Source: Pseudarthrobacter sulfonivorans
Lineage (GTDB): Bacteria; Actinomycetota; Actinomycetes; Actinomycetales; Micrococcaceae
DNA: 64,000 nt
Assembly (NCBI RefSeq): GCF_001484605.1
Contig: NZ_CP013747.1
Span: 4,774,001 to 4,838,000 of the forward strand
Direction of reading: 5' to 3'
The notes under the pieces are model-generated. The model saw only the letters and a program-made list of their open reading frames with translations. It searched no databases and was not told where the DNA came from. Made by a program: the position numbers and the translations under genes. Below are positions 1 through 64,000 of this stretch, one piece after another (the first letter of the stretch is position 1; each line of letters opens with the position of its first letter).

Positions 1-57
1 ATGATTCCGCCCCAAGAACCTCACACCCTCCTGTCAGAACCAACGAAGGACATTGAC

Positions 58-2205
58 ATGACCGAAGTAGTGGACCGCCCCACCGGCCCGGACGCCGCCG
101 TAACGAATACAGCCGTAACGAATACAGCCGCTGCGGGCCCAGCGGTCACCAGCCCCAGCGCCAACTACGGCTCGGCTGTGCAGCCCGCCGTCGACGTTGC
201 CGCCCTCGGCGAGCAACTCCTGGGCAAATGGGCGGACTCCCGTCGCCAATCCCGCGTGCTGGCCAGTGACCCTGCACTGCACAAAATTGAAGGACTGACG
301 CACACCGAACACCGGACGCGAGCCTTCGGCCAGTTGAAGTACCTCGTGGACAACAGCGCCGTGCACCGGGCCTTCCCGTCGGCACTGGGCGGTTCCGATG
401 ACCACGGCGGCAACATCGCGGCGTTCGAGGAACTGGTCACCGCCGACCCGTCCCTGCAGATCAAGGCTGGTGTCCAGTGGGGCCTCTTCGGCTCGGCCGT
501 GATGCACCTGGGCACGCAGCAGCACCACACCAAATGGCTGCCAGGCATCATGAGCCTGGAGATCCCCGGCTGCTTCGCCATGACGGAGACCGGCCACGGT
601 TCCGATGTGGCCAGCATCGCCACCACCGCGACCTACGACGCCGAAACCCAGGAATTTGTGGTCCACACACCGTTCCGCGCTGCGTGGAAGGACTACATCG
701 GCAATGCAGCCATCGACGGCCTCGGCGCCGTCGTTTTCGCCCAGCTCGTGACAAATGGCGTCAACCATGGCGTGCATGCCTTCTACGTTGACCTCCGGGA
801 CCCCCAGACCAAGGAGTTCATGCCCGGGATCGGTGGCGAGGACGACGGAGTCAAGGGCGGCCTCAACGGGATCGACAACGGCCGGCTGCATTTCGACAAC
901 GTCCGCATCCCCCGCACGAACCTGCTGAACCGCTACGGCGATGTGGCACCTGACGGGACCTACACGTCGTCCATTGCCAGCCCCGGCCGCCGCTTTTTCA
1001 CCATGCTGGGAACCCTCGTCCAGGGCCGCGTGTCACTGGACGGCGCGGCCGTGGCGGCGTCGAAGGTCGCTCTGACAGCAGCCATCCGCTACGCCACCGA
1101 ACGGCGCCAGTTCAACGCGTCGTCGCACACTGACGAAGAGGTCCTTCTGGACTACCAGCGCCACCAGCGGCGCCTGTTTACCCGGCTGGCCACGACGTAT
1201 GCCGCGGGCTTCGCGCACGAGCAGCTCCTCCAGAAATTCGACGACGTCTTTTCCGGCGCCCACGATACTGACGAGGACCGGCAGGATTTGGAAACCCTCG
1301 CCGCAGCCCTGAAGCCGCTGAGCACCTGGCATGCCCTTGACACCCTGCAGGAATGCCGCGAGGCGTGCGGCGGCGCCGGCTTCCTGATCGAAAACCGCTT
1401 CGCCTCCCTCCGGGCGGACCTGGACGTCTATGTCACGTTTGAGGGCGACAACACCGTCCTGCTCCAGCTTGTGGCCAAGCGCCTCCTGGCCGACTACGCC
1501 AAGGAGTTCAGGAACGTCGATTTCGGGGTCCTGGCCCGCTACGTGGTGGCCCAGGCAACGGGCGTGGCGATCCATCGCACCGGCCTGCGGCAGGTGGCAC
1601 AGTTTGTCGCTGATACGGGATCAGTCCAGAAGGCCGCCATTGCGCTCCGGGACGAGGAAGGCCAGCGCGCCCTCCTGACCGACCGGGTCCAGACCATGGT
1701 GGCCGACGTCGGGTCGGCCCTGAAAGGCGCCAACAGACTGCCCGTCGAAAAGGGGGCGGCCCTCTTCAACCAGCACCAAAACGAGCTGATCGATGCCGCC
1801 CAGGCCCACGCGGAGCTCCTGCAATGGGAGGCGTTCACGGCGGCCCTGGAAGACGTCACGGACCCCGGCACCAAGCGGGTCCTGACCTGGCTGCGCGACC
1901 TGTTCGGCCTGTCGCTGATCGAAAAGAACCTGTCCTGGTACCTGATGAACGGCAGGCTCTCCATGCAGCGGGCACGCACCGTGGGTGATTACATCAACCG
2001 GCTCCTGGTCAAGATCAGGCCCCACGCCCTGGACCTGGTGGACGCCTTCGGGTACGGCGACGAGCACGTGCGCGCATCAATCGCCACCGGTGCCGAGAAG
2101 ACCCGGCAGGACGAGGCCCGCGCCTACGTCAGGGCACAGCGGGCCAGCGGCAACGCACCCGTCGACGAAAAGGTGCTGCTGGCGCGCACGGCTACCTCCC
2201 GATAA
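58..2205 (+). CDS. acyl-CoA oxidase / acyl-CoA dehydrogenase family flavoprotein
   Basis: FAD-dependent oxidation of acyl-CoA to trans-2-enoyl-CoA, presumably in fatty acid or amino acid catabolism. The 715-residue length is that of acyl-CoA oxidases rather than the roughly 380-residue dehydrogenases. Visible motifs are FAMTETGHGSDV near residue 172, CGGAGFL near 437, and FEGDNTVLLQ with the likely catalytic Glu at about 462, followed by an oxidase-type C-terminal helical domain. I chose the ATG at 58 because GAAGGA lies 7 bases before it; an in-frame ATG at 1 has no visible leader in this window. The N-terminal 40 residues are low complexity and contain a duplicated pentapeptide. Convergent with glgA. 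Substrate chain length cannot be told. Confidence 0.88.
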   Translation: MTEVVDRPTGPDAAVTNTAVTNTAAAGPAVTSPSANYGSAVQPAVDVAALGEQLLGKWADSRRQSRVLASDPALHKIEGLTHTEHRTRAFGQLKYLVDNSAVHRAFPSALGGSDDHGGNIAAFEELVTADPSLQIKAGVQWGLFGSAVMHLGTQQHHTKWLPGIMSLEIPGCFAMTETGHGSDVASIATTATYDAETQEFVVHTPFRAAWKDYIGNAAIDGLGAVVFAQLVTNGVNHGVHAFYVDLRDPQTKEFMPGIGGEDDGVKGGLNGIDNGRLHFDNVRIPRTNLLNRYGDVAPDGTYTSSIASPGRRFFTMLGTLVQGRVSLDGAAVAASKVALTAAIRYATERRQFNASSHTDEEVLLDYQRHQRRLFTRLATTYAAGFAHEQLLQKFDDVFSGAHDTDEDRQDLETLAAALKPLSTWHALDTLQECREACGGAGFLIENRFASLRADLDVYVTFEGDNTVLLQLVAKRLLADYAKEFRNVDFGVLARYVVAQATGVAIHRTGLRQVAQFVADTGSVQKAAIALRDEEGQRALLTDRVQTMVADVGSALKGANRLPVEKGAALFNQHQNELIDAAQAHAELLQWEAFTAALEDVTDPGTKRVLTWLRDLFGLSLIEKNLSWYLMNGRLSMQRARTVGDYINRLLVKIRPHALDLVDAFGYGDEHVRASIATGAEKTRQDEARAYVRAQRASGNAPVDEKVLLARTATSR
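97..126 (+). repeat. perfect 15-bp in-frame tandem duplication
   Basis: Two adjacent copies of a 15-base unit (97-111 and 112-126) encode AVTNT twice in the disordered N-terminus of the acyl-CoA oxidase-like protein. The unit length keeps the frame, so copy-number change would lengthen or shorten the linker only. Confidence 0.95.
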
Positions 2206-2287
2206 AGCAACGCGAGGTCACTTCAAGCCCCTCCGACGCCCCGGAATGGGCACTTTGTGACCCCGCGTTGGATCAGGCGTTATGTAC

Positions 2288-2331
2288 GAACGACGGCGCC
2301 GGTCCCCTCGGTGGGGGCGGCGCCGTCGTTC
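2288..2331. terminator. bidirectional intrinsic terminator hairpin
   Basis: A perfect 14-bp stem (2288-2301 with 2318-2331) closes a GC-rich loop between the convergent acyl-CoA oxidase and glgA genes. A second inverted repeat with one mismatch lies just upstream (2208-2221 with 2257-2270). There is no strong U tract, so it may act as a stem-only actinobacterial terminator in both directions. Confidence 0.75.
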
Positions 2332-2368
2332 GCTGTTTGGTCACTAGTGCTGCTGTTCCTGCCGTCCG

Positions 2369-3574
2369 TCAGGAAAGCACTGAGCGGTAGACCTCGAGGG
2401 TGGTCTCGGTGATGGAGTCCCAGGAGAAGTGCTCCTCCGCGCGGCGCCGGCCGGCCTGGCCCATGGCACGTGCCCGTTCGGGATCGGACACCACCTCGGT
2501 CAGAGCGGCGGCAAATTCCGTCACGAACTTCTCCGGATCAAGCGGCGTGCCGGTACCGTCGGTGACCTGCTCCAGGTCCACCAACAGGCCCGTCTCGCCA
2601 TGCTGGACCACCTCGGGAATGCCGCCCGTAGCGCTGGCCACCACGGCAGCACCGCAGGCCATCGCCTCGAGGTTGACGATGCCCAGCGGTTCATAGATGG
2701 ACGGGCAGGCGAACGCTGTGGCGTGGCTGAGGACCTGGATGAGTTCGTTCCGCGGCAGCATCCGTTCGATCAGGACGACGCCGGTCCGCTGGCTCTGCAG
2801 CTCCTCGATCAGGCGTGCAGTTTCTGCGGCGAGCTCGGGGGTATCCGCCGCGCCAAGGCACAGCACGAGCTGCACATCGGCCGGAAGCTTCGCGGCGGCA
2901 CGCAACAGGTACGGCACGCCCTTCTGGCGCGTGTTGCGTCCGACAAACACCACGCTCGGCTTATCCGGATCAATGCCCAGGGCGCGGACGGCGTCCTGGT
3001 TTTCGTCGCGCTGCCACAGTTCGACGTCGATGCCGTTGTGGACCACCCTGACTTTGGCAGGGTCAACGTCGGGGTAGCTGCGAAGGATGTCCTGGCGCAT
3101 GCCTTCCGAAACGGCGATGATCGCTGCTGCCGCCTCGTAGGCAGTTTTCTCGACCCAGGAGGACAACGCGTAGCCGCCGCCAAGCTGCTCGGCCTTCCAC
3201 GGCCTCAGGGGCTCCAGGCTGTGGGCACTTAATACGTGCGGGATGCCGTGGAGCAGGGACGCCAGATGGCCGGCCATGTTCGCATACCAGGTGTGCGAAT
3301 GGACCAGATCGGCACCTGCCACGTCCGGCACGATCCGCAGGTCCACCCCGAGCGTCTGGACGGCGGCGTTGGCCGAGCCCAGGTCTTCGGGAACGGAATA
3401 GGAAGTCACCCCGGCACCGTGGTAATCGGCGTCGCGGGGTGCACCGAAGGCACGAACCTGCAGGTCAACATGCTTACTAAGCACCCTGCTCAATTCGGCC
3501 ACGTGGACTCCGGCGCCTCCGTAGATCTCGGGCGGGAACTCTTTAGTCACAATGTCTATTCGCACGTTACCCAA
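2369..3574 (-). CDS. glgA: glycogen synthase / ADP-glucose-dependent GT4 glycosyltransferase
   Basis: GT-B glycosyltransferase that uses ADP-glucose for alpha-1,4-glucan synthesis. The 401 residues start with KEFPPEIYGGAGVHV, the substrate loop of actinobacterial glycogen synthases. Near 293-305 is the donor-binding E-x7-E signature YEPLGIVNLEA, followed by the usual GGIPEVV loop. It lies head-to-head with glgC, which makes its donor sugar, and shares a roughly 90-base intergenic region with it. In mycobacteria the orthologous enzyme (GlgM) makes maltose-1-phosphate from ADP-glucose and glucose-1-phosphate for the GlgE pathway. Which acceptor is used here cannot be decided from sequence. Confidence 0.93.
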   Translation of the reverse strand: MGNVRIDIVTKEFPPEIYGGAGVHVAELSRVLSKHVDLQVRAFGAPRDADYHGAGVTSYSVPEDLGSANAAVQTLGVDLRIVPDVAGADLVHSHTWYANMAGHLASLLHGIPHVLSAHSLEPLRPWKAEQLGGGYALSSWVEKTAYEAAAAIIAVSEGMRQDILRSYPDVDPAKVRVVHNGIDVELWQRDENQDAVRALGIDPDKPSVVFVGRNTRQKGVPYLLRAAAKLPADVQLVLCLGAADTPELAAETARLIEELQSQRTGVVLIERMLPRNELIQVLSHATAFACPSIYEPLGIVNLEAMACGAAVVASATGGIPEVVQHGETGLLVDLEQVTDGTGTPLDPEKFVTEFAAALTEVVSDPERARAMGQAGRRRAEEHFSWDSITETTLEVYRSVLS

Positions 3575-3599
3575 GGTAGTCGTTCCGCACTATCTGTTC

Positions 3600-3629
3600 T
3601 AGTGTGAAGGAGTCCGGGCATGCCGGACT
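3600..3629 (+). promoter_or_regulatory. candidate glgC promoter with palindrome
   Basis: TAGTGT at 3600-3605 resembles an actinobacterial -10 box. It is followed by a palindrome with 7-bp arms (3611-3617 and 3623-3629) that would sit at the start of the glgC leader. It could be an operator for the divergent glgA/glgC pair; no known regulator motif was recognised. Confidence 0.35.
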
Positions 3630-3664
3630 GTTTGGGGTTACGAAGGCGTACAGGAGCTACTACC

Positions 3665-5074
3665 ATGCCGTTGAATAAAAGAGTCCTGGCCATTGTCCTC
3701 GCGGGCGGCGAGGGAAACAGGCTAATGCCATTGACGGCAGACCGGGCGAAACCTGCAGTGCCGTTTGCCGGCAGTTACCGTCTGATCGACTTTGCGCTGT
3801 CCAACCTGGTGAATTCACGCTACCTGCAGATCGTGGTCCTGACCCAGTACAAGTCCCACAGCCTTGACCGCCACATTTCCGAGACCTGGCGGATGTCCAC
3901 GCAGCTGGGCAATTATGTGGCCTCCGTGCCGGCGCAGCAGCGCGTCGGCAAGAGCTGGTTCCTCGGCAGCGCCAACGCCATCTACCAGTCCCTGAACCTG
4001 ATCCATGACGCCAACCCCGACATCGTCGTCGTGGTTGGTGCGGACCACGTGTACCGCATGGACTTCGCCCAGATGGTGGAGCAGCATGTGCAGAGCGGCG
4101 CCAAGGCCACTGTGGCCGCCGTGCGCCAGCCGTTGAGCATGGCCAACCAGTTCGGTGTGATCGAGGTGGACCAGGAGGACCCGCAGAAGATCGCTGCATT
4201 TGTGGAAAAGCCCGCCACAACTCCTGGCCTGGCCGCTGATCCCACCCAGTTCCTGGCTTCCATGGGCAACTACGTTTTCGACGCCGACGCGCTGGTGGAT
4301 GCCCTTCACGTGGACGCCGAACGGCTCGACACCAAGCACGACATGGGCGGGGACATCATTCCCTACTTCGTCAGCCAGGGTGAGGCCGGAGTCTACGACT
4401 TCACCCTCAACGACATCCCCGGCTCCACGGAACGCGACCGGACCTACTGGCGCGACGTCGGCACCATTGATTCGTTCTACGACGCCCACATTGACCTCAT
4501 CTCGCCGTTGCCTGTGTTCAACCTCTACAACTCGGAATGGCCCATTTACACACGCCAGAGCATCTCCCCGCCCGCCAAGTTCGTCCGCGGGCAAAACGAC
4601 ACCGTGGGCACCGCCCTGGACTCCATCGTGTCCAGCGGCGTGGTCATCTCCGGCGGCGTCGTGGAGGGCTCCGTCCTGTCCAACGACGTCTTTGTGGGGA
4701 ACGGCAGCAGGGTCATCGACTCGGTCCTGATGGACAAGGTGAACATCGGCGAAGGTGCCGTGGTCAACCGGGCCATCCTGGACAAAAACGTGAAGGTTCC
4801 GGCCGGCGCCGCGATCGGCCTGGACCATGACCTGGACCGCGCCCGCGGTTTCAAGGTGACCGACTCCGGCATCACCGTGCTCGCCAAAGGCCAGCAGGTG
4901 CCCGAGCCCGGGGACGCGGAACGTGCGCTCGCCGCAAAGAACCTCCACCAGGTACCGGATGCCGTCAAGGCGGCCACAGCCAACTACCCCGAACTCCGCG
5001 AATCAGTCGAACAGGCCGCTGCGGTCCACGCGGAAACAGCAGCCCAGGCCGCCCCGGGCGGCCGCCGCGCCTAA
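3665..5074 (+). CDS. glgC: glucose-1-phosphate adenylyltransferase
   Basis: Makes ADP-glucose from glucose-1-phosphate and ATP, the committed step of bacterial glycogen synthesis. The 469-residue protein has the N-terminal nucleotidyltransferase loop [13 protein letters not shown] followed by RAKPAVPF, the [11 protein letters not shown] metal site near 120-130, and a C-terminal left-handed beta-helix (repeats such as [11 protein letters not shown] and IGEGAVVNR). I preferred the ATG at 3665 because AGGAG lies 8 bases upstream, over the longer frame from 3620 whose extra 15 residues are unlike the family. Divergent from glgA. The last 40 residues are Ala- and Gln-rich, unusual for GlgC and probably disordered. 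Confidence 0.97.
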
Positions 5075-5144
5075 ACGAAGGACAGCCAGGCCTGGCCGGG
5101 CTGCGAACCCCGCGGCACGGTCAGGCTGGATCTTCGCCAGGCTG

Positions 5145-5150
5145 TAAAAT
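5145..5150 (+). promoter_or_regulatory. -10 box TAAAAT of a leaderless transcript
   Basis: TAAAAT ends 7 bases before the ATG at 5158 and no Shine-Dalgarno sequence is present. Transcription would start at or next to the start codon. Confidence 0.55.
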
Positions 5151-5157
5151 CGGTACA

Positions 5158-6609
5158 ATGAGCTCCCCCGATCTGACGCCTGAGGAAATCCAGGCCTGCC
5201 TCAAGGTTTTGAACACCATCCACGTCTACGACGAGGAACACCCCGACTATGTCTCGGTGCGCCGTGCCACCGGGAAGATGTTCAAGGCCGTGAAGCGTCA
5301 CCGCCGCGTCACCAAGCGGGACCTGATCTCCGAAGCCGACCGGGCCGTCATCGCCCAGACGGCAACGGCAGCACCGGACCGGATCGACGACGAGACCCGC
5401 GGCAACAAGCTGGAGACCTCGGCGACGGGCAAGGTGGCCGGGCACCTGATCCGTTCCCGCCCCTGCTATATCTGCAAGAGGCACTACACGCAGGTGGACG
5501 CTTTTTATCATCAGCTCTGCCCGGAATGCGCCGCCTTCAGCCACAGCAAGCGGGATGCCCGCACCGACCTGACAGGCCGGCGTGCGCTGCTCACCGGCGG
5601 GCGGGCCAAAATCGGCATGTACATCGCGCTGCGCCTGCTCCGGGATGGCGCGCACACCACCATCACCACCAGGTTCCCCAAAGACGCCGCACGCCGTTTT
5701 GCGGCAATGGAAGACAGCAGCGAGTGGCTGCACCGGCTCCGGATCGTGGGCATCGACCTGCGCGACCCGTCACAGGTGATGGCCCTGACGGATTCGCTCA
5801 ACGCAGCGGGCCCCCTGGACATCATCATCAACAACGCCGCCCAGACGGTGCGCCGATCCGGCAACGCCTACAAACCCCTGGTGGACGCCGAGGACGAGCC
5901 ATTGCCCGCCGCCCTGGAGCCGGCCAACGGCGGACCGGAACTGGTGACCTTCGGCCACGCCCACGACAAACACCCCCTCGCCCTGGCGAGCAGTGTCACG
6001 GATCATCCGGTGCTGGCCGGCGACGCCATCACTTCGCTGGCGCTCTCCACCGGATCGGCCTCGCTGGAGCGGATCGCCTCCGGAACAGCGATCGACGCCG
6101 GCGGCCTGGTCCCGGACCTGGCTGACATCAACAGCTGGACCCAGGTGGTGGACGAGGTTGACCCCCTTGAAATGCTGGAAGTCCAGCTCTGCAACGTCAC
6201 GGCCCCGTTCCTGCTGGTTAGCAGGCTCCGGGACGCCATGAAGCGCTCCACGGCGCACCGGAAGTACATCGTCAACGTCTCCGCCATGGAAGGCCAGTTC
6301 TCCCGCGCCTACAAGGGCCCCGGGCATCCGCACACCAACATGGCCAAGGCAGCCCTGAACATGATGACCCGCACCAGCGCCCAGGAGATGCTGGACGCCG
6401 ACGGGATCCTGATGACTGCGGTGGACACCGGCTGGATCACTGACGAACGGCCGCACTTCACCAAGGTCCGCCTCATGGAGGAGGGCTTCCACGCGCCCCT
6501 GGATCTGGTGGACGGCGCCGCCCGCGTCTACGATCCGATCGTGATGGGCGAAAACGGCGAGGACCAGTACGGGGTCTTCCTCAAGGACTACAAGCCCAGC
6601 CCCTGGTAG
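5158..6609 (+). CDS. SDR-fold protein with N-terminal zinc ribbon
   Basis: A 483-residue short-chain dehydrogenase-like protein of unknown substrate. An N-terminal helical segment is followed by a four-cysteine zinc-ribbon pattern (C103-x2-C106-x14-C121-x2-C124). The Rossmann fold begins at TGGRAKIG (146-153), with the structural NNAA at 225-228 and Ser375 in NVSAMEG. Where SDRs carry YxxxK, this protein reads HTNMAK: Lys397 is present but the Tyr position is Thr393, with His392 and Tyr385 nearby. Between NNAA and the active site is a long insertion (about 245-345). Classical dehydrogenase activity is therefore doubtful; another nucleotide-linked or regulatory role is possible. Transcribed alone, apparently leaderless. 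Confidence 0.8.
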   Translation: MSSPDLTPEEIQACLKVLNTIHVYDEEHPDYVSVRRATGKMFKAVKRHRRVTKRDLISEADRAVIAQTATAAPDRIDDETRGNKLETSATGKVAGHLIRSRPCYICKRHYTQVDAFYHQLCPECAAFSHSKRDARTDLTGRRALLTGGRAKIGMYIALRLLRDGAHTTITTRFPKDAARRFAAMEDSSEWLHRLRIVGIDLRDPSQVMALTDSLNAAGPLDIIINNAAQTVRRSGNAYKPLVDAEDEPLPAALEPANGGPELVTFGHAHDKHPLALASSVTDHPVLAGDAITSLALSTGSASLERIASGTAIDAGGLVPDLADINSWTQVVDEVDPLEMLEVQLCNVTAPFLLVSRLRDAMKRSTAHRKYIVNVSAMEGQFSRAYKGPGHPHTNMAKAALNMMTRTSAQEMLDADGILMTAVDTGWITDERPHFTKVRLMEEGFHAPLDLVDGAARVYDPIVMGENGEDQYGVFLKDYKPSPW

Positions 6610-6641
6610 GACGAACACTGTCCTGCGCAGGGTGTTGGGCG

Positions 6642-6647
6642 TAGGCT
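6642..6647 (+). promoter_or_regulatory. -10 box TAGGCT of a leaderless transcript
   Basis: TAGGCT ends 7 bases before the ATG at 6655, with no ribosome binding site, the arrangement seen before several other genes in the window. Confidence 0.5.
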
Positions 6648-6654
6648 CGGCGGC

Positions 6655-7197
6655 ATGAGCAGCGAGCCAATGTCCGGTGACCCAATGTCCGGTGACCCAG
6701 CGTCCAACGAGTCAACGTCCCGAGAGTCCAACTCCGGCGAGTCAACGTCCCAGGTGCAGAACCTGGAACACCACGAATGCTGGGCCCTGTTGCGGACGGT
6801 TTCGGTCGGCAGGCTGGCCGTCCTGGTGGACGGCCAGCCTGATATCTTCCCCATCAACTACACGGTGGACGGCGGAACATTAGTGTTCCGCACCGGCGCT
6901 GGAACCAAGCTGGCCGCCGCCTCGGGAGGTGCCGCTGTGGCGTTGGAGGCCGACGGCGTGGATGCCGTCAGTGGCCTGGCCTGGAGCGTGGTGGTCAAGG
7001 GACCGGCAAAGGCCATCACAGGAACCGAAGGCATCCTGGACTCCGCAGCCCTGTACCTCTTCCCATGGCAGGCCGGGAAGAAGGACACGTTTGTCCGGGT
7101 GAGCCCTGGTACGGTGACCGGGCGCCGGTTCAAAGTCACCGCACCCATGACCTGGTGGACCCAGCTCAGCGGAGCGGCCAAGGCAGCCCCGGAGTAG
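6655..7197 (+). CDS. pyridoxamine 5'-phosphate oxidase family (FMN-binding split barrel) protein
   Basis: 180 residues. After a Ser/Glu/Pro-rich N-terminal tail of about 35 residues comes a single split-barrel domain: LEHHECWALLRTVSVGRLAVLVDGQPDIFPINYTV is cut here to its hallmarks, the GRLAV strand and PINY. The fold binds FMN or F420 in most relatives and acts on small substrates; the real substrate is unknown, and it is not the PdxH enzyme of B6 synthesis. The tail contains a duplicated pentapeptide encoded by a 15-bp tandem repeat. Probably transcribed alone from the leaderless promoter just upstream; convergent with the transglutaminase gene. Confidence 0.82.
   Translation: MSSEPMSGDPMSGDPASNESTSRESNSGESTSQVQNLEHHECWALLRTVSVGRLAVLVDGQPDIFPINYTVDGGTLVFRTGAGTKLAAASGGAAVALEADGVDAVSGLAWSVVVKGPAKAITGTEGILDSAALYLFPWQAGKKDTFVRVSPGTVTGRRFKVTAPMTWWTQLSGAAKAAPE
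6667..6696 (+). repeat. perfect 15-bp in-frame tandem duplication
   Basis: Two copies of a 15-base unit (6667-6681, 6682-6696) encode PMSGD twice in the disordered N-terminal tail of the PPOX-family protein. Confidence 0.95.
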
Positions 7198-7242
7198 TCC
7201 TGGGCCGGACCCTGGGCAGGACGAGGACACGCCCCCGACTGC

Positions 7243-8094
7243 CTAAGCGAGGCGGGTGATTTCCACGCTCACGCTGAGCGCCGATCCGCCGCCGCCGGAC
7301 AGGATGCCCTTCAGCGGTGGTACGTCCCGGTAGTCCCGGCCCCTGGCGACGGTGACGTGGTAGTCCCCTGCAGGCTTGTGGTTCGTGGGATCCCAGCTGC
7401 GCCACTCGCCGTCCCAGAACTCCAGCCACGCATGTGACTGGCCGGCGACTGTCTCGCCGACGGCCGCCGTCGACCTCGGGTGCAGGTACCCGGAAACGTA
7501 CCGGGCGGGAATGCCGCAACTGCGCAGCGCACCGATGGCGAGGTGCGCGAGGTCCTGGCAAACGCCCTGCCGCTGTCCCCACGCTTCTTCGGCGTTGGTG
7601 GTGACCGCGGTGGAACCGGACATGTAGGTCATCTCGCCGCGCATCCACTCGAAGATGGCCATCGCAGCCTCGTGCGGGTTCTTGCCTTCGACCACGCCTG
7701 GAATGATTCCCAGCACCTCGGCACCGGGACCGCTCAGCTGCGACTGCGGCAGCCAGTCGCTGAAACTGTTCAGCGACTCCTCCGACGCCAGGACGTCCCA
7801 ACCGGCGATGTCAGCGTCCGCGGGGATCTTTTCCGCCCGGTGAACTTCGACGGTGATGTTGGAAACGACCTCAAGATGGTCGTGCGGCATCTGCATGTCG
7901 AAAGCCGTGACCCGGGTGCCCCAGTAGTCCCGGTAGTTGCTCACGGCCGCCTGCGACGGCGAGACCTTGAGCACGGATTCAAGGACCACCTGCTGGGGAT
8001 CGGTCAGGGGTGTCATGCGTGCCTCATTGTAGGACAGCGTGACGCGCTTGTTGTACTTGTAAGCCGTGGTGTGGATGATGCTCAGCCGGGTCAT
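7243..8094 (-). CDS. transglutaminase-like cysteine peptidase family protein
   Basis: 283 residues with an N-terminal beta-rich domain and a transglutaminase core. The catalytic triad is visible as Cys179 (RQGVCQDLAH), His221 (GQSHAWLEFW) and Asp235 (SWDPTNH). Bacterial members of this group (COG1305) are predicted peptidases or amide-bond enzymes. The gene is the last of a three-gene minus-strand cluster after an alpha-E protein, which it overlaps by 4 bases, and a circularly permuted ATP-grasp protein. The trio recurs in many bacteria and is proposed from comparative genomics to form and remove peptide tags; no substrate is established. Confidence 0.9.
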   Translation of the reverse strand: MTRLSIIHTTAYKYNKRVTLSYNEARMTPLTDPQQVVLESVLKVSPSQAAVSNYRDYWGTRVTAFDMQMPHDHLEVVSNITVEVHRAEKIPADADIAGWDVLASEESLNSFSDWLPQSQLSGPGAEVLGIIPGVVEGKNPHEAAMAIFEWMRGEMTYMSGSTAVTTNAEEAWGQRQGVCQDLAHLAIGALRSCGIPARYVSGYLHPRSTAAVGETVAGQSHAWLEFWDGEWRSWDPTNHKPAGDYHVTVARGRDYRDVPPLKGILSGGGGSALSVSVEITRLA

Positions 8095-9017
8095 GAAACT
8101 TCTCCCACCCAGGCCAGTTCGTCTGCCTGATTGAAGTATTTACGGGAAATGGCGTCCGAGGCCTGCGAGACGGCCTTCTGCACGCGTTCCATGTGTTCGG
8201 GCAGTTCGGACATCAGATCGTCCGTCCGGTGGAACTCGAGGAACGTGCGGGCCTGGCCCACGATCCGGCGGGCGTCGTTGATGAAGCCTACGCGCTGTGC
8301 CGAAGGGTCCAGCTTGGCGAGGCACTCATCGGCGTCCCGCAGGGCGTAGACGATGGACCGCGGGAACAGCCGGTCGAGCAGGAGGAACTCGGCGGCGTGC
8401 TGGTCCCCGAAGGCGGCCCGGCGGGTCCGCAGGAACGACTCATAAGCCCCCGCGCAGCGCAGCATGTTGACCCAGGACATGCCAGCAGAGAGGACATCCC
8501 GGGTGGAGAGCATCCGCGCGGTCATGTCGGCGCGCTCCAGGGACCGGCCCAACACCAGGAAGAGCCAGCTTTCATCATGGCTCACGGTGGTGTCGGCCAA
8601 GCCGCTGACCATGGCGGTCCGTTCCAGCGTCCAGTTGCAGAAGCGGTACGTCCCTACCACGTCCTTGCGGTGCTGGCTCAGCCCGTAGTAGGTGGTGTTG
8701 AGGCTTTCCCACAGGCCCGAGGACACGGTCTCGCGGGCACGGCGGGCGTTCTCGCGTGCGGCGCCCAGCGACCCGGCGATGGACGTTGCGCTGGTTTTGT
8801 CGTATGCCAGCGCGTGGAGGAGCTCGGGAAGGCCGAAGTCCTCGCTCTGCGGCCTGGCGCCCATCACTGCGAGCAGTTCCTGGGCCACCCTGCGGCGTTC
8901 GTCCATGGGCAAGTGGTTCAGGCGTTCCAGGTGCACATCCAGGATGCGGGCGGTGCCGTCGGCCCGTTCCACATAGCGTCCGATCCAAAATAGGGACTCA
9001 GCAATACGGCTAAGCAT
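8091..9017 (-). CDS. alpha-E domain-containing protein
   Basis: 308-residue, almost wholly helical protein of the alpha-E family (COG2307), recognised from the opening LSRIAESLFWIGRYVERADGT-type segment and the repeated RAR/RER helices. No enzymatic residues are known for the family. It is invariably linked to circularly permuted ATP-grasp and transglutaminase genes, and here its stop overlaps the transglutaminase start (ATGA), implying translational coupling. The likely role is a scaffold or accessory subunit in a peptide-ligase complex, inferred from context only. Confidence 0.9.
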   Translation of the reverse strand: MLSRIAESLFWIGRYVERADGTARILDVHLERLNHLPMDERRRVAQELLAVMGARPQSEDFGLPELLHALAYDKTSATSIAGSLGAARENARRARETVSSGLWESLNTTYYGLSQHRKDVVGTYRFCNWTLERTAMVSGLADTTVSHDESWLFLVLGRSLERADMTARMLSTRDVLSAGMSWVNMLRCAGAYESFLRTRRAAFGDQHAAEFLLLDRLFPRSIVYALRDADECLAKLDPSAQRVGFINDARRIVGQARTFLEFHRTDDLMSELPEHMERVQKAVSQASDAISRKYFNQADELAWVGEVS

Positions 9018-9092
9018 TCGCGGTGACCTCCTGCGCGTCCGAAATCTGTGGGAATGAACCCGTGAACATTTGTGCCGGTTCGATGGCCCGGC

Positions 9093-10649
9093 TCACTGCT
9101 GCTGCTCCGACTGGCGGTCGCGCCAGTTGCTCTCCACTGGCCAGACGGAAACCCGCTCGCGGATGGAAATGGTGGGCCGCGGAACAGTTTCCACCGGCAC
9201 CTGGGGCGAGTCTGCCAGCACCCAGGTGTCCTTGGAGCCGCCGCCTTGGCTGGAGTTCACAATGAGGGAGCCTTCCTTGAGCGCCACCCTGGTGAGTCCG
9301 CCGGGGAGTACCCAGACGTCGTCGCCGTCGTTGACAGCGAAGGGGCGCAGGTCCACGTGGCGCGGGCCGAACTTGTCCCCGCCGAGGGTGGGCACCGTGG
9401 AAAGCTGCAGTACGGGCTGGGCGATCCAGCCACGCGGGTCAGCGACGACCCGCTTTCGCAGGGCCTCGAGTTCATCATTGGAGGCGTCCGGCCCGATGAC
9501 CAGGCCCTTGCCGCCGGAGCCGTCCACGGGCTTCACCACGAGCTCAGCCAGGTTGTCCAGGACATACTCCCTGGACTCTTTCTCCTCCAGCCGGAACGTG
9601 TCCACGTTCGCGATGACAGGTTCCTCGCTGAGGTAGTACCGGATGAGGTCCGGAACGTAGCTGTAGACAAGTTTGTCGTCGGCCACGCCGTTGCCCACGG
9701 CGTTGGCGATGGTCACCCCGCCGGCCCGGGCGGCGTTGACCAGCCCGGGGCAGCCGAGCATGGAATCAGAGCGGAACTGCAGCGGGTCCAGGAACTCGTC
9801 GTCGATGCGTTTGTAGATCACGTCCACGCGCTGCTCACCGGCCGTGGTGCGCATGTAGACGCGGTTGCCGCGGCAGATGAGGTCGCGGCCTTCCACAAGC
9901 TCCACGCCCATCAGGCCGGCCAGCAGGGTGTGTTCAAAGTAGGCGCTGTTGAAGACGCCGGGGGTCAGCACCACTACCGTGGGATCGTCGACGCCGGCGG
10001 GCGCCGTTTTGCGCAGGGCGGACAGCAGCCGGCGGGGGTACTCTTCCACGGGCCGGATGAGCTGCTGGCCGAATGCTTCGGGCAGGCCCTTGGCCATGGC
10101 CCGCCGGTTTTCCAGGACGTAGCTGACGCCGGACGGCACCCGCACATTGTCTTCCAGGACACGGAAGGTGCCCGCCGCGTCACGCACCACATCGATGCCG
10201 GAGATGTGGACGCGGACTCCGCCGGCCGGTTCGAAGCCGTGAACCTGGCGGTGGAAGTGGGCGCTGGTAGTGACGAGCTGGCGCGGGATGACACCGTCTG
10301 CCACGACGTTCATCTTGTCGTAGACATCGTTGAGGAAGGCTTCCAGGGCCCGGACGCGCTGCGCCACACCCTTTTCCAGCACGGTCCACTCATCAGCGGG
10401 GATAACGCGGGGGACGATGTCGAGCGGAAACGGCCGCTCCTCCCCCGCGAAGTCAAAGGTCACACCGCGGTCCAGGAAGGTCCGTGCCATGGAGTCCGCC
10501 CGGGCGCTGACATCGGCGAGGGAGAGCTTGCGGAGCGCATCCGCCACCTCCGCATACGAATCGCGGGCCTCCTGGCCGGGGGCGAACATCTCGTCGTAGG
10601 CGCCCGTGCGCCCGGCGGCCTCGGAGTAATCCTGAAATAGGTCTGACAT
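9093..10649 (-). CDS. circularly permuted type 2 ATP-grasp protein
   Basis: About 518 residues of the COG2308 ATP-grasp family, predicted amidoligases that join an amino acid or peptide to a carboxylate using ATP. Supporting segments are the N-terminal YDEMFAPG, VRVPSGVSYVLENRRAM in the permuted core, the acidic metal site VDVIYKRIDDEFLDPL, and a late glycine-rich loop KPVDGSGGKGLVIGP. It is the first gene of the minus-strand trio with alpha-E and transglutaminase proteins; the gap to alpha-E is 75 bases. The start is uncertain: ATG 10649 fits the family length, while ATG 10685 has GGATGG 5 bases upstream, and the open frame continues to 10754. Confidence 0.9.
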   Translation of the reverse strand: MSDLFQDYSEAAGRTGAYDEMFAPGQEARDSYAEVADALRKLSLADVSARADSMARTFLDRGVTFDFAGEERPFPLDIVPRVIPADEWTVLEKGVAQRVRALEAFLNDVYDKMNVVADGVIPRQLVTTSAHFHRQVHGFEPAGGVRVHISGIDVVRDAAGTFRVLEDNVRVPSGVSYVLENRRAMAKGLPEAFGQQLIRPVEEYPRRLLSALRKTAPAGVDDPTVVVLTPGVFNSAYFEHTLLAGLMGVELVEGRDLICRGNRVYMRTTAGEQRVDVIYKRIDDEFLDPLQFRSDSMLGCPGLVNAARAGGVTIANAVGNGVADDKLVYSYVPDLIRYYLSEEPVIANVDTFRLEEKESREYVLDNLAELVVKPVDGSGGKGLVIGPDASNDELEALRKRVVADPRGWIAQPVLQLSTVPTLGGDKFGPRHVDLRPFAVNDGDDVWVLPGGLTRVALKEGSLIVNSSQGGGSKDTWVLADSPQVPVETVPRPTISIRERVSVWPVESNWRDRQSEQQQ

Positions 10650-10763
10650 GTCCTTTAGCCAACCATCTTTTTGTTTCGAAATCATTACTGCCATCCATTG
10701 TGGCGTGTTGCCGGGGACAGCGCCGGTTCGTTGAATCCGTGTCCTATCCGGCAAAGTAGGTGA

Positions 10764-11831
10764 GTGCCAGAATCAAGTAATCCCGGTGGCTCCGGCGAGG
10801 GCGGGAACAGCGGCCTGAGGGCCCGCGTTCGTGACGCGACGATGCGTTCCCGCCGGCTCCTGCCCGGCCTCCTGACGGCCACACCCGCGCTGGCCGTGGC
10901 CTTCGCGGTACATGCCGTGGTGCCGGCACTGCCCGCCATGACCGTCGCGGTGGCGCTGGGCCTGCTCGCCGCGAACCTGCCCGGCACGGCGGTGTGGATC
11001 GCCGGACGGGCGCGTCCGGGCCTGGACTTTGCGGGCAAGCACCTGATGCGGGGCGGCATCGTCCTGCTGGGCCTCAAGGTGAGCATCATGGACATCCTGG
11101 GCCTCGGCTGGCTGGCCATGGTCCTGATAACGGGTGTGGTGCTGCTGAGTTTCGGCGGCACCTACCTGCTGGTGCGGCTGTTCCGGCTGCCGCGTGAGAC
11201 CGCGCTGCTGGTGGCAACCGGCTTTTCGATCTGCGGGGCGTCCGCCATCGGTGCCATGGCGGCCGTGCGGCGGATCCGGCATGCGGATACTGTCCTGCCG
11301 GTGGCGCTGGTGACACTGTGCGGCACGCTGGCGATCGGCATCCTGCCGCTGCTGATGCATCCCCTGCAGTTGAGCCCCCTCGCTTTCGGCGCCTGGACGG
11401 GTGCGTCGGTGCACGACGTCGGCCAGGTGGTGGCCACGGCGCAGACCGCGGGCACCGCAGCCCTTGGCATCGCCGTCGTCGTTAAGCTCACGCGAGTGCT
11501 GCTCCTGGCACCGGTGGTGGCCGTGGCGGGCGTGCACCACCGCATGAGCACGTCAGGACAACATGCACTGCCGCCGCTGGTGCCCCTCTTCGTGGTGGGG
11601 TTTGTGGCCATGGTGGCGCTTCGGTCCACGGACTGGCTTTCGGACGGCTGGCTCGACGCCGGTGCGGGGCTGCAGGACATTCTCCTGGGAGCGGCGCTCT
11701 TCGGGCTCGGGTCGGCCGTGCGGATCCGCACGCTCCTGCACACCGGAGCGAGGGCGCTGCTCGCGGCGCTGGCGGCCTGGCTGCTGATCGCGCTGCTGGG
11801 CCTGGCAGCGGCCCTGCTGATGACGGCCTAG
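10764..11831 (+). CDS. YeiH family putative sulfate exporter
   Basis: 355-residue integral membrane protein with about ten hydrophobic segments, of the UPF0324/YeiH family. Recognisable family segments are FAGKHLMRGGIVLLGLKVS near 90, TGFSICGASAIGAMAAVRR near 150 and GAWTGASVHDVGQVVA near 215. The family is annotated as sulfate exporter on slight evidence, so transport direction and substrate are open. It uses a GTG start 15 bases beyond the divergent ATP-grasp open frame, with which it may share a regulatory region. Confidence 0.85.
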   Translation: MPESSNPGGSGEGGNSGLRARVRDATMRSRRLLPGLLTATPALAVAFAVHAVVPALPAMTVAVALGLLAANLPGTAVWIAGRARPGLDFAGKHLMRGGIVLLGLKVSIMDILGLGWLAMVLITGVVLLSFGGTYLLVRLFRLPRETALLVATGFSICGASAIGAMAAVRRIRHADTVLPVALVTLCGTLAIGILPLLMHPLQLSPLAFGAWTGASVHDVGQVVATAQTAGTAALGIAVVVKLTRVLLLAPVVAVAGVHHRMSTSGQHALPPLVPLFVVGFVAMVALRSTDWLSDGWLDAGAGLQDILLGAALFGLGSAVRIRTLLHTGARALLAALAAWLLIALLGLAAALLMTA

Positions 11832-11872
11832 GCCGGCAGCCGGATGGTGACCGGCACACCCGGGTCCCGTGA

Positions 11873-11878
11873 TTAGAT
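11873..11878 (+). promoter_or_regulatory. -10 box TTAGAT of a leaderless pepN transcript
   Basis: TTAGAT ends 6 bases before the GTG start of pepN at 11885, and no Shine-Dalgarno sequence intervenes. Confidence 0.55.
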
Positions 11879-11884
11879 AGCTGA

Positions 11885-14530
11885 GTGTCACATGAGAATC
11901 TGCAGCGCGATGAAGCCGCTCAACGGTCAGCCCTGATCAGCACCCACAGTTACGACGTCTCCCTGGATGTGCGGCAGGCAGCGGACCCGGACGTGGCGGG
12001 CTACATCAGCCGCAGCGTTATCCACTTCTCCGCCGCCGTGCCGGGCCAGGGGCAGGCGGCGTCTACATTTCTGGATTTCATCGCCGGTGAGGTCCACAGC
12101 GTGTTCCTCAACGGCAAAGCGCTGCCCGTGGCCGACGTTGTGGACGGTTCCCGGATCCGCCTGGACAACCTGCAGGCAGAGAACCAACTCACCGTCACCG
12201 GCACTGCGCTGTACAGCCGGTCCGGCGAGGGCATGCACCGCTTTGTGGATCCCGCCGACGGCCAGTGCTACCTCTACACGCAGTATGAGCCCGCCGACGC
12301 CCGGCGAGTGTTCGCGAACTTTGAGCAGCCTGACCTCAAGGCCGAGTACACATTCCACGTGATGGCACCGTCCGGCTGGGAGGTGGCCTCCAACGGCGTG
12401 GAAGCGGCCCGGACACAACTGACCAGCGATCCGGCCACCAGCCGCTGGGACTTCGCCACCACCCGCCCCATGTCCACATACATCACCACAGTGCTCGCCG
12501 GGCCGTACTTCAAAGCCCAGGACCACTGGAGCGCCACGCTCGACGACGGCACGCAGCTGGAGGTTCCGCTGGCGCTGTACTGCCGGGCTTCCATGGCGGA
12601 ATCGTTCGATGCCGCGGAGCTCTTCCGGCTGACCAAAAACGGGCTGGAATTCTTCAACCGGCTTTTCGATTTTCCCTACCCGTGGGGGAAATACGATCAG
12701 GCCTTTGTGCCCGAATACAACCTGGGCGCGATGGAAAACCCGGGGCTGGTCACTTTCACCGAAAGCTACGTGTTCACGTCCCGCGCCACCGACGCGCAGT
12801 ACCAGGCCCGCGCGAACACGCTGATGCACGAGATGGCGCACATGTGGTTCGGCGACCTGGTCACGATGCAGTGGTGGGACGACCTGTGGCTGAAGGAGTC
12901 CTTTGCGGACTACATGGGTACCCTCGGTGTGGACCGTGCCACGGACTGGGAGACAGCCTGGGTGAACTTCGCCAACAAGCGCAAGGCGTGGGCCTACGTC
13001 CAGGACCAGCTGCCCACCACCCACCCGATCGTTGCCGACATCCCTGACCTTGAGGCCGCCAAACAGAATTTTGACGGCATCACCTACGCCAAGGGTGCGT
13101 CCGTACTCAAGCAGCTGGTGGCGTACGTCGGGTTCGATGCTTTCATCGCCGGCTCACGGCAGTACTTCCGCGATCACGCCTACGGAAACACCACCCTGGC
13201 GGACCTGCTCAAGGCCCTCAGCGCTGCTTCCGGCCGCGACCTTGCCGGCTGGGCTGCCGCCTGGCTGCAGACCTCCGGCATCTCCACACTGTCGCTGGAG
13301 ACGGACACGCACGACACACTGTCGCTGGAGACGGACACGCACGACGGCGTCCTCGGCGCCGTAACGATCGTCCAGGCTGCAGTGGACCCCGTTACCGGAC
13401 GGGAGGAACTGCGGCCGCACCGGCTGCGCGTGGGCTCGTACAACTTCGACGCCGACGGCGCCCTGGTCCGCACCGGGAGCATCGAAACGGACGTTGCCGG
13501 AGCGCGGACAGAGGTCCCGGAGTTGGCCGGGCAGCCGCGGCCCGCCCTCCTGCTCGTCAACGATGATGACCTGACCTACGCCAAAGTCCGGCTGGACCCG
13601 GTGTCCGAGGAAACAGTCTTGGCATCCCTGGACCGCATCACCGATCCGATGGCCCGCGCCCTCTGCTGGACCGCGCTGTGGAACTCCGCCCGCGACTGGG
13701 AAAGCCCGGCCTCCCGCTACGTGGAGGCCGTGACGTCGTTCGGCCCGTCCGAAACGGGAGTCGGCGTGCTGCTGAACATCCTCGAGAACGCCGCCACCGC
13801 CGTCGAACGCTACACCCCCTTGGCCCAACGCGACGCGGTGCGCGGCGCCTTCCTGGCGGCGGCCGACGCCCAGCTGGGTAAGGCAGCGCCGGGCTCGGAC
13901 CACCAGCTGGCCTGGGCGCGGACGCTCGCCGCCGTCAGCCGTCATAACGCTGCCCTCCTCCCCCGGCTCAGGTGCCTTCTGGAGGGCACGGTGGTGGTGG
14001 ACGGCCTGGCCGTGGACGCCGAGCTGCGCTGGAGCCTCTGGCACGCCCTGGCGGCCAACGGGCAGGCCACCCCCGAAGAGCTGGACGCAGAACTCGAACG
14101 CGACACCACCGCCTCGGGCCGGGCGGGCCACGCCACAGCCCTCGCCGCCCGTCCGGAGCCTGGTGTGAAGGCCGCCGCATGGCACTCTGCCGTGGAGGGG
14201 ACGGAGCTGTCGAACCAGCTGCTCAGCGCCACCATCGTTGGATTTACCACCGCCTCTGGTGCCCTGCTGGAACCCTATGTGGAGCCGTACTTCGAGTGCC
14301 TCCGCGGTGTCTGGGACAACAGGAGCATTGAAATCGCCAGCCGGATCGTCCAGGGGCTCTATCCCCTGGCGCAGGATCTGCCGGCGGGGACCTTGCCTGC
14401 GGAGCACGGCGTGGTGCTCCGCACGGATGCCTGGCTGACGGCCAACTCTGACGCGCCGCGGGCGCTGCGCCGGATCATTGTGGAGCAGCGGAGCCACCTT
14501 CTGAGGGCGCTCAGCGCACAGGCTCTGTAG
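11885..14530 (+). CDS. pepN: aminopeptidase N (M1 family zinc metallopeptidase)
   Basis: Removes N-terminal residues from peptides in the cytoplasm. The 881-residue protein carries the exopeptidase motif GAMEN (281-285) and the zinc site HEMAH (315-319) with the third ligand Glu338 in WLKESFADY. A long C-terminal ERAP1-like helical domain follows. No signal peptide is seen. The start is GTG at 11885, directly behind a leaderless-type -10 box. Residues 468-487, in the linker after the catalytic domain, are a perfect duplication of ten residues caused by a 30-bp tandem repeat. Convergent with the lipoate ligase gene, only 16 bases away. Confidence 0.96.
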   Translation: MSHENLQRDEAAQRSALISTHSYDVSLDVRQAADPDVAGYISRSVIHFSAAVPGQGQAASTFLDFIAGEVHSVFLNGKALPVADVVDGSRIRLDNLQAENQLTVTGTALYSRSGEGMHRFVDPADGQCYLYTQYEPADARRVFANFEQPDLKAEYTFHVMAPSGWEVASNGVEAARTQLTSDPATSRWDFATTRPMSTYITTVLAGPYFKAQDHWSATLDDGTQLEVPLALYCRASMAESFDAAELFRLTKNGLEFFNRLFDFPYPWGKYDQAFVPEYNLGAMENPGLVTFTESYVFTSRATDAQYQARANTLMHEMAHMWFGDLVTMQWWDDLWLKESFADYMGTLGVDRATDWETAWVNFANKRKAWAYVQDQLPTTHPIVADIPDLEAAKQNFDGITYAKGASVLKQLVAYVGFDAFIAGSRQYFRDHAYGNTTLADLLKALSAASGRDLAGWAAAWLQTSGISTLSLETDTHDTLSLETDTHDGVLGAVTIVQAAVDPVTGREELRPHRLRVGSYNFDADGALVRTGSIETDVAGARTEVPELAGQPRPALLLVNDDDLTYAKVRLDPVSEETVLASLDRITDPMARALCWTALWNSARDWESPASRYVEAVTSFGPSETGVGVLLNILENAATAVERYTPLAQRDAVRGAFLAAADAQLGKAAPGSDHQLAWARTLAAVSRHNAALLPRLRCLLEGTVVVDGLAVDAELRWSLWHALAANGQATPEELDAELERDTTASGRAGHATALAARPEPGVKAAAWHSAVEGTELSNQLLSATIVGFTTASGALLEPYVEPYFECLRGVWDNRSIEIASRIVQGLYPLAQDLPAGTLPAEHGVVLRTDAWLTANSDAPRALRRIIVEQRSHLLRALSAQAL
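13286..13345 (+). repeat. perfect 30-bp in-frame tandem duplication inside pepN
   Basis: Copies 13286-13315 and 13316-13345 are identical and each encodes TLSLETDTHD. It lies in the linker between the M1 catalytic domain and the C-terminal domain. Perfect identity at every base suggests a recent slippage or unequal-recombination event. Confidence 0.97.
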
Positions 14531-14546
14531 ATCACCGGAAGGGCTC

Positions 14547-15638
14547 TTACGGGACCCGGTGCAGCCAATCCTCGGCGCCGAACTTGGTGGTCACCCGGTC
14601 CCTGGCGGCAGTGAGCTCGGCGGCAGTGAGTTCGGAGGGGGTGGCGGCGTACCGTTCGGTGAACACTTCCATCATGGCCGCGATGATCTCCGTGCGGGCC
14701 AGCCCGGTCTGCCGGCGCAGCGGATCAACCCGCTTCTTGGCGCTGCGCGTCCCCTTGTCAGAGAGCTTCTCCTTACCGATGCGCAGCACCTCGACCATCT
14801 TGTCGGCGTCGATGTCGTAGCTCATGGTGACGTGGTGCAGCATGCCCCCGTTGGCCAGGCGTTTCTGGGCAGCGCCGCCGATCTTGCCCTGGTCCGTCGC
14901 GATGTCGTTCAGGGGCACGTAGAACGCCGTTACCCCGATTTTCTCGAGTGCGGCCATTACCCAGGCGTCGAGGAATGTGTAGGAGTCCGCGAAGCTGATC
15001 CCGTCCACGAGCGTCTGCGGCAGGTACAGGGAGTACGTGATGCAGTTGCCGGCCTCCATGAACATGGCTCCGCCGCCGCTGATCCGCCGGACCACGGTGA
15101 TGCCGTGCCGGGCGACGCCGTCGGGATCCAGCTCGTTCCTGAAGGACTGGAAACTGCCGATCACCACGGATGGTTCTTCCCAGTCCCAGAACCGCAGGGT
15201 GGGGTTGCGACGGCCGGCGCCCACTTCCTCGGTCAGCACCTCGTCCAGGGCCACGTTGATATGCGTGGGCAGCACGGTGGGAGCGATGATGTTCCAGTGG
15301 TGGTCGGTCCAGGACGTGGCATTCGCCAGCGCGCGGCGAACGGTGACGGCCACGGCGTCGGCAGAAAAGCCGAACAGGACGGCGCCGGGCGGCAGCGATG
15401 CGGTGACGGCCACGGACAGCTCCGCCGCCGTCGTGCTTTCCGGAAGTCCTGTCAGCGCCCGGTTGATGGCCGGCAGAGCCTCGTCGGGTTCGAGGAAAAA
15501 GTCGCCGCTGAGGGAGACGTCGGCGAGGACACCGTCCACAACGTCGAAATCCACCACCACAAGTTTGCCGCCGGGGACTTTGTACTCACCGTGGTGGCTG
15601 CGGGGGCGGTCTTCAGCGGCAAACGGCGAGGCAGTCAT
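14547..15638 (-). CDS. lipoate-protein ligase A family protein
   Basis: 363-residue member of the BPL/LplA fold. Family signatures are RRISGGGAMFMEAGNCITYSL, with the RxSGGGxxxH-like substrate loop, and DIATDQGKIGGAAQKR, which carries the conserved lipoyl-AMP-binding Lys in GKIGG. Unusually, an accessory-type domain of about 110 residues comes first (GGKLVVVDFDVVDGVLADVSL), resembling the C-terminal accessory domain of E. coli LplA placed at the N-terminus. It probably attaches lipoate or octanoate to E2 or GcvH subunits. The start could be ATG 15638 (GGATGG 5 bases upstream) or ATG 15647. It runs towards pepN. Confidence 0.87.
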   Translation of the reverse strand: MTASPFAAEDRPRSHHGEYKVPGGKLVVVDFDVVDGVLADVSLSGDFFLEPDEALPAINRALTGLPESTTAAELSVAVTASLPPGAVLFGFSADAVAVTVRRALANATSWTDHHWNIIAPTVLPTHINVALDEVLTEEVGAGRRNPTLRFWDWEEPSVVIGSFQSFRNELDPDGVARHGITVVRRISGGGAMFMEAGNCITYSLYLPQTLVDGISFADSYTFLDAWVMAALEKIGVTAFYVPLNDIATDQGKIGGAAQKRLANGGMLHHVTMSYDIDADKMVEVLRIGKEKLSDKGTRSAKKRVDPLRRQTGLARTEIIAAMMEVFTERYAATPSELTAAELTAARDRVTTKFGAEDWLHRVP

Positions 15639-15695
15639 GACATCCATCCTGCCCCACGATAGGGGCTCCCCGAAACGACAAAACCCCAGACGCAA

Positions 15696-15725
15696 AAAGC
15701 CCGCACCGTTGCCGGTGCGGGCTTT
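15696..15725 (-). terminator. intrinsic terminator of rpmE2
   Basis: A perfect 13-bp GC-rich stem (15696-15708 with 15713-15725) has a TTGC loop. On the minus strand it is followed by a run of five U, placing it 27 bases beyond the rpmE2 stop. Confidence 0.93.
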
Positions 15726-15752
15726 CCAAAGAACCTTGGGGGGTGAAGTGAA

Positions 15753-16010
15753 TTACTTCGCGCCGCCGAAGCCCTTGAAGCGAGCGTTGAAGCGCTCGAC
15801 GCGGCCTGCAGAGTCCATGATGCGCTGCTTGCCCGTGTAGAACGGGTGGGACTCGGAGGAGATTTCGACGTCAATGACCGGGTAGGTGTTTCCGTCTTCC
15901 CACTCGATGGTCTTCTTGGAAGACACGGTGGACTTGGTCAGGAACTTGACGCCGGAAGCCAGGTCGTTGAAAACAACAGCTTCGTACTTCGGGTGGATAT
16001 CAGACTTCAT
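15753..16010 (-). CDS. rpmE2: 50S ribosomal protein L31 type B
   Basis: 85-residue L31 paralogue of the large ribosomal subunit. It begins [16 protein letters not shown] and contains [24 protein letters not shown], and it lacks the CxxC zinc ligands of the type A protein. Zinc-free L31 commonly replaces the zinc form under zinc limitation and is then Zur-controlled. No Zur-like palindrome was found upstream (16011-16132), so it may be the constitutive form here. A strong terminator follows the gene. Confidence 0.97.
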
Positions 16011-16132
16011 AATGGGGCCTTTGTTCGCACAACTGGATTTTGCCAGCTGCCAGGTATGAATGGGATGGCTGGTGCCTGCTTCACTGCCGCATGGCAGAAA
16101 GCACAGGACAGCCAGCTGTTAATAATAGCTGA

Positions 16133-16957
16133 TCAACGCGGACCCTGCGAACCGCGGGGCCGGAGTTCCCAGAACGCCACGGCGGAGGCGGCGGCCACGT
16201 TGAGGGAGTCCACGCCGGCGCGCATGGGGATCTTCACGGCGAGGTCGACGGCGGCAAGCGTCTCGGCGCTCATGCCGGCACCTTCGGTGCCGAGCACCAG
16301 GGCCAGCCGGTCAGGATTGCGCGCGGCAAGCGCGTCCACGTCCACGGCATCCCCGGTGAGTTCCAGCGCGGCCACCGTGAAGCCGGCTTCCTTAAGCAGC
16401 GACAGGTCCTGCGGCCAGGACTCCAGCCGCGCCCAGGGCACCTGGAAGACCGTTCCCATGCTGACCCGGACGCTGCGGCGGTAGAGCGGATCGCCGCAGC
16501 GCGGCGAAATCAGGACGGCATCGATGTCCAGGGCCGCGGCCGACCGGAAGATGGCACCCACGTTGGTGTGGTCCACGATGTCCTCCAGGACAGCGACCCG
16601 GCGCGCGCCGGCCAGCAAGTCGTGGAGGGGCACCGGTTCCGGCCGTTGCATGGCCGCCATGGCGCCGCGGTGGAGGTGGAACCCGGTGATCTCTTCGAGC
16701 AGGGCAGCGCTGCCAATAAAGGCGGGAACGTCCGGATGGGCACTGAGGACATCCTGCAGGTCAGCCAGCCATTTCTCCGCCAGGAAGAACGACCTTGGCC
16801 GGTGGCCGGCCGCCAACGCCCGGCGCAGGACCCGAGAGGATTCGGCGATGTACATTCCCTCAGCTGGTTCACGGAGCTTCCGCAGGTGCACGTCCGTCAG
16901 CTGCGTGTAGTCGGAGACACGGGGATCCCCGGCCGATTGAAGGTAGTGGATTGTCAC
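16133..16957 (-). CDS. SpoU/TrmH family RNA 2'-O-methyltransferase
   Basis: 274-residue SPOUT-fold methyltransferase that transfers a methyl group from SAM to a ribose in rRNA or tRNA. An N-terminal RNA substrate-binding domain (YIAESSRVLRRAL) precedes the three SpoU motifs: EDIVDHTNVGAIFRSAAAL (motif 1), VLGTEGAGMS (motif 2) and IPMRAGVDSLNVAAASAV (motif 3), the last forming the trefoil knot. The RNA target cannot be assigned. GTG start. The upstream tauE-like gene on the same strand starts 793 bases away and ends only 7 bases from this start, so the two may be cotranscribed. Confidence 0.93.
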   Translation of the reverse strand: MTIHYLQSAGDPRVSDYTQLTDVHLRKLREPAEGMYIAESSRVLRRALAAGHRPRSFFLAEKWLADLQDVLSAHPDVPAFIGSAALLEEITGFHLHRGAMAAMQRPEPVPLHDLLAGARRVAVLEDIVDHTNVGAIFRSAAALDIDAVLISPRCGDPLYRRSVRVSMGTVFQVPWARLESWPQDLSLLKEAGFTVAALELTGDAVDVDALAARNPDRLALVLGTEGAGMSAETLAAVDLAVKIPMRAGVDSLNVAAASAVAFWELRPRGSQGPR

Positions 16958-16964
16958 CGGCTGA

Positions 16965-17750
16965 TTATTTCATCAGGTTGGCGATCATAAAGCCCAGCGC
17001 CATCAGGCCGAGCGCAAAGATGACAGTCCGCAGCACAGCCGGGGACAGCCGCCGTCCCACCTTGGAGCCCAGGAGGCCCCCGATCGTGGAGCTCACGGCA
17101 ATCAGGAGCACCACCAGCCAGTTGATCCGGTCAAACGCGAAGAGCAGGTAGGACACTGCGGCCACGAGGTTCACGCCGAGGACCAGGATGTTCTTCATGG
17201 CATTGGCGTTCTGGATGGTGCCGGTGAGGAACACGCCCAGAATGCCGACCAGGAGGATGCCTTGGGCGGCCACGAAGTAGCCCCCGTAGACGCCGGCCAG
17301 GTACACCAGCACGATCAGGAGGATGCCATGGCGTTTGTCCTTGATGGCGTGCACGGGGTTTTCCTCGCGGTTGCGGACCCAGGCCTGCAGCCGCGGCTGG
17401 AACACCACCATCAGCAGGGCAAGGACCAGGAGGACCGGTGCGACGTAGTGGAAGACCTTCTCCGGCAGGTGCAGCAGCAGCCAGGCTCCGGTGATGCCGC
17501 CCAGCAGCGACGCCGGGAGGAGCTTCAGCAGCTGCAGGCCGCGGCCCTTGAGCTCGCGGCGGTAGCCCCACGCGCCCGCTGCGGTGCCGGCCACAAGGCC
17601 CATCGCGTTGCTCATGGAAGCGACCACCGGAGTGACGCCGAGGGCGATCAGGACCGGGAAGGTGACCAGTGTGCCGGAGCCTACAACGGCGTTTATGGTG
17701 CCAGCCCACAGGCCGGCAAAAAACACAAAGATGCTGCTGAGAAGATCCAC
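16965..17750 (-). CDS. sulfite exporter TauE/SafE family membrane protein
   Basis: 261 residues and about eight transmembrane segments. The open frame runs further upstream, but that part overlaps the ABC gene and is not protein-like. The GTG at 17750 gives the typical start VDLLSSIFVFFAGLWAGTINAVVGSGT. The family signature is the GTINAVVGSGTLVTFP repeat and its partner GVYGGYFVAAQG. Members export or import organosulfur or C2 compounds; the substrate here is unknown. It sits 19 bases downstream of an ABC ATPase and just ahead of the SpoU methyltransferase on the same strand. Confidence 0.88.
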   Translation of the reverse strand: MDLLSSIFVFFAGLWAGTINAVVGSGTLVTFPVLIALGVTPVVASMSNAMGLVAGTAAGAWGYRRELKGRGLQLLKLLPASLLGGITGAWLLLHLPEKVFHYVAPVLLVLALLMVVFQPRLQAWVRNREENPVHAIKDKRHGILLIVLVYLAGVYGGYFVAAQGILLVGILGVFLTGTIQNANAMKNILVLGVNLVAAVSYLLFAFDRINWLVVLLIAVSSTIGGLLGSKVGRRLSPAVLRTVIFALGLMALGFMIANLMK

Positions 17751-17769
17751 GGTTGGCGGCGCCCGCGGC

Positions 17770-18555
17770 CTAGCGGCGGGCGGTGGCGGTGTAGCGGCCG
17801 GCGTTGACGGTGACGTCGAGTTCCACGCCGAAGGTCTTGCTGAGGTGCTCCGCCGTGAGCACACCCTCGAGGGGTCCTGCCGCCACCACGTTGGATTCAC
17901 GGAGCAACATCGCGTGGGTGAAGCCAGGCGGCACTTCTTCGAGGTGGTGGGTGACCAGAACAATGGCCGGAGCGGCGTCATCACGGGCCAGTTCGGTGAG
18001 GCGGTGCACCAGGTCCTCGCGCCCACCCAGGTCCAGGCCGGCGGCAGGTTCGTCGAGCAGGAGGAGTTCCGGGTCAGTCATCAGGGCTCGGGCAATCTGG
18101 ACGCGCTTGCGCTCACCCTCGGACAGGGACGCGAACGCCCGGTTCAGGAACGGCCCCATGCCCCAATCATTCAGCAGCCTGAAGGCCCGGCGTTCGTCAG
18201 CCCTCTCATATCCCTCACGCCACCGCCCCGTCACGCCGTACGCCGCGGTGACAACAACATTGAGGACCGTTTCGTGCCCGGGAATCTGATTGGCCAGTGC
18301 GGCAGAGGACAGGCCGATGCGGGGCCGGAGTTCAAACACGTCCACGGAGCCGAGGATTTCCTCCAGGACGCCGGCTATGCCGCTGGTGGGGTGAAGACGG
18401 GCTGCAGCAATCTGCAGGAGAGTGGTCTTGCCTGCGCCGTTGGGTCCCAGGATGACCCAGCGCTCGCCCTCCTTGACCTGCCAGTCCACCTTGTTCAGGA
18501 GCGTCTTAGACCCACGGACAACGCTGACGGCGGCCAATTCAAGAACATCACTCAT
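17770..18555 (-). CDS. ABC transporter ATP-binding protein (stand-alone)
   Basis: 261-residue single nucleotide-binding domain. It has Walker A GPNGAGKTT (37-45), signature LSEGERKRVQIARAL with E in place of the second G of LSGGQ, Walker B LLLLDEPAAGLD and the H-loop THHLEE. No membrane partner is encoded nearby unless the TauE-like gene 19 bases downstream plays that role, which would be unusual. Relatives resemble the ModF/YlmA group of orphan ABC ATPases. The start is ATG 18555, with TAGTGT 8 bases upstream on the coding strand; an in-frame GTG at 18567 is the alternative. Confidence 0.85.
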   Translation of the reverse strand: MSDVLELAAVSVVRGSKTLLNKVDWQVKEGERWVILGPNGAGKTTLLQIAAARLHPTSGIAGVLEEILGSVDVFELRPRIGLSSAALANQIPGHETVLNVVVTAAYGVTGRWREGYERADERRAFRLLNDWGMGPFLNRAFASLSEGERKRVQIARALMTDPELLLLDEPAAGLDLGGREDLVHRLTELARDDAAPAIVLVTHHLEEVPPGFTHAMLLRESNVVAAGPLEGVLTAEHLSKTFGVELDVTVNAGRYTATARR

Positions 18556-18709
18556 AGGAGTAGACACTAGGACAAAACAGGGACGGACTGATAACTGAAA
18601 CGTGGACAGCGACGCTTGTCACAGTCCCGGCCACGGCCCGTCTGCTGGCTGGCCCACGGGTTCGCCATCAACATGGCGCAATCAATTCGGGCGGCTCTCC
18701 CCCGCTGGC

Positions 18710-18715
18710 TAAGAT
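18710..18715 (+). promoter_or_regulatory. -10 box TAAGAT of a leaderless serB transcript
   Basis: TAAGAT ends 7 bases before the serB ATG at 18723, with no ribosome binding site. Confidence 0.55.
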
Positions 18716-18722
18716 TGCAGCC

Positions 18723-19616
18723 ATGACTTCGAACGTGACTGCGGTCAGCTATGGCCCAAAACTGACTGCCTCCGGGCTCGACAAGCTGCGCTCCGCCCTG
18801 ACGGGCAGTGGCGCCACGCTCCAATCCGAATCAAGGGGCGGGGACAGCCGGTTTGAGGTCCACACTGCCGAGGTCGCCGTCGCGGATGGCACGGACGCCG
18901 GCATTTCGGCCCTCCGCCGGGCGGTGGCCGAGGCGGCGCAGGATGGCCTGGACACCGCCATCGTTCCCGCTGGCCTGCGTGCGGCTCCGCGGAAGCTGTT
19001 GATCATGGACGTTGATTCGACGCTGATCCAGCAGGAAGTCATCGAGCTCCTGGCGGCCTATGCGGGCAAGCGGGAGGAGGTGGCGGCAGTCACCGAAGCG
19101 GCGATGCGCGGTGAACTGGACTTCGCGCAGAGCCTCCACGCGCGGGTGGCCGTGCTCGCAGGGCTGCCGGCCGCCGTCGTCGATTCCGTCCGGGCGGAAG
19201 TGAGGCTGAGCGAAGGTGCCGCTGAGCTGGTTGCTGCGTTCAAGGCTGCAGGCCACGTGGTGGCCGTGGTGTCCGGCGGGTTCAACCAGATCCTGGGGCC
19301 CATCGCTGAGGATCTGGGCCTGGACTACTGGCTGGCAAACGAACTTGAGATTGTGGACGGGGCCCTGACCGGCAAGGTGCTCGGTGCCGTCATCGACCGT
19401 GCGGCGAAGGAAAAGTACCTGCGCGAGTGGGCGGCCGCAGAAGGAATCGCCATGGAACACACCATTGCCGTGGGCGACGGCGCCAACGACCTGGACATGC
19501 TCGGGGCCGCCGGGATGGGAGTGGCGTTCAATGCCAAACCTGCGGTCCGGGCAGTTGCGGACTCTGCGATCAACATGCCGTACCTCGACGCGGTGCGCCA
19601 CATCGCCGGGGTCTGA
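18723..19616 (+). CDS. serB: phosphoserine phosphatase
   Basis: Last step of serine biosynthesis, hydrolysing O-phospho-L-serine. HAD-superfamily motifs are in order: DVDST (96-100, Asp96 nucleophile), the VVSGGF motif II region and GDGANDLDM motif IV; the Lys of motif III lies in AAKEKYL. The N-terminal 90 residues form a divergent ACT-like domain. The 297-residue length matches actinobacterial SerB. Monocistronic and apparently leaderless. Confidence 0.95.
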   Translation: MTSNVTAVSYGPKLTASGLDKLRSALTGSGATLQSESRGGDSRFEVHTAEVAVADGTDAGISALRRAVAEAAQDGLDTAIVPAGLRAAPRKLLIMDVDSTLIQQEVIELLAAYAGKREEVAAVTEAAMRGELDFAQSLHARVAVLAGLPAAVVDSVRAEVRLSEGAAELVAAFKAAGHVVAVVSGGFNQILGPIAEDLGLDYWLANELEIVDGALTGKVLGAVIDRAAKEKYLREWAAAEGIAMEHTIAVGDGANDLDMLGAAGMGVAFNAKPAVRAVADSAINMPYLDAVRHIAGV

Positions 19617-19665
19617 AGCCCGGCAGGCTCCATCCCGCTGGCCGGGTGGAATCAGCCGGGTCCGC

Positions 19666-20511
19666 TCAGCCCGCGGGCGGCGTGTACTGGCTCGCGGTGA
19701 AGACGGCTCCGCCGGGATCCCGGATCAGGACAGTGCGCGTCCACTCGTTATCGTCCTGCCCCAAGATGACCGCGCCCAGGCGCTCCGCTGTCTCCGCCGC
19801 ACGGTCCCGGTCTGCGACAGTAAACGTCACGTGCCACTGCGGACGCTCCCCCGGCGCCGCGGCGGCAAGCCAGGCAACAGCGTCCTCGAAACCGCTGGGA
19901 ACCAGGTCGCCCGACTGGCGATCCCTGATGGTGGGGTCGACAGTGGCCTCAAGGTGATCACCGTAACCGGGGCGGCGGATCATCGTGCCGAAGCCGAGGT
20001 CGTCGAACTGCCAGCCGAAGGCCTTCGTGTAGAAAGCGATGGCCCCCTCGGTGTCCGTGGTGTGCAGGTCGCTGAAGTTCCATCCACCGGGAAGGTTCAC
20101 CGCCTGGGCACCGAGTCGCTCGCGGGCCTGCCAGATGCGGAACTCGGCGCCTTCGGGATCCGCCAGTACTGCCTGGACGCCTCCTGAGCCCGCATCGGCA
20201 GGGGCCGATTTCAGTGTTGCGCCGACCGAGAGCAGGTGGCGCGCGGCAGCATCTGCTTCGTCGACGGAGACGTAGGTGTTCCACATGGCGGCACCGGTTC
20301 CGGGGCCCGTGATCGCGCCGGCCTCCTGGCCGTCAAGGGTGGCTATGACGTACCTGCCGGTGCCGCCGGACGGGGCGGTGTCCTCGAATTCCCACCCGAA
20401 GATTCCGCCGTAGAACTGCATGGCGGCCTCCACATCGGGCTGCTCGGTGTCCACCCAGCACGGAACACCTGCCGGATAGCTACGGCCTGTCACCTCTGGT
20501 TGCTGTGCCAT
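19666..20511 (-). CDS. VOC (glyoxalase/bleomycin resistance) family protein, two-domain
   Basis: 281 residues made of two tandem vicinal-oxygen-chelate modules: PCWVDTEQPDVEAAMQFYGGIFGWEF near residue 15 and WNFSDLHTTDTEGAIAFYTKAFGWQF near 150, each opening with the ExAxxFYxxxFGW pattern. Metal-ligand residues (an early H or W and a late E) are incomplete in the first module. The substrate is unknown; relatives are annotated as hydroxylases or antibiotic-binding proteins. I chose ATG 20511, which stands 7 bases after TAGGGT, rather than the 35-residue longer frame. Confidence 0.87.
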   Translation of the reverse strand: MAQQPEVTGRSYPAGVPCWVDTEQPDVEAAMQFYGGIFGWEFEDTAPSGGTGRYVIATLDGQEAGAITGPGTGAAMWNTYVSVDEADAAARHLLSVGATLKSAPADAGSGGVQAVLADPEGAEFRIWQARERLGAQAVNLPGGWNFSDLHTTDTEGAIAFYTKAFGWQFDDLGFGTMIRRPGYGDHLEATVDPTIRDRQSGDLVPSGFEDAVAWLAAAAPGERPQWHVTFTVADRDRAAETAERLGAVILGQDDNEWTRTVLIRDPGGAVFTASQYTPPAG

Positions 20512-20518
20512 GCACAAA

Positions 20519-20524
20519 ACCCTA
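20519..20524 (-). promoter_or_regulatory. -10 box TAGGGT of a leaderless transcript
   Basis: On the minus strand TAGGGT ends 7 bases before the VOC-protein ATG at 20511. Confidence 0.5.
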
Positions 20525-20580
20525 GGCGGCCTTGCTCGCGTAGACAACGCCCTGGGCTCACCGTTGCTTCGCGACAGACA

Positions 20581-20609
20581 AAGCTCCGGGCAGGAGTACT
20601 GCCCGGAGC
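20581..20609 (-). terminator. hairpin terminator after the SDR gene
   Basis: A perfect 11-bp stem (20581-20591 with 20599-20609) and 7-base loop lie 59 bases beyond the stop of the minus-strand SDR gene. Only a weak U-rich tail follows. Confidence 0.65.
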
Positions 20610-20667
20610 TCGTCATGGTGATGGGTTGCCGCGTGGAAATACGGCCCTTCAGGTGTGCCCGGAAATG

Positions 20668-21420
20668 CTATTCGGCGCCCTTGCCGAAGTAGTCGGAGCC
20701 GCCGGCGTACTCCGTGTGGCCGGATTCGACGTCCGCGGTCGCCATGCTGGCCACAACTTCAGCGAACTCCTCCACGGAATAGAGCTTTCCGGCCTCGGCG
20801 CGGCGGGCTTCGATGGCGCCCGGGTTCGAGCGGTCCAGCAGCGTCGCCGTGACGGTGCCTTCGATCATGTCGCCGGACACAACCACCAGCGAGATGCCCT
20901 TCTCAGCCAGGTTCGGAAGGAGCTCACGCAGGGCGTCCTCGCCGGCACGCTTGCTGCGGGCCACGGGCTCGTATTCGGGCATGGTGGGCACGGAGTTGAT
21001 GAAGTGGGCCTGGTGGCTGGTCACGAAGACCACGCGCGAGCCTTCCTTCATCAGGGGCACGGCGGCGTTGAGCATGTTGACCTGCGCATCGCGGTTCAGC
21101 TTCAGGGCGTAGTCGTCTGCCATGCCGGACTCCATGCCGCCGGAAGCGTTGAGCACCAGGACGTCCAGCGAACCGAAGTTCTCCATGGCAGCGCTGGCCA
21201 GGGCCTGCACGCCTTCCTGGGTGGTGAGGTCCGCACCCACAGCCGTGGCACGGCCACCGGCAGCTTCAATTCCTGCGACCACCTTGTTGGCGCGCGGCGC
21301 CTTCTGGCGGTAATTAACCACGACGGCGGCGCCCTCGGCAGCGAGGTTCTTGGCCACTTCAGCGCCGATTCCCCGTGAGGATCCGGTCACGATGGCGGTT
21401 TTGTTGTCCAGCAGTCCCAT
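20668..21420 (-). CDS. SDR family oxidoreductase
   Basis: 250-residue short-chain dehydrogenase/reductase with the NAD(P) loop TGSSRGIG (12-19) and NASGG at 91-95. The catalytic Ser135 (VTSHQAHF) is present, but Tyr150 and Lys157 are separated by six residues (YEPVARSK) instead of the canonical three, so the usual YxxxK is absent. The substrate is unknown; it resembles actinobacterial FabG-like enzymes. It has its own leader upstream (21421-21480) and a terminator downstream, so it is probably monocistronic. Confidence 0.87.
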   Translation of the reverse strand: MGLLDNKTAIVTGSSRGIGAEVAKNLAAEGAAVVVNYRQKAPRANKVVAGIEAAGGRATAVGADLTTQEGVQALASAAMENFGSLDVLVLNASGGMESGMADDYALKLNRDAQVNMLNAAVPLMKEGSRVVFVTSHQAHFINSVPTMPEYEPVARSKRAGEDALRELLPNLAEKGISLVVVSGDMIEGTVTATLLDRSNPGAIEARRAEAGKLYSVEEFAEVVASMATADVESGHTEYAGGSDYFGKGAE

Positions 21421-21566
21421 ACGGGCTCCTTTGTTCGAAACGTCTAAATCGCTGAGGTCTGCAGTCCATCATGCCAGCGCCTGCCCCGTATTCGCTTGTT
21501 TGACCCCCACAAAGAAGCCCGGTCAGGCTAGTTCTGCGAAGGCTCCGGGCGGCGTTCAGCCCGGCG

Positions 21567-21572
21567 TATGCT
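21567..21572 (+). promoter_or_regulatory. -10 box TATGCT of a leaderless transcript
   Basis: TATGCT ends 6 bases before the ATG at 21579 and no Shine-Dalgarno sequence is seen. Confidence 0.5.
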
Positions 21573-21578
21573 CCCCCT

Positions 21579-21956
21579 ATGACGGGCAGCGCCGGCACTG
21601 CATCCACACCGGACGAAGTCTTCAGCAACTCGCCGGTGGGACTTCAACTCTGCCTGGCAGTCCACGACGCCATCATGAACGCCGTGCCGGCCACCGTGCG
21701 CACCACCACCAGCCAGGTGGCCTTCCGGAACCGGCGCGGCTTCGCATACGTCTGGAATCCACGCCAGCACCTCAAGACCGGGGTGCCGGCGGTTCTCTCC
21801 ATTGCACTTTCCCGGCGGGTTGAGTCGCCCCGGTTCAAGGAAGTGGTCCATCCGTCCCACGGCGTATGGATGCACCACCTGGAACTAAACACCGCTGGGG
21901 ACGTCGACGCCGAGGTCATCGCCTGGCTCTGGGAAGCGTTCGACGCTGCTGCTTGA
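21579..21956 (+). CDS. DUF5655-like conserved hypothetical protein
   Basis: 125-residue small soluble protein. The segment RRGFAYVWNPRQHLKTGVPAVLS and the ending WMHHLELNTAGDVDAEVIAWLWEAFDAA match what I know of DUF5655-type domains, which also occur fused to type IV restriction-like or DNA-modification proteins. No catalytic residues are recognised. Monocistronic, convergent with fabG (26 bases between stops). Function unknown. Confidence 0.7.
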   Translation: MTGSAGTASTPDEVFSNSPVGLQLCLAVHDAIMNAVPATVRTTTSQVAFRNRRGFAYVWNPRQHLKTGVPAVLSIALSRRVESPRFKEVVHPSHGVWMHHLELNTAGDVDAEVIAWLWEAFDAAA

Positions 21957-21982
21957 TAGGCCTCCCGGTCAGTGTTCTGTGG

Positions 21983-22708
21983 TCAGTGGCCCATGCCGAG
22001 TCCGCCGTCAACGGGGATGACGGCGCCGGAAATGTAGGCCGCCTCGTCGCTGGAGATCCAGCGGACCACGTTCGCCACTTCCGTTGCTTCGGCAAACCGG
22101 CCGACGGGAATGCTGGAAAGGTAGCCCTTCTGGGTGGCTTCGGGCAGTTCCGCCGTCATGTCCGTGTTAATGAATCCGGGGGCCACAACGTTTGCTGTGA
22201 TCCCGCGTGAACCGAGTTCTCGGGTCAGGGACCGGGCAATGCCCACCAGACCGGCCTTGGAGGCCGAGTAGTTGATCTGTCCCGGCGCGCCATAGAGGCC
22301 GGAGACCGAGGAAATGAGGACCACGCGGCCCTTGCGCATCCGAATCATGCCCTTGGAGGCGCGCTTGATGACGCGGAAAGCGCCGGTGAGGTTGGTGTCG
22401 ATCACGGACGTGAAGTCATCTTCACTCATGCGCATCAGGAGTGTGTCCTTGGTGATTCCCGCGTTTGCCACCAGGACTTCAACGGGACCGTGGGCAGCTT
22501 CCACCTCGGCGAAGGCTGCATCCACAGAGGCCTCGTCAGTCACATCGGCCTTCACGCCCAGAATCCCGGCCGGCAGCTCCGACGCGCTCCGGTAAGTCAC
22601 GGCCACCTTGTCGCCGTTGGCCACAAAAGCCTGCGCGATGGCCAGGCCGATGCCGCGGTTTCCACCGGTGATCAGGACGCTGCGGGCCGCTGTAGCTGCT
22701 TCAGACAT
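21983..22708 (-). CDS. fabG: 3-oxoacyl-[acyl-carrier-protein] reductase
   Basis: NADPH-dependent reduction of beta-ketoacyl-ACP in fatty acid elongation. The 241 residues show TGGNRGIG (14-21), NAGIT at 82-86, and the complete catalytic set Ser134, Tyr147, Lys151 (YSASK), ending in PVDGGLGMGH as FabG proteins do. It resembles mycobacterial MabA/FabG1 in the NRGIGLAIAQ region. It stands apart from other fatty acid genes here; no inhA-type gene follows. Confidence 0.9.
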   Translation of the reverse strand: MSEAATAARSVLITGGNRGIGLAIAQAFVANGDKVAVTYRSASELPAGILGVKADVTDEASVDAAFAEVEAAHGPVEVLVANAGITKDTLLMRMSEDDFTSVIDTNLTGAFRVIKRASKGMIRMRKGRVVLISSVSGLYGAPGQINYSASKAGLVGIARSLTRELGSRGITANVVAPGFINTDMTAELPEATQKGYLSSIPVGRFAEATEVANVVRWISSDEAAYISGAVIPVDGGLGMGH

Positions 22709-22830
22709 AAAACGCTCCGGGATTCTGCGGCATGTGCAGCCGCGGTTGTAAGGGGGTGTGATTTTGCTGCCTCCGATCTTAGCCCGCGTTTGGGCGCCAC
22801 TGACGATGGTGAGAGAATTGAGGCAAGCCT

Positions 22831-23286
22831 TTGGAGCGTGATCAATCAGCCGTGACCCTTGAAAACCATGCTGGACAGTCCGTGCCCGGAGATCCCGAAA
22901 GGTTCTCCGGGGATTCCGGGGTCCACAGCATTACGGACGCGGCGGCCGCCCACTCGGAGGACATGCGCCAGCGCATGATCAAGTACGCGGTGGCCATGGG
23001 AATCCGCATGGTCTGCCTCATCCTCATTTTTGTGGTGGACGGCTGGTTCAAGCTCGTAATGGTCGCCGGCGCCGTCTTCCTCCCGTGGATCGCGGTGGTG
23101 ATCGCGAATGGCAGCGACCAGGCGGAGGTCCACAGCGACTCGCTGCTCGACTCGGCCCCGCTTGCCGAGCTGGAAAGCACGTATTGGCCGCCGGAACAGG
23201 ACGACTCCACGTCCGCGGTCATCCAGGGCGAGCTCATTGATGACGACGACGAACCCACGCAAGGACAGGAACGGCGCGCCTCATGA
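22831..23286 (+). CDS. DUF3099 domain-containing membrane protein
   Basis: 151 residues with two adjacent transmembrane helices (about 58-75 and 79-93) after the DUF3099 signature VHSITDAAAAHSEDMRQRMIKYA, then an acidic cytoplasmic tail. Function unknown; widespread in Actinobacteria. The TTG start at 22831 has GAGG 7 bases upstream; the in-frame GTG at 22852 is an alternative. Its stop overlaps the next gene by 4 bases, and a three-gene unit with the SURF1 gene follows, which suggests a role linked to respiratory membrane assembly (inference). Confidence 0.78.
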   Translation: MERDQSAVTLENHAGQSVPGDPERFSGDSGVHSITDAAAAHSEDMRQRMIKYAVAMGIRMVCLILIFVVDGWFKLVMVAGAVFLPWIAVVIANGSDQAEVHSDSLLDSAPLAELESTYWPPEQDDSTSAVIQGELIDDDDEPTQGQERRAS

Positions 23287-23558
23287 ACATTTTTGACCTG
23301 GCTGCAGGGACCGCTGGTCCGCCGCCGGCTATGGCGGCCATGTGCTCCCGCAAGGCCTGCCGCTCGGAAGCTTCCTGGCAATTGCTCTGGAATAACCCCA
23401 AAATCCATACGCCGGAACGCCGCAAGACCTGGCTTGCCTGCGATGACCACCGTGACTGGCTGGAAGATTACCTCCAGACCCGCGGGCTCTGGAAGGAAAC
23501 CCTGGTCCTGGACTCGGGGCAGGACACCGGCCGGGCGCCGGTAGGGCAGGACGGCTGA
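23283..23558 (+). CDS. conserved small Cys-rich hypothetical protein
   Basis: 91 residues, ATGA-overlapped with the DUF3099 gene and directly abutting the SURF1 gene (stop and start adjacent). Conserved-looking core: AMCSRKACRSEASWQLLWNNPKIHTPERRKTW is represented here by its CSRKAC and WNNPKIHTP blocks, then WLACDDHRDWLE. The three cysteines and one His (C-x4-C and CDDH) could bind a metal. Homologues in databases are often named acetone carboxylase, which this clearly is not. Function unknown; the context points to cytochrome oxidase biogenesis. Confidence 0.75.
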   Translation: MNIFDLAAGTAGPPPAMAAMCSRKACRSEASWQLLWNNPKIHTPERRKTWLACDDHRDWLEDYLQTRGLWKETLVLDSGQDTGRAPVGQDG

Positions 23559-24452
23559 ATGTACCGCTTCCTCTTTTCCAGCAAGTGGCTGGGATACCTC
23601 CTGCTTGCCGCCATCTTTGCCGCTGCCTGCGTCTTCCTCGGCCGCTGGCAGATGGACCGCCGCGCAGAGACCCTCGCGGAGATCAACCGCGTGGTCACCA
23701 ACTATTCCGCCACACCCATCTCCTTCGACGAGGCGAGGGACGAGTTCTCCGCCCTGGACCCGTCGAAGGAATGGACCCAGGTGGAACTGCAGGGCACGTA
23801 TGATCCCGACGGCCAGCGGATTGTCCGCAACCGTCCACTGAACGGGCAGCCCGGGTATGAGGTGGTTGTCCCGTTCAAGCTGGAGACCGGTGAAACCGTG
23901 GTGATCGACCGCGGCTGGCTGCCCATCGGCAACAAGAACCCGGGCAGTCCTGATTCCATCCCGGCGCCTCCCGCCGGACCCGTGACCGCCGTCGTCCGCC
24001 TCAAGCACGGCGAGCCGCAGTTGGACCGCGGCGCCCCCGACGGCCAGCTTGCTTCCATCGATCTCCCCACTTACGCGGACCAATTGGGCTATCCCGTACT
24101 CACCGGCGCTTACGGGCAGCTGGCGTCTGAATCTCCCGCCCCCGCTGACATGCCGTTCCCGTTCCCGAAGCCGGCCACCGAAGAAGGCACGCACCTGTCC
24201 TATTCGTTGCAGTGGTTCGCGTTTGGGGTGCTGATGTTCGTGGGCTTCGGGTACGCCGCACGGCAGCAGGCCAGGAATGCCGCGATTGACGCCGAAGACA
24301 CCGCAGAGGGCGAAGAAGGCTTGACGGATTCGGGCAGTACCGTCCACTCAGCGGCTGCCGCCGCCCGCCGTCGTCCCCCCGTAGCCCGCAAGCGCAAGAA
24401 GGCCACCGCCGAAGAAGAGGAAGACGCACTCCTGGACGCGCAGGGCTACTGA
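23559..24452 (+). CDS. SURF1 family cytochrome oxidase biogenesis protein
   Basis: 297-residue membrane protein with an N-terminal transmembrane helix (WLGYLLLAAIFAAACVFLG) followed by the SURF1 hallmark LGRWQMDRR, a periplasmic domain (QGTYDPDG, RGWLPIG) and a second helix near 222-240 (WFAFGVLMFVGFGYAARQ). SURF1 assists heme a insertion into subunit I of aa3-type oxidase. A Lys/Glu-rich C-terminal tail of about 50 residues exceeds the core family. Fits with ctaA and ctaB elsewhere in this window. Confidence 0.93.
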   Translation: MYRFLFSSKWLGYLLLAAIFAAACVFLGRWQMDRRAETLAEINRVVTNYSATPISFDEARDEFSALDPSKEWTQVELQGTYDPDGQRIVRNRPLNGQPGYEVVVPFKLETGETVVIDRGWLPIGNKNPGSPDSIPAPPAGPVTAVVRLKHGEPQLDRGAPDGQLASIDLPTYADQLGYPVLTGAYGQLASESPAPADMPFPFPKPATEEGTHLSYSLQWFAFGVLMFVGFGYAARQQARNAAIDAEDTAEGEEGLTDSGSTVHSAAAAARRRPPVARKRKKATAEEEEDALLDAQGY

Positions 24453-24529
24453 CGCATGCATGGTGTGGAAGTGGCCGCCCCCGTGGCGAAAGTGAAAAAG
24501 CGCCCTGTGGTTGCGTTCGCTTTCGTCAG

Positions 24530-24613
24530 TTGCGTTCGCTTCGCAACGCGGGTGATTTCCCGCGTGCTGGCTCGTTCCTCGCCTCTGACGCACGCTACAT
24601 AAATCACCCACGC
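24530..24613. repeat. left arm of an 84-bp inverted repeat (REP-like)
   Basis: Pairs with 24964-25047. Bases 24551-24613 (63 bp) are a perfect inverted match to 24964-25026, and the outer 21 bp match with five differences and no gaps. Each arm is itself palindromic: it opens with GGTGATTT, closes with AAATCACC, and has an inner GCGTGC/GCACGC pair. No ORF is supported here. A direct repeat TTGCGTTCGCTT (24511-24522 and 24530-24541) borders it. Confidence 0.93.
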
Positions 24614-24623
24614 TACTTCGCTC

Positions 24624-24923
24624 GTGCCTAATTGCGCACCAGCAAGGGCAGTACTGCCAAGTGGACACAGCCTTGTTGTCGGTCCGGTGAAAACAGGAAA
24701 GATCCGCCGGGCCACCGCCACGTTCGTCCTGCACCACACGGGCCAGGAAGTAGGCGGAGTAGCCCCGATAGGCCACCCCGAAAAGATCAGGACACTCCTG
24801 GACGACTCCCTCAAAGCCCACAAAGTCCTCTGAGCGGGAGCAGGAGACCACAACTCAATGTTCAGCATCACCTACGAAGACCTACAGCGAATCACAGACG
24901 CCGAAGAACTAACAGTCCGCTAG
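24624..24923 (+). pseudogene. decayed YbaK/EbsC-type aminoacyl-tRNA deacylase remnant
   Basis: One reading frame carries the C-terminal half of a YbaK-like editing domain: RRATATFVLHHTGQEVGG then VAPIGHPEKI, and after one TGA at 24831 it continues in the same frame with AGAGDHNSMFSITYEDLQRITDAEE to a stop at 24921. The position of the TGA is where family members have a Trp, so a TGG to TGA change is likely. The N-terminal half of the roughly 160-residue family is absent, replaced by the left inverted-repeat arm. It appears non-functional. Confidence 0.72.
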
Positions 24924-24963
24924 TTCTGACTCACCCAAACGTGACATGCCCACGAGCGGACCG

Positions 24964-25047
24964 GCGTGGGTGATTTATGTAGCGTGCGTCAGAGGCGAGG
25001 AACGAGCCAGCACGCGGGAAATCACCGACGCCGCGCAGCGAACGCAA
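24964..25047. repeat. right arm of the 84-bp inverted repeat
   Basis: Inverse complement of 24530-24613 (79 of 84 positions identical, the inner 63 perfect). It ends 16 bases before the ABC-F stop codon. The enclosed 350 bases hold only the YbaK relic. Confidence 0.93.
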
Positions 25048-25063
25048 GCATTGCAGTTGGGGA

Positions 25064-26662
25064 CTAAGCCAGCGTAATCAGGTCCAGGTAGTCTTCGTTC
25101 CAGTGGTCCTCGATGCCGTCAGGCAGCAGCACGACACGCTCGGGGTTCAGCGCTTCGACGGCACCTTCATCGTGGCTCACGAGGACGACGGCGCCGGTGT
25201 AGTTGCTCAGGGCCCCGAGGATTTCGGCGCGGCTGGCCGGGTCGAGGTTGTTAGTGGGCTCGTCAAGGAGCAACACGTTCGCGCTTGAGGCCACGATGGT
25301 GGCCAGGGCCAGCCGGGTCTTCTCGCCGCCGGAGAGCACACCGGCGGGCTTGTCGACGTCGTCTCCGGAGAACAGGAACGAGCCCAGGATGTTGCGGACC
25401 TCCGCGTCGTTCATGTCCGGGGCGGAGGAGCGCATGTTTTGCAAGACGGTGCGGTCCACGTCGAGCGTCTCGTGCTCCTGGGCGTAGTAGCCCACCTTCA
25501 GGCCGTGGCCCGCAACGACCTCGCCGGTGTCCGGCTTGTCGACGCCGGCAAGCATCCGCAGGAGCGTGGTCTTGCCGGCGCCGTTGAGGCCCAGGATAAC
25601 CACCTTGGAGCCGCGGTCGATGGCCAGGTCCACGTCGGTGAAGATCTCCAGTGAGCCGTAGGACTTGCTGAGTCCGTCCGCGGTTAGCGGGGTCTTGCCG
25701 CAGGGTGACGGATCCGGGAAGCGCAGGGCTGCCACGCGGTCGGTCGCGCGGACGGCTTCGAGGCCGCCCAGGAGACGTTCGGCACGCTTGGCCATGTTCT
25801 GCGCTGCCACGGCCTTGGTGGCCTTGGCACGCATTTTGTTGGCCTGGTCGATGAGGACCTGGGCCTTCTTCTCCGCGTTGGCGCGCTCACGCTTGCGGGC
25901 GCGCTCATCCGTTTCGCGCTGGAGCAGGTAGCGCTTCCAGTTCATGTTGTAGAAGTCGACCTTGGCGCGGTTGGGATCCAGCAGGAACACTTTGTTGACG
26001 GTGGCTTCGAGCAGCTCGGTGTCGTGGCTGATCACGATCAGGCCGCCCTGGTGGTTCTTCAGGAACTCGCGGAGCCAGGTGATGGAATCCGCGTCGAGGT
26101 GGTTGGTGGGCTCATCGAGGAGCATCGTTTCGGCGTCCGAGTACAGGATCCGGGCGAGTTCGACACGACGGCGCTGGCCGCCGGACAGGGTCTTGAGCGG
26201 CTGGTTCAGCAGCCGGTCCGGGAGGGCCAGGTTGGAGCAGATCGCGGCGGCCTCGGCCTCGGCCGCGTATCCGCCGGCGGCCAGGAACTCGGATTCCAGC
26301 CGGTCATAGCGGTTCATCGCCTTGCGCTGGATCTCCGTGTCCTCGCTGGCCATGTCCTCATGGGTCTGCTTGAGCTTGTTGACGGCGATGTCCAGGCCGC
26401 GGGCGGAGAGGATGCGGTCGCGGGCCAGCTGTTCCATGTCCGGGGTCCGGGGATCCTGCGGCAGGTAGCCGATCTCGCCGCTGCGCGTAACCTTGCCGCC
26501 GGCGGGCTGGCCTTCGCCCGCGAGCACCCGGGTCAGGGTAGTCTTGCCTGCGCCGTTACGGCCGACGAGGCCGATCTTGTCGCCCTTGTCGATGCGGAAG
26601 CTCACCTGGTCCATGAGGAGCCGGGCGCCGGCGCGCAGTTCAAGATCCTGGACAGTAATCAC
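25064..26662 (-). CDS. ABC-F family ATPase
   Basis: 532-residue soluble twin-ATPase of the ABC-F group, which act on the ribosome (translation factor, antibiotic target protection) rather than in transport. It has two Walker A loops, GRNGAGKTT at 34-42 and GLNGAGKTT near 357, each with its own signature (LSGGQRRRVELAR and LSGGEKTRLALA) and Walker B LLDEPTNHLD/LLDEPTNNLD. A charged helical linker (RETDERARKRERANAEKKA) between them corresponds to the P-site tRNA interaction motif. No transmembrane segments. The subtype (EttA, Uup or resistance) cannot be decided. Orthologous to the ABC-F gene of the Rv1473 neighbourhood by context. Confidence 0.92.
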   Translation of the reverse strand: MITVQDLELRAGARLLMDQVSFRIDKGDKIGLVGRNGAGKTTLTRVLAGEGQPAGGKVTRSGEIGYLPQDPRTPDMEQLARDRILSARGLDIAVNKLKQTHEDMASEDTEIQRKAMNRYDRLESEFLAAGGYAAEAEAAAICSNLALPDRLLNQPLKTLSGGQRRRVELARILYSDAETMLLDEPTNHLDADSITWLREFLKNHQGGLIVISHDTELLEATVNKVFLLDPNRAKVDFYNMNWKRYLLQRETDERARKRERANAEKKAQVLIDQANKMRAKATKAVAAQNMAKRAERLLGGLEAVRATDRVAALRFPDPSPCGKTPLTADGLSKSYGSLEIFTDVDLAIDRGSKVVILGLNGAGKTTLLRMLAGVDKPDTGEVVAGHGLKVGYYAQEHETLDVDRTVLQNMRSSAPDMNDAEVRNILGSFLFSGDDVDKPAGVLSGGEKTRLALATIVASSANVLLLDEPTNNLDPASRAEILGALSNYTGAVVLVSHDEGAVEALNPERVVLLPDGIEDHWNEDYLDLITLA

Positions 26663-26943
26663 AGCAGGTAAGGCCTTTCACAACAGGGAAACGCCGCAGC
26701 TCAACGGGTGATGTCTGGAAGCAGCCGGCAGAATGGCCGACAGAACGGCCTTTCCAAGTCTACCGGCCCCAGCTTGACCCCATAACCGCAGCACCGCCGT
26801 CGTGCGTTGACTCAGCGTTTGTGCCCTGCCGTCAGTCCCGGGCTTCCCGCTTAGTAGGTCCCCTACAAAATGGCGCCCGACGGCGGCCGGTAACGTCAGG
26901 ATCACCCCATGCTTCGCTTGTACGACCACGACAGGAACACCCC

Positions 26944-27573
26944 ATGAGCCAGACTGACACTGCCGTCAACGGCACCGCTTCCCGCCTCCGGAACCGCTGG
27001 AACGCTACCGACCTAGGCCTGATCGCCGTCTTCGCTGCACTCGTTGCCGGCTCCGCCATGGTGCCCGGCATCGCGGCGAACGTGTTCGGCATCCCCATCA
27101 CTTTCCAGACCCTTGCGGTGATGCTCACCGGACTGATGCTGGGCCCGGGCCGGGGTTTCGCCGCCGTCGGCCTGTACACCCTCCTGGGCCTGGCCGGCCT
27201 GCCGATCTTCAGCCAGGGCCGCAGCGGCCTGGGCATCCTGGCCGGACCGTCGGCCGGCTACATCATTGCTTTCCCCATCGCAGCAGCCGTTGTAGGCTGG
27301 CTCGCCACCGTGGTGATCCGGCGGACAACACGTGCCCGGGCGCTGTTGTTCTTCGCGTCGGCGATGGTCACCAGCATCGCCGTCGTGCACACGCTCGGAG
27401 TTGCCGGGATCGCCCTGAACACCAAAGCGTCACTGGGTGAAGCCTTCCTCGCAGACCTGATCTTCTACCCCGGTGACGTGATTAAGAACATCCTCGCCGC
27501 GGTGATCGCCGTGGCTCTGCACCGGGCATTTCCCGACGTCCTGGTCCGCCGGGTGAAGCGGATCAACAACTAG
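26944..27573 (+). CDS. bioY: biotin transporter BioY (ECF S component)
   Basis: 209-residue membrane protein with about six transmembrane segments; S subunit that binds biotin. Family marks are ITFQTLAVMLTGLMLGPGRGFAAV and LLGLAGLPIFSQG near the middle, and GPSAGYIIAFPIAA. The ATG at 26944 was chosen over the longer frame because its N-terminus is typical and AGGAA lies upstream. First gene of bioY-bioM-bioN. The 281 bases before it hold no gene and no recognised BioQ or BirA operator; ACAAAAT near 26863-26870 is a possible -10 region. Confidence 0.95.
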   Translation: MSQTDTAVNGTASRLRNRWNATDLGLIAVFAALVAGSAMVPGIAANVFGIPITFQTLAVMLTGLMLGPGRGFAAVGLYTLLGLAGLPIFSQGRSGLGILAGPSAGYIIAFPIAAAVVGWLATVVIRRTTRARALLFFASAMVTSIAVVHTLGVAGIALNTKASLGEAFLADLIFYPGDVIKNILAAVIAVALHRAFPDVLVRRVKRINN

Positions 27574-27580
27574 TCCCGAC

Positions 27581-28297
27581 ATGGCAACCATTTCATTCCG
27601 GCAGGCCGAAGTGGCCGTTGCCGTTGACAACCGCCCGGAACCCAAGTCCCTGCTCCAGGACGTCACGCTTGAGCTGACCGAACAGCGCATCGGCGTGATC
27701 GGGGCCAACGGGTCCGGCAAGTCCACGCTGCTGCGGCTGATAAACGGCCTGGTCCAGCCAACTTCCGGCACCGTGTCGGTGGAGGGCGCCGATACTGTCC
27801 GGGCCGTGCGGGCGGTCCGCAGGCAGGTGGGGTTCGTCTTCACGGATCCCTTGTCGCAGCTGGTGATGCCCACAGGGCGCGAGGACGTGGAGCTTTCGCT
27901 GCGCCGCCCGGTCCGCAACGGGGCGGAGCGGCGCCGGCTGGCCGAAGCGGCCCTGGAGCGCCTCGGCCTGCTGCCGCTCGCGGACCAAAGCATCTACGAA
28001 CTCTCCGGCGGTGAACGCCAGCTGATGGCCCTCGCAGCTGTGCTGGCCGTGAACCCCGCTGTCCTGGTGCTGGATGAACCGTCCACCCTCCTGGACCTCC
28101 GGAACCGAGAACTCCTGCGCCGCACCCTGTCCGGCCTCGACCAGCAGATCGTGATGTCCACGCACGACCTCGACCTTGCCCTGGAAATGGACCGCGTACT
28201 CGTAGTGGAGGCAGGGCGCGTGATGTTCGACGGCGGCGCGGCGGCAGCCGTGGACGCGTACCGGGCGCTGGTCACCAACGGACTGGCCGCGCCGTGA
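27581..28297 (+). CDS. bioM: biotin ECF transporter ATPase (BioM/EcfA)
   Basis: 238-residue ABC ATPase energising biotin import. Walker A GANGSGKST (41-49), the EcfA-type Q-loop TDPLSQLVMPT, signature LSGGERQLMALAA and Walker B LVLDEPSTLLD are all present. It starts 8 bases after bioY and overlaps bioN by 4 bases (GTGA), a tightly coupled operon. The dedicated ATPase next to a BioY and an EcfT indicates a group I ECF transporter that needs no shared module. Confidence 0.94.
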   Translation: MATISFRQAEVAVAVDNRPEPKSLLQDVTLELTEQRIGVIGANGSGKSTLLRLINGLVQPTSGTVSVEGADTVRAVRAVRRQVGFVFTDPLSQLVMPTGREDVELSLRRPVRNGAERRRLAEAALERLGLLPLADQSIYELSGGERQLMALAAVLAVNPAVLVLDEPSTLLDLRNRELLRRTLSGLDQQIVMSTHDLDLALEMDRVLVVEAGRVMFDGGAAAAVDAYRALVTNGLAAP

Positions 28298-28917
28298 GAG
28301 GGCACGGTTTCCTGCTGGCCAACTACGTCCCGGGGAATTCCGTCATCCACCGGACGCCGCTGGCAGTAAAGTTCCTGCTGGTGGTGGGCTGCGGCCTGGT
28401 GTCTTTCCTGGTGGTCGACTGGCTGGTCTCCGCCGCGGTGCTGGCCGCGCTCGGCGCACTTTTTCTCCTGACCGGCGCCGGAGCCCAGCGGCTCGTGAGT
28501 GCTGTCCGTCCTGTTGCCCTGGTGCTGGTGGTCATCGGCCTGTTCCAGTGGTGGCAGCTCGGTGCCCCCACAGCCGCCCGGATTGTCCTGAACATCCTGG
28601 TCTGCGTGGTGGCGGCATCCCTGTTGACGGCCACCACGCCCATGCAGCGGATCCTGGACGGCGTGGTGTCGCTGGCCACTCCATTCCGCCGCCTTGGCGC
28701 GGACCCTGAACGTTTTGCGCTGACCATCGCCATCATGCTCCGCAGCATCCCGTATATCGCCGGCGCCTTTGCAGACGTCAGGGATTCCGCCCGGGCCCGC
28801 GGGCTTGAGCGCAACCCGCGTGCCCTCGTGCTGCCCGTCTTCATCACCACCGTGGCCTTCGCCCGTCAGACCGGCGAAGCGCTGGCTGCCCGCGGGCTGG
28901 GCGACGCGGAGGACTGA
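28294..28917 (+). CDS. bioN: biotin ECF transporter transmembrane T component (BioN/EcfT)
   Basis: 207-residue membrane protein coupling BioM to BioY. About four to five hydrophobic segments are followed by the two EcfT coupling motifs that touch the ATPases: RDSARARGLE near 165-175 and EALAARGLGD at the C-terminus. GTG start overlapping the bioM stop. Last gene of the biotin import operon. Confidence 0.92.
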   Translation: MRGHGFLLANYVPGNSVIHRTPLAVKFLLVVGCGLVSFLVVDWLVSAAVLAALGALFLLTGAGAQRLVSAVRPVALVLVVIGLFQWWQLGAPTAARIVLNILVCVVAASLLTATTPMQRILDGVVSLATPFRRLGADPERFALTIAIMLRSIPYIAGAFADVRDSARARGLERNPRALVLPVFITTVAFARQTGEALAARGLGDAED

Positions 28918-28938
28918 TTTTGGTCCTTCCTGTGCTGC

Positions 28939-30141
28939 TTAGGGAGCCTTGTGGTCGCCGGACAGCAACTCGTACCGCAGCAGCGCCGCCGTGCCCATGC
29001 CGCCGGCAATACTGATGAGCGCCAGCGCCAACGATCCAGGATTGCCGGCACGCCGGGCCTGCGCGAGAAGCCGGGTCACCAGTACGGCCCCGGACGCCCC
29101 GTAGGCGTGGCCCAATGCCAGCGCCCCGCCGTCGAGGTTGACCCGGTCCGGATCAATGCCCAGCTGGTCCAGGCAGGCCAGGGTCTGGGACGCGAAGGCT
29201 TCGTTGAATTCCACCAGGTCCACGCTGGCAGCCGAGAGCCCCCTCGCCTGCAGGAGCCGCTCCGCGGCAACCGCTGCGCCGATCCCCAGCAGCTCGGGGT
29301 CCACACCGGCGGTGTCCGTGGCCAGCACCAGGAGCCCGTCTGTGACTCCCAGTTCCCGTGCCCGCTGCAATGAAGTGATGACGACGGCGGAAGCGGCGTC
29401 CGCGTCGAAGCATGAGTTCCCGGCGGTGACAGTGCCCCCCGGCACAAAGGCGGGCGGGAACCGCTTGAGAACCGCGGCGGACAGGCCGGGGCGGGGGCCG
29501 TCGTCGGCGCTGATGGGTCCAGCGGACGTCTCCAGGGTGGTGATCTCGCCGGCAAAAAATCCTGCTTTGGCGGCGGCCAGCGCCCGCTGGTGGCTGCGCA
29601 GCGCCGAGGCATCCTGCCGCTCCCGGCTGACCGTGAACCGGGCCGCTACGTTCTCGGCCGCGACCCCCATATCCGGGTCGCCGAAGCTGTGCGGCACAAA
29701 CTGGGCCCGGACAAAAAAGTCAGGCTCGCCGTCGTCGTTCCGGTGGGCCCGCAGCGGAGCCGTGCTGATGCTCTCCACTCCCCCGGCGAGATACACGGGG
29801 TTGCCGCCGGCGGCAACCAGCCGGGCGGCCAGAACGATGGCATCCAGGCCTGACCCGCACTGGCGGTCAACGGTCAGTCCCGGCACACCGACCGGCAGGC
29901 CCGCCTCAAGCAGGGCAAGGCGGGCCACGTTGCCGCCGCCGCCCACGGCGTTGCCGATCACCACATCCGTGACTTCTTCGGCCGGTACGTGGGTGTCTGC
30001 CAGGAGGTTGGCCAGAACCGGTGCGAGAAGCTGGTGGGCACGCAGTTCCTTCAGCGCACCGTTGGCGCGCCGGACCGCGGTACGCCGCGCCGCGATGATC
30101 ACGGGCTGCCGGTCCGCCGGCAGCCCATCGCCGGGCGGCAT
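28939..30141 (-). CDS. thiolase family protein with altered C-terminal active site
   Basis: 400-residue thiolase-fold protein. The acyl-accepting Cys95 (DRQCGSGLDA), the NEAF motif and the His of ALGHAYGASG (about 345) are kept. The second catalytic cysteine, normally in CIGGGxG, is replaced by Ser (ISIAGGMG, about residue 377). It may therefore act as a degraded thiolase, a synthase variant or a lipid-transfer-like protein rather than a Claisen-condensing or cleaving enzyme. The start is uncertain: ATG 30141, or TTG 30168 overlapping the stop of the preceding ligase gene. Forms a two-gene unit with that ligase. Confidence 0.85.
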   Translation of the reverse strand: MPPGDGLPADRQPVIIAARRTAVRRANGALKELRAHQLLAPVLANLLADTHVPAEEVTDVVIGNAVGGGGNVARLALLEAGLPVGVPGLTVDRQCGSGLDAIVLAARLVAAGGNPVYLAGGVESISTAPLRAHRNDDGEPDFFVRAQFVPHSFGDPDMGVAAENVAARFTVSRERQDASALRSHQRALAAAKAGFFAGEITTLETSAGPISADDGPRPGLSAAVLKRFPPAFVPGGTVTAGNSCFDADAASAVVITSLQRARELGVTDGLLVLATDTAGVDPELLGIGAAVAAERLLQARGLSAASVDLVEFNEAFASQTLACLDQLGIDPDRVNLDGGALALGHAYGASGAVLVTRLLAQARRAGNPGSLALALISIAGGMGTAALLRYELLSGDHKAP

Positions 30142-30157
30142 GCCATGGGGCTGCAGG

Positions 30158-31564
30158 TCAGCGGTCAAGGTTCCGCGCCCTGGGGTCCTGGGAGCCGATC
30201 CAGTCGAGCAGGATGTTCCGGCTGACCTTGCCACGGTCCGTGGTGGGAAGTTCGGAGAGCGCGAAGTACTGGTGGGGCCGCTTGTCCCGCGGCAGGATGT
30301 TTTCGAGTCCGGCCTTCAGCTGCATGGCCGTGACTCCGCCATGGGACGGAACGACGCCGGCGACCACCCGCTGGCCGCGGAGATCATCGGGTATTCCGGC
30401 GGCCACCGCAGCAGCCACCCCCGGCACGGCCGCCAGGGCGAGTTCCACTTCGTGCGGATAGACGTTCTTTCCCGAGGTCAGGATCATGTCGGCGCGCCGG
30501 CCCAGGATGTGCAGTTCGCCGTCGGCGAGGTAGCCCTGGTCCCCCACCGTGAACCAGCCGTTGAAGGAGCGCAGCGCCTGGCCGTCGTCACCCCACAGGT
30601 AGCCGTTGCTGACCATGCCGCTGCGGACACAGATATTGCCGGCTTCGCCGTCCTGCAGTTCGGAACCCTCATCGTCCAGGATTCTGACGTCCACGCCCGG
30701 GAACGGGTGTCCGATGCCTGTTCCCCCGGCGTCCAGGAGCTCCCCCGCCGCCAGCCCCACACCGGAGACAAAGCTCAGTTCGGACGCGCCGTAGTACTCG
30801 AAGATGGTGGCGTTCGGCGCCCAGCGCCGTGCCGCTTCGAGGGTGCGTGAGTCCAGCTTCGAGCCGGCGCAGATGATGGTACGGATGCCGGAGGCATCCA
30901 CGCCACCGGTCAGGCCGCGCTCACTGAGCAGCCGCAGCATGGTGGGCACGAGGATGAGCCGGGTCACGCCGTCGTGCGTGATGGCGGCGTGGACATCACC
31001 GACGTCGAAACTCTCCAGCGTCTGGAATTCAGAGCCGGCGTAGAGGCACTCAGCCAGGGCATAGAGGTTAAGGCTGGCGGACAAGGGCCCGGGCGCGAGC
31101 GTGACGTCGTCCTGGGCGAGGCCGAAGAACGCAACGGACGCGTCAAAGGATTGCCGCCAGGACTGCCTGGACCGGGTAAACGCCTTGGGCACTGACGTGG
31201 TGCCGGAGGTGAGTCCGATCAGGAACGTCGAGTCCGGCGGCCCGTCCGCCAAGGCATCCGCTGCGGAAACCGTGCCGGGCTTGGCCGACTGTGCCAGCCG
31301 TTGAACGATCTCCTGGTGCAGGGACTCCGGCCAGGTCGGGTCCAGGACGGCGCATTGCCGCCGGCCGGCAACGGCTGCGGCGAACCTTACGGCAAAGTCT
31401 ACGGAGTTGGCCTCGGCAAGGACGGTGACGGCAGCTGTCTCCGGAAGAGCGGCTGCGGCGGCGTCCCGGAGCTCAGCCCAGCGCAGGCGCCGGCCCGCCA
31501 CCACGACGGCGGTGTCATGGGGGCGTTCTTCGGCCCAGCGCTGGATTCTATCGAGAAAAGGCAT
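30158..31564 (-). CDS. class I adenylate-forming enzyme (acyl-CoA synthetase-like)
   Basis: 468 residues, shorter than typical acyl-CoA ligases (about 520-560). ANL motifs: A3 LIGLTSGTTSVPKAF, A5 YYGASELSF, A7 GDQGYLADGELHILGRRADMI and the catalytic Lys of A10 at TDRGKVSRN. The first 120 residues are reduced. It activates a carboxylic acid with ATP and then probably transfers it to CoA or a carrier. It lies immediately upstream of, and nearly overlapping, the unusual thiolase, so they likely share a pathway; the substrate is unknown. Confidence 0.85.
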   Translation of the reverse strand: MPFLDRIQRWAEERPHDTAVVVAGRRLRWAELRDAAAAALPETAAVTVLAEANSVDFAVRFAAAVAGRRQCAVLDPTWPESLHQEIVQRLAQSAKPGTVSAADALADGPPDSTFLIGLTSGTTSVPKAFTRSRQSWRQSFDASVAFFGLAQDDVTLAPGPLSASLNLYALAECLYAGSEFQTLESFDVGDVHAAITHDGVTRLILVPTMLRLLSERGLTGGVDASGIRTIICAGSKLDSRTLEAARRWAPNATIFEYYGASELSFVSGVGLAAGELLDAGGTGIGHPFPGVDVRILDDEGSELQDGEAGNICVRSGMVSNGYLWGDDGQALRSFNGWFTVGDQGYLADGELHILGRRADMILTSGKNVYPHEVELALAAVPGVAAAVAAGIPDDLRGQRVVAGVVPSHGGVTAMQLKAGLENILPRDKRPHQYFALSELPTTDRGKVSRNILLDWIGSQDPRARNLDR

Positions 31565-31613
31565 CGTCCCAACTTTACCGGCCGGACTCCGCTTCGGTGG
31601 TGCCGCTAAGGGC

Positions 31614-31619
31614 TATTGT
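31614..31619 (+). promoter_or_regulatory. -10 box TATTGT of a leaderless transcript
   Basis: TATTGT ends 6 bases before the ATG at 31626, with no Shine-Dalgarno sequence. Confidence 0.55.
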
Positions 31620-31625
31620 GACTTC

Positions 31626-32507
31626 ATGAGCTTCAATGACAACGTGCAGCTGGACCCTTCCCAGGTTCAGGACCGGCGTGGCATGGGCCGTGGGGCCAAA
31701 GTCGGCGGCGGCATCGGTGGCGGAATCGTCCTTCTGATAGCTGTGCTCCTTGGCGTCAACCCCGCCTTGCTCGAAGGCCTGACCGGCGGGGCGGGCACGG
31801 CTGATCAGAACCAGGGCACGGCCCCGGCCTGCACCACGGGGGCCGACGCCGACGCGCGGCTGGACTGCCGGATCACCGGCACGGTGAACAGCCTGAACGC
31901 GTTCTGGCCGGCGTATCTCCAGCAATACAACGTGCAGTACCCGCAGCCGGAGACTGTGATCTTCGACCAGGCCGTCAACAGCGCGTGCGGGACGGCTTCC
32001 AGCGCGGTGGGCCCCTTCTACTGCCCGGCTGACAGCACCGCCTACTTCGATCCCGGGTTCTTCCAGGATCTCGTGGACCGCTTCGGATCCTCGGGAGGTC
32101 CCCTGGCGCAGGAGTACGTGGTGGCACACGAATTCGGCCACCACATCCAGAACGTGCTGGGGTACATCGACCGCGCGCAGCAGGACCCGCAGGGCCCCGA
32201 GTCGGGCGCCGTCCGCGTGGAACTCCAGGCCGACTGCTATGCCGGCCTCTGGGTAAAGCACGCCTCAACCCAGCCCGGACCCGACGGCCAGCCGTTCCTG
32301 GAACCGATCACCCAGCAGGACCTGAACGATGCCCTGTCGGCAGCGTCAGCGGTGGGCGATGACCGGATCCAGGAAGCCGCCACCGGACAGGTCTCGCCCG
32401 AGGCCTGGACGCACGGATCCAGCGAACAGCGGCAGAAATGGTTCTACACCGGCTACCAGACCGGCGACATCAACCAGTGCGACACATTCTCGGCGCCCAT
32501 TCTCTGA
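31626..32507 (+). CDS. neutral zinc metallopeptidase (YpfJ family)
   Basis: 293 residues, membrane anchored: a short cytoplasmic tail (DPSQVQDRRGMGRGAK), one transmembrane helix near 28-45 (GGGIGGGIVLLIAVLLGVNP) and an extracytoplasmic domain. The zinc site is HEFGH at 168-172 with Glu199 in VELQADCYAGLW as probable third ligand. The family (PF04228) is widespread and its natural substrate is unknown. The ATG at 31626 was chosen because the upstream frame is antisense to the acyl-CoA synthetase-like gene and a -10 box lies 6 bases before it. Confidence 0.92.
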   Translation: MSFNDNVQLDPSQVQDRRGMGRGAKVGGGIGGGIVLLIAVLLGVNPALLEGLTGGAGTADQNQGTAPACTTGADADARLDCRITGTVNSLNAFWPAYLQQYNVQYPQPETVIFDQAVNSACGTASSAVGPFYCPADSTAYFDPGFFQDLVDRFGSSGGPLAQEYVVAHEFGHHIQNVLGYIDRAQQDPQGPESGAVRVELQADCYAGLWVKHASTQPGPDGQPFLEPITQQDLNDALSAASAVGDDRIQEAATGQVSPEAWTHGSSEQRQKWFYTGYQTGDINQCDTFSAPIL

Positions 32508-32518
32508 TTCCATCGAGG

Positions 32519-32567
32519 ACGACGACGGCCGGCTACCTCCGCTGGGGAGGTGACCGGCCGTCGTCGT
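32519..32567. terminator. bidirectional terminator hairpin
   Basis: A perfect 14-bp stem (32519-32532 with 32554-32567) with an inner ACCTCC/GGAGGT stem lies between the convergent zinc peptidase and sufT genes and serves both. Confidence 0.85.
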
Positions 32568-32585
32568 ACTTTAAGCGGTGAAAAC

Positions 32586-32918
32586 TCAGATGTTGAAGCC
32601 GAGGGCCCGCATCTGGTCCTTGCCGTCATCGGTGATCCGCTCCGGACCCCAAGGCGGCATCCACACCCAGTTCAGGCGCCAGTCGTCAACGACGCCGTCA
32701 AGGGACTTGCCTACCTGCTCCTCGATGACATCGGTGAGCGGGCAGGCGGCCGTGGTGAGCGTCATGTCGATCAGCAGCGCGCCGTCGTCGTCGGAGTACT
32801 TCAGGCCGTACAACAGCCCGAGGTCCACGATGTTCACACCGAGTTCCGGGTCGATGACGTCCTTGAGTGCCTCTTCGACATCTTCGAGGCCCGTGCGGGC
32901 CGCATTGATTTCGGTCAT
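32586..32918 (-). CDS. sufT: metal-sulfur cluster assembly factor (DUF59, SufT-like)
   Basis: 110-residue DUF59/MIP18 protein that helps mature Fe-S proteins. Typical segments are VIDPELGVNIVDLGLLYGL, MTLTTAACPLTDVIEEQV with the conserved reactive Cys, and the C-terminal WMPPWGPERITDDGKDQMRALGF. Last gene of the suf operon, 12 bases after sufC, matching Rv1466 in mycobacteria. Could also be called PaaD-like, but no phenylacetate genes are near. Confidence 0.92.
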   Translation of the reverse strand: MTEINAARTGLEDVEEALKDVIDPELGVNIVDLGLLYGLKYSDDDGALLIDMTLTTAACPLTDVIEEQVGKSLDGVVDDWRLNWVWMPPWGPERITDDGKDQMRALGFNI

Positions 32919-32930
32919 GGCAAGTCCTAT

Positions 32931-33719
32931 CTAGGCCTGTGCGGCAGCAGCGATGGTGGCTGCGCCGGCGCCCGTGGCGTAACGGTCGTAGCCTTCGTCT
33001 TCGAGGCGGTCAGCCAGTTCCGGGCCGCCCTCTTCGACAACCTGGCCGTCGACGAAGACGTGGACGAAGTCAGGCTTGATGTAGCGCAGGATGCGGGTGT
33101 AGTGCGTGATGAGCAGCGTGCCCATGTTGCCCGTTTCGTGTGCACGGTTGACGCCTTCGGAGACAACCTTAAGGGCGTCAACGTCCAGCCCCGAGTCGGT
33201 CTCGTCCAGGATGGCGAACTTCGGCTTGAAGAGTTCCAGCTGGAGGATCTCCACGCGCTTCTTCTCGCCGCCGGAGAAGCCCTCGTTGACGTTGCGCTCG
33301 GCGAAGTCTGCGTCGATGCGAAGCTGGGCCATTGCCGCCTTGACGTCCTTGGTCCAGGTGCGCAGCTTGGGTGCTTCGCCGTCGATGGCGGTCTTGGCGG
33401 TGCGCAGGAAGTTGGTCATGCTGACACCGGGGACCTCCACGGGGTACTGCATGGCCAGGAAGACGCCGGCGCGGGCCCGCTGGTCAACGGTCATCGCGAG
33501 GACATCTTCGCCGTCGAGCGTGATGGTTCCGCTGGTGACCTTGTAGCGCGGGTGCCCGGCAATGGTGGATGCCAGGGTGGACTTGCCTGAACCGTTGGGG
33601 CCCATGATGGCGTGGGTCTGACCGGTCTTGATGGTCAGGCTGACGCCCTTCAGGATCTCCTTGGTGCCCTGCTCCGTGTCAATGCTGACGTGCAGGTCCT
33701 TGATCTCAAGAGTAGACAT
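32931..33719 (-). CDS. sufC: Fe-S cluster assembly ATPase SufC
   Basis: 262-residue ABC-type ATPase of the SufBCD scaffold. Walker A GPNGSGKST (40-48), signature GFSGGEKKRVEILQL, Walker B FAILDETDSGLD and the switch THYTRILRYI are all present, the DETDSGLD form being specific to SufC. I used ATG 33719 (GGAG upstream) rather than the 7-residue longer frame. It follows the Rieske gene after a 101-base gap and precedes sufT. No sufS or sufU follows, unlike mycobacteria. Confidence 0.97.
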   Translation of the reverse strand: MSTLEIKDLHVSIDTEQGTKEILKGVSLTIKTGQTHAIMGPNGSGKSTLASTIAGHPRYKVTSGTITLDGEDVLAMTVDQRARAGVFLAMQYPVEVPGVSMTNFLRTAKTAIDGEAPKLRTWTKDVKAAMAQLRIDADFAERNVNEGFSGGEKKRVEILQLELFKPKFAILDETDSGLDVDALKVVSEGVNRAHETGNMGTLLITHYTRILRYIKPDFVHVFVDGQVVEEGGPELADRLEDEGYDRYATGAGAATIAAAAQA

Positions 33720-33820
33720 AGGTCTTGTTCTCCTCTGCACCGCGCCCTCCGGCGGTGGTGCGGTCTGTATCTGGAAGTTTGATTCTGTTGCTTGGTGTCC
33801 GGCTCGCGCCGGGGATGCTG

Positions 33821-34180
33821 CTAGCTGAAGTTCGGGGCTTCCGCTCCGTTGAGCACGTTCGTGAAGTCCACGTAGACCTCGTCGCCGACGATCTCGACGG
33901 CGAACACCGGGACGGGATCGTAGGCGGGCAGCTGGAGCGGCTCACCGCTGCGCAGGTCGAACTGGGAGCCGTGGCCCCAGCATTCGATCATGCACCCTTC
34001 CACTTCGCCCTCGGACAGTGAGATGTCCGCGTGCGAGCAGGTGTCCCCGATGGCGTGGATGTCTCCCATGGAGTCCTTCACAATGGCTACCGGGTAGTCA
34101 TCGATCAGGATCCGGAGCGCCTGCTTGAGCTGGATTTCATCCGTCTTGCAGACAAATTCGCCCTTTGGCTGGTCAGTCAT
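33821..34180 (-). CDS. Rieske [2Fe-2S] ferredoxin-like protein of the suf operon
   Basis: 119 residues with a complete Rieske site: C48-x-H50 (DTCSHADISL) and C67-x2-H70 (ECWGHGSQFD). It resembles the ferredoxin subunit of non-heme dioxygenases. Its place between sufD and sufC, common in Actinobacteria, suggests an electron donor or a client/regulator for cluster assembly (inference). Soluble, no signal peptide. Confidence 0.92.
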   Translation of the reverse strand: MTDQPKGEFVCKTDEIQLKQALRILIDDYPVAIVKDSMGDIHAIGDTCSHADISLSEGEVEGCMIECWGHGSQFDLRSGEPLQLPAYDPVPVFAVEIVGDEVYVDFTNVLNGAEAPNFS

Positions 34181-34196
34181 CTGTTTTCCGCGCCGT

Positions 34197-35483
34197 CTAG
34201 TTGTTCGTCACGGCGAGTTCGCGCTCAACAGCCTCGGTGAGCCGCTCTTCGAGGGCCGGTACCTTGATCTGCTGGATGATCTCGTGCAGGAAGCCACGGA
34301 CCACCAGGCGGCGGGCAACATCCTCGGGGATGCCGCGGGCCATGAGGTAGAACAGGTGCTCGTCGTCCAGCCGGCCGGTGGCGCTGGCGTGGCCGGCTCC
34401 CTTGATCAGGCCGGTTTCGATCTCGAGGTTCGGCACGGAGTCGGCGCGGGCGCCGTCCGTGAGCAGCAGGTTGCGGTTGGCCTCGTAGCTGTCGGTGCCT
34501 TCGGCTTCCTTGCGGATCAGGACGTCGCCGACCCACACTGCGTGGGCATTGCGGCCCTGCAACGCGCCCTTGTACAGCACGTTGGAGGTGCAGTTCGCCA
34601 CGGCGTGGTCAACAAAGAGCCGCTGCTCCAGGTGCTGGCCGGCGTCGGCGAAGTACAGGCCGAACATTTCCGCTTCGCCGCCGGGGGCGGTGAAACGGGT
34701 GGACGGCGTGACGCGGACCAGGTCTCCGCCGAGGCTGACCACGACGTGCTTGAACTTGGCGTCGCGGCCGATCTTTGCCTGCTGGGAGGAGGCGTGGACG
34801 GCGTCGTCGTTCCATTCCTGGAGCGAGACAACCGTGAGGTTGGCGCCGTCTTCAACAACGATTTCGATGTTTTCGGACACCACGGCCGAGCCTTGGTGGT
34901 TCAGGACCACAATGGCCTTGGAGAACTTCTCCGCCACGATCACCAGGTGCTGGGCGGCTGCCTCCGTGGAGGTGCCTTCGATCACGACGGTGACCTCGGT
35001 GTCGGCTTCAAACTCGGCCGGGATGGTGATGACGGTGGCCTCGCTGAAGTTCTCCCAGGCGTTGGCGGACACGCGGTCTTCCGGGATGCCGGCCGAACCG
35101 ATGCGCTTGTCGCCGCGTGCCACGGTCTCAACCGTGACCTGCTCCGGGCCGCTGACGGTGACGGCGGGAGCCACTCCCGCCAGGACCTCGCTGTGCAGGC
35201 CGCGCAGGCGCTTGAGGGGGGTGAAACGCCAGTCTTCTTCAAGCCCGGTGAGCGGCTTGAAGTCCGCGAGGTTGTACGAGGTCAGCCGGCCGGCGCGTGA
35301 GCTGTCCGGAATGCCGACGCCGCCGCCGTGCGAGTGGCGCTTGACGGCTTCGCCGGCCAGCGGGGCCTTGGAAGCGTTCGAGTTGATCGGAGACAGGCTT
35401 TCGCCCTCTTCCGTGAAACCGTTAATAAACGGCTGGGCCGAGGGCGCGCCGATGCGGGCCTTTTCAGTAGTGATTTCAGTCAT
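34197..35483 (-). CDS. sufD: Fe-S cluster assembly protein SufD
   Basis: 428-residue right-handed beta-helix subunit of the SufBCD complex. The C-terminal helix LDDEHLFYLMARGIPEDVARRLVVRGFLHEII is the part that binds SufC, recognised by its YLMARGI and GF blocks. The core has VLNHQGSAVVSENIEI. The N-terminal 50 residues vary. It lies 2 bases after the sufB stop, so the two are translationally coupled. Confidence 0.96.
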   Translation of the reverse strand: MTEITTEKARIGAPSAQPFINGFTEEGESLSPINSNASKAPLAGEAVKRHSHGGGVGIPDSSRAGRLTSYNLADFKPLTGLEEDWRFTPLKRLRGLHSEVLAGVAPAVTVSGPEQVTVETVARGDKRIGSAGIPEDRVSANAWENFSEATVITIPAEFEADTEVTVVIEGTSTEAAAQHLVIVAEKFSKAIVVLNHQGSAVVSENIEIVVEDGANLTVVSLQEWNDDAVHASSQQAKIGRDAKFKHVVVSLGGDLVRVTPSTRFTAPGGEAEMFGLYFADAGQHLEQRLFVDHAVANCTSNVLYKGALQGRNAHAVWVGDVLIRKEAEGTDSYEANRNLLLTDGARADSVPNLEIETGLIKGAGHASATGRLDDEHLFYLMARGIPEDVARRLVVRGFLHEIIQQIKVPALEERLTEAVERELAVTNN

Positions 35484-35485
35484 CG

Positions 35486-36948
<1,463 letters not shown>

Positions 36949-36949
<1 letters not shown>

Positions 36950-37782
36950 CACGGCCTTTCTTGCTGATGGTTGGTTACTTCATCCAGGCTGGCGGGGGCT
37001 GCCTGCGGGACCTGGGGTCCCCCGGCAGCCAGCCGGCCTGTGGGTATGTGGGTGGTGCAGACGTGTCCACCGCGCGCCAGCGTGGACAGGCGGCGCACGT
37101 CGACGCCTACCAGCCGGGAGAACACTTCGGTCTCCGCGTCGCAGAAGACCGGGAACTGGGCGGCGAGTTGCTGGATGGGGCAATGCCCCTGGCACAGCTG
37201 GACGCTCGAGAGTGCTGCCGGCAGCGGGGCTTTGGCCTCGATCGAGGCGGCCGACGCCACGAAGCCATCCCGGCTCAGCGCCGCGGACAGTGCCTGCGCC
37301 CTGGCGGTGATGTCCGGTCCGGCCTGTTCGACCTCCGGTGCGTACCGGCGTTCCATGTCGGCAAAACGTTCGACGGCGAACGCGCGGACGGCGTCGTCAC
37401 CCGCCACTGCCTGGAGCTGCTTGAGCGCGAGGGTAGCGATGTCGAGGTAATCGTTGCCAAGCGTGGACTGGCCCTGCGAGCTCAGGACGTAGCGGCGGGC
37501 GGGACGTCCCGCGCCGGCGCCGGCCTTGGCCACGCGCTTGACCTCAATAACCCCGCTGCGGGCCAGATGATCAAGATGCCTCCGGACCGCTGCGGGTGTG
37601 AAACCTAGCATGTCGCCGAGTTCCGCCGCGCTGATGGGGCCGTGCTCAAGCACGGCACCAAGGACCCGGTCCCGTGTACGCTCGTCCGAGTCCGCCACCG
37701 GAACAGCGGCCACGTGGCCGCGGTCAGCGGCGGTACGCGGCGCTCGGTGCCCGGCAAACGGCACGGCAGCAGCATTGGTCAT
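36949..37782 (-). CDS. sufR: iron-sulfur sensing transcriptional repressor SufR
   Basis: 277 residues. An N-terminal winged helix-turn-helix ([15 protein letters not shown], then [21 protein letters not shown]) is followed by a ligand domain with four cysteines near 197, 201, 214 and 242 (CQGHC, VFC, HVC) that would hold the Fe-S cluster. First gene of its operon, so it likely represses itself and sufBDC when clusters are plentiful. The region just upstream has an ACGACA/TGTTGT inverted motif near 37792-37808 that could be its operator. ATG 37782 or GTG 37791 as start. Confidence 0.93.
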
Positions 37783-37885
37783 GGAATACACAACACAATC
37801 ATGTCGTAATTTACTCCCCCGTACTAGTAAGGTCAGGCTGACCTGCGGCCGGGGTCCACTGCGGGGCCGCCAGTACTACATCGCG

Positions 37886-37891
37886 TAGAAT
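37886..37891 (+). promoter_or_regulatory. -10 box TAGAAT of a leaderless transcript
   Basis: TAGAAT ends 6 bases before the GTG start at 37898, with no Shine-Dalgarno sequence. Confidence 0.58.
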
Positions 37892-37897
37892 GCTGGG

Positions 37898-38866
37898 GTG
37901 CGATCCCCCGAATCCCCGGTTCTGTCCATCAGCGGGTTAATTAAGGATGTTGGTCCGCTGGCTAGCCTGGACGGAAAAATGCTCCGGGTGGTCAACGGCG
38001 TATCCCTTATGGCCGAACGCGGCCAGGTCACGGCCCTCCTGGGCGCCAATGGAGCCGGAAAGACCACCACCATCGAATGCGCCCAGGGCCTGCAGAAGCG
38101 CAGCGGCGGCAGCATCTCGCTGCTCGGCCAGGATCCGGGCCGTTCGGGCGCTGACCTGCGGTCCCGCGTAGGCGTGATGCTTCAGGACGGCGGCCTCCCG
38201 CCGTCGGCCCGTCCCATCCCGCTTCTGCGGCACATCGCCGGAATGTACGCGCGGCCCCGCTCAGTTGACGAACTGGTGGAACGGCTCGGCATTGATACTT
38301 TCGCCAGGACCAGCGTGCGCAGACTCTCCGGTGGGCAGAAGCAGCGTCTGGCCCTCGCCGCAGCACTGATCGGCAATCCGGAAGTCCTATTCCTGGACGA
38401 GCCCAGCGCCGGCCTGGATCCCCAGTCCCGGCAACTGGTCTTCGAGCTGATCTCGGAACTGCGGGCGGCCGGGATGGGCATCATCCTGACAACACACCTG
38501 ATGGACGACGCCCAGCGGCTGGCGGACTACGTGTACATCATCGACGCCGGCAGGAACGTCGCCGAGGGAACAGTTTCCCAGCTGCTGCAGCGGGACCCGG
38601 CTGTGGAGGCCGGCACCGACCACGTCCGCACCCTGGTGTTCGAGGCTCCCCCGGGGCTGGATTTCACCGGCGTGCTGCCCGATGCCATCGCCGTCTCTGA
38701 AACACGGGCCGGAAGCTACGTGGCCTCGGGTGCACTGACACCCCGCGATCTCGCGTCGTTGACCGCCTGGTGGGCAGCCCACGGCGTGATGCCCGGTTCC
38801 ATGAGCCTGGCGGCACGAAGCCTGGAAGATGTCTTCCTGGACATCTCGGGAAAGGACATCCGATGA
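37898..38866 (+). CDS. ABC transporter ATP-binding protein (DrrA/ABC-2 type)
   Basis: 322 residues. Walker A GANGAGKTT (49-57), signature RLSGGQKQRLALAAAL, Walker B VLFLDEPSAGLD and the H-loop TTHLMDD, followed by a roughly 90-residue C-terminal extension found in ABC-2 exporter ATPases. Divergent from sufR and overlapping its permease by 4 bases (ATGA). The same ABC pair lies beside sufR and ctaA in mycobacteria (Rv1457c-Rv1458c), where it is called an antibiotic transporter without proof; a heme or cytochrome-related role is possible. Confidence 0.9.
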   Translation: MRSPESPVLSISGLIKDVGPLASLDGKMLRVVNGVSLMAERGQVTALLGANGAGKTTTIECAQGLQKRSGGSISLLGQDPGRSGADLRSRVGVMLQDGGLPPSARPIPLLRHIAGMYARPRSVDELVERLGIDTFARTSVRRLSGGQKQRLALAAALIGNPEVLFLDEPSAGLDPQSRQLVFELISELRAAGMGIILTTHLMDDAQRLADYVYIIDAGRNVAEGTVSQLLQRDPAVEAGTDHVRTLVFEAPPGLDFTGVLPDAIAVSETRAGSYVASGALTPRDLASLTAWWAAHGVMPGSMSLAARSLEDVFLDISGKDIR

Positions 38867-39633
38867 CGGCTCCCACAGCCACCGCCGCCCAGGGAGCACC
38901 GGCCACGCTGCTGCGCCGTGTCCTGCTGCAGGGTAAGTACGAATCACTGACGATGCTCCGGAACGGCGAGCAGCTGATCCTTGCAGTCGTCCTGCCGCTT
39001 CTGGCGCTGGTGGGGCTCACCGTCACTCCTTTCCTGGACGGTTTCGGAGCCAGCCGCATCAATGTGGCCGTCCCCGGCATCCTGGCATTGTGCGCCATGT
39101 CCACGGCCTTCACCGGGCAGGGCATCGCCACCGGCTTTGACCGGCGGTACGGGGTTCTCCGGTTCCTGTCCACCACACCCCTGGGCCGCGAAGGCCTCAT
39201 CGCGGGTAAGGTGCTGGCCGTTCTTGCGGTGCTCTGCCTCCAGGTGGCAGTGGTGACGCTGGTGGCGCTTCCGTTGGGCTGGCAGCCGCCTGCCTCCGGC
39301 TGGCTCCCTGGGCTGTCACTGCTGGCCCTGGGCGCCGTGGCGTTCACCGCGCTGGGGCTCCTGGTGGCAGGCACAGTCCGGCCCGAGGCAACCCTGGCCA
39401 TCACCAATCTGCTGTGGATCCTGCTGGGCGCCCTGGGAGGGATAGTCATTCCCGCGGAACGGCTGCCCGCACTGGCGCAGGGAGCGGTCCACTACCTGCC
39501 CTCCGGCGCACTCGGCGAGGCCATGCGCGAAGCTTTCCTGCACGGCTCGTTGAACGGCGGCGCCGCGCTTATCCTGCTGCTCTGGACGGTTCTTGCCGGA
39601 GCAGCAGCCATCCGTTGGTTCAAGTGGAATTGA
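38863..39633 (+). CDS. ABC-2 type transporter permease
   Basis: 256-residue membrane protein with six hydrophobic segments, in the ABC-2 fold: cytoplasmic N-terminus (RVLLQGKYESLTMLRNGEQL), then helices starting at LILAVVLPLLALVGL, and a late reentrant region GGIVIPAERLPALAQGAVHYLPSGAL typical of DrrB-like permeases. The start ATG at 38863 overlaps the ATPase stop. The ctaA start lies 7 bases beyond its stop, so the three genes probably form one transcript. Confidence 0.9.
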   Translation: MTAPTATAAQGAPATLLRRVLLQGKYESLTMLRNGEQLILAVVLPLLALVGLTVTPFLDGFGASRINVAVPGILALCAMSTAFTGQGIATGFDRRYGVLRFLSTTPLGREGLIAGKVLAVLAVLCLQVAVVTLVALPLGWQPPASGWLPGLSLLALGAVAFTALGLLVAGTVRPEATLAITNLLWILLGALGGIVIPAERLPALAQGAVHYLPSGALGEAMREAFLHGSLNGGAALILLLWTVLAGAAAIRWFKWN

Positions 39634-39640
39634 GATATCC

Positions 39641-40585
39641 GTGAGCACGGCTTCACGCCTCCCCCAGATCGCCGGCCGCCTTATCGCGAGGCTGCCCCGA
39701 ACCGTGGACGCCAGCGTCCGCCGCCTCGCGGTGGCGTCCCTGGTTGGCCAGACGCTGCTAGTGGTGACCGGCGGCGCGGTGCGGCTGACTGCATCCGGCC
39801 TCGGCTGCCCCACCTGGCCGCGCTGCACCGAGACCTCTTTGGTCAACACTGCCGAAATGGGGATCCACGGCTTCATTGAGTTCGGCAACCGGCTCCTGAC
39901 GTTTGCACTGGCGGCAGTTGCGCTGGCCATGCTTGTGTACTTGTGGAACCTTCGCAAGGAGCGCCGGGACCTCTTCCTGCTGGCGCTGGGCCTGCTGGCC
40001 AGCATCCCGGCACAGGCGGTGATCGGTGGCATCACCGTGCTGACCAACCTCAATCCGTGGGTGGTGGGCCTGCATTTCCTCGTTTCCATGGCCCTCGTGG
40101 TGATTGCCACGCTGCTCGTCAACCGGGCCTACGGCAGGACGGGCCGCCATGCCAGCGTCCAGCTCCCCGCCTTGCCGGGCGTTATGCGTCCGGTGACTGC
40201 CGCCGTCGGGCTTTTCTCCGCCCTCGCCGTAATGCTCGGCGTAGTGGTGACCGGCTCCGGTCCCCACGCCGGTGACGCCGACGCGCCCCGCAACGGCCTC
40301 GACTGGGACCTGTTCTCCCACATCCATGCCGTTCCGGCGTACGTAATCACGGCCGGCACACTGTTCGCACTGGTGCTGGTCATTGTCGGCCGGATCCAGG
40401 GCCCGTTCCGCACGTCCGTCCTGTTGCTGCTTTCCGTGACCTTGCTGCAGGCCGTCATCGGCTTCACCCAGTACTACAACGGCATCCCCGCGTTGCTGGT
40501 GGGCGCCCACATGCTGGGGGCGGCGCTGCTGATGAGCGCGGCAACAAACTCCGCCGACCTCGCCCGCTCGAGCCCGGTCTCGTAG
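39641..40585 (+). CDS. ctaA: heme A synthase (COX15/CtaA)
   Basis: 314-residue membrane protein with about eight transmembrane helices that oxidises the methyl group of heme O to give heme A for cytochrome aa3. Conserved features include GGAVRLTASGLGCPTWPRC with its extracytoplasmic Cys pair region, a His in IHGFIEFGNR, HFLVSMALV, and the later helices with SHIHAVPAY and GAHMLGAALL supplying heme-ligand histidines. GTG 39641 was chosen 7 bases after the ABC permease stop. It supplies heme A downstream of ctaB (heme O), which lies on the other side of an IS element. Confidence 0.94.
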   Translation: MSTASRLPQIAGRLIARLPRTVDASVRRLAVASLVGQTLLVVTGGAVRLTASGLGCPTWPRCTETSLVNTAEMGIHGFIEFGNRLLTFALAAVALAMLVYLWNLRKERRDLFLLALGLLASIPAQAVIGGITVLTNLNPWVVGLHFLVSMALVVIATLLVNRAYGRTGRHASVQLPALPGVMRPVTAAVGLFSALAVMLGVVVTGSGPHAGDADAPRNGLDWDLFSHIHAVPAYVITAGTLFALVLVIVGRIQGPFRTSVLLLLSVTLLQAVIGFTQYYNGIPALLVGAHMLGAALLMSAATNSADLARSSPVS

Positions 40586-40610
40586 CCTCCACTGTTTTTG
40601 CCCAACAGGA

Positions 40611-40639
40611 GTGCCACGGTTCCCGACGAACCGTGGCAC
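40611..40639 (+). terminator. terminator hairpin after ctaA
   Basis: A perfect 11-bp stem (40611-40621 with 40629-40639) and 7-base loop lie 26 bases after the ctaA stop. The tail is not U-rich. Confidence 0.7.
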
Positions 40640-40651
40640 CCCGCATTTAAG

Positions 40652-40830
40652 GACCCTCTCTCACTTAATGCAGGAAGTGGGCAGACCCTCTCTCACTCCC
40701 TGCGTTGTTTCGCAGGATCTTCCCTTACCTCCTGGAGACAAAGAAGCGACCCTCCTTCACTGTTGGTGAGAGAGGGTCGCTAAGAAAGCTGCAGGTACTG
40801 ATAGAGGGTCGGCAAGAAACCCACATTAAG
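40652..40830. repeat. array of 32-bp-phased degenerate repeats, interrupted by an IS element
   Basis: The motif GACCCTCTCTCACT or a variant starts at 40652, 40684, 40716 (degenerate, 9 of 14) and 40748, exactly 32 bases apart. From 40767 the motif turns over: TGAGAGAGGGTCGC starts at 40767, TGATAGAGGGTCGG at 40799, and the next, TGAGAGAGCG, at 42447, which is 40831 once the IS element is removed, again 32 apart. The turn-over point forms a hairpin of 15-bp arms with two mismatches (40746-40780). The remaining part of each unit is less conserved but keeps AAGAAA and CATTAAG-like blocks. No ORF. Function unknown. Confidence 0.88.
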
Positions 40831-40879
40831 CCTGTATGCCCCTTGCGGGGCGCCCGTTCCGGGCTGAAAATGTGCCTGT

Positions 40880-41030
40880 GGTCGCCTGCCGACGCCGTAG
40901 TCACTATGGTTCTTTCAGTCCGTCATTAAGCCGGGCGCCGGGGATCACGCCGTGGGCCCTTCACTGTTTCCTTTTACCGAGAACGAGGACTAGATTCCGA
41001 TTTTTCCCGGTGATCCCCGCGGGCGGCCGC
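40880..41030 (+). ncRNA. candidate bridge RNA region of the IS110 element
   Basis: IS110 relatives transcribe a bridge RNA from the long non-coding end. Here that end contains TCACT (40901-40905) and CATTAAG (40924-40930), which together match the target CTCTCACTTAATG across its CT core. A 10-bp stem (40939-40948 with 41010-41019) encloses GGACTAG (40987-40993), identical to the right IS terminus 42440-42446. This is the layout expected of a target loop followed by a donor loop. The matches are short; exact ends and transcription are not known. Confidence 0.42.
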
Positions 41031-41075
41031 TTCGATAATCAGAAGTTCCGCTCTGTGAGGAGATGAGCAGTAGCC

Positions 41076-42344
41076 ATGCTGGCTGAAACCCAGGATGAGG
41101 ATCAGATCATTGCCAGAGTCGCCGCGATCGACATTGGCAAGGCCGAACTCGTGTGTTGTGTCCGGGTCCCCGCGGAAGGGGACCGGAGGAAACGGTTGCA
41201 GGAGGTGTCCACGCACTCCACGATGACGCGGTCGTTGATGGAGCTGGCCAACCATCTCGTGGACCTCCGGATCGAGCGGGTCGTGATGGAGGCGACTTCG
41301 GACTATTGGAAGCCGGTGTTTTACCTCCTGGAGGCGCACGGGCTCGAGCCGTGGCTGGTCAACGCCCGCGACGTGAAGCATCTGCCGGGCCGGCCGAAGA
41401 CGGACGTGCTCGATTCCGTGTGGCTGTGCAAGGTCGCCGAGCGGCAGATGCTGCGGCCCAGTTTCGTCCCGCCTGCCCCGATCCGCCGGCTGCGGGACCT
41501 GACCCGGTACCGCGCTGATCTGGTCGGAACCCGGACCGCGGAGAAGAACCGGGTCGAAAAACTCCTCGAGGACGCGTGCATCAAGCTCTCCGTCGTCGCT
41601 TCGGATATTTTCGGGGTGTCCGGGCGGGAAATGATGGCGGCGCTCATCGCCGGCGAACGGAACCCGAGTAGGCTCGCGCAGCTGGCCCGGACCCGGATGC
41701 GGGGGAAGATCAGCGAACTTGAGGAGGCCTTCACCGGCCAATTTGATGACCACCACGCCTTCCTGCTGGCCCGGATGCTGGCAAGGATCGACGGCATCGA
41801 TGCCGATATCGCCGCGGTCGATGAACAGATCGAGGGGCAGTTGGCCCCTTTCGCGGCGGCAGCGGAACGCCTGGATGAGATCCCGGGCATCGGCCCCGTC
41901 GCTGCTGCCGCTATTATCGCCGAAATCGGGGTAGACATGACCCGGTTCCCGACCGCGGGGCACCTGTGTTCCTGGGCGAAGTTCTCCCCGGGCATCAACT
42001 CCTCCGCGGGGAAGACCAAGGGAAACGGCTCGACCGGACACGGCAACCGCTATCTCGCCCGGGTCCTGGGCGAGGCCGCCGTCGGGGCCAGCAAAACTCA
42101 CACCTTTCTGGGCGAACGCCACCAGAGGATCGCGCGGCGGCGGGGCAAGAAACGCGCTATCGTCGCCACCGGACGTTCCATCCTCGTGATCATCTGGCAC
42201 CTGCTCCAAGACCCGGACGCCCGGTTCAACGACCTCGGCCCCGACTACTTCAGCCGCCGCACCGACCCCGAGAGCAGAAAACGAGGCCACATCCGCCAGC
42301 TCGAAGCCCTCGGCTACACCGTCACCCTCGCACCCGCAGCCTGA
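41076..42344 (+). CDS. IS110 family transposase (bridge-RNA-type recombinase)
   Basis: 422 residues with both IS110 domains. The N-terminal RuvC-like DEDD domain shows Asp19 (AAIDIGK), Glu72 (VVMEATSDYW), Asp110 and Asp113 (KTDVLDSVWL). The C-terminal Tnp_20 domain begins near LDEIPGIGPVAAAAIIAEIG and has the serine-bearing stretch SSAGKTKGNGSTGHGN (about 309-324) that supplies the catalytic Ser. A charged coiled region lies between. The frame is intact, so the element may be active. AGGAG is 13 bases before the ATG, a weak spacing. Confidence 0.95.
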   Translation: MLAETQDEDQIIARVAAIDIGKAELVCCVRVPAEGDRRKRLQEVSTHSTMTRSLMELANHLVDLRIERVVMEATSDYWKPVFYLLEAHGLEPWLVNARDVKHLPGRPKTDVLDSVWLCKVAERQMLRPSFVPPAPIRRLRDLTRYRADLVGTRTAEKNRVEKLLEDACIKLSVVASDIFGVSGREMMAALIAGERNPSRLAQLARTRMRGKISELEEAFTGQFDDHHAFLLARMLARIDGIDADIAAVDEQIEGQLAPFAAAAERLDEIPGIGPVAAAAIIAEIGVDMTRFPTAGHLCSWAKFSPGINSSAGKTKGNGSTGHGNRYLARVLGEAAVGASKTHTFLGERHQRIARRRGKKRAIVATGRSILVIIWHLLQDPDARFNDLGPDYFSRRTDPESRKRGHIRQLEALGYTVTLAPAA

Positions 42345-42472
42345 CCCTACCCCGTCTTCATACCAACACCAACACCCGCCAGACCACGACGGAGTGCACC
42401 ACAGTGCGCACCGACCGCGGTCACGTCCCCTCCATTTTCGGACTAGTGAGAGAGCGTTGGGTGGGGGTGCTG

Positions 42473-43432
42473 TTAACCGATGATCGCTGATCCGACGAAC
42501 GGATCCACGGCCAGTGCGATGAACAGCAGCGTCAGGTAACTGATGGAGCCGTGGAAGACCTTCATGGCGCGCTTGTCCGAGATGTCCTCGCGCTGCGCCC
42601 GGTTGTAGAGGGAGTGCGACTCGTAAAGGAACCATGCACCCGCCAACACTGCGGTGGCCGTGTAGACCCAGCCCGCGCCACCGGCGGGGACCAGCAGCAG
42701 CGAGCAGGCCACCATGGCCCAGGCGTAGAGGACCACCTGGACGGAAACCACCTTGGCGCCGGCAATTGCCCCCAGCATGGGCACGTTGGCGTTGCGGTAG
42801 TCCTCGCCGTAACGCATCGAAAGCGGCCAGTAGTGCGGCGGCGTCCAGAGGAAGATGACCATAAACAGGATGACGGCCGGCCATTCGACGGTGTTGGTCA
42901 CGGCGGCCCAGGCGATCAGCACCGGGAAGCAGCCCGCGGCTCCACCCCACACAATGTTCTGTGCGGTGCGGCGCTTGAGGATGATGGTGTAGATGACTAC
43001 ATAGAAGAAAATTGCGGCTAATCCGAGCCACGCGGCCAGCGGGTTGGCGCCGAACCAGAGAATAACAATGGCGGCTGCCCCGAGCAGCCAGGAGAACACC
43101 AGCGCCTCGCGCGGGGTCACCTCGCCGGTGACGAGCGGACGGTTCTCGGTCCGGTGCATCAGCTTGTCGATGTCGCGGTCAAGGTAGCAGTTGAAGGCGC
43201 CGGCACTGCCGGCAGCAAACGCGCCGCCGACCAGCGTGGCCAGGATCAGACCTATCGGCGGGAAACCGCGCTCGGCGTAGATCATGGTGGGCAGGGTGCT
43301 GACCAGAAGCAACTCAATGACACGCGGCTTAGTGAGGGCGAAATACGCCTTGGCCTTACGGGCGAACCCGGCTCCCCCTCTGGTGCGGGAAGCATTAAGC
43401 GGCGTATCTGTTGTGCTCACGGTGGCAGTCAC
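42473..43432 (-). CDS. ctaB: protoheme IX farnesyltransferase (heme O synthase)
   Basis: 319-residue UbiA-family membrane enzyme with about nine helices that adds a farnesyl group to heme B. The prenyl-diphosphate-binding Asp motif is [19 protein letters not shown], and the second conserved loop is [13 protein letters not shown]. It ends with a short loop and a helix. Divergent from tkt, and convergent with ctaA across the IS element. The stop is 27 bases inside the right flank of the IS, so the insertion left the gene intact. GTG start at 43432 or 43420. Confidence 0.95.
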
Positions 43433-43933
43433 CCGTTCTGGTTGGCAGTTCTGTCTGGCGGTGCAGCTGTGTCTTGCGGCCGTTCGCCGGGCAGCCCGCC
43501 AATGGTCATCAGAAGAGGTCCCGGCAACGCCCCGGGTCTGCCGCCGCCCCTAAAGGGCTCGGCTACCGGCGTCGGCCTCCAAATATCATACCGTGCGCAT
43601 TTGTAACAGATGCCCCCTGATTAGGCCCTGATGATTGCGCGCAGGGTGATTCGAGCAGATTAACTCAACCTCACGAAATGGCGATTCACATAAGGGGAAA
43701 TTGCGTCCAAAAGGTGAGATTTGCGCTGACCGCAGAGTGGAATCGAGCTAAGCTGTCACCAGATCAGCAAGCGGCAGAAAAGCGTTGGATAACGCGTTCC
43801 CATAGCCCTGCTGAATGATAGATCAACGTTTCGATGGTGAACGGCTGGTACACACCGCAGCGGGCACCATAGCGTGCCCCGAAACGGATCCCGTGTACCG
43901 CCCACCATCAGCACAGAGAGGGGCCCGGTTTTC
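43433..43933 (+). promoter_or_regulatory. ctaB-tkt divergent intergenic region with candidate tkt promoter
   Basis: No convincing ORF is present in these 501 bases. CTGACC (43726-43731) and TAAGCT (43749-43754), 17 bases apart, make a plausible promoter that would give tkt a 5' leader of about 170 bases. The leader contains a small hairpin (GCGTT-GGAT-AACGC near 43783-43796). No known riboswitch class was recognised. The ctaB promoter should lie in the left third. Confidence 0.4.
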
Positions 43934-46060
43934 GTGCCACATTTGGAAGAGCAAGAACTGTCATGGACCAGCTTGGACCAGCGCGCGGTGGACACCATCC
44001 GCGTTCTGGCTGCGGATGCCGTCGAGAAGGTCGGTAACGGCCACCCGGGCACGGCCATGAGCCTGGCGCCCGCCGCCTACCTTCTCTTCCAGAAGCTGAT
44101 GCGCCACGACCCGCGCAACCCGGACTGGCTGGGACGCGACCGTTTCATCCTGTCTCCCGGCCACACGTCGCTGACCCTTTACATCCAGCTGTTCCTGTCG
44201 GGCTACGGCCTGGAACTGAAGGACCTTGAGGCACTTCGCACCTGGGATTCCCTGACCCCGGGCCACCCGGAGTACAAGCACACCGCCGGTGTGGAGATCA
44301 CCACCGGGCCGCTGGGCCAGGGCCTGGCCTCGTCGGTCGGTTTCGCCTACTCCCAGCGCCGGATGCGCGGCCTGTTCGACGCCGATGCTGCGGCCGGCGA
44401 GTCCCCGTTCGACCACACCATCTGGGTTATCGCCTCCGACGGGGACCTGCAGGAAGGCGTCACTTCCGAGGCGTCCTCGCTGGCCGGCCACCAGGAACTG
44501 GGCAACCTCGTAGTTGTCTACGATGAGAACCACATCTCCATCGAGGACGACACCGACATCTCCTTCACCGAGGATGTCCTCAAGCGCTACGAGGCGTACG
44601 GCTGGCACACCCAGCGCGTCGACTGGACCAAGACCGGCGAATACAAAGAGGACGTGCAGGAGCTTTACTCCGCACTGCTCGCCGCCAAGGCCGAGACGTC
44701 CAAGCCCTCCATCATTTCGCTGCGCACCATCATCGGCTACCCGGCGCCCAAGAAGCAGAACACGGGCAAGATCCACGGTTCCGCTCTCGGTGCAGAGGAA
44801 GTCGCCGGGCTGAAGTCCGTGCTGGGCTTCGACCCCGCCAAGTCCTTCGACGTTGACCAGGAAGTCCTGGCCCACGCCCGCTCCGTCGTGGACCGCGGCG
44901 CCGCTGCCAAGAAGGAATGGGAAGAGTCCTTCAACGCCTGGCAGGCCGCCAACCCCGAAGGCTCTGCACTCCTGCAGCGCATCGAGGCCCGCGAACTGCC
45001 CGACGGCCTGGACGCCGCGCTTCCGGTCTTCCCGGCCGGCAAGGACGTCTCCACCCGCGCCGCTTCCGGCAAGGTCCTGAACGCACTCGGACCGGTCATG
45101 CCGGAACTCTGGGGCGGCTCCGCCGACCTCGCCGAGTCCAACAACACCACCATCGAAGGCTCGCCGTCGTTCGTGCCCGCCTCCAAGCAGACCGATACCT
45201 GGTCCGGCAACCCCTACGGCCGGGTCCTGCACTTCGGTATCCGCGAGCACGCCGCCGCATCGATCGTGAACGGCATTGCCCTGCACGGCCGGACCCGCGC
45301 GTTCTCCGGCACGTTCCTGATCTTCAGCGACTACCAGCGACCCGCCATCCGGCTCGGCGCCCTGATGGGTGTTCCGTCCCTGTATGTCTGGACGCACGAC
45401 TCCATCGGCCTGGGTGAAGACGGCCCCACCCACCAGCCGGTGGAACAGCTCGCTTCCCTGCGCGCCATCGTGGGCCTGGACGTGGTCCGCCCCGGCGATG
45501 CCAACGAGGTCGCGGTGGCATGGAAGACCATGCTGGAGAACCACGAGAACCCGGCCGGCATTGTCCTGACGCGCCAGAACATCCCCACCTATGCCCGTGG
45601 TGAAAGCGAAGCCGACGGCGACACGTTCGGTTCCGTTTCCGGTGTGGCCAAGGGCGGCTACGTCCTGGCTGAAGCTTCCAAGGACGGTGCCACCGTGCCC
45701 GCCGACGTGATCCTCATCGGCACCGGCTCCGAGGTCCAGCTGGCCGTCCAGGCCCGCGAGGCCCTCCAGGCTGAAGGCATCGCTGCCCGCGTTGTCTCCA
45801 TGCCCTGCGTGGAGTGGTTCAACAAGCAGGACGCCGCTTACCGCGAGTCCGTGCTCCCCGCTGCCGTCAAGGCCCGGGTCTCCGTCGAGGCCGGGCTGGC
45901 CCTGGGCTGGAGGGAATTCGTCGGCGACGCCGGACGTTCCATCTCGCTCGAGCACTATGGCGCTTCCGCCGACTACAAGCGCCTTTTCCAGGAGTTCGGC
46001 ATCACCGCGGTGGCTGTCGCCGCCGCTGCCAAGGACTCCCTCGCTGGCCTGCAGGCCTGA
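43934..46060 (+). CDS. tkt: transketolase
   Basis: 708-residue thiamine-diphosphate enzyme moving two-carbon units in the non-oxidative pentose phosphate pathway. Landmarks are [13 protein letters not shown], the TPP site [14 protein letters not shown], and the Pyr domain [19 protein letters not shown] with the catalytic Glu, plus a C-terminal domain. GTG 43934 gives the family N-terminus; GAGAGGGG lies about 11 bases before it. First gene of tkt-tal-pgi-zwf-opcA-pgl. Its codons are strongly biased to C- and G-ending forms, typical of highly expressed genes. Confidence 0.96.
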
Positions 46061-46083
46061 ACCAGATTTTAGGAGATATCACC

Positions 46084-47199
46084 ATGACTACCCCTACACA
46101 GCAGCTCTCCGACGCCGGAGTATCCATCTGGCTCGATGACCTTTCCCGCAGCCGCCTTGAGACCGGCACGCTGCAGAAGCTGATCGAAGAGAAGAACGTT
46201 GTTGGTGTGACCACCAACCCTTCCATCTTCCACGCCGCCATCACGGCCGGCACGGACTACGACGCCATCATCGCGGCGCAGGCAGCAGCCGGCGCCAGCG
46301 TCGAGGAGACCATCTTCGAAATCACCACCACCGACGTCGCCGACGCCTGCGACCTCTTCGCACCGGTGGCAGCAGCCACCAACGGTGTTGACGGCCGCGT
46401 GTCCATCGAAGTTGACCCGCGCCTTGCCTGGGACACGGCCGGCACCATTGCCGAAGCCAAGCACCTGTACAAGAAGGTCAACAAGGACAACGTCCACATC
46501 AAGATCCCGGCAACCCTTGAAGGCCTCGAAGCGATCACCGCGACGCTGGCCGAGGGCATCAGCGTCAACGTGACCCTGATCTTCTCGCTTGAGCGCTACC
46601 GCGCCGTCATCAATGCCTTCCAGTCCGGCCTGGAGCAGGCCAAGGACAACGGCCACGACCTGTCCAAGATCCACTCGGTCGCGTCGTTCTTCGTGTCCCG
46701 CGTGGACTCCGAGATCGACAAGCGCCTTGACGCCATCGGCACCGACGAGGCCAAGGCACTCAAGGGCAAGGCAGGCGTGGCCAACGCACGCCTGGCGTAC
46801 CAGGTCTACGAGGAGCTCTTCGCCACCGAGCGCTGGGCACTGCTGGCTGAAGCCGGCGCGCTCCCCCAGCGTCCGCTGTGGGCCTCCACCGGCGTCAAGG
46901 ACCCGGCTTACCCGGACACCCTGTACGTGACCGAACTGGCCGCCCCCGGCGTCGTGAACACCATGCCGGAGAAGACCCTGGATGCCACGTTCGACCACGG
47001 CGTCGTCACCGGCGACACCGTCTCCGGCACTTACACCGAGGCCAACGCCACGCTGGACGCACTGGACGCACTGGGTATCTCCTACAACGAGGTTGTCGCC
47101 CTCCTCGAATCCGAAGGCCTGGACAAGTTCGTGGCCAGCTGGAAGGAACTCCTGGGCGACGTCGAAGGTGCCCTTGCCGCTGCACGGAAGGCCTCCTAA
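46084..47199 (+). CDS. tal: transaldolase
   Basis: 371 residues; transfers dihydroxyacetone units between sugar phosphates. The Schiff-base lysine is Lys140 in [10 protein letters not shown], preceded by [14 protein letters not shown] and followed by [11 protein letters not shown]. The length is that of the long bacterial class found in Actinobacteria. A good ribosome binding site (AGGAG) precedes ATG 46084, 23 bases after the tkt stop. Third-position codon bias matches tkt. Confidence 0.97.
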
Positions 47200-47205
47200 C
47201 CCACT

Positions 47206-48840
47206 ATGAGCACTCTCAGCTACGACGCCACCGGTGCCGCGCAGCAGGCACTCGAGCAGCACCTGCCCGCCCTTGTGGCGGACCGCATCGCCACCCGGAT
47301 CTTCGCCAAGGACCACACCCTGTGGGGTCCCGACGCCGAGGCCGAGTCCGCTGTCCGCCTCGGTTGGGTGGAGGCGGCCACCGTCTCACAGGCCCTCGTG
47401 GCCGGCATCCTCGAGCTCCGTGATGCCCTCAAGGCTGACGGCGTGACCCGCATCGTGCTTTGCGGCATGGGCGGATCTTCGCTGGCTCCCGAGGTCATCG
47501 CCGGCACCGCTGGCGTCGAGCTGACAGTGCTGGACAGCACCGACCCCGACCAGGTCCGTGCTGCCCTCGCAGACCGGCTGGCCGAAACCGCGATTGTGGT
47601 TTCGTCCAAGTCCGGTTCAACCCTGGAGACCGACTCCCAGCGCCGGATCTTCGAGCACGCCTTCACCGAGGCCGGCATCGAAGCGAAGAGCCGGATCATC
47701 ATCGTCACCGATCCCGGTTCCCCGCTGGACAAGGCATCGCGTGAGGCCGGCTACCGCGCCGTCTTCAACGCCGATCCGAACGTGGGCGGCCGCTACTCGG
47801 CCCTCACCGCATTCGGGCTGGTCCCCTCGGGCCTCGCCGGTGTGGATATCCAGGCCTTCCTGGATGAGGCCGAGGAAGCCGCCGAGATCCTGAACGAGGA
47901 CGCCGCCGAGAACATCGGTCTGGCCCTCGGAACAGCCCTGGGCGGAACCAACCCGCTGCGCAACAAGATTGTCATCGCCGAGGACGGCTCAGGCATTGTG
48001 GGCTTCGCGGACTGGGCCGAACAGCTCATCGCCGAATCCACCGGCAAGCTCGGTACCGGCGTCCTGCCGGTGGTTGCCGGACCCACGTCGCCGGAGGTCA
48101 CCTCCGGCGCCGCCGACGTCCTGGTGGTGCGGCTGGTAGCCGCGGATGCCGACGTCGAACTCGGTGACAATGAGGTAGCCATCGCGGGCGGCCTGGCCAC
48201 CCAGATGATGGTGTGGGAGTTCGCCACTGCCGTGGCCGGACGCCTCCTGGGGATCAACCCGTATGACCAGCCGGACGTGGAGGCAGCCAAGGTTGCCGCC
48301 CGCGGCCTGCTTGACGCCCAGCCCAAACCGACCCCTGCCGCCTTCGTGGACGGCGCCATTGAGGTCCGCGGCGGTGACTGGCTCCGTGGGGCAGCCACCG
48401 CGGAGGAAGCCGTCGGCGCCCTCCTTGGAACGCTCGACGACGACAGCTACCTCAGCGTCCATGCCTACTTCGACCGGCTGGCCTTCGCAGAGCTGGAAGG
48501 CATCCGCGACCCGCTTGCCGGCGTCAGCGGCCGTCCCGTCACGTTCGGCTGGGGCCCGCGGTTCCTGCACTCGACCGGGCAGTTCCACAAGGGCGGACCC
48601 GCCATTGGAGTCTTTCTCCAGGTCACGGCCGCTCCTGCGGAAGACCTGGCCATCCCGGACCGTCCGTTCACGTTCGGGGAACTGATTTCCGCCCAGGCCG
48701 CGGGCGACGCCCAGGTCCTGGCCGGCCACGGCCGCCCCGTCCTGCGACTGCACCTGACCGACCGCGCCGCCGGAGTTGCACAGCTGCAGGAGATCATTGC
48801 AGCACTCGCAGCCCGGTCAGCTTCCGTCACCGAAAACTAA
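47206..48840 (+). CDS. pgi: glucose-6-phosphate isomerase
   Basis: 544-residue sugar isomerase connecting glycolysis with the pentose phosphate operon. The SIS fold opens at LCGMGGSSLAPEVIAGT, followed by VVSSKSGSTLETDS, the phosphate-binding loop, and later the conserved VWEFATAVAGRLLGINPYDQPDVE. The sequence belongs to the divergent actinobacterial/cyanobacterial branch rather than the E. coli type. It starts 6 bases after tal. Confidence 0.94.
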   Translation: MSTLSYDATGAAQQALEQHLPALVADRIATRIFAKDHTLWGPDAEAESAVRLGWVEAATVSQALVAGILELRDALKADGVTRIVLCGMGGSSLAPEVIAGTAGVELTVLDSTDPDQVRAALADRLAETAIVVSSKSGSTLETDSQRRIFEHAFTEAGIEAKSRIIIVTDPGSPLDKASREAGYRAVFNADPNVGGRYSALTAFGLVPSGLAGVDIQAFLDEAEEAAEILNEDAAENIGLALGTALGGTNPLRNKIVIAEDGSGIVGFADWAEQLIAESTGKLGTGVLPVVAGPTSPEVTSGAADVLVVRLVAADADVELGDNEVAIAGGLATQMMVWEFATAVAGRLLGINPYDQPDVEAAKVAARGLLDAQPKPTPAAFVDGAIEVRGGDWLRGAATAEEAVGALLGTLDDDSYLSVHAYFDRLAFAELEGIRDPLAGVSGRPVTFGWGPRFLHSTGQFHKGGPAIGVFLQVTAAPAEDLAIPDRPFTFGELISAQAAGDAQVLAGHGRPVLRLHLTDRAAGVAQLQEIIAALAARSASVTEN

Positions 48841-48855
48841 GGCTCAACAGCAAAC

Positions 48856-50427
48856 ATGCCAGAAACTGAAAACGGCAGGAATTCCACGACGCGTTCCGGA
48901 CGATCAGGGCGTAATCCGCTTCGGGATCCGCGTGACCGCCGCCTGAACCGGATTGCCGGTCCGTCCTCGTTGGTGCTCTTCGGAGTGACCGGTGACCTTG
49001 CCCGTAAGAAGCTCATGCCGGCCGTGTATGACCTCGCGAACCGGGGCCTGCTGCCGCCGAGTTTCGCGCTGGTCGGCTTTGGCCGCCGGCCGTGGTCGGA
49101 CGCGGAGTTCGCCGCCGAGGTGAAGGCCTCGGTGAAGGCGTACTCGCGGACGCCGTTTGATGAGGCGGTGTGGAACCAGCTCGCAGAGGGTATCCGTTTT
49201 GTCCAGGGCGAGTTCGACGACGATGATTCGTTTGAGCGGTTGGGTGACACGATCGCTGAGCTCGATGAGCAGCGCGGGACGCGGGGGAATCATGCGTTCT
49301 ACCTTTCGATTCCGCCGAAGGCGTTTGAGCAGGTCTGCCGGCAGCTCTCCAAGCACGGGCTGGCGCAGGCTGATGGGGAGAAGTGGCGGCGGGTGGTGAT
49401 CGAGAAGCCGTTCGGGCATGACCTGGAGTCGGCGCGGGCGCTGAACGACATTGTGGAGTCGGTGTTCCCGCCGGATGCGGTGTTCCGGATCGATCATTAC
49501 CTGGGGAAGGAGACGGTGCAGAACATCCTGGCGTTGCGTTTCGCGAACCAGTTGTTCGAGCCGTTGTGGAACGCGAATTATGTGGACCACGTCCAGATCA
49601 CGATGGCCGAGGATATCGGCACGGGCGGGCGGGCCGGGTATTACGACGGTGTGGGTGCGGCCCGGGACGTGATCCAGAACCACCTGCTGCAGTTGCTGGC
49701 TTTGACTGCGATGGAGGAGCCGATTTCCTTCAACGCCGATGACCTGCGGGCGGAGAAGGAAAAGGTCCTCGCCGCGGTCAAGCTTCCCGATGACCTGTCC
49801 ACCCACTCGGCGCGCGGGCAGTTCGCGGGCGGCTGGCAGGGCGGGGAACAGGTCCAGGGCTACCTGGAAGAAGAGGGCATCCCGGCCGACTCCTCCACGG
49901 AGACGTTCGCCGCGATCCGGGTGGACATCCATACCCGCCGCTGGGCCGGCGTGCCGTTCTACCTGCGTGCGGGCAAGCGCCTGGGCCGCCGCGTGACCGA
50001 AATCGCGGTGGTGTTCAAGCGCGCCCCGAACCTGCTCTTCCGTGACCATGGCGAGGATGACTTCGGCCAGAACGCCGTGGTGATCCGGGTCCAGCCCGAC
50101 GAGGGTGCGACCATCCGGTTCGGGTCCAAGGTCCCGGGCACGCAGATGGAAGTCCGCGACGTGACCATGGACTTCGGCTACGGGCACTCCTTTACCGAGT
50201 CCAGCCCCGAAGCCTACGAGCGGCTCATCCTCGATGTGCTCCTCGGCGAGCCGCCGCTGTTCCCCCGGCACGCCGAGGTGGAGCTGTCCTGGAAGATCCT
50301 GGACCCCTTTGAAGACTACTGGGCCGGGCTGAAAGAGCAGCCGGAGCCTTACGCCCCGGGGTCCTGGGGCCCTGCCTCGGCCGATGAGCTGCTGGCCCGC
50401 GACGGACGAACCTGGAGAAGGCCATGA
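48856..50427 (+). CDS. zwf: glucose-6-phosphate 1-dehydrogenase
   Basis: First enzyme of the oxidative pentose phosphate branch, making NADPH. The 523 residues include the coenzyme loop GVTGDLARKKL (43-53), the substrate site RIDHYLGKETVQN and EKPFGHD. It overlaps opcA by 4 bases (ATGA), which encodes its assembly factor. Third-position usage changes within the gene: roughly 49,130-49,720 is rich in GCG, CCG, TCG, TTG and GAT codons, unlike the C-ending style of tkt, tal and pgi, which hints at mosaic ancestry. Confidence 0.97.
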   Translation: MPETENGRNSTTRSGRSGRNPLRDPRDRRLNRIAGPSSLVLFGVTGDLARKKLMPAVYDLANRGLLPPSFALVGFGRRPWSDAEFAAEVKASVKAYSRTPFDEAVWNQLAEGIRFVQGEFDDDDSFERLGDTIAELDEQRGTRGNHAFYLSIPPKAFEQVCRQLSKHGLAQADGEKWRRVVIEKPFGHDLESARALNDIVESVFPPDAVFRIDHYLGKETVQNILALRFANQLFEPLWNANYVDHVQITMAEDIGTGGRAGYYDGVGAARDVIQNHLLQLLALTAMEEPISFNADDLRAEKEKVLAAVKLPDDLSTHSARGQFAGGWQGGEQVQGYLEEEGIPADSSTETFAAIRVDIHTRRWAGVPFYLRAGKRLGRRVTEIAVVFKRAPNLLFRDHGEDDFGQNAVVIRVQPDEGATIRFGSKVPGTQMEVRDVTMDFGYGHSFTESSPEAYERLILDVLLGEPPLFPRHAEVELSWKILDPFEDYWAGLKEQPEPYAPGSWGPASADELLARDGRTWRRP

Positions 50428-51365
50428 TTGTAGACCTGCCGGACACCACCACCTCGAAGATCTCCAAGAAGATCACCTCCCTGCGTGAGCAGGGCGGCGT
50501 GATCGCGCTGGGCCGGGTCCTGACACTCGTGGTCGTCACCCGCTCCGGGCTCGAGGAAGAAGCGATCGAGGCCGCGAACGAGGCCAGCCGCGAACACCCC
50601 TGCCGGATCATCGTCCTCGCCGACGCCGGCCAGAGCGCACCGGACCGGCTCGACGCGCAGATCCGGGTCGGCGGTGACGCCGGCGCGTCCGAGGTCATCG
50701 TGCTCCGCGGCTACGGCGAGCTCGCCCACGAAAGCGAATCCCTGGTCGCGGCCCTGCTCCTGCCGGACGCCCCGATCGTGGCCTGGTGGCCGCACGGGGC
50801 ACCGGAGAACGCCTGCGAAACCTCCGTGGGCCGGATCGCGCACCGCCGGATCACCGACTCCGCCAACGAGTCCGACCCCCAGGCGGCCCTGGAGAACATC
50901 CGGGCCACGTACAAGGCCGGGGACACCGACCTCGCCTGGACCCGGCTGACGAACTGGCGGATCCAGCTCGCGGCAGTCCTGGACCAGGTGGACTCCTCGC
51001 CCGTCACCGCCGTGGCCGTCGAAGGCGCCTCCGACTCCCCGTCCACCATCCTGCTCGCAGCATGGCTTACCCTGGCCCTGGACGCGCCCGTGACCATCGT
51101 CGCGGACCCCGCCGGGACCGGCATCCGCCGCGTCCGCCTCACCCGCCACACCGGCGACGTGCAGCTCTTCCGCCCCGGACTCTCCGTCGCCGAACTCACC
51201 CAGCCCGGCCAGCCCGCCCAACGCATCTCCCTCCCACGCCGCAGCCTCAAAGACTGCCTCGCCGAAGAACTCCGCCGCCTCGACCCCGACGAAGTGTTCG
51301 GCGAAGTGATTACTATTGGACTGCCACGTACCAATCTAAGGAGCGTCCGACCCAGTGAGCGTTGA
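50424..51365 (+). CDS. opcA: glucose-6-phosphate dehydrogenase assembly protein OpcA
   Basis: 313-residue protein that promotes assembly or redox control of Zwf in Actinobacteria and cyanobacteria. It begins MIVDLPDTTTSKISKKI and contains VVTRSGLEEEAIEAANEASREHPCRIIVLAD and PDAPIVAWWPHGAPE, cited here as family blocks VVTRSGLEEEAI and IVAWWP. No enzymatic motif. Overlaps zwf by 4 bases and pgl by 11. Extremely C-ending codons, more so than its neighbours. Confidence 0.93.
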   Translation: MIVDLPDTTTSKISKKITSLREQGGVIALGRVLTLVVVTRSGLEEEAIEAANEASREHPCRIIVLADAGQSAPDRLDAQIRVGGDAGASEVIVLRGYGELAHESESLVAALLLPDAPIVAWWPHGAPENACETSVGRIAHRRITDSANESDPQAALENIRATYKAGDTDLAWTRLTNWRIQLAAVLDQVDSSPVTAVAVEGASDSPSTILLAAWLTLALDAPVTIVADPAGTGIRRVRLTRHTGDVQLFRPGLSVAELTQPGQPAQRISLPRRSLKDCLAEELRRLDPDEVFGEVITIGLPRTNLRSVRPSER

Positions 51366-52173
51366 GCCAAGAGTTAGCATCCATCCTGATTCGTCCGTCC
51401 TGATGGCCGCCATTGCGGCCCGCCTGATCACCAAGCTGGTGGATGTGCAGGACAAGCACGGTGAGGCCACGGTGGTGCTGACCGGCGGCACAGTAGGCAT
51501 CGGAACGCTGAAGGCTGTTGCCGATTCTCCGGCAGCGCCGGCCGTCGACTGGTCCAAGGTGAACTTTTGGTGGGGTGACGAGCGCTTTGTTGCCGCGGAC
51601 CATCCCGACCGGAACACCAGGCAGGCGTTTGCTGCACTCCTGTCGAGCATTCCGGTTGATCCTGCAAGGATCAACCAGCCTGCCTCCTCGGATGACTTCG
51701 ACACGCCCGAAGAAGCCGCCGAGGACTACGCGCGCAGGCTCCGGGAAGCAGCCCAGGTCGAACACGCTGCCGACATGTCCGATGACCGTCCGGACGAACC
51801 AGGAGTACTGCCGCGGCTGGATGTTGTGCTGCTGGGCGTTGGCCCGGACGCCCACGTAGCCTCGCTCTTCCCGGAGCAGGGCGGAATCCGGGAGAAGGAG
51901 CGGACAGTCGTTGGCGTCCGCAATTCCCCCAAGCCGCCGCCCCAGCGGATCTCGCTCACGCTTCCCGCCATAAACACTGCTGCCGAGGTCTGGATGGTGG
52001 TGGCCGGCGAGGACAAGGCCGGCGCGGTGGGCCTGGCTCTGGCGGGCGCCAACCCGGTACAGGTACCGGCGGCCGGCCCGCGGGGAACATCCCGCACGCT
52101 GTGGCTTATCGACGAAAACGCAGCGTCACGCGTCCCGCAGCAGCTCGTCCGGAAGGACGCCGCCGGCGCGTAG
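51355..52173 (+). CDS. pgl: 6-phosphogluconolactonase
   Basis: 272 residues of the DevB/SOL family; hydrolyses 6-phosphogluconolactone made by Zwf. Motifs are VLTGGTVGIGTLKAV, the general-acid region FWWGDERFVAADHPDRN, and LLGVGPDAHVASLFPEQ. GTG start inside the end of opcA. Its 3' end overlaps the convergent rbpA gene by 48 bases. Last gene of the pentose phosphate operon; no 6-phosphogluconate dehydrogenase follows. Confidence 0.95.
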   Translation: MSVEPRVSIHPDSSVLMAAIAARLITKLVDVQDKHGEATVVLTGGTVGIGTLKAVADSPAAPAVDWSKVNFWWGDERFVAADHPDRNTRQAFAALLSSIPVDPARINQPASSDDFDTPEEAAEDYARRLREAAQVEHAADMSDDRPDEPGVLPRLDVVLLGVGPDAHVASLFPEQGGIREKERTVVGVRNSPKPPPQRISLTLPAINTAAEVWMVVAGEDKAGAVGLALAGANPVQVPAAGPRGTSRTLWLIDENAASRVPQQLVRKDAAGA

Positions 52174-52521
52174 CTTTTCCAGCGCTCCGGCCAGGACAGC
52201 TTCGGCGTCCTGGTCGGAGCGCCGTTCTTTAACGTATTCAAGGTGGCTCTTGAAGCCTTCGTCCAGCGGGTCCGGCAGGTCGGCTTCCTTGCCGTCCCGT
52301 GATGCCGGAGCCCCGCAGCGCCGGCAGTCCCAGACTGTGGGAAGCTGCTCATCCGGTAACCGCAGGAAAACAAGCTGGGTCTCATGCCCCTTGGCGCACC
52401 AAAAGGAAACCCTGATACGGGGCACCCTCTCGCCCGAGGCCGCTTCTGACTGGTTCTTGGGACCGGCTCCTTCTGTGACACCCACCCGGGTGCCGCGGAA
52501 CGCTGACGCACTATGTACCAT
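52126..52521 (-). CDS. rbpA: RNA polymerase-binding protein RbpA
   Basis: 131-residue actinobacterial transcription factor that binds the principal sigma factor and stabilises open complexes. It has Cys42, His46, Cys66 and Cys69 (WCAKGHE, DCRRCG), the RbpA zinc/core domain, then the basic linker and sigma-interaction region LDEGFKSHLEYVKERRSDQDAEAVL. ATG 52521 has CAGGAG 5 bases upstream; the longer frame to 52569 is excluded because it runs through the secG terminator. The last 16 codons overlap the end of pgl on the other strand. Confidence 0.95.
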   Translation of the reverse strand: MVHSASAFRGTRVGVTEGAGPKNQSEAASGERVPRIRVSFWCAKGHETQLVFLRLPDEQLPTVWDCRRCGAPASRDGKEADLPDPLDEGFKSHLEYVKERRSDQDAEAVLAGALEKLRAGGVLPDELLRDA

Positions 52522-52542
52522 CGGGACTCCTGGCTGCTTAAA

Positions 52543-52578
52543 CAAAAAACTGTGGCTGTTGGAAGCCAACAGCCACAG
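52543..52578 (-). terminator. intrinsic terminator of secG, immediately upstream of rbpA
   Basis: A perfect 13-bp stem (52550-52562 with 52566-52578), a 3-base loop and, on the minus strand, a U6-rich tail (52543-52549). It lies 54 bases beyond the secG stop and only about 21 bases before the rbpA ATG, so it also forms part of the rbpA leader if rbpA is transcribed from further upstream. Confidence 0.93.
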
Positions 52579-52632
52579 TTTAGTTCGGAGATCCCCATCG
52601 CGGCAGTGCCGGGCGACGATCAGTTGCAGGAG

Positions 52633-52890
52633 TTATGAGTCCCCTGCGCCGCTGAAGCGCATGACCAGGCCAAGGGCGATGATCACGACGCCCCAGGTAA
52701 CGCCCAGAATCACCGTGAACCTGTTCAGGTTCCGCTCGGCCACGCCGGAGGAGCTGAGGCCGGAACTCATACCGCCGCCGAACATGTCCGACAGCCCGCC
52801 ACCCCGGCCCTTGTGGAGGAGGATAAGCAGGGTCAGCAGAAGGCTGGTGATGCCCAGGAGAATCTGCAGAATGACATGAAGAACGTCCAC
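52633..52890 (-). CDS. secG: preprotein translocase subunit SecG
   Basis: 85 residues with two transmembrane helices (about 4-24 and 60-80) joined by the cytoplasmic loop HKGRGGGLSDMFGGGMSSGL, the SecG hallmark. Partner of SecYE in the export channel. Lies 51 bases after tpiA, the usual gap-pgk-tpiA-secG order of Actinobacteria. Confidence 0.95.
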   Translation of the reverse strand: MDVLHVILQILLGITSLLLTLLILLHKGRGGGLSDMFGGGMSSGLSSSGVAERNLNRFTVILGVTWGVVIIALGLVMRFSGAGDS

Positions 52891-52941
52891 GACGGCCTTT
52901 CAGAAGATTGGAATTGCGGGAGCCTGGAGCTTCGTGACGGA

Positions 52942-53757
52942 CTAGTCCGTCACGAGGTGACTCTCGAACCTGACAATATTAGCAAACTCCGCGGGATCGA
53001 GGCTTGCCCCGCCGACCAACACGCCGTCGACGTCGCGTTCCTTCAGGATCGCGGCGACATTATTGGCCTTGACCGAGCCGCCGTAGAGCAGACGGATCTT
53101 CGCCGCAACGTCATCGCCCAAGAGCGTGGCCAGTTCCGCGCGGATGGCGGCGCACATTTCCTGGGCGTCCTCCGGCCCGGCCACTTCACCGGTGCCGATG
53201 GCCCAAACGGGCTCGTAGGCCACCACAAGCTCTGCCGCCTGCTCGGCCGTCAAACCGGCGACGTTCGCCCGGAGCTGTGTCAGCGTGTGCTCGACATGCG
53301 TGCCGGCCTGTCGGATTTCCAGGCCTTCCCCCACGCAAAGGACCGGAGTGACACTGTGCTTGAACGCTGCCTTGACCTTGGCGTTGAGCACTTCGTCGGA
53401 TTCCTGGTGGATGGTGCGGCGTTCACTGTGCCCCACCAGGACGTAGCGGCAGCCCAGCTTGTTCAGGAACTGGCCGGAGGTGTCGCCCGTGTAGGCGCCC
53501 GAGTCGAACTGGGAGAGGTCCTGGCCGCCGTAGGCTATGTCCAGTTCATCGCCCTGGACGAGGGTCTGCACGCCGCGGAGGTCGGTGAATGGCGGGAAGA
53601 CGGCCACCTCAACCCGGCTGTAGTCGTGCTTGGCGTCGGACAGGGTCCAGGCCAGTTTTTGCAGGAGGGTGATGCCCTGGACATGGTCCATGTTCATCTT
53701 CCAGTTGCCTGCAATGAGAGGCGTGCGGTCAAAAGCGCCGTTCGTTGACGTAGTCAC
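52942..53757 (-). CDS. tpiA: triosephosphate isomerase
   Basis: 271-residue TIM barrel interconverting dihydroxyacetone phosphate and glyceraldehyde-3-phosphate. Catalytic residues are Lys20 (GNWKMN), His110 (LVGHSERR) and Glu182 ([10 protein letters not shown]), with flexible loop 6 following. GTG start at 53757. A strong hairpin stands between pgk and this gene. Confidence 0.97.
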
Positions 53758-53786
53758 GTGTTCTCCAAAAGTACTTGATATGTATG

Positions 53787-53822
53787 CGGCCGGCAGGGTG
53801 CCCGCGGGTACCCTGCCGGCCG
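53787..53822 (-). terminator. hairpin between pgk and tpiA
   Basis: A perfect 13-bp GC-rich stem (53787-53799 with 53810-53822) around a 10-base loop. No U tract, so it may attenuate or stabilise the gap-pgk-tpiA mRNA rather than fully terminate it. Confidence 0.6.
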
Positions 53823-53844
53823 GAGGACTTGGCAGTCCAGGTTC

Positions 53845-55071
53845 CTAACGGTCCAGGACGCTGAGTCCCGGGAGTTCCTTGCCTTCGAGATATTCCAGGC
53901 TGGCGCCGCCGCCGGTGGAAATGTGCCCGAACTGGTCGTCAGCGAAACCGAGCGTCCGCACCGCGGCAGCGGAGTCGCCGCCGCCGACCACGGTGAACGC
54001 GTCGACCTCAGTCAGGGCCTGGGCCACGGCGCGGGTTCCGCCGGAGAATGCTTCGAACTCAAAGACGCCCATGGGCCCGTTCCAGAACACCGTTTTGGCG
54101 CCCTTGATGCGGTCCGCAAAAGCGGCTGCAGAGTCCGGCCCAATGTCCAGGCCGATGCCCTGGGCACCGAAGCTGCTGCCCTCGATGCCGTCCGCGGGGA
54201 CAGTCTCGTAGTCGGCGTCGGCCGCAAACTTACCGGCCACCACAACGTCGGTCGGCACGATGAACTCGGTGCCGGCACCGGCAGCGCGCTTCAGGTAGTC
54301 CTGAACAACCGGGATCTGGTCTTCTTCCAGGAGGCTGCCGGCCACGCTGTGGCCTTCTGCTGCCAGGAACGTGAAGAGCATGCCGCCGCCCACGAGGATG
54401 GTGTCTGCCTTGCCGATGAGGTTGTCGATGACAGCCAGCTTGTCGGAGACCTTGGAGCCGCCGAGCACCACCACGTAGGGCCGCTGCGTGTCAGCTGTCA
54501 GCTTCCGCAGGACCTCCACCTCAGTGTGCACAAGGTCGCCCTGGTAGGACGGGAGCCGGGTGGCGACGTCGTAGACACTGGCGTGCTTGCGGTGCACGGC
54601 ACCAAAGGCGTCGTCAACGTAGGCGCCGTTGGCCCCGGTCAGGGCCACCAGTTCGTCCGCGAAGGTGCCGCGTTCGGCGTCGTCCTTGCTGGTCTCCCGG
54701 GCGTCGAAGCGCACGTTCTCCAGGACGAGGACTTCGCCGTCCTGAAGCGAGGCGGCGAGTTCCTTAGCGGAGCCGCCCACGGTGTCCTGCGCGAGCGAGA
54801 CCTTGAAGGCGGCAAGTTCGGCGAGCCGCGCTACGGCAGGCCGGAGGGAGTACTTTTCCTCCGGAGCGCCCTTGGGGCGTCCGAGGTGGGCTGTTACCAG
54901 CACGCGGGCACCGGCGTCCGTGAGCTTTCCCAGTACTGGCAGAGACGCCTTGATGCGGCCGTCGTCAGTCACTGTAGAGCCGTCGAGCGGCACATTCAGG
55001 TCACTTCTGACAAGAATGTACCGCCCGCGGACACCTTCAGCGATCAGTTCGTTGAGGGTGTGAAATGTCAT
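53845..55071 (-). CDS. pgk: phosphoglycerate kinase
   Basis: 408 residues; ATP-forming step of glycolysis. N-domain substrate site [10 protein letters not shown] and HLGRPKG, LENVRF, and C-domain [10 protein letters not shown] and [13 protein letters not shown]-binding blocks. ATG 55071 yields the standard start MTFHTLNEL; the frame further upstream lies in the gap gene region and is not used. It begins 10 bases after the gap stop. Confidence 0.97.
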
Positions 55072-55081
55072 GTGTCTAACC

Positions 55082-56116
<1,035 letters not shown>

Positions 56117-56259
56117 TTAAGCACAAACTAGTTGAGCGGGCATTGAAGCCAACTAACAGATCCCGCACGCCATTGGGCAGAGATGATTAATAGATCGGAG
56201 GGCGACCAGCCACATTGCTGAAGGCAGACCGCCTTCCGTGATCCATCTTACGTTTAAGT

Positions 56260-56291
56260 AGGTCCGCCCCCGCAAGTGCGGGGGCGGACCT
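56260..56291 (-). terminator. terminator hairpin after sodA
   Basis: A perfect 15-bp stem (56260-56274 with 56277-56291) of very high GC content, 65 bases beyond the sodA stop. The U tract is weak. The remaining 56093-56259 has no ORF and should hold the gap promoter. Confidence 0.8.
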
Positions 56292-56356
56292 TCCACATTC
56301 CGGCCGAAATCACGCCGAAATGTGAAGTTTGTTACACGCTCATGTACTGCGGGTCA

Positions 56357-56983
56357 CTACGGCAGGGTGATGAGGCCCGTGGCGTTGGTGCGTGCAGCAT
56401 CGAAGCGCTTGGCGACATCGGCCCAGTTGACGATGTTCCAGAAGGCCTTGACGTAGTCAGCCTTGACGTTGACGTAGTCCAGGTAGAAGGCGTGCTCCCA
56501 CATGTCCAGCATCAGCAGCGGCGTGGTGCCGAGAGCCACGTTGCCCTGCTGGTCGTAGAGCTGCTCGATGACCAGGTTGCCACCGATCGGCTCGTAGGCC
56601 AGGAAGCCCCAGCCCGATCCCTGCAGGCCAAGGGCAGCTGCGGAGAACTGTGCGCGGAAGGCGTCGAAGGAACCGAAGGCGTCGTCGATGGCAGCTGCCA
56701 GCTCGCCCTCAGGCTTGTCGCCGCCGTCCGGTGACAGGTTGTTCCAGAACACCGAGTGGTTGATGTGGCCGCCGGTGTGGAACGCGAGGTCCTTGGAAAG
56801 GCGGTTGATGTTGGCGAAATCGCCCTTGTCGCGCGCCTCTGCCAGCTGGGCAAGGGCGTTGTTGGCACCTGCAACGTAGGCAGCGTGGTGCTTGCTGTGG
56901 TGCAGCTCCATGATGCGCGCCGAAATGTGCGGCTCAAGCGCCGCGTAGTCGTAGCTGAGTTCTGGCAGTACGTACTCGGTCAC
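56357..56983 (-). CDS. sodA: superoxide dismutase (Mn/Fe)
   Basis: 208 residues; detoxifies superoxide in the cytoplasm. Metal ligand regions are [12 protein letters not shown] (His28), [13 protein letters not shown] and [11 protein letters not shown]. The GlyGln region [12 protein letters not shown] suggests an Mn or cambialistic type, but metal preference is uncertain. GTG 56983 was chosen since GGAGGA lies 4-5 bases upstream; the TTG at 56995 would overlap that site. Confidence 0.95.
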
Positions 56984-57094
56984 AAAATCCTCCAATGTCG
57001 TGGACGGTCTGTCCGGGTTGTAACTCTCGGATTGTGCATCCGGATGACTGGCATCCGGAAGATCAGGGTGAACGCTCTGATTCTAGGGGCGCCG

Positions 57095-58075
57095 CTACTC
57101 GTCCAGCATCTCAGGCGTCACATTGGCATCAGTGCCAGGGATCCCCAAATCTATGGCCCGCTTATCCGCCATGGCCAGGAGCCGGCGGATACGGCCGGCG
57201 ATGGCGTCCTTGGTCATTACCGGATCTGCCAGGCGCCCCAGCTCGTCCAGGCTCGCCTGTTTGTGGGCCACCCGGAGTTCGCCGGCGTATTTGAGGTGGT
57301 CCGGGACGTCGTCGCCCAGGATCTCCAGTGCCCGGTCCACCCTGGCTCCGGCGGCCACGGCCGCCTGGGCGGAGCGCCGCAGGTTGGCGTCGTCAAAGTT
57401 GGCCAGCCGGTTGGCCGTGGCCCTGACTTCCTTGCGCATCCGGCGCTCTTCCCAGACCATCAGGGCATCGTGGGCGCCCATGCGGATGAGCAGGGCGGCG
57501 ATGGTGTCGCCGTCGCGGATCACCACCCGGTCCACTCCCCTGACTTCGCGGGCTTTGGCCTGGATGCCAAGACGGCGGGCGGCACCAACGAGGGCAAGCG
57601 CGGACTCGGGGCCCGGGCAGGTGACCTCCAGCGATGACGAACGGCCCGGTTCCGTGAGGGACCCGTGGGCCAGGAACGCACCACGCCACACGGCCTCGGC
57701 GTCAGCAGCCGAGCCGTTGACCACGGCCGAGGGAAGCCCCCGCACCGGCCGGCCGCGGCCGTCCAGGAGGCCTGTCTGCCGGGCCAGGGACTCGCCGTCG
57801 CGGACTACCCGCACCACGTACCGGCTGCCGCGGCGCAGTCCCCCGCCGGAGACAACGATGATCTCGCTCTGGTGGCCGTAAACCTCGGCGATGGCTGCCC
57901 GGAGCCTGCGCGCCGTCGATGCGAGGTCAACCTCGGCTTCGATCACGATCCTGCCCGAGATGATGTGCAGGCCGCCGGCGAAGCGCAGCATTGCCGAGAC
58001 CTCTGCCTTGCGGACTGAGGATTTCTTGATGTCCAGACGGGACAGTTCTTCCTTGACCGATGATGTCAGTGCCAT
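57095..58075 (-). CDS. whiA: DNA-binding protein WhiA
   Basis: 326-residue sporulation/cell-division regulator with an N-terminal LAGLIDADG-like domain ([32 protein letters not shown]) and a C-terminal helix-turn-helix ([26 protein letters not shown]). Conserved as rapZ-yvcK-whiA in most Gram-positives, whether sporulating or not. It starts 9 bases after yvcK. Expected to act on chromosome segregation and division genes. Confidence 0.95.
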
Positions 58076-58084
58076 GGCACCTTC

Positions 58085-59104
58085 CTAACTGTTCCCAAAA
58101 ATGTCGTGGTACGCCGCTGCCAGACGCAGGGGGTCATGGACGGGTCGGCGGCCCGACGCCCCCACTTTACCCAAGACAACCTCGGCGCCGATCATCCCGG
58201 CGGCTTTCTCGAACTCCTGCCGGTCCGGCACCGACGCGGGATCCGCCAGGACAACATCGACGCTGAAGTCCGGCGCATACCGGCGCAGTGCGTACAGGTG
58301 GTCCGCCGCCGACATGCCCGTGGTCTCCTTGGTGTCCGTGGCCAGGTTCATGGTGAGGCAGCGTTTTGCGGCTGTGGCACTCAGGGCGGCACGCATTTCC
58401 GGGAGCAGCAGGTGCGGCAGCACGGACGTGTACCAGGACCCCGGCCCCAGGATGACCCAGTCAGCCAGTTCGATGGCTGTCAGGGCTTCAACGCAGGCCG
58501 GTGCCTGTTCGGGCAGGAGCCGGACGTGTTCCAGCGAGCCGGCAACGGCGCACCTCGCCTGCCCGCGGATTGTCTGGAGCGCGAACGTGCCGTCAGGTGC
58601 AGTGACGCGGATGTCACCTTCAATGGTCAGCGGAACGGTGGACATGGGCAGGACCTGTCCACGGGCACCGAGCAGGGCGCCGGCCCACTTCAGGCCGGCC
58701 ACGGTGTCGCCCAGCAGTTCCCAAAGGGTGACGATGAGCAGGTTGCCCATCGCATGCTCGTCCAGCGATCCACCGCTGCCCTGGCCGGGCCGGAAACGGT
58801 GCTGCATCACGTCGCGCCAGGTGCGTCCCCAGTCCGTGTCATCGCACAAGGCGGAGAGCGCCATGCGCAGGTCTCCGGGCGGCAGGACGCCGTACTCGTC
58901 GCGCAGACGCCCGGAAGACCCGCCGTCGTCCGCCACAGTGACAATGGCGGTCAGCTCGGAGGTCAGCAGCCGCAGCGCCGAGAGCGAAGCGGACAGGCCG
59001 TGCCCGCCGCCGAGCGCCACGACGTTGGGGCCCTTGTCCTGCTGGCCGGCTGCCGTTCCGCTGGAAACCGGTACGAGCGGGAGGGGCCCGGTGAACATCC
59101 CCAT
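58085..59104 (-). CDS. yvcK: YvcK family gluconeogenesis/cell-wall factor
   Basis: 339-residue UDP-N-acetylglucosamine-binding protein of the CofD-like fold. It has the glycine-rich loop VVALGGGHGLSASLSALR, TVADDGGSSGRLRDE, and GPGSWYTSVLPHLLL. It is needed for growth on gluconeogenic carbon and normal cell shape in related bacteria. One-base overlap with rapZ (TAATG). Confidence 0.94.
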   Translation of the reverse strand: MGMFTGPLPLVPVSSGTAAGQQDKGPNVVALGGGHGLSASLSALRLLTSELTAIVTVADDGGSSGRLRDEYGVLPPGDLRMALSALCDDTDWGRTWRDVMQHRFRPGQGSGGSLDEHAMGNLLIVTLWELLGDTVAGLKWAGALLGARGQVLPMSTVPLTIEGDIRVTAPDGTFALQTIRGQARCAVAGSLEHVRLLPEQAPACVEALTAIELADWVILGPGSWYTSVLPHLLLPEMRAALSATAAKRCLTMNLATDTKETTGMSAADHLYALRRYAPDFSVDVVLADPASVPDRQEFEKAAGMIGAEVVLGKVGASGRRPVHDPLRLAAAYHDIFGNS

Positions 59105-60027
59105 TACTCGCGGCCCAGATCCCGATGGGTGGTGGTCACGGTCACGCGCGGATACTGTGCCAGCTTCTTGGAAAGCTCGACGGCGACGGCCACGGACCGG
59201 TGCTTGCCGCCGGTACAGCCGACGGCGATGGTGGCGTAGTGCTTGTTTTCGCGCCGGTAACCGTCCAGGACGGGCTCAAGCGCCAGGACATAGCGGTCCA
59301 CGAAGTTCTTTACACCTTCCGCCTCGAGGACGTAATCGCTGACGTCCTTGTCCAGGCCCGTATGCGGGCGCAGCTGCGGGACCCAGTGCGGATTCGGGAT
59401 GAACCGGACGTCAGCAACGTAGTTGGAATCCACCGGCAGGCCGTACTTGAAGCCAAAGCTCATGACGTTGAGCCGCAGTGCCACCGGGCCGGTCTCGCTA
59501 AAGAGTTCCGTGATGGCGGTAGCCAGGGCGTGGACGTTGTAGGTCGAGGTATCCAGTACGACGTCGGAGCTGTCGCGCAGTTCCTTGAGCACCTCCCGTT
59601 CGGCTGCAATGCCGTCGAGGATGCGGCCGCCTTCCTGGAGCGGATGGGGCCTGCGGCCCTGCTCGAACCGGCGGACCAGGACGTCGTCTTTGGCGTCGAG
59701 GAAAAGGACCCGGAACTTGACACCACTGGCGGCGAGGGCCCCCAGGGCCGCACGGACGTCGACAAAGAGGCCTTTGCTGCGGACATCCATCACCACGGCC
59801 AGCCGCGGAATGGACTGCGGAGCGTGGGAGACAATCTCGGCCAGGGTGCCGAGCATCTGCGGCGGTAGGTTTTCCACGACATACCAGCCATGGTCCTCAA
59901 GTGCGTCCGCGGCGGTGCTGCGTCCCGCCCCTGACATACCGGTGACCACCAGCAGTTCCGCTTCGAGGGGCTTGACCGGCGTCAGCCCGTCCTGCTCCGT
60001 CCCGGATTCCGCCGTAGAGTCTGCCAT
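59104..60027 (-). CDS. rapZ: RapZ family nucleotide-binding protein
   Basis: 307 residues. The Walker A loop is GMSGAGRST (30-38), with Arg where the classical Lys stands, as in other actinobacterial homologues. The C-terminal half has GCTGGKHRSVAVAVEL and YDLGVPQL-like LRPHTGLD elements. In E. coli the family controls glmS through small RNA binding. GmlZ-type RNAs are not known in this phylum, so the role here is uncertain and may concern amino-sugar or YvcK regulation. Confidence 0.92.
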   Translation of the reverse strand: MADSTAESGTEQDGLTPVKPLEAELLVVTGMSGAGRSTAADALEDHGWYVVENLPPQMLGTLAEIVSHAPQSIPRLAVVMDVRSKGLFVDVRAALGALAASGVKFRVLFLDAKDDVLVRRFEQGRRPHPLQEGGRILDGIAAEREVLKELRDSSDVVLDTSTYNVHALATAITELFSETGPVALRLNVMSFGFKYGLPVDSNYVADVRFIPNPHWVPQLRPHTGLDKDVSDYVLEAEGVKNFVDRYVLALEPVLDGYRRENKHYATIAVGCTGGKHRSVAVAVELSKKLAQYPRVTVTTTHRDLGRE

Positions 60028-60099
60028 TCGTTCCGCCCCGTTTCTGTCCAGATGAAGGCAGGCGCCCGCAATGGCGGAAACCTGCGTTCCTTACCCTAC

Positions 60100-62106
60100 C
60101 TAGGTTTCAATGATTTCGCCGGTGGCCATATTCACGGCCGGAAGCGCATCGCCGGCCGTGTCGTCGCCGCTGAAGTGGGCCACGATGGCGTTGGCAAGGG
60201 ATGGTCCAATGCCTTTGGCCGCCGTGAGCTCGGCCGCGGTGGCGGCTTTCACGCCTTTGACGGATCCGAAATGGGTGAGCAGGGCCTTGCGTTTGGACTC
60301 GCCAAGGCCCGGCACTCCGTCCAGCGCCGAGACGGTCATGGCCTTGCCGCGCTTCTGCCGGTGGAAGGTGATGGCGAAGCGGTGGGCTTCGTCACGGATC
60401 CGCTGCAGCAGATAGAGTCCCTGGGACGTCCTGGGCAGGATCACGGGGAAGTCGCTGTCCGGCAGCCAGACTTCCTCAAGGCGTTTGGCCAGGCCCACCA
60501 CGTAGACATCCTCAATGCCAAGGTCCGCCAAGGCCCGGGCTGCGGCGTTCACCTGGGGCTTGCCGCCGTCGACCACCACCAGGTTGGGCGGGTACGCGAA
60601 TTTTGCCCGCGGGGCGGCCGTAGTGGTGTCCAGGACCGCGGCATCGGCGGCTGCTTCCAAGGCGGCCTGGTGCCCGGGCAGGGCGGACGCCTCGGACTGC
60701 GCCGACTTGTCCTGCAGGTAATGCCGGAAGCGCCGGGTCAGGACGTCGTGCATGGCGGCGGTGTCGTCTGCGGCGGCGGCCCCGGTGACGGAGAATTTCC
60801 GGTATTCGGACTTCTTGGGCAGCCCGTCCTCGACCACCACCATGGACGCCACGACGTTGGTGCCCTGGACGTGGGAGACGTCGAAGCATTCGATCCGCAG
60901 GAGCGCCACGGGCAGGTCCAGGGCTTCCTGCAGCTCCTGCAGTGCCTGGGAGCGCACTGTGAGGTCCCCGGCGCGGCGGGTCTTATGCAGTTTGAGCGCG
61001 TGCTCGGCGTTTTCACGGACGGTGGACATCAGCGCAGCCTTGTCGCCGCGCTGCGGCACCCTGACATCCACCTTGGCTCCGCGCAGGCCGCCGAGCCATT
61101 CCGTCAGCTCGGCGGCGTTGCTGGGTTCGACGGGCACCAGGACTTCGCGGGGCAGCCTGCCATGGCTGTCGCCGTCGTCGCCGTAGACCTGCTGCAGCAG
61201 GTGTTCCACCAGATCCGGGGTGGTGGCGTCCTCCACTTTTTCCACCACCCAGCCGCGCTGGCCACGGATCCGGCCACCCCTGACGTGGAACACCTGGACG
61301 GCAGCCTCCAACTCGTCCTCGTGCAGTGCGAAGACATCGGCGTCGGTATCGTCGGCGAGCACCACGGCGTTCCGCTCAAAGACCTTCCGAAGGGCGGCGA
61401 TGTCATCACGGAGCCTCGCCGCACGCTCGTAGTCGAGGGTGCCAACGGCGTCGGCCATCTGCTTTTCGAGTTTGGTGATGAAACGCTTGGCCTCGCCGCC
61501 CATAAACGCGCAGAAGTCCTCCGCCAGGGCCCGGTGTTCCTCGGGAGTCACCCGGCCAACGCAAGGGGCCGAGCATTTATCGATGTAGCCCAGCAGGCAC
61601 GGCCGGCCGCTCGCCTGGGCCCGTTTGAGGACGCCGGCGCTGCAGCTGCGGACGGGGAAAACCCGCAGCAAGGTGTCCATGGTTTCCCGGATCGCGCCAG
61701 CCGTGTACGGGCCGAAGTACCGTGTACCTTTGCGGCGGTCCCCCCGCATGACCTGGACTCTGGGGAGCTTCTCGCTCATGGTGAGGGCCAGGTACGGATA
61801 GGTTTTGTCGTCGCGGAAGACCACGTTGAAGCGTGGCTTGTATTCCTTGATCCAGGTGTATTCAAGCTGCAGCGACTCCAGCTCGCTGCCCACCACTGTC
61901 CACTCGACACTGCTGGCCGTGTGAACCATTGCGTGGGTTTTGGGCAGCAGGCCCGCCGGGTTCGCAAAGTAGGAGTTCAGGCGCGAGCGAAGGCTTTTGG
62001 CCTTGCCGACGTAGATGACCCGGCCGTGGGGATCGCGGAACCGGTACACCCCGGGATTGGTGGGAATTTCACCCGCTTGGGGCCTGTAACTTGCTGGATC
62101 TGCCAC
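60100..62106 (-). CDS. uvrC: excinuclease ABC subunit C
   Basis: 668 residues; makes both incisions in nucleotide excision repair. The N-terminal GIY-YIG nuclease ([19 protein letters not shown]), a UvrB-binding helix region near 200-240, the C-terminal RNase H-like nuclease ([34 protein letters not shown]) and two helix-hairpin-helix units ([15 protein letters not shown] and [12 protein letters not shown]) are all visible. GTG start. Upstream of rapZ by 72 bases. Confidence 0.97.
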
Positions 62107-62125
62107 TACTTCATTCTACTAACGC

Positions 62126-62794
62126 CTAGTCCGCGGCCTTGCTCTGGTTGTAGCTGGTGGAGCGTTCCTGGCCGCTGAGTTCGGCGATCGCATCCATGAT
62201 GCGGTCCGTTACCTGCCGCCGCGCCGGCAGCGAATGATCCGGGCCGGTCTTGTCGAAATACAAGGGCTCCCCCACCTTCATGGTGAAGTGATGCGGCTTG
62301 AAGCCCTTCTCACCTGCCGGCTGCAGGTTCTCCGTCCCGATCAGCCCGACCGGGATCACGGGAGCTCCGGTTGCCAGTGCAAGCCAGCCCACGCCGGTGC
62401 GGCCGCGGTAGAGAATACCGTCCCGTGAGCGCGTGCCCTCGGGGTAGATGCCGATGCCTTTGCCCGCCTCGAGGATGTCCAGGAGGGTTTTGAGCGCCTG
62501 GACGCTTGCTGCCTGCTCGCCGCGCTCCACGGGGATAGAACCCACGGACTCGAAGAAAGATTTCATGACCTTGCCCTTCACGCCACCGGTGGTGAAGTAC
62601 TCGGCTTTGGCGAAGAAGGCCACGGGCCGCGGCATCAGTGCCTGGACAATGACGCTGTCAAAGAAGGAAAGATGGTTCGGGGCCACAATGAAGGGCCCCT
62701 CTTTCGGGACGTTTTCAAGGCCGACGACGGTGGGCCGGCAGGTGCCCGCGACGAGCCCGCGAAATGTCCAGCGGACCGCCTCAAACAGCGCCAT
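62126..62794 (-). CDS. 1-acyl-sn-glycerol-3-phosphate acyltransferase family protein
   Basis: 222-residue PlsC-family membrane-associated acyltransferase. It has the HX4D motif at His41 (NHLSFFD), the phosphate-binding GIYPEGTRSRDG, and the APVIPVGLIG strand. It probably makes phosphatidic acid, though exact acceptor is unproved. ATG 62794 overlaps the end of the HAD gene by 14 bases, indicating coupling. Ends 20 bases before uvrC. Confidence 0.92.
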   Translation of the reverse strand: MALFEAVRWTFRGLVAGTCRPTVVGLENVPKEGPFIVAPNHLSFFDSVIVQALMPRPVAFFAKAEYFTTGGVKGKVMKSFFESVGSIPVERGEQAASVQALKTLLDILEAGKGIGIYPEGTRSRDGILYRGRTGVGWLALATGAPVIPVGLIGTENLQPAGEKGFKPHHFTMKVGEPLYFDKTGPDHSLPARRQVTDRIMDAIAELSGQERSTSYNQSKAAD

Positions 62795-63494
62795 CGTTGC
62801 GCACCTCACTCATCGCGGCAGCGTGGATGGCTTCGAGGCGCCCGATGGCGGCAACCATGCCCGCGGTGGTGTCCACCACGGTGACGGCCCCGGCTTCCTC
62901 GAGTTCGCCGTCGGGAGCGAAACCCCAGCCCACGCCGATGCAGTCAAGCCCGTTCGCGATGGCTCCCGCCACATCCTGGGCGCGGTCACCCACCATAACG
63001 GCGTGCTGCGTGGAGAGGTCCGTCAGGGCCGCGGCGATGATGTCTGCCTTTCCCACCGGACCGTCCGTTGACGATTCGTTGTCTGCCGAACCCCTGATGG
63101 ACTGGAACAGGTTGGCGATGCCGTGGTGGCGCAGCACGATCTGGGCCAGCCCTTCGGGCTTCTGCGTGGCGACGGCCACTGGCCTGCCTTCGGCCGCGAA
63201 GGTCTCCAGCGCTTCCCTGATCCCGGGGTACAGCCGGCTCTGGGCTATCCCAGTGGCCAAGTAGTACTGCCGGTACGTCCGGATGACCTCGTCAAGCATC
63301 TCGGCCGGAACCTTGCAGACACTCTGGAGTGCGTCGCTGAGTTTGGGGCCGATCATCGAGTTCAGGACGTCCTGGCCAGGAACCGGCAGACCTGCGGCGG
63401 CAAGGGCTGCTGCGATTCCGCCGGATATTCCGCCGGCCGGATCGACAAGAGTGCCGTCCAGGTCAAAGATCACGGGCACTGTTGTTTGAGTCAC
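62781..63494 (-). CDS. HAD family hydrolase (phosphoglycolate phosphatase-like)
   Basis: 237 residues with HAD motifs in order: FDLDGTLVD (nucleophile Asp11, Asp13), a substrate cap domain, VAVATQKPEGLAQ (motif II), KADIIAAAL, and VGDRAQDVAGA (motif IV). It resembles Gph/PgmB-type phosphatases; substrate unassigned. GTG start at 63494. Lies between the partial uvrA and plsC on the minus strand. Confidence 0.9.
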   Translation of the reverse strand: MTQTTVPVIFDLDGTLVDPAGGISGGIAAALAAAGLPVPGQDVLNSMIGPKLSDALQSVCKVPAEMLDEVIRTYRQYYLATGIAQSRLYPGIREALETFAAEGRPVAVATQKPEGLAQIVLRHHGIANLFQSIRGSADNESSTDGPVGKADIIAAALTDLSTQHAVMVGDRAQDVAGAIANGLDCIGVGWGFAPDGELEEAGAVTVVDTTAGMVAAIGRLEAIHAAAMSEVRNDGAV

Positions 63495-63572
63495 CGGCTT
63501 AGTTTCTCACGACACCGAGCATGCCTGAAACTCGCATGCCCGACACGGCATACGTCATCGGAGGCCAACCGC

Positions 63573-64000
63573 TTAGCCCAGTATTTCCGCGAGGAAGGAT
63601 GCCGTGTGGCCCTTGGTGGATTTCGATACCTGCTCGGGCGTGCCGGTGGCCACGATCTGGCCGCCGCCCGAACCGCCGTCCGGGCCAAGATCCACGATCC
63701 AGTCGGCGCTCTTGATGACGTCCAGGTTGTGTTCGATGGTGATCACCGTGTTGCCCTTGTCCACCAGACTTTGAAGGACCATCAGGAGCTTGCGGATGTC
63801 CTCGAAGTGCAGGCCCGTGGTGGGCTCGTCGAGAACATACACACTGCGTCCGTTGGAGCGCTTCTGCAGTTCCGCGGCGAGCTTGACACGCTGGGCCTCG
63901 CCGCCGGAGAGGGTGGTTGCCGGCTGTCCCAGCCGTACGTAGCCGAGGCCCACGTCCACGAGGGTGTTCAGGTGCCGGGCGATCGGGGAGAAGGCAGCGA
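63573..64000 (-). CDS. uvrA: excinuclease ABC subunit A, C-terminal part (window edge)
   Basis: Only the last 142 codons are inside the window; the gene continues beyond 64000. The visible part has the second ABC signature [17 protein letters not shown], Walker [17 protein letters not shown] and the H-loop ITIEHNLD, followed by the [14 protein letters not shown] end typical of UvrA. It is the damage-recognition ATPase acting with UvrB and UvrC; uvrC lies downstream in the same direction. Confidence 0.95.

Follow-up and report, generated by a model that had tools for sequence, protein, structure and literature searches.

Predicted bridge RNA with guides flipped relative to the transposase gene in an IS110-type element of Pseudarthrobacter sulfonivorans

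The element and its insertion site

The window, a stretch of 64,000 nucleotides from Pseudarthrobacter sulfonivorans, carries on its + strand an IS110-type insertion sequence of 1616 bp (40831..42446), delimited by seven genome copies with the same ends and by a homologous empty site in a relative (G015). It is flanked on one side by a gene at 39593-40585 that we take, from reading its translation, to be heme A synthase-like, and on the other by a minus-strand gene (42473-43432) that, judged in the same way, is presumably protoheme farnesyltransferase-like. The element encodes a DEDD transposase/recombinase of 422 aa (41076..42344, + strand), recognised by Pfam and by alignment with IS621: the Pfam matches are DEDD_Tnp_IS110 (5.7e-25) and Transposase_20 (8.2e-18), the N-terminal DEDD RuvC-like domain and the C-terminal Tnp_20 domain of IS110 members are both present, and in a pairwise alignment, with residue numbers counted by hand, D19, E72, D110, D113 and S310 fall on D11, E60, D102, D105 and S241 of IS621. 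In IS621, the four acidic residues among these have the catalytic role. S241 of the IS621 recombinase is named in the available part of PMC11208158. Upstream of the gene lies a left end of 245 bases, as compared to 102 bases between the stop codon and the right end.

Counting the window copy, the genome holds seven near-identical full-length copies, and a diverged partial copy is additionally found twice. The dinucleotide AG stands at 40829-40830 and again at 42445-42446, so the element ends can be shifted by two bases either way. The left half of the target with this core, CATTAAG (40824..40830, + strand), is identical in 7/7 copies; the core with the right half, AGTGAGAGAGCGT (42445..42457, + strand), is identical in 6/7, with one base off in L006, and the right flanks start with TGAGAGAGCGT in six copies and TGAGACAGCGT in one. 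All seven copies sit at a CATTAAG/TGAGA site, the specific target with a short shared core that characterises IS110 elements. We write the target of the window element as CATTAAGTGA or, alternatively, as CATTAAGTGAGAGAGCGT. It is a short repeat: ACGCTCTCTCACTT has 32 exact occurrences in the genome, often at a spacing of 32 bp, and seven uninterrupted exact ACGCTCTCTCACTTAATG were found, one of them on a small second contig in the same surroundings as a chromosomal one. In G015, which aligns with the region at 69%, the homologous place holds an uninterrupted CGTTAAGTGAGAGAGCGT, and this empty site reads CGTTAAG-TGAGAGAGCGT. Together, the flanks of the copies and the empty site fit an insertion in which only the AG core is present at both ends.

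Several further features of the copies and their surroundings were observed. GAAAATG (40866..40872, + strand; positions checked on the sequence) is an inverted copy of CATTTTC (42433-42439), forming a 7-bp subterminal pair set back by 35 bases from the left core and by 5 from the right one; by eye, the base adjoining AAAAT/ATTTT often changes in step among relatives. Repeated gaccctctctcact/gtgagagagggt units occupy 40652-40821 and 42446-42457, are often 32 bp apart elsewhere in the genome, and form a REP-like repeat family in this genome and several relatives of the genus. One of the seven copies (L007, G000:C1:2446710-2448321) has one additional G in a G run of the transposase gene, and its protein match covers only residues 209-422. 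The diverged partial copies (L008 and L009; 86%) lie near either end of the chromosome contig and agree over the 500 bases compared, perhaps as an assembly overlap or a terminal repeat.

Guides and fold of the left end

An earlier note, made from the sequence alone, had read the left end as a candidate bridge RNA, and all the strings that it named were recovered at the positions given. CATTAAG (40924..40930, + strand), the putative 3' target guide, has the same sequence as the left flank plus core and would pair with its bottom strand; the longer CATTAAGCC at 40924-40932 equals the left junction at 40824-40832; and GGACTAG (40987..40993, + strand), the putative right donor guide, has the same sequence as the right terminus at 42440-42446. 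TCACT is present at 40901 as described and occurs also at 40961. The full target CTCTCACTTAATG had been claimed for the two target guides, which cover TCACTTAATG of it. Among 20000 first-order Markov copies of the 245-base left end, which keep its dinucleotide make-up, CATTAAG appeared in 0.5%, CATTAAGCC in 0.05%, GGACTAG in 0.8% and TCACT in 5.6%, and the set of CATTAAG, GGACTAG and TCACT appeared jointly in 0/20000.

To follow these matches through related elements, 80 loci were gathered by transposase similarity, and more from genomes. Five of 77 deduplicated rows were dropped as spurious (L002+, L013-, L076-, L097+ and one with guide TGACGGTGTAG), and the resulting covariation set holds 72 parsed copies in 43 guide clusters, with 33 distinct left 5-mers and 30 distinct guide 5-mers. 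Of the 80 loci, 57 have a kept row and 23 do not, being truncated, distant, outside the pattern or possibly duplicates; among these 23, L019 and L024 agree by eye, while L030, left out for want of flank, has a donor guide (GAACTAG) that differs from its right end (GAGTCAG) at 3/7 bases. Left boundaries were set by the distance to the GAAAAT motif and by AG followed by CC, TC or CG, with the guide left unused. The exception is Kibdelosporangium, which has two possible AG cores and for which the boundary was shifted 4 bases upstream by hand in the rows concerned; the shifted boundary agrees with the guide and is therefore biased in favour of a match. A conserved TGG after the 5' guide fixed the position of its core, and the final counts come from a relaxed parser that replaced earlier, stricter ones.

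Positions 1-5 of the 3' target guide equal the element's own left flank in 40, 40, 38, 40 and 36 of the 43 clusters, as compared to shuffled means of 26, 16, 14, 12 and 14, shuffle statistics in this set being inflated by the relatedness of the sequences. At least four of the five bases match in 39/43 clusters, against 9% of mismatched pairs. A guide-blind scan of RNA columns against the left flank in 39 clusters returned 40924-40928 as its five best columns (flank positions 5 to 1), pairing in 37-39 of 39 clusters when G-U is counted. The clusters that fail the 4-of-5 comparison are L074, L077, L086 and L087: the first three are distant (49-56% identity) and their ends may be misplaced, and L087 is not distant (83% identity).

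Among siblings with transposases 84-90% identical to that of the window, the matched bases and the flank change together. A sibling in genome G121 (transposase 88-89% identical) carries guide CTAAGTAG, and of six copies fetched from this genome four lie at TAAGTAG, one of them with the full CTAAGTAG, and two at CTAGTAG. The refuting outcome that the earlier note had named for sibling copies did not appear: copies with the same leader were found at the same target and not at unrelated ones, and other leader bases went with other, matching targets. The 14 Kibdelosporangium copies have the site GC(G/A)TTAG and the guide GCGTTAG, and their right flanks vary; since they share the left target half and not the right, the 5' guide contributes little there, and nearly all the work seems to be done by the 3' guide.

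The putative 5' target guide, AGTCACT (40899..40905, + strand), was assigned by covariation with the right flank in 31 clusters. At its positions 1-4, 80/124 cells are paired, a value that 0/2000 shuffles reach (mean 51.7); the signal is carried by positions 1-3, position 4 alone being weak (122/2000 shuffles), and positions 5-7 gave no right-flank pairing signal in the 31 clusters. In the window guide, CT and TCA pair with the core and right flank (AG-TGA), and the next two bases, G and A, are unpaired with flank G and A, so that it pairs with just three flank bases beyond the core. When RNA columns were scanned against the right flank, guide column 40901 came first (z 4.2), closely followed by the non-guide column 40973 (z 4.1).

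The donor guide equals the element's own right terminus in 36/38 clusters (shuffled mean 11.3, maximum 21/38), the failures being L074 and L077. Five guide types account for these matches: GGATTAG, GGACTAG, GGATCAG, GAGTTAG and AAGAGAG, the last a single, doubtful case (L086) whose match rests on the relaxed pattern and for which the stricter pattern read another guide. In the column scan against the right end, 40988-40991 pair in 34/34, and their ranks, with conserved columns as competitors, are 1, 11, 3 and 4. The earlier note had found no left donor guide, and our scan of RNA columns against the element's first 12 bases likewise gave nothing consistent beyond hairpin partners and a handshake-like base, leaving 3/4 guides that covary. 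The candidate GTGGGC (40952..40957, + strand), of which GGGC is conserved in most of 39 left ends, may be the left donor guide: it could pair with the left-end GCCTGT (core G and element bases 1-5) through three Watson-Crick and three G-U pairs, and it gave no covariation signal in the 39 left ends.

We used the left ends of 39/43 clusters, leaving out L074, L077, L086 and L056 (runs of N), for the consensus fold, the column scans and the handshake comparison. On the transposase strand RNAalifold reached -105.8 kcal/mol, where 20 column shuffles averaged -40.0, and 20/52 consensus pairs covary, that is, show two Watson-Crick types differing on both sides. The opposite strand gave -89.8 kcal/mol (shuffles -29.6). 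Because of the stronger fold and because G-U cells outnumber A-C cells 310 to 27 on the + strand, as compared to 141 and 154 on the - strand, we assign the RNA to the transposase strand. The minimum free energy fold of a single left end is no better than its shuffles (z -0.52), so the fold is visible only in the alignment; an Rfam search of 40500-42700 returned nothing at gathering scores.

The predicted bridge RNA spans 40838..41030 on the + strand, although its true 5' and 3' ends may differ. In the consensus, two 5' hairpins (40838-40851 and 40852-40864) precede an outer stem (40878-40889/41019-41030), after which come a target-binding and a donor-binding arm. The target-binding arm (40893..40937) consists of a stem (40893-40897/40932-40937), an apical stem (40907-40911/40918-40922) and, between them, an internal loop with both guides (canonical cells 191/195 and 194/195). 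The donor-binding arm (40939..41019) has the perfect 10-bp stem that had been noticed in the single sequence (40939-40948/41010-41019) and an apical stem (40965-40970/40981-40985); across 40940-40948/41010-41018, 323/341 cells are canonical and 7/9 pairs covary. All seven bases of each target guide and 4/7 of the donor guide are unpaired. Covariation folding of relatives' left ends, proposed in the earlier note as a check, thus recovers the two-loop target/donor layout suspected there, and the guide covariation bears it out.

Following the 3' target guide are two handshake-like bases, CC (40931..40932, + strand), that equal the element's first two bases. RNA position 40931 equals element base 1 in 39/39 left ends (27 C, 12 U), where the boundary rule allowed only C/T and shuffling leads one to expect 30.6/39 pairings with wobble counted; position 40932 equals element base 2 in 37/39. 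That these bases equal the element start explains the extra CC match in CATTAAGCC. According to the consulted part of PMC11208158, the handshake guides of IS621 are bases after the guides that pair with incoming DNA after strand exchange. On the donor side no such bases were seen in the 39 left ends, where the donor guide is followed by an AU that stays mostly constant as the right flank varies.

Guide geometry and known systems

Three IS621 copies from E. coli plasmids served as a control. Their 5' guide equals the left flank (ATCGGGCCT; one G-T wobble in 2/3 copies), the other 5' guide equals the right end (ACAGTATC), a 3'-side GCGTAG complements the right flank CTACG in two of the copies, with partial complementarity in the remaining one, and the transposase strand bears CT as the core, in agreement with the publication. 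The window element differs in each of these respects: in its loops the guides identical to the left flank and the right end take the 3' sides instead of the 5' sides, its transposase-strand core is AG, so that the earlier remark on a CT core opposite to the transposase held up, and its transposase has 422 aa as compared to 326 aa. As far as PMC11208160 and PMC11208158 were available, it resembles IS621 in a left-end RNA (predicted here) with the target loop before the donor loop, in guides that overlap on the core, in a handshake-like base after the target guide, in a recombinase of the DEDD + Ser kind and in short repeats as insertion sites.

In the part of PMC11187229 at hand, the seekRNA of the IS110-type element ISEc21 has its top-strand match 3' of its bottom-strand match, and IS1111 elements have the reverse order. 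The window element has the top-strand match 5' of the bottom-strand match, unlike ISEc21 and like the IS1111 seekRNAs of that paper (e.g. ISEc11); the order of the IS110 group (top-strand match 3', as in ISEc21 and IS621) is thus not the one found here. Its single 7-bp subterminal inverted pair, which may or may not be a counterpart, has the shortest length of the 7-17 bp given for the subterminal inverted repeats of IS1111 in the portion of PMC11208160 seen. By contrast, the RNA region is downstream of the transposase gene in almost all IS1111 elements, according to the same part of PMC11187229, and here guides and fold are upstream. From its sequence, then, the window element combines a predicted upstream RNA with the guide order of IS1111. 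Seen from the CT strand, the guides are arranged as in IS621; the inversion concerns the transposase-RNA cassette with respect to the two ends.

ISAar29, which its name leads us to assume is possibly an Arthrobacter element, bears on whether this arrangement is new. It is among six elements whose predicted guides are drawn in PMC11208160, of which a part was consulted; it may belong to the same subgroup as the window element, and the flip may already be visible in that prediction. The geometry is a variant undescribed in the portions of the literature consulted: no mention of a guide-order flip was found in the open literature searched, a body of text that lies outside preprints, most subscription journals and figures. 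The part of PMC12500396 seen notes ISKrh6 of Kocuria as an IS110 element with a seekRNA region and gives no target analysis for it.

Interpretation and distant lineages

We conclude, with a probability of roughly 0.92, that this IS110-type element carries in its left end the sequence of a predicted bridge RNA whose guides are flipped relative to the transposase gene. As an RNA of a kind already known, the putative bridge RNA is well supported by covariation: among the aligned relatives, covariation shows the fold and the matching of the predicted 3' target guide and right donor guide, and more weakly that of the 5' target guide. By analogy with IS621, we infer transcription, circle formation, catalysis, the handshake role and the left donor guide. 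The left end would be transcribed in the direction of the transposase gene; the second loop of the RNA would pair with the joined ends of the excised circle, its 3' guide GGACTAG reading the right end; strand exchange by the recombinase would take place at the AG/CT core common to both; and the bases that follow the target guide would pair with the incoming element end. Donor and target would be turned round relative to the transposase gene, with the CT-strand layout as in IS621.

Two readings would deny this RNA its role or its strand. The leader matches might be leftovers of a captured target, with the protein alone choosing where to insert, and the target is indeed a short repeat in its own right (32 exact ACGCTCTCTCACTT); against this, the matching positions belong to a conserved internal loop and change together with the flank among siblings with transposases 84-90% identical, and it is the far element end, not the target, that the donor guide matches, all of which makes this account extremely improbable. 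Hardly less improbable is a functional RNA from the opposite strand. It would accord with by-eye inspection, which found no promoter at the joined ends, and with the wobble counts at 3' guide positions 1-5, which at 6 vs 4 are small and nearly even, but the fold is stronger on the transposase strand (-105.8 vs -89.8), where alone G-U cells exceed A-C cells (310 vs 27, against 141 vs 154). Since the order of top- and bottom-strand matches is the same for either choice of strand, the contrast with ISEc21 would persist.

A different question is whether the flip sets the element apart. It could be the ordinary build of a long-transposase IS110 subgroup, perhaps present in the published ISAar29 prediction, of which the window element would be one more member only; we give this slightly less than even odds. 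It is favoured by the place of ISAar29 among the six elements drawn in PMC11208160 and by the recurrence of the donor match in 7/7 distant lineages, ISArsp3 included; it is opposed by the silence on a flip in the literature consulted and by PMC11187229, which, in the part seen, has one order for the tested IS110-type element and the reverse for IS1111. These seven lineages span Actinomycetota, Bacillota and Pseudomonadota: five are ~42-49% identical to the window's transposase, and Paenibacillus (42%) and Caballeronia (46%) were compared to ISArsp3. The left-target match recurs in 6/7, one of them weak (Alicyclobacillus, 3 identical and 1 wobble of 6), and a target guide was not found in Caballeronia. 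For these lineages donor and left-target guides were compared, and the loop side was read from motifs shared with the window element rather than from a fold. Because the guide was in view while boundaries were placed partly by eye, the matches are not independent tests.

We lean towards the view that the long-transposase IS110 lineage, with members in these three phyla, represents a third bridge-RNA architecture, in which the RNA machine is unchanged and the element ends have swapped donor roles. If true, this architecture would join an IS110-like upstream RNA to the IS1111 guide order, and the swap of left and right donor roles would imply at least one evolutionary inversion of the RNA-transposase cassette between the ends. 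As far as the sources were available, the guide rules known for bridge recombinases derive mostly from IS621, with a few relatives. Should this branch use a turned-round RNA, searches that expect a transposase-strand CT core or the IS621 loop sides would mislabel its guides. The branch would also offer actinobacterial recombinases whose left target half may be readable from the leader.

ISArsp3 of Arthrobacter sp. FB24 plasmid 2 (L154) shares with the window element the same donor and left-target matches, the AG core and the GAGCACG motif before the donor guide, and differs in its guides and in a transposase of 48% identity. Flanks of GTGAG-AGAGCG, similar to the target repeat of the window element in another register, border its chromosomal copies (L155-L157), so one repeat family may serve two IS110 elements whose guides differ. 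Downstream of its single transposase gene, L024 has two ATTTTCGGATTAG right-end copies spaced 92 bp apart, the second as if left behind.
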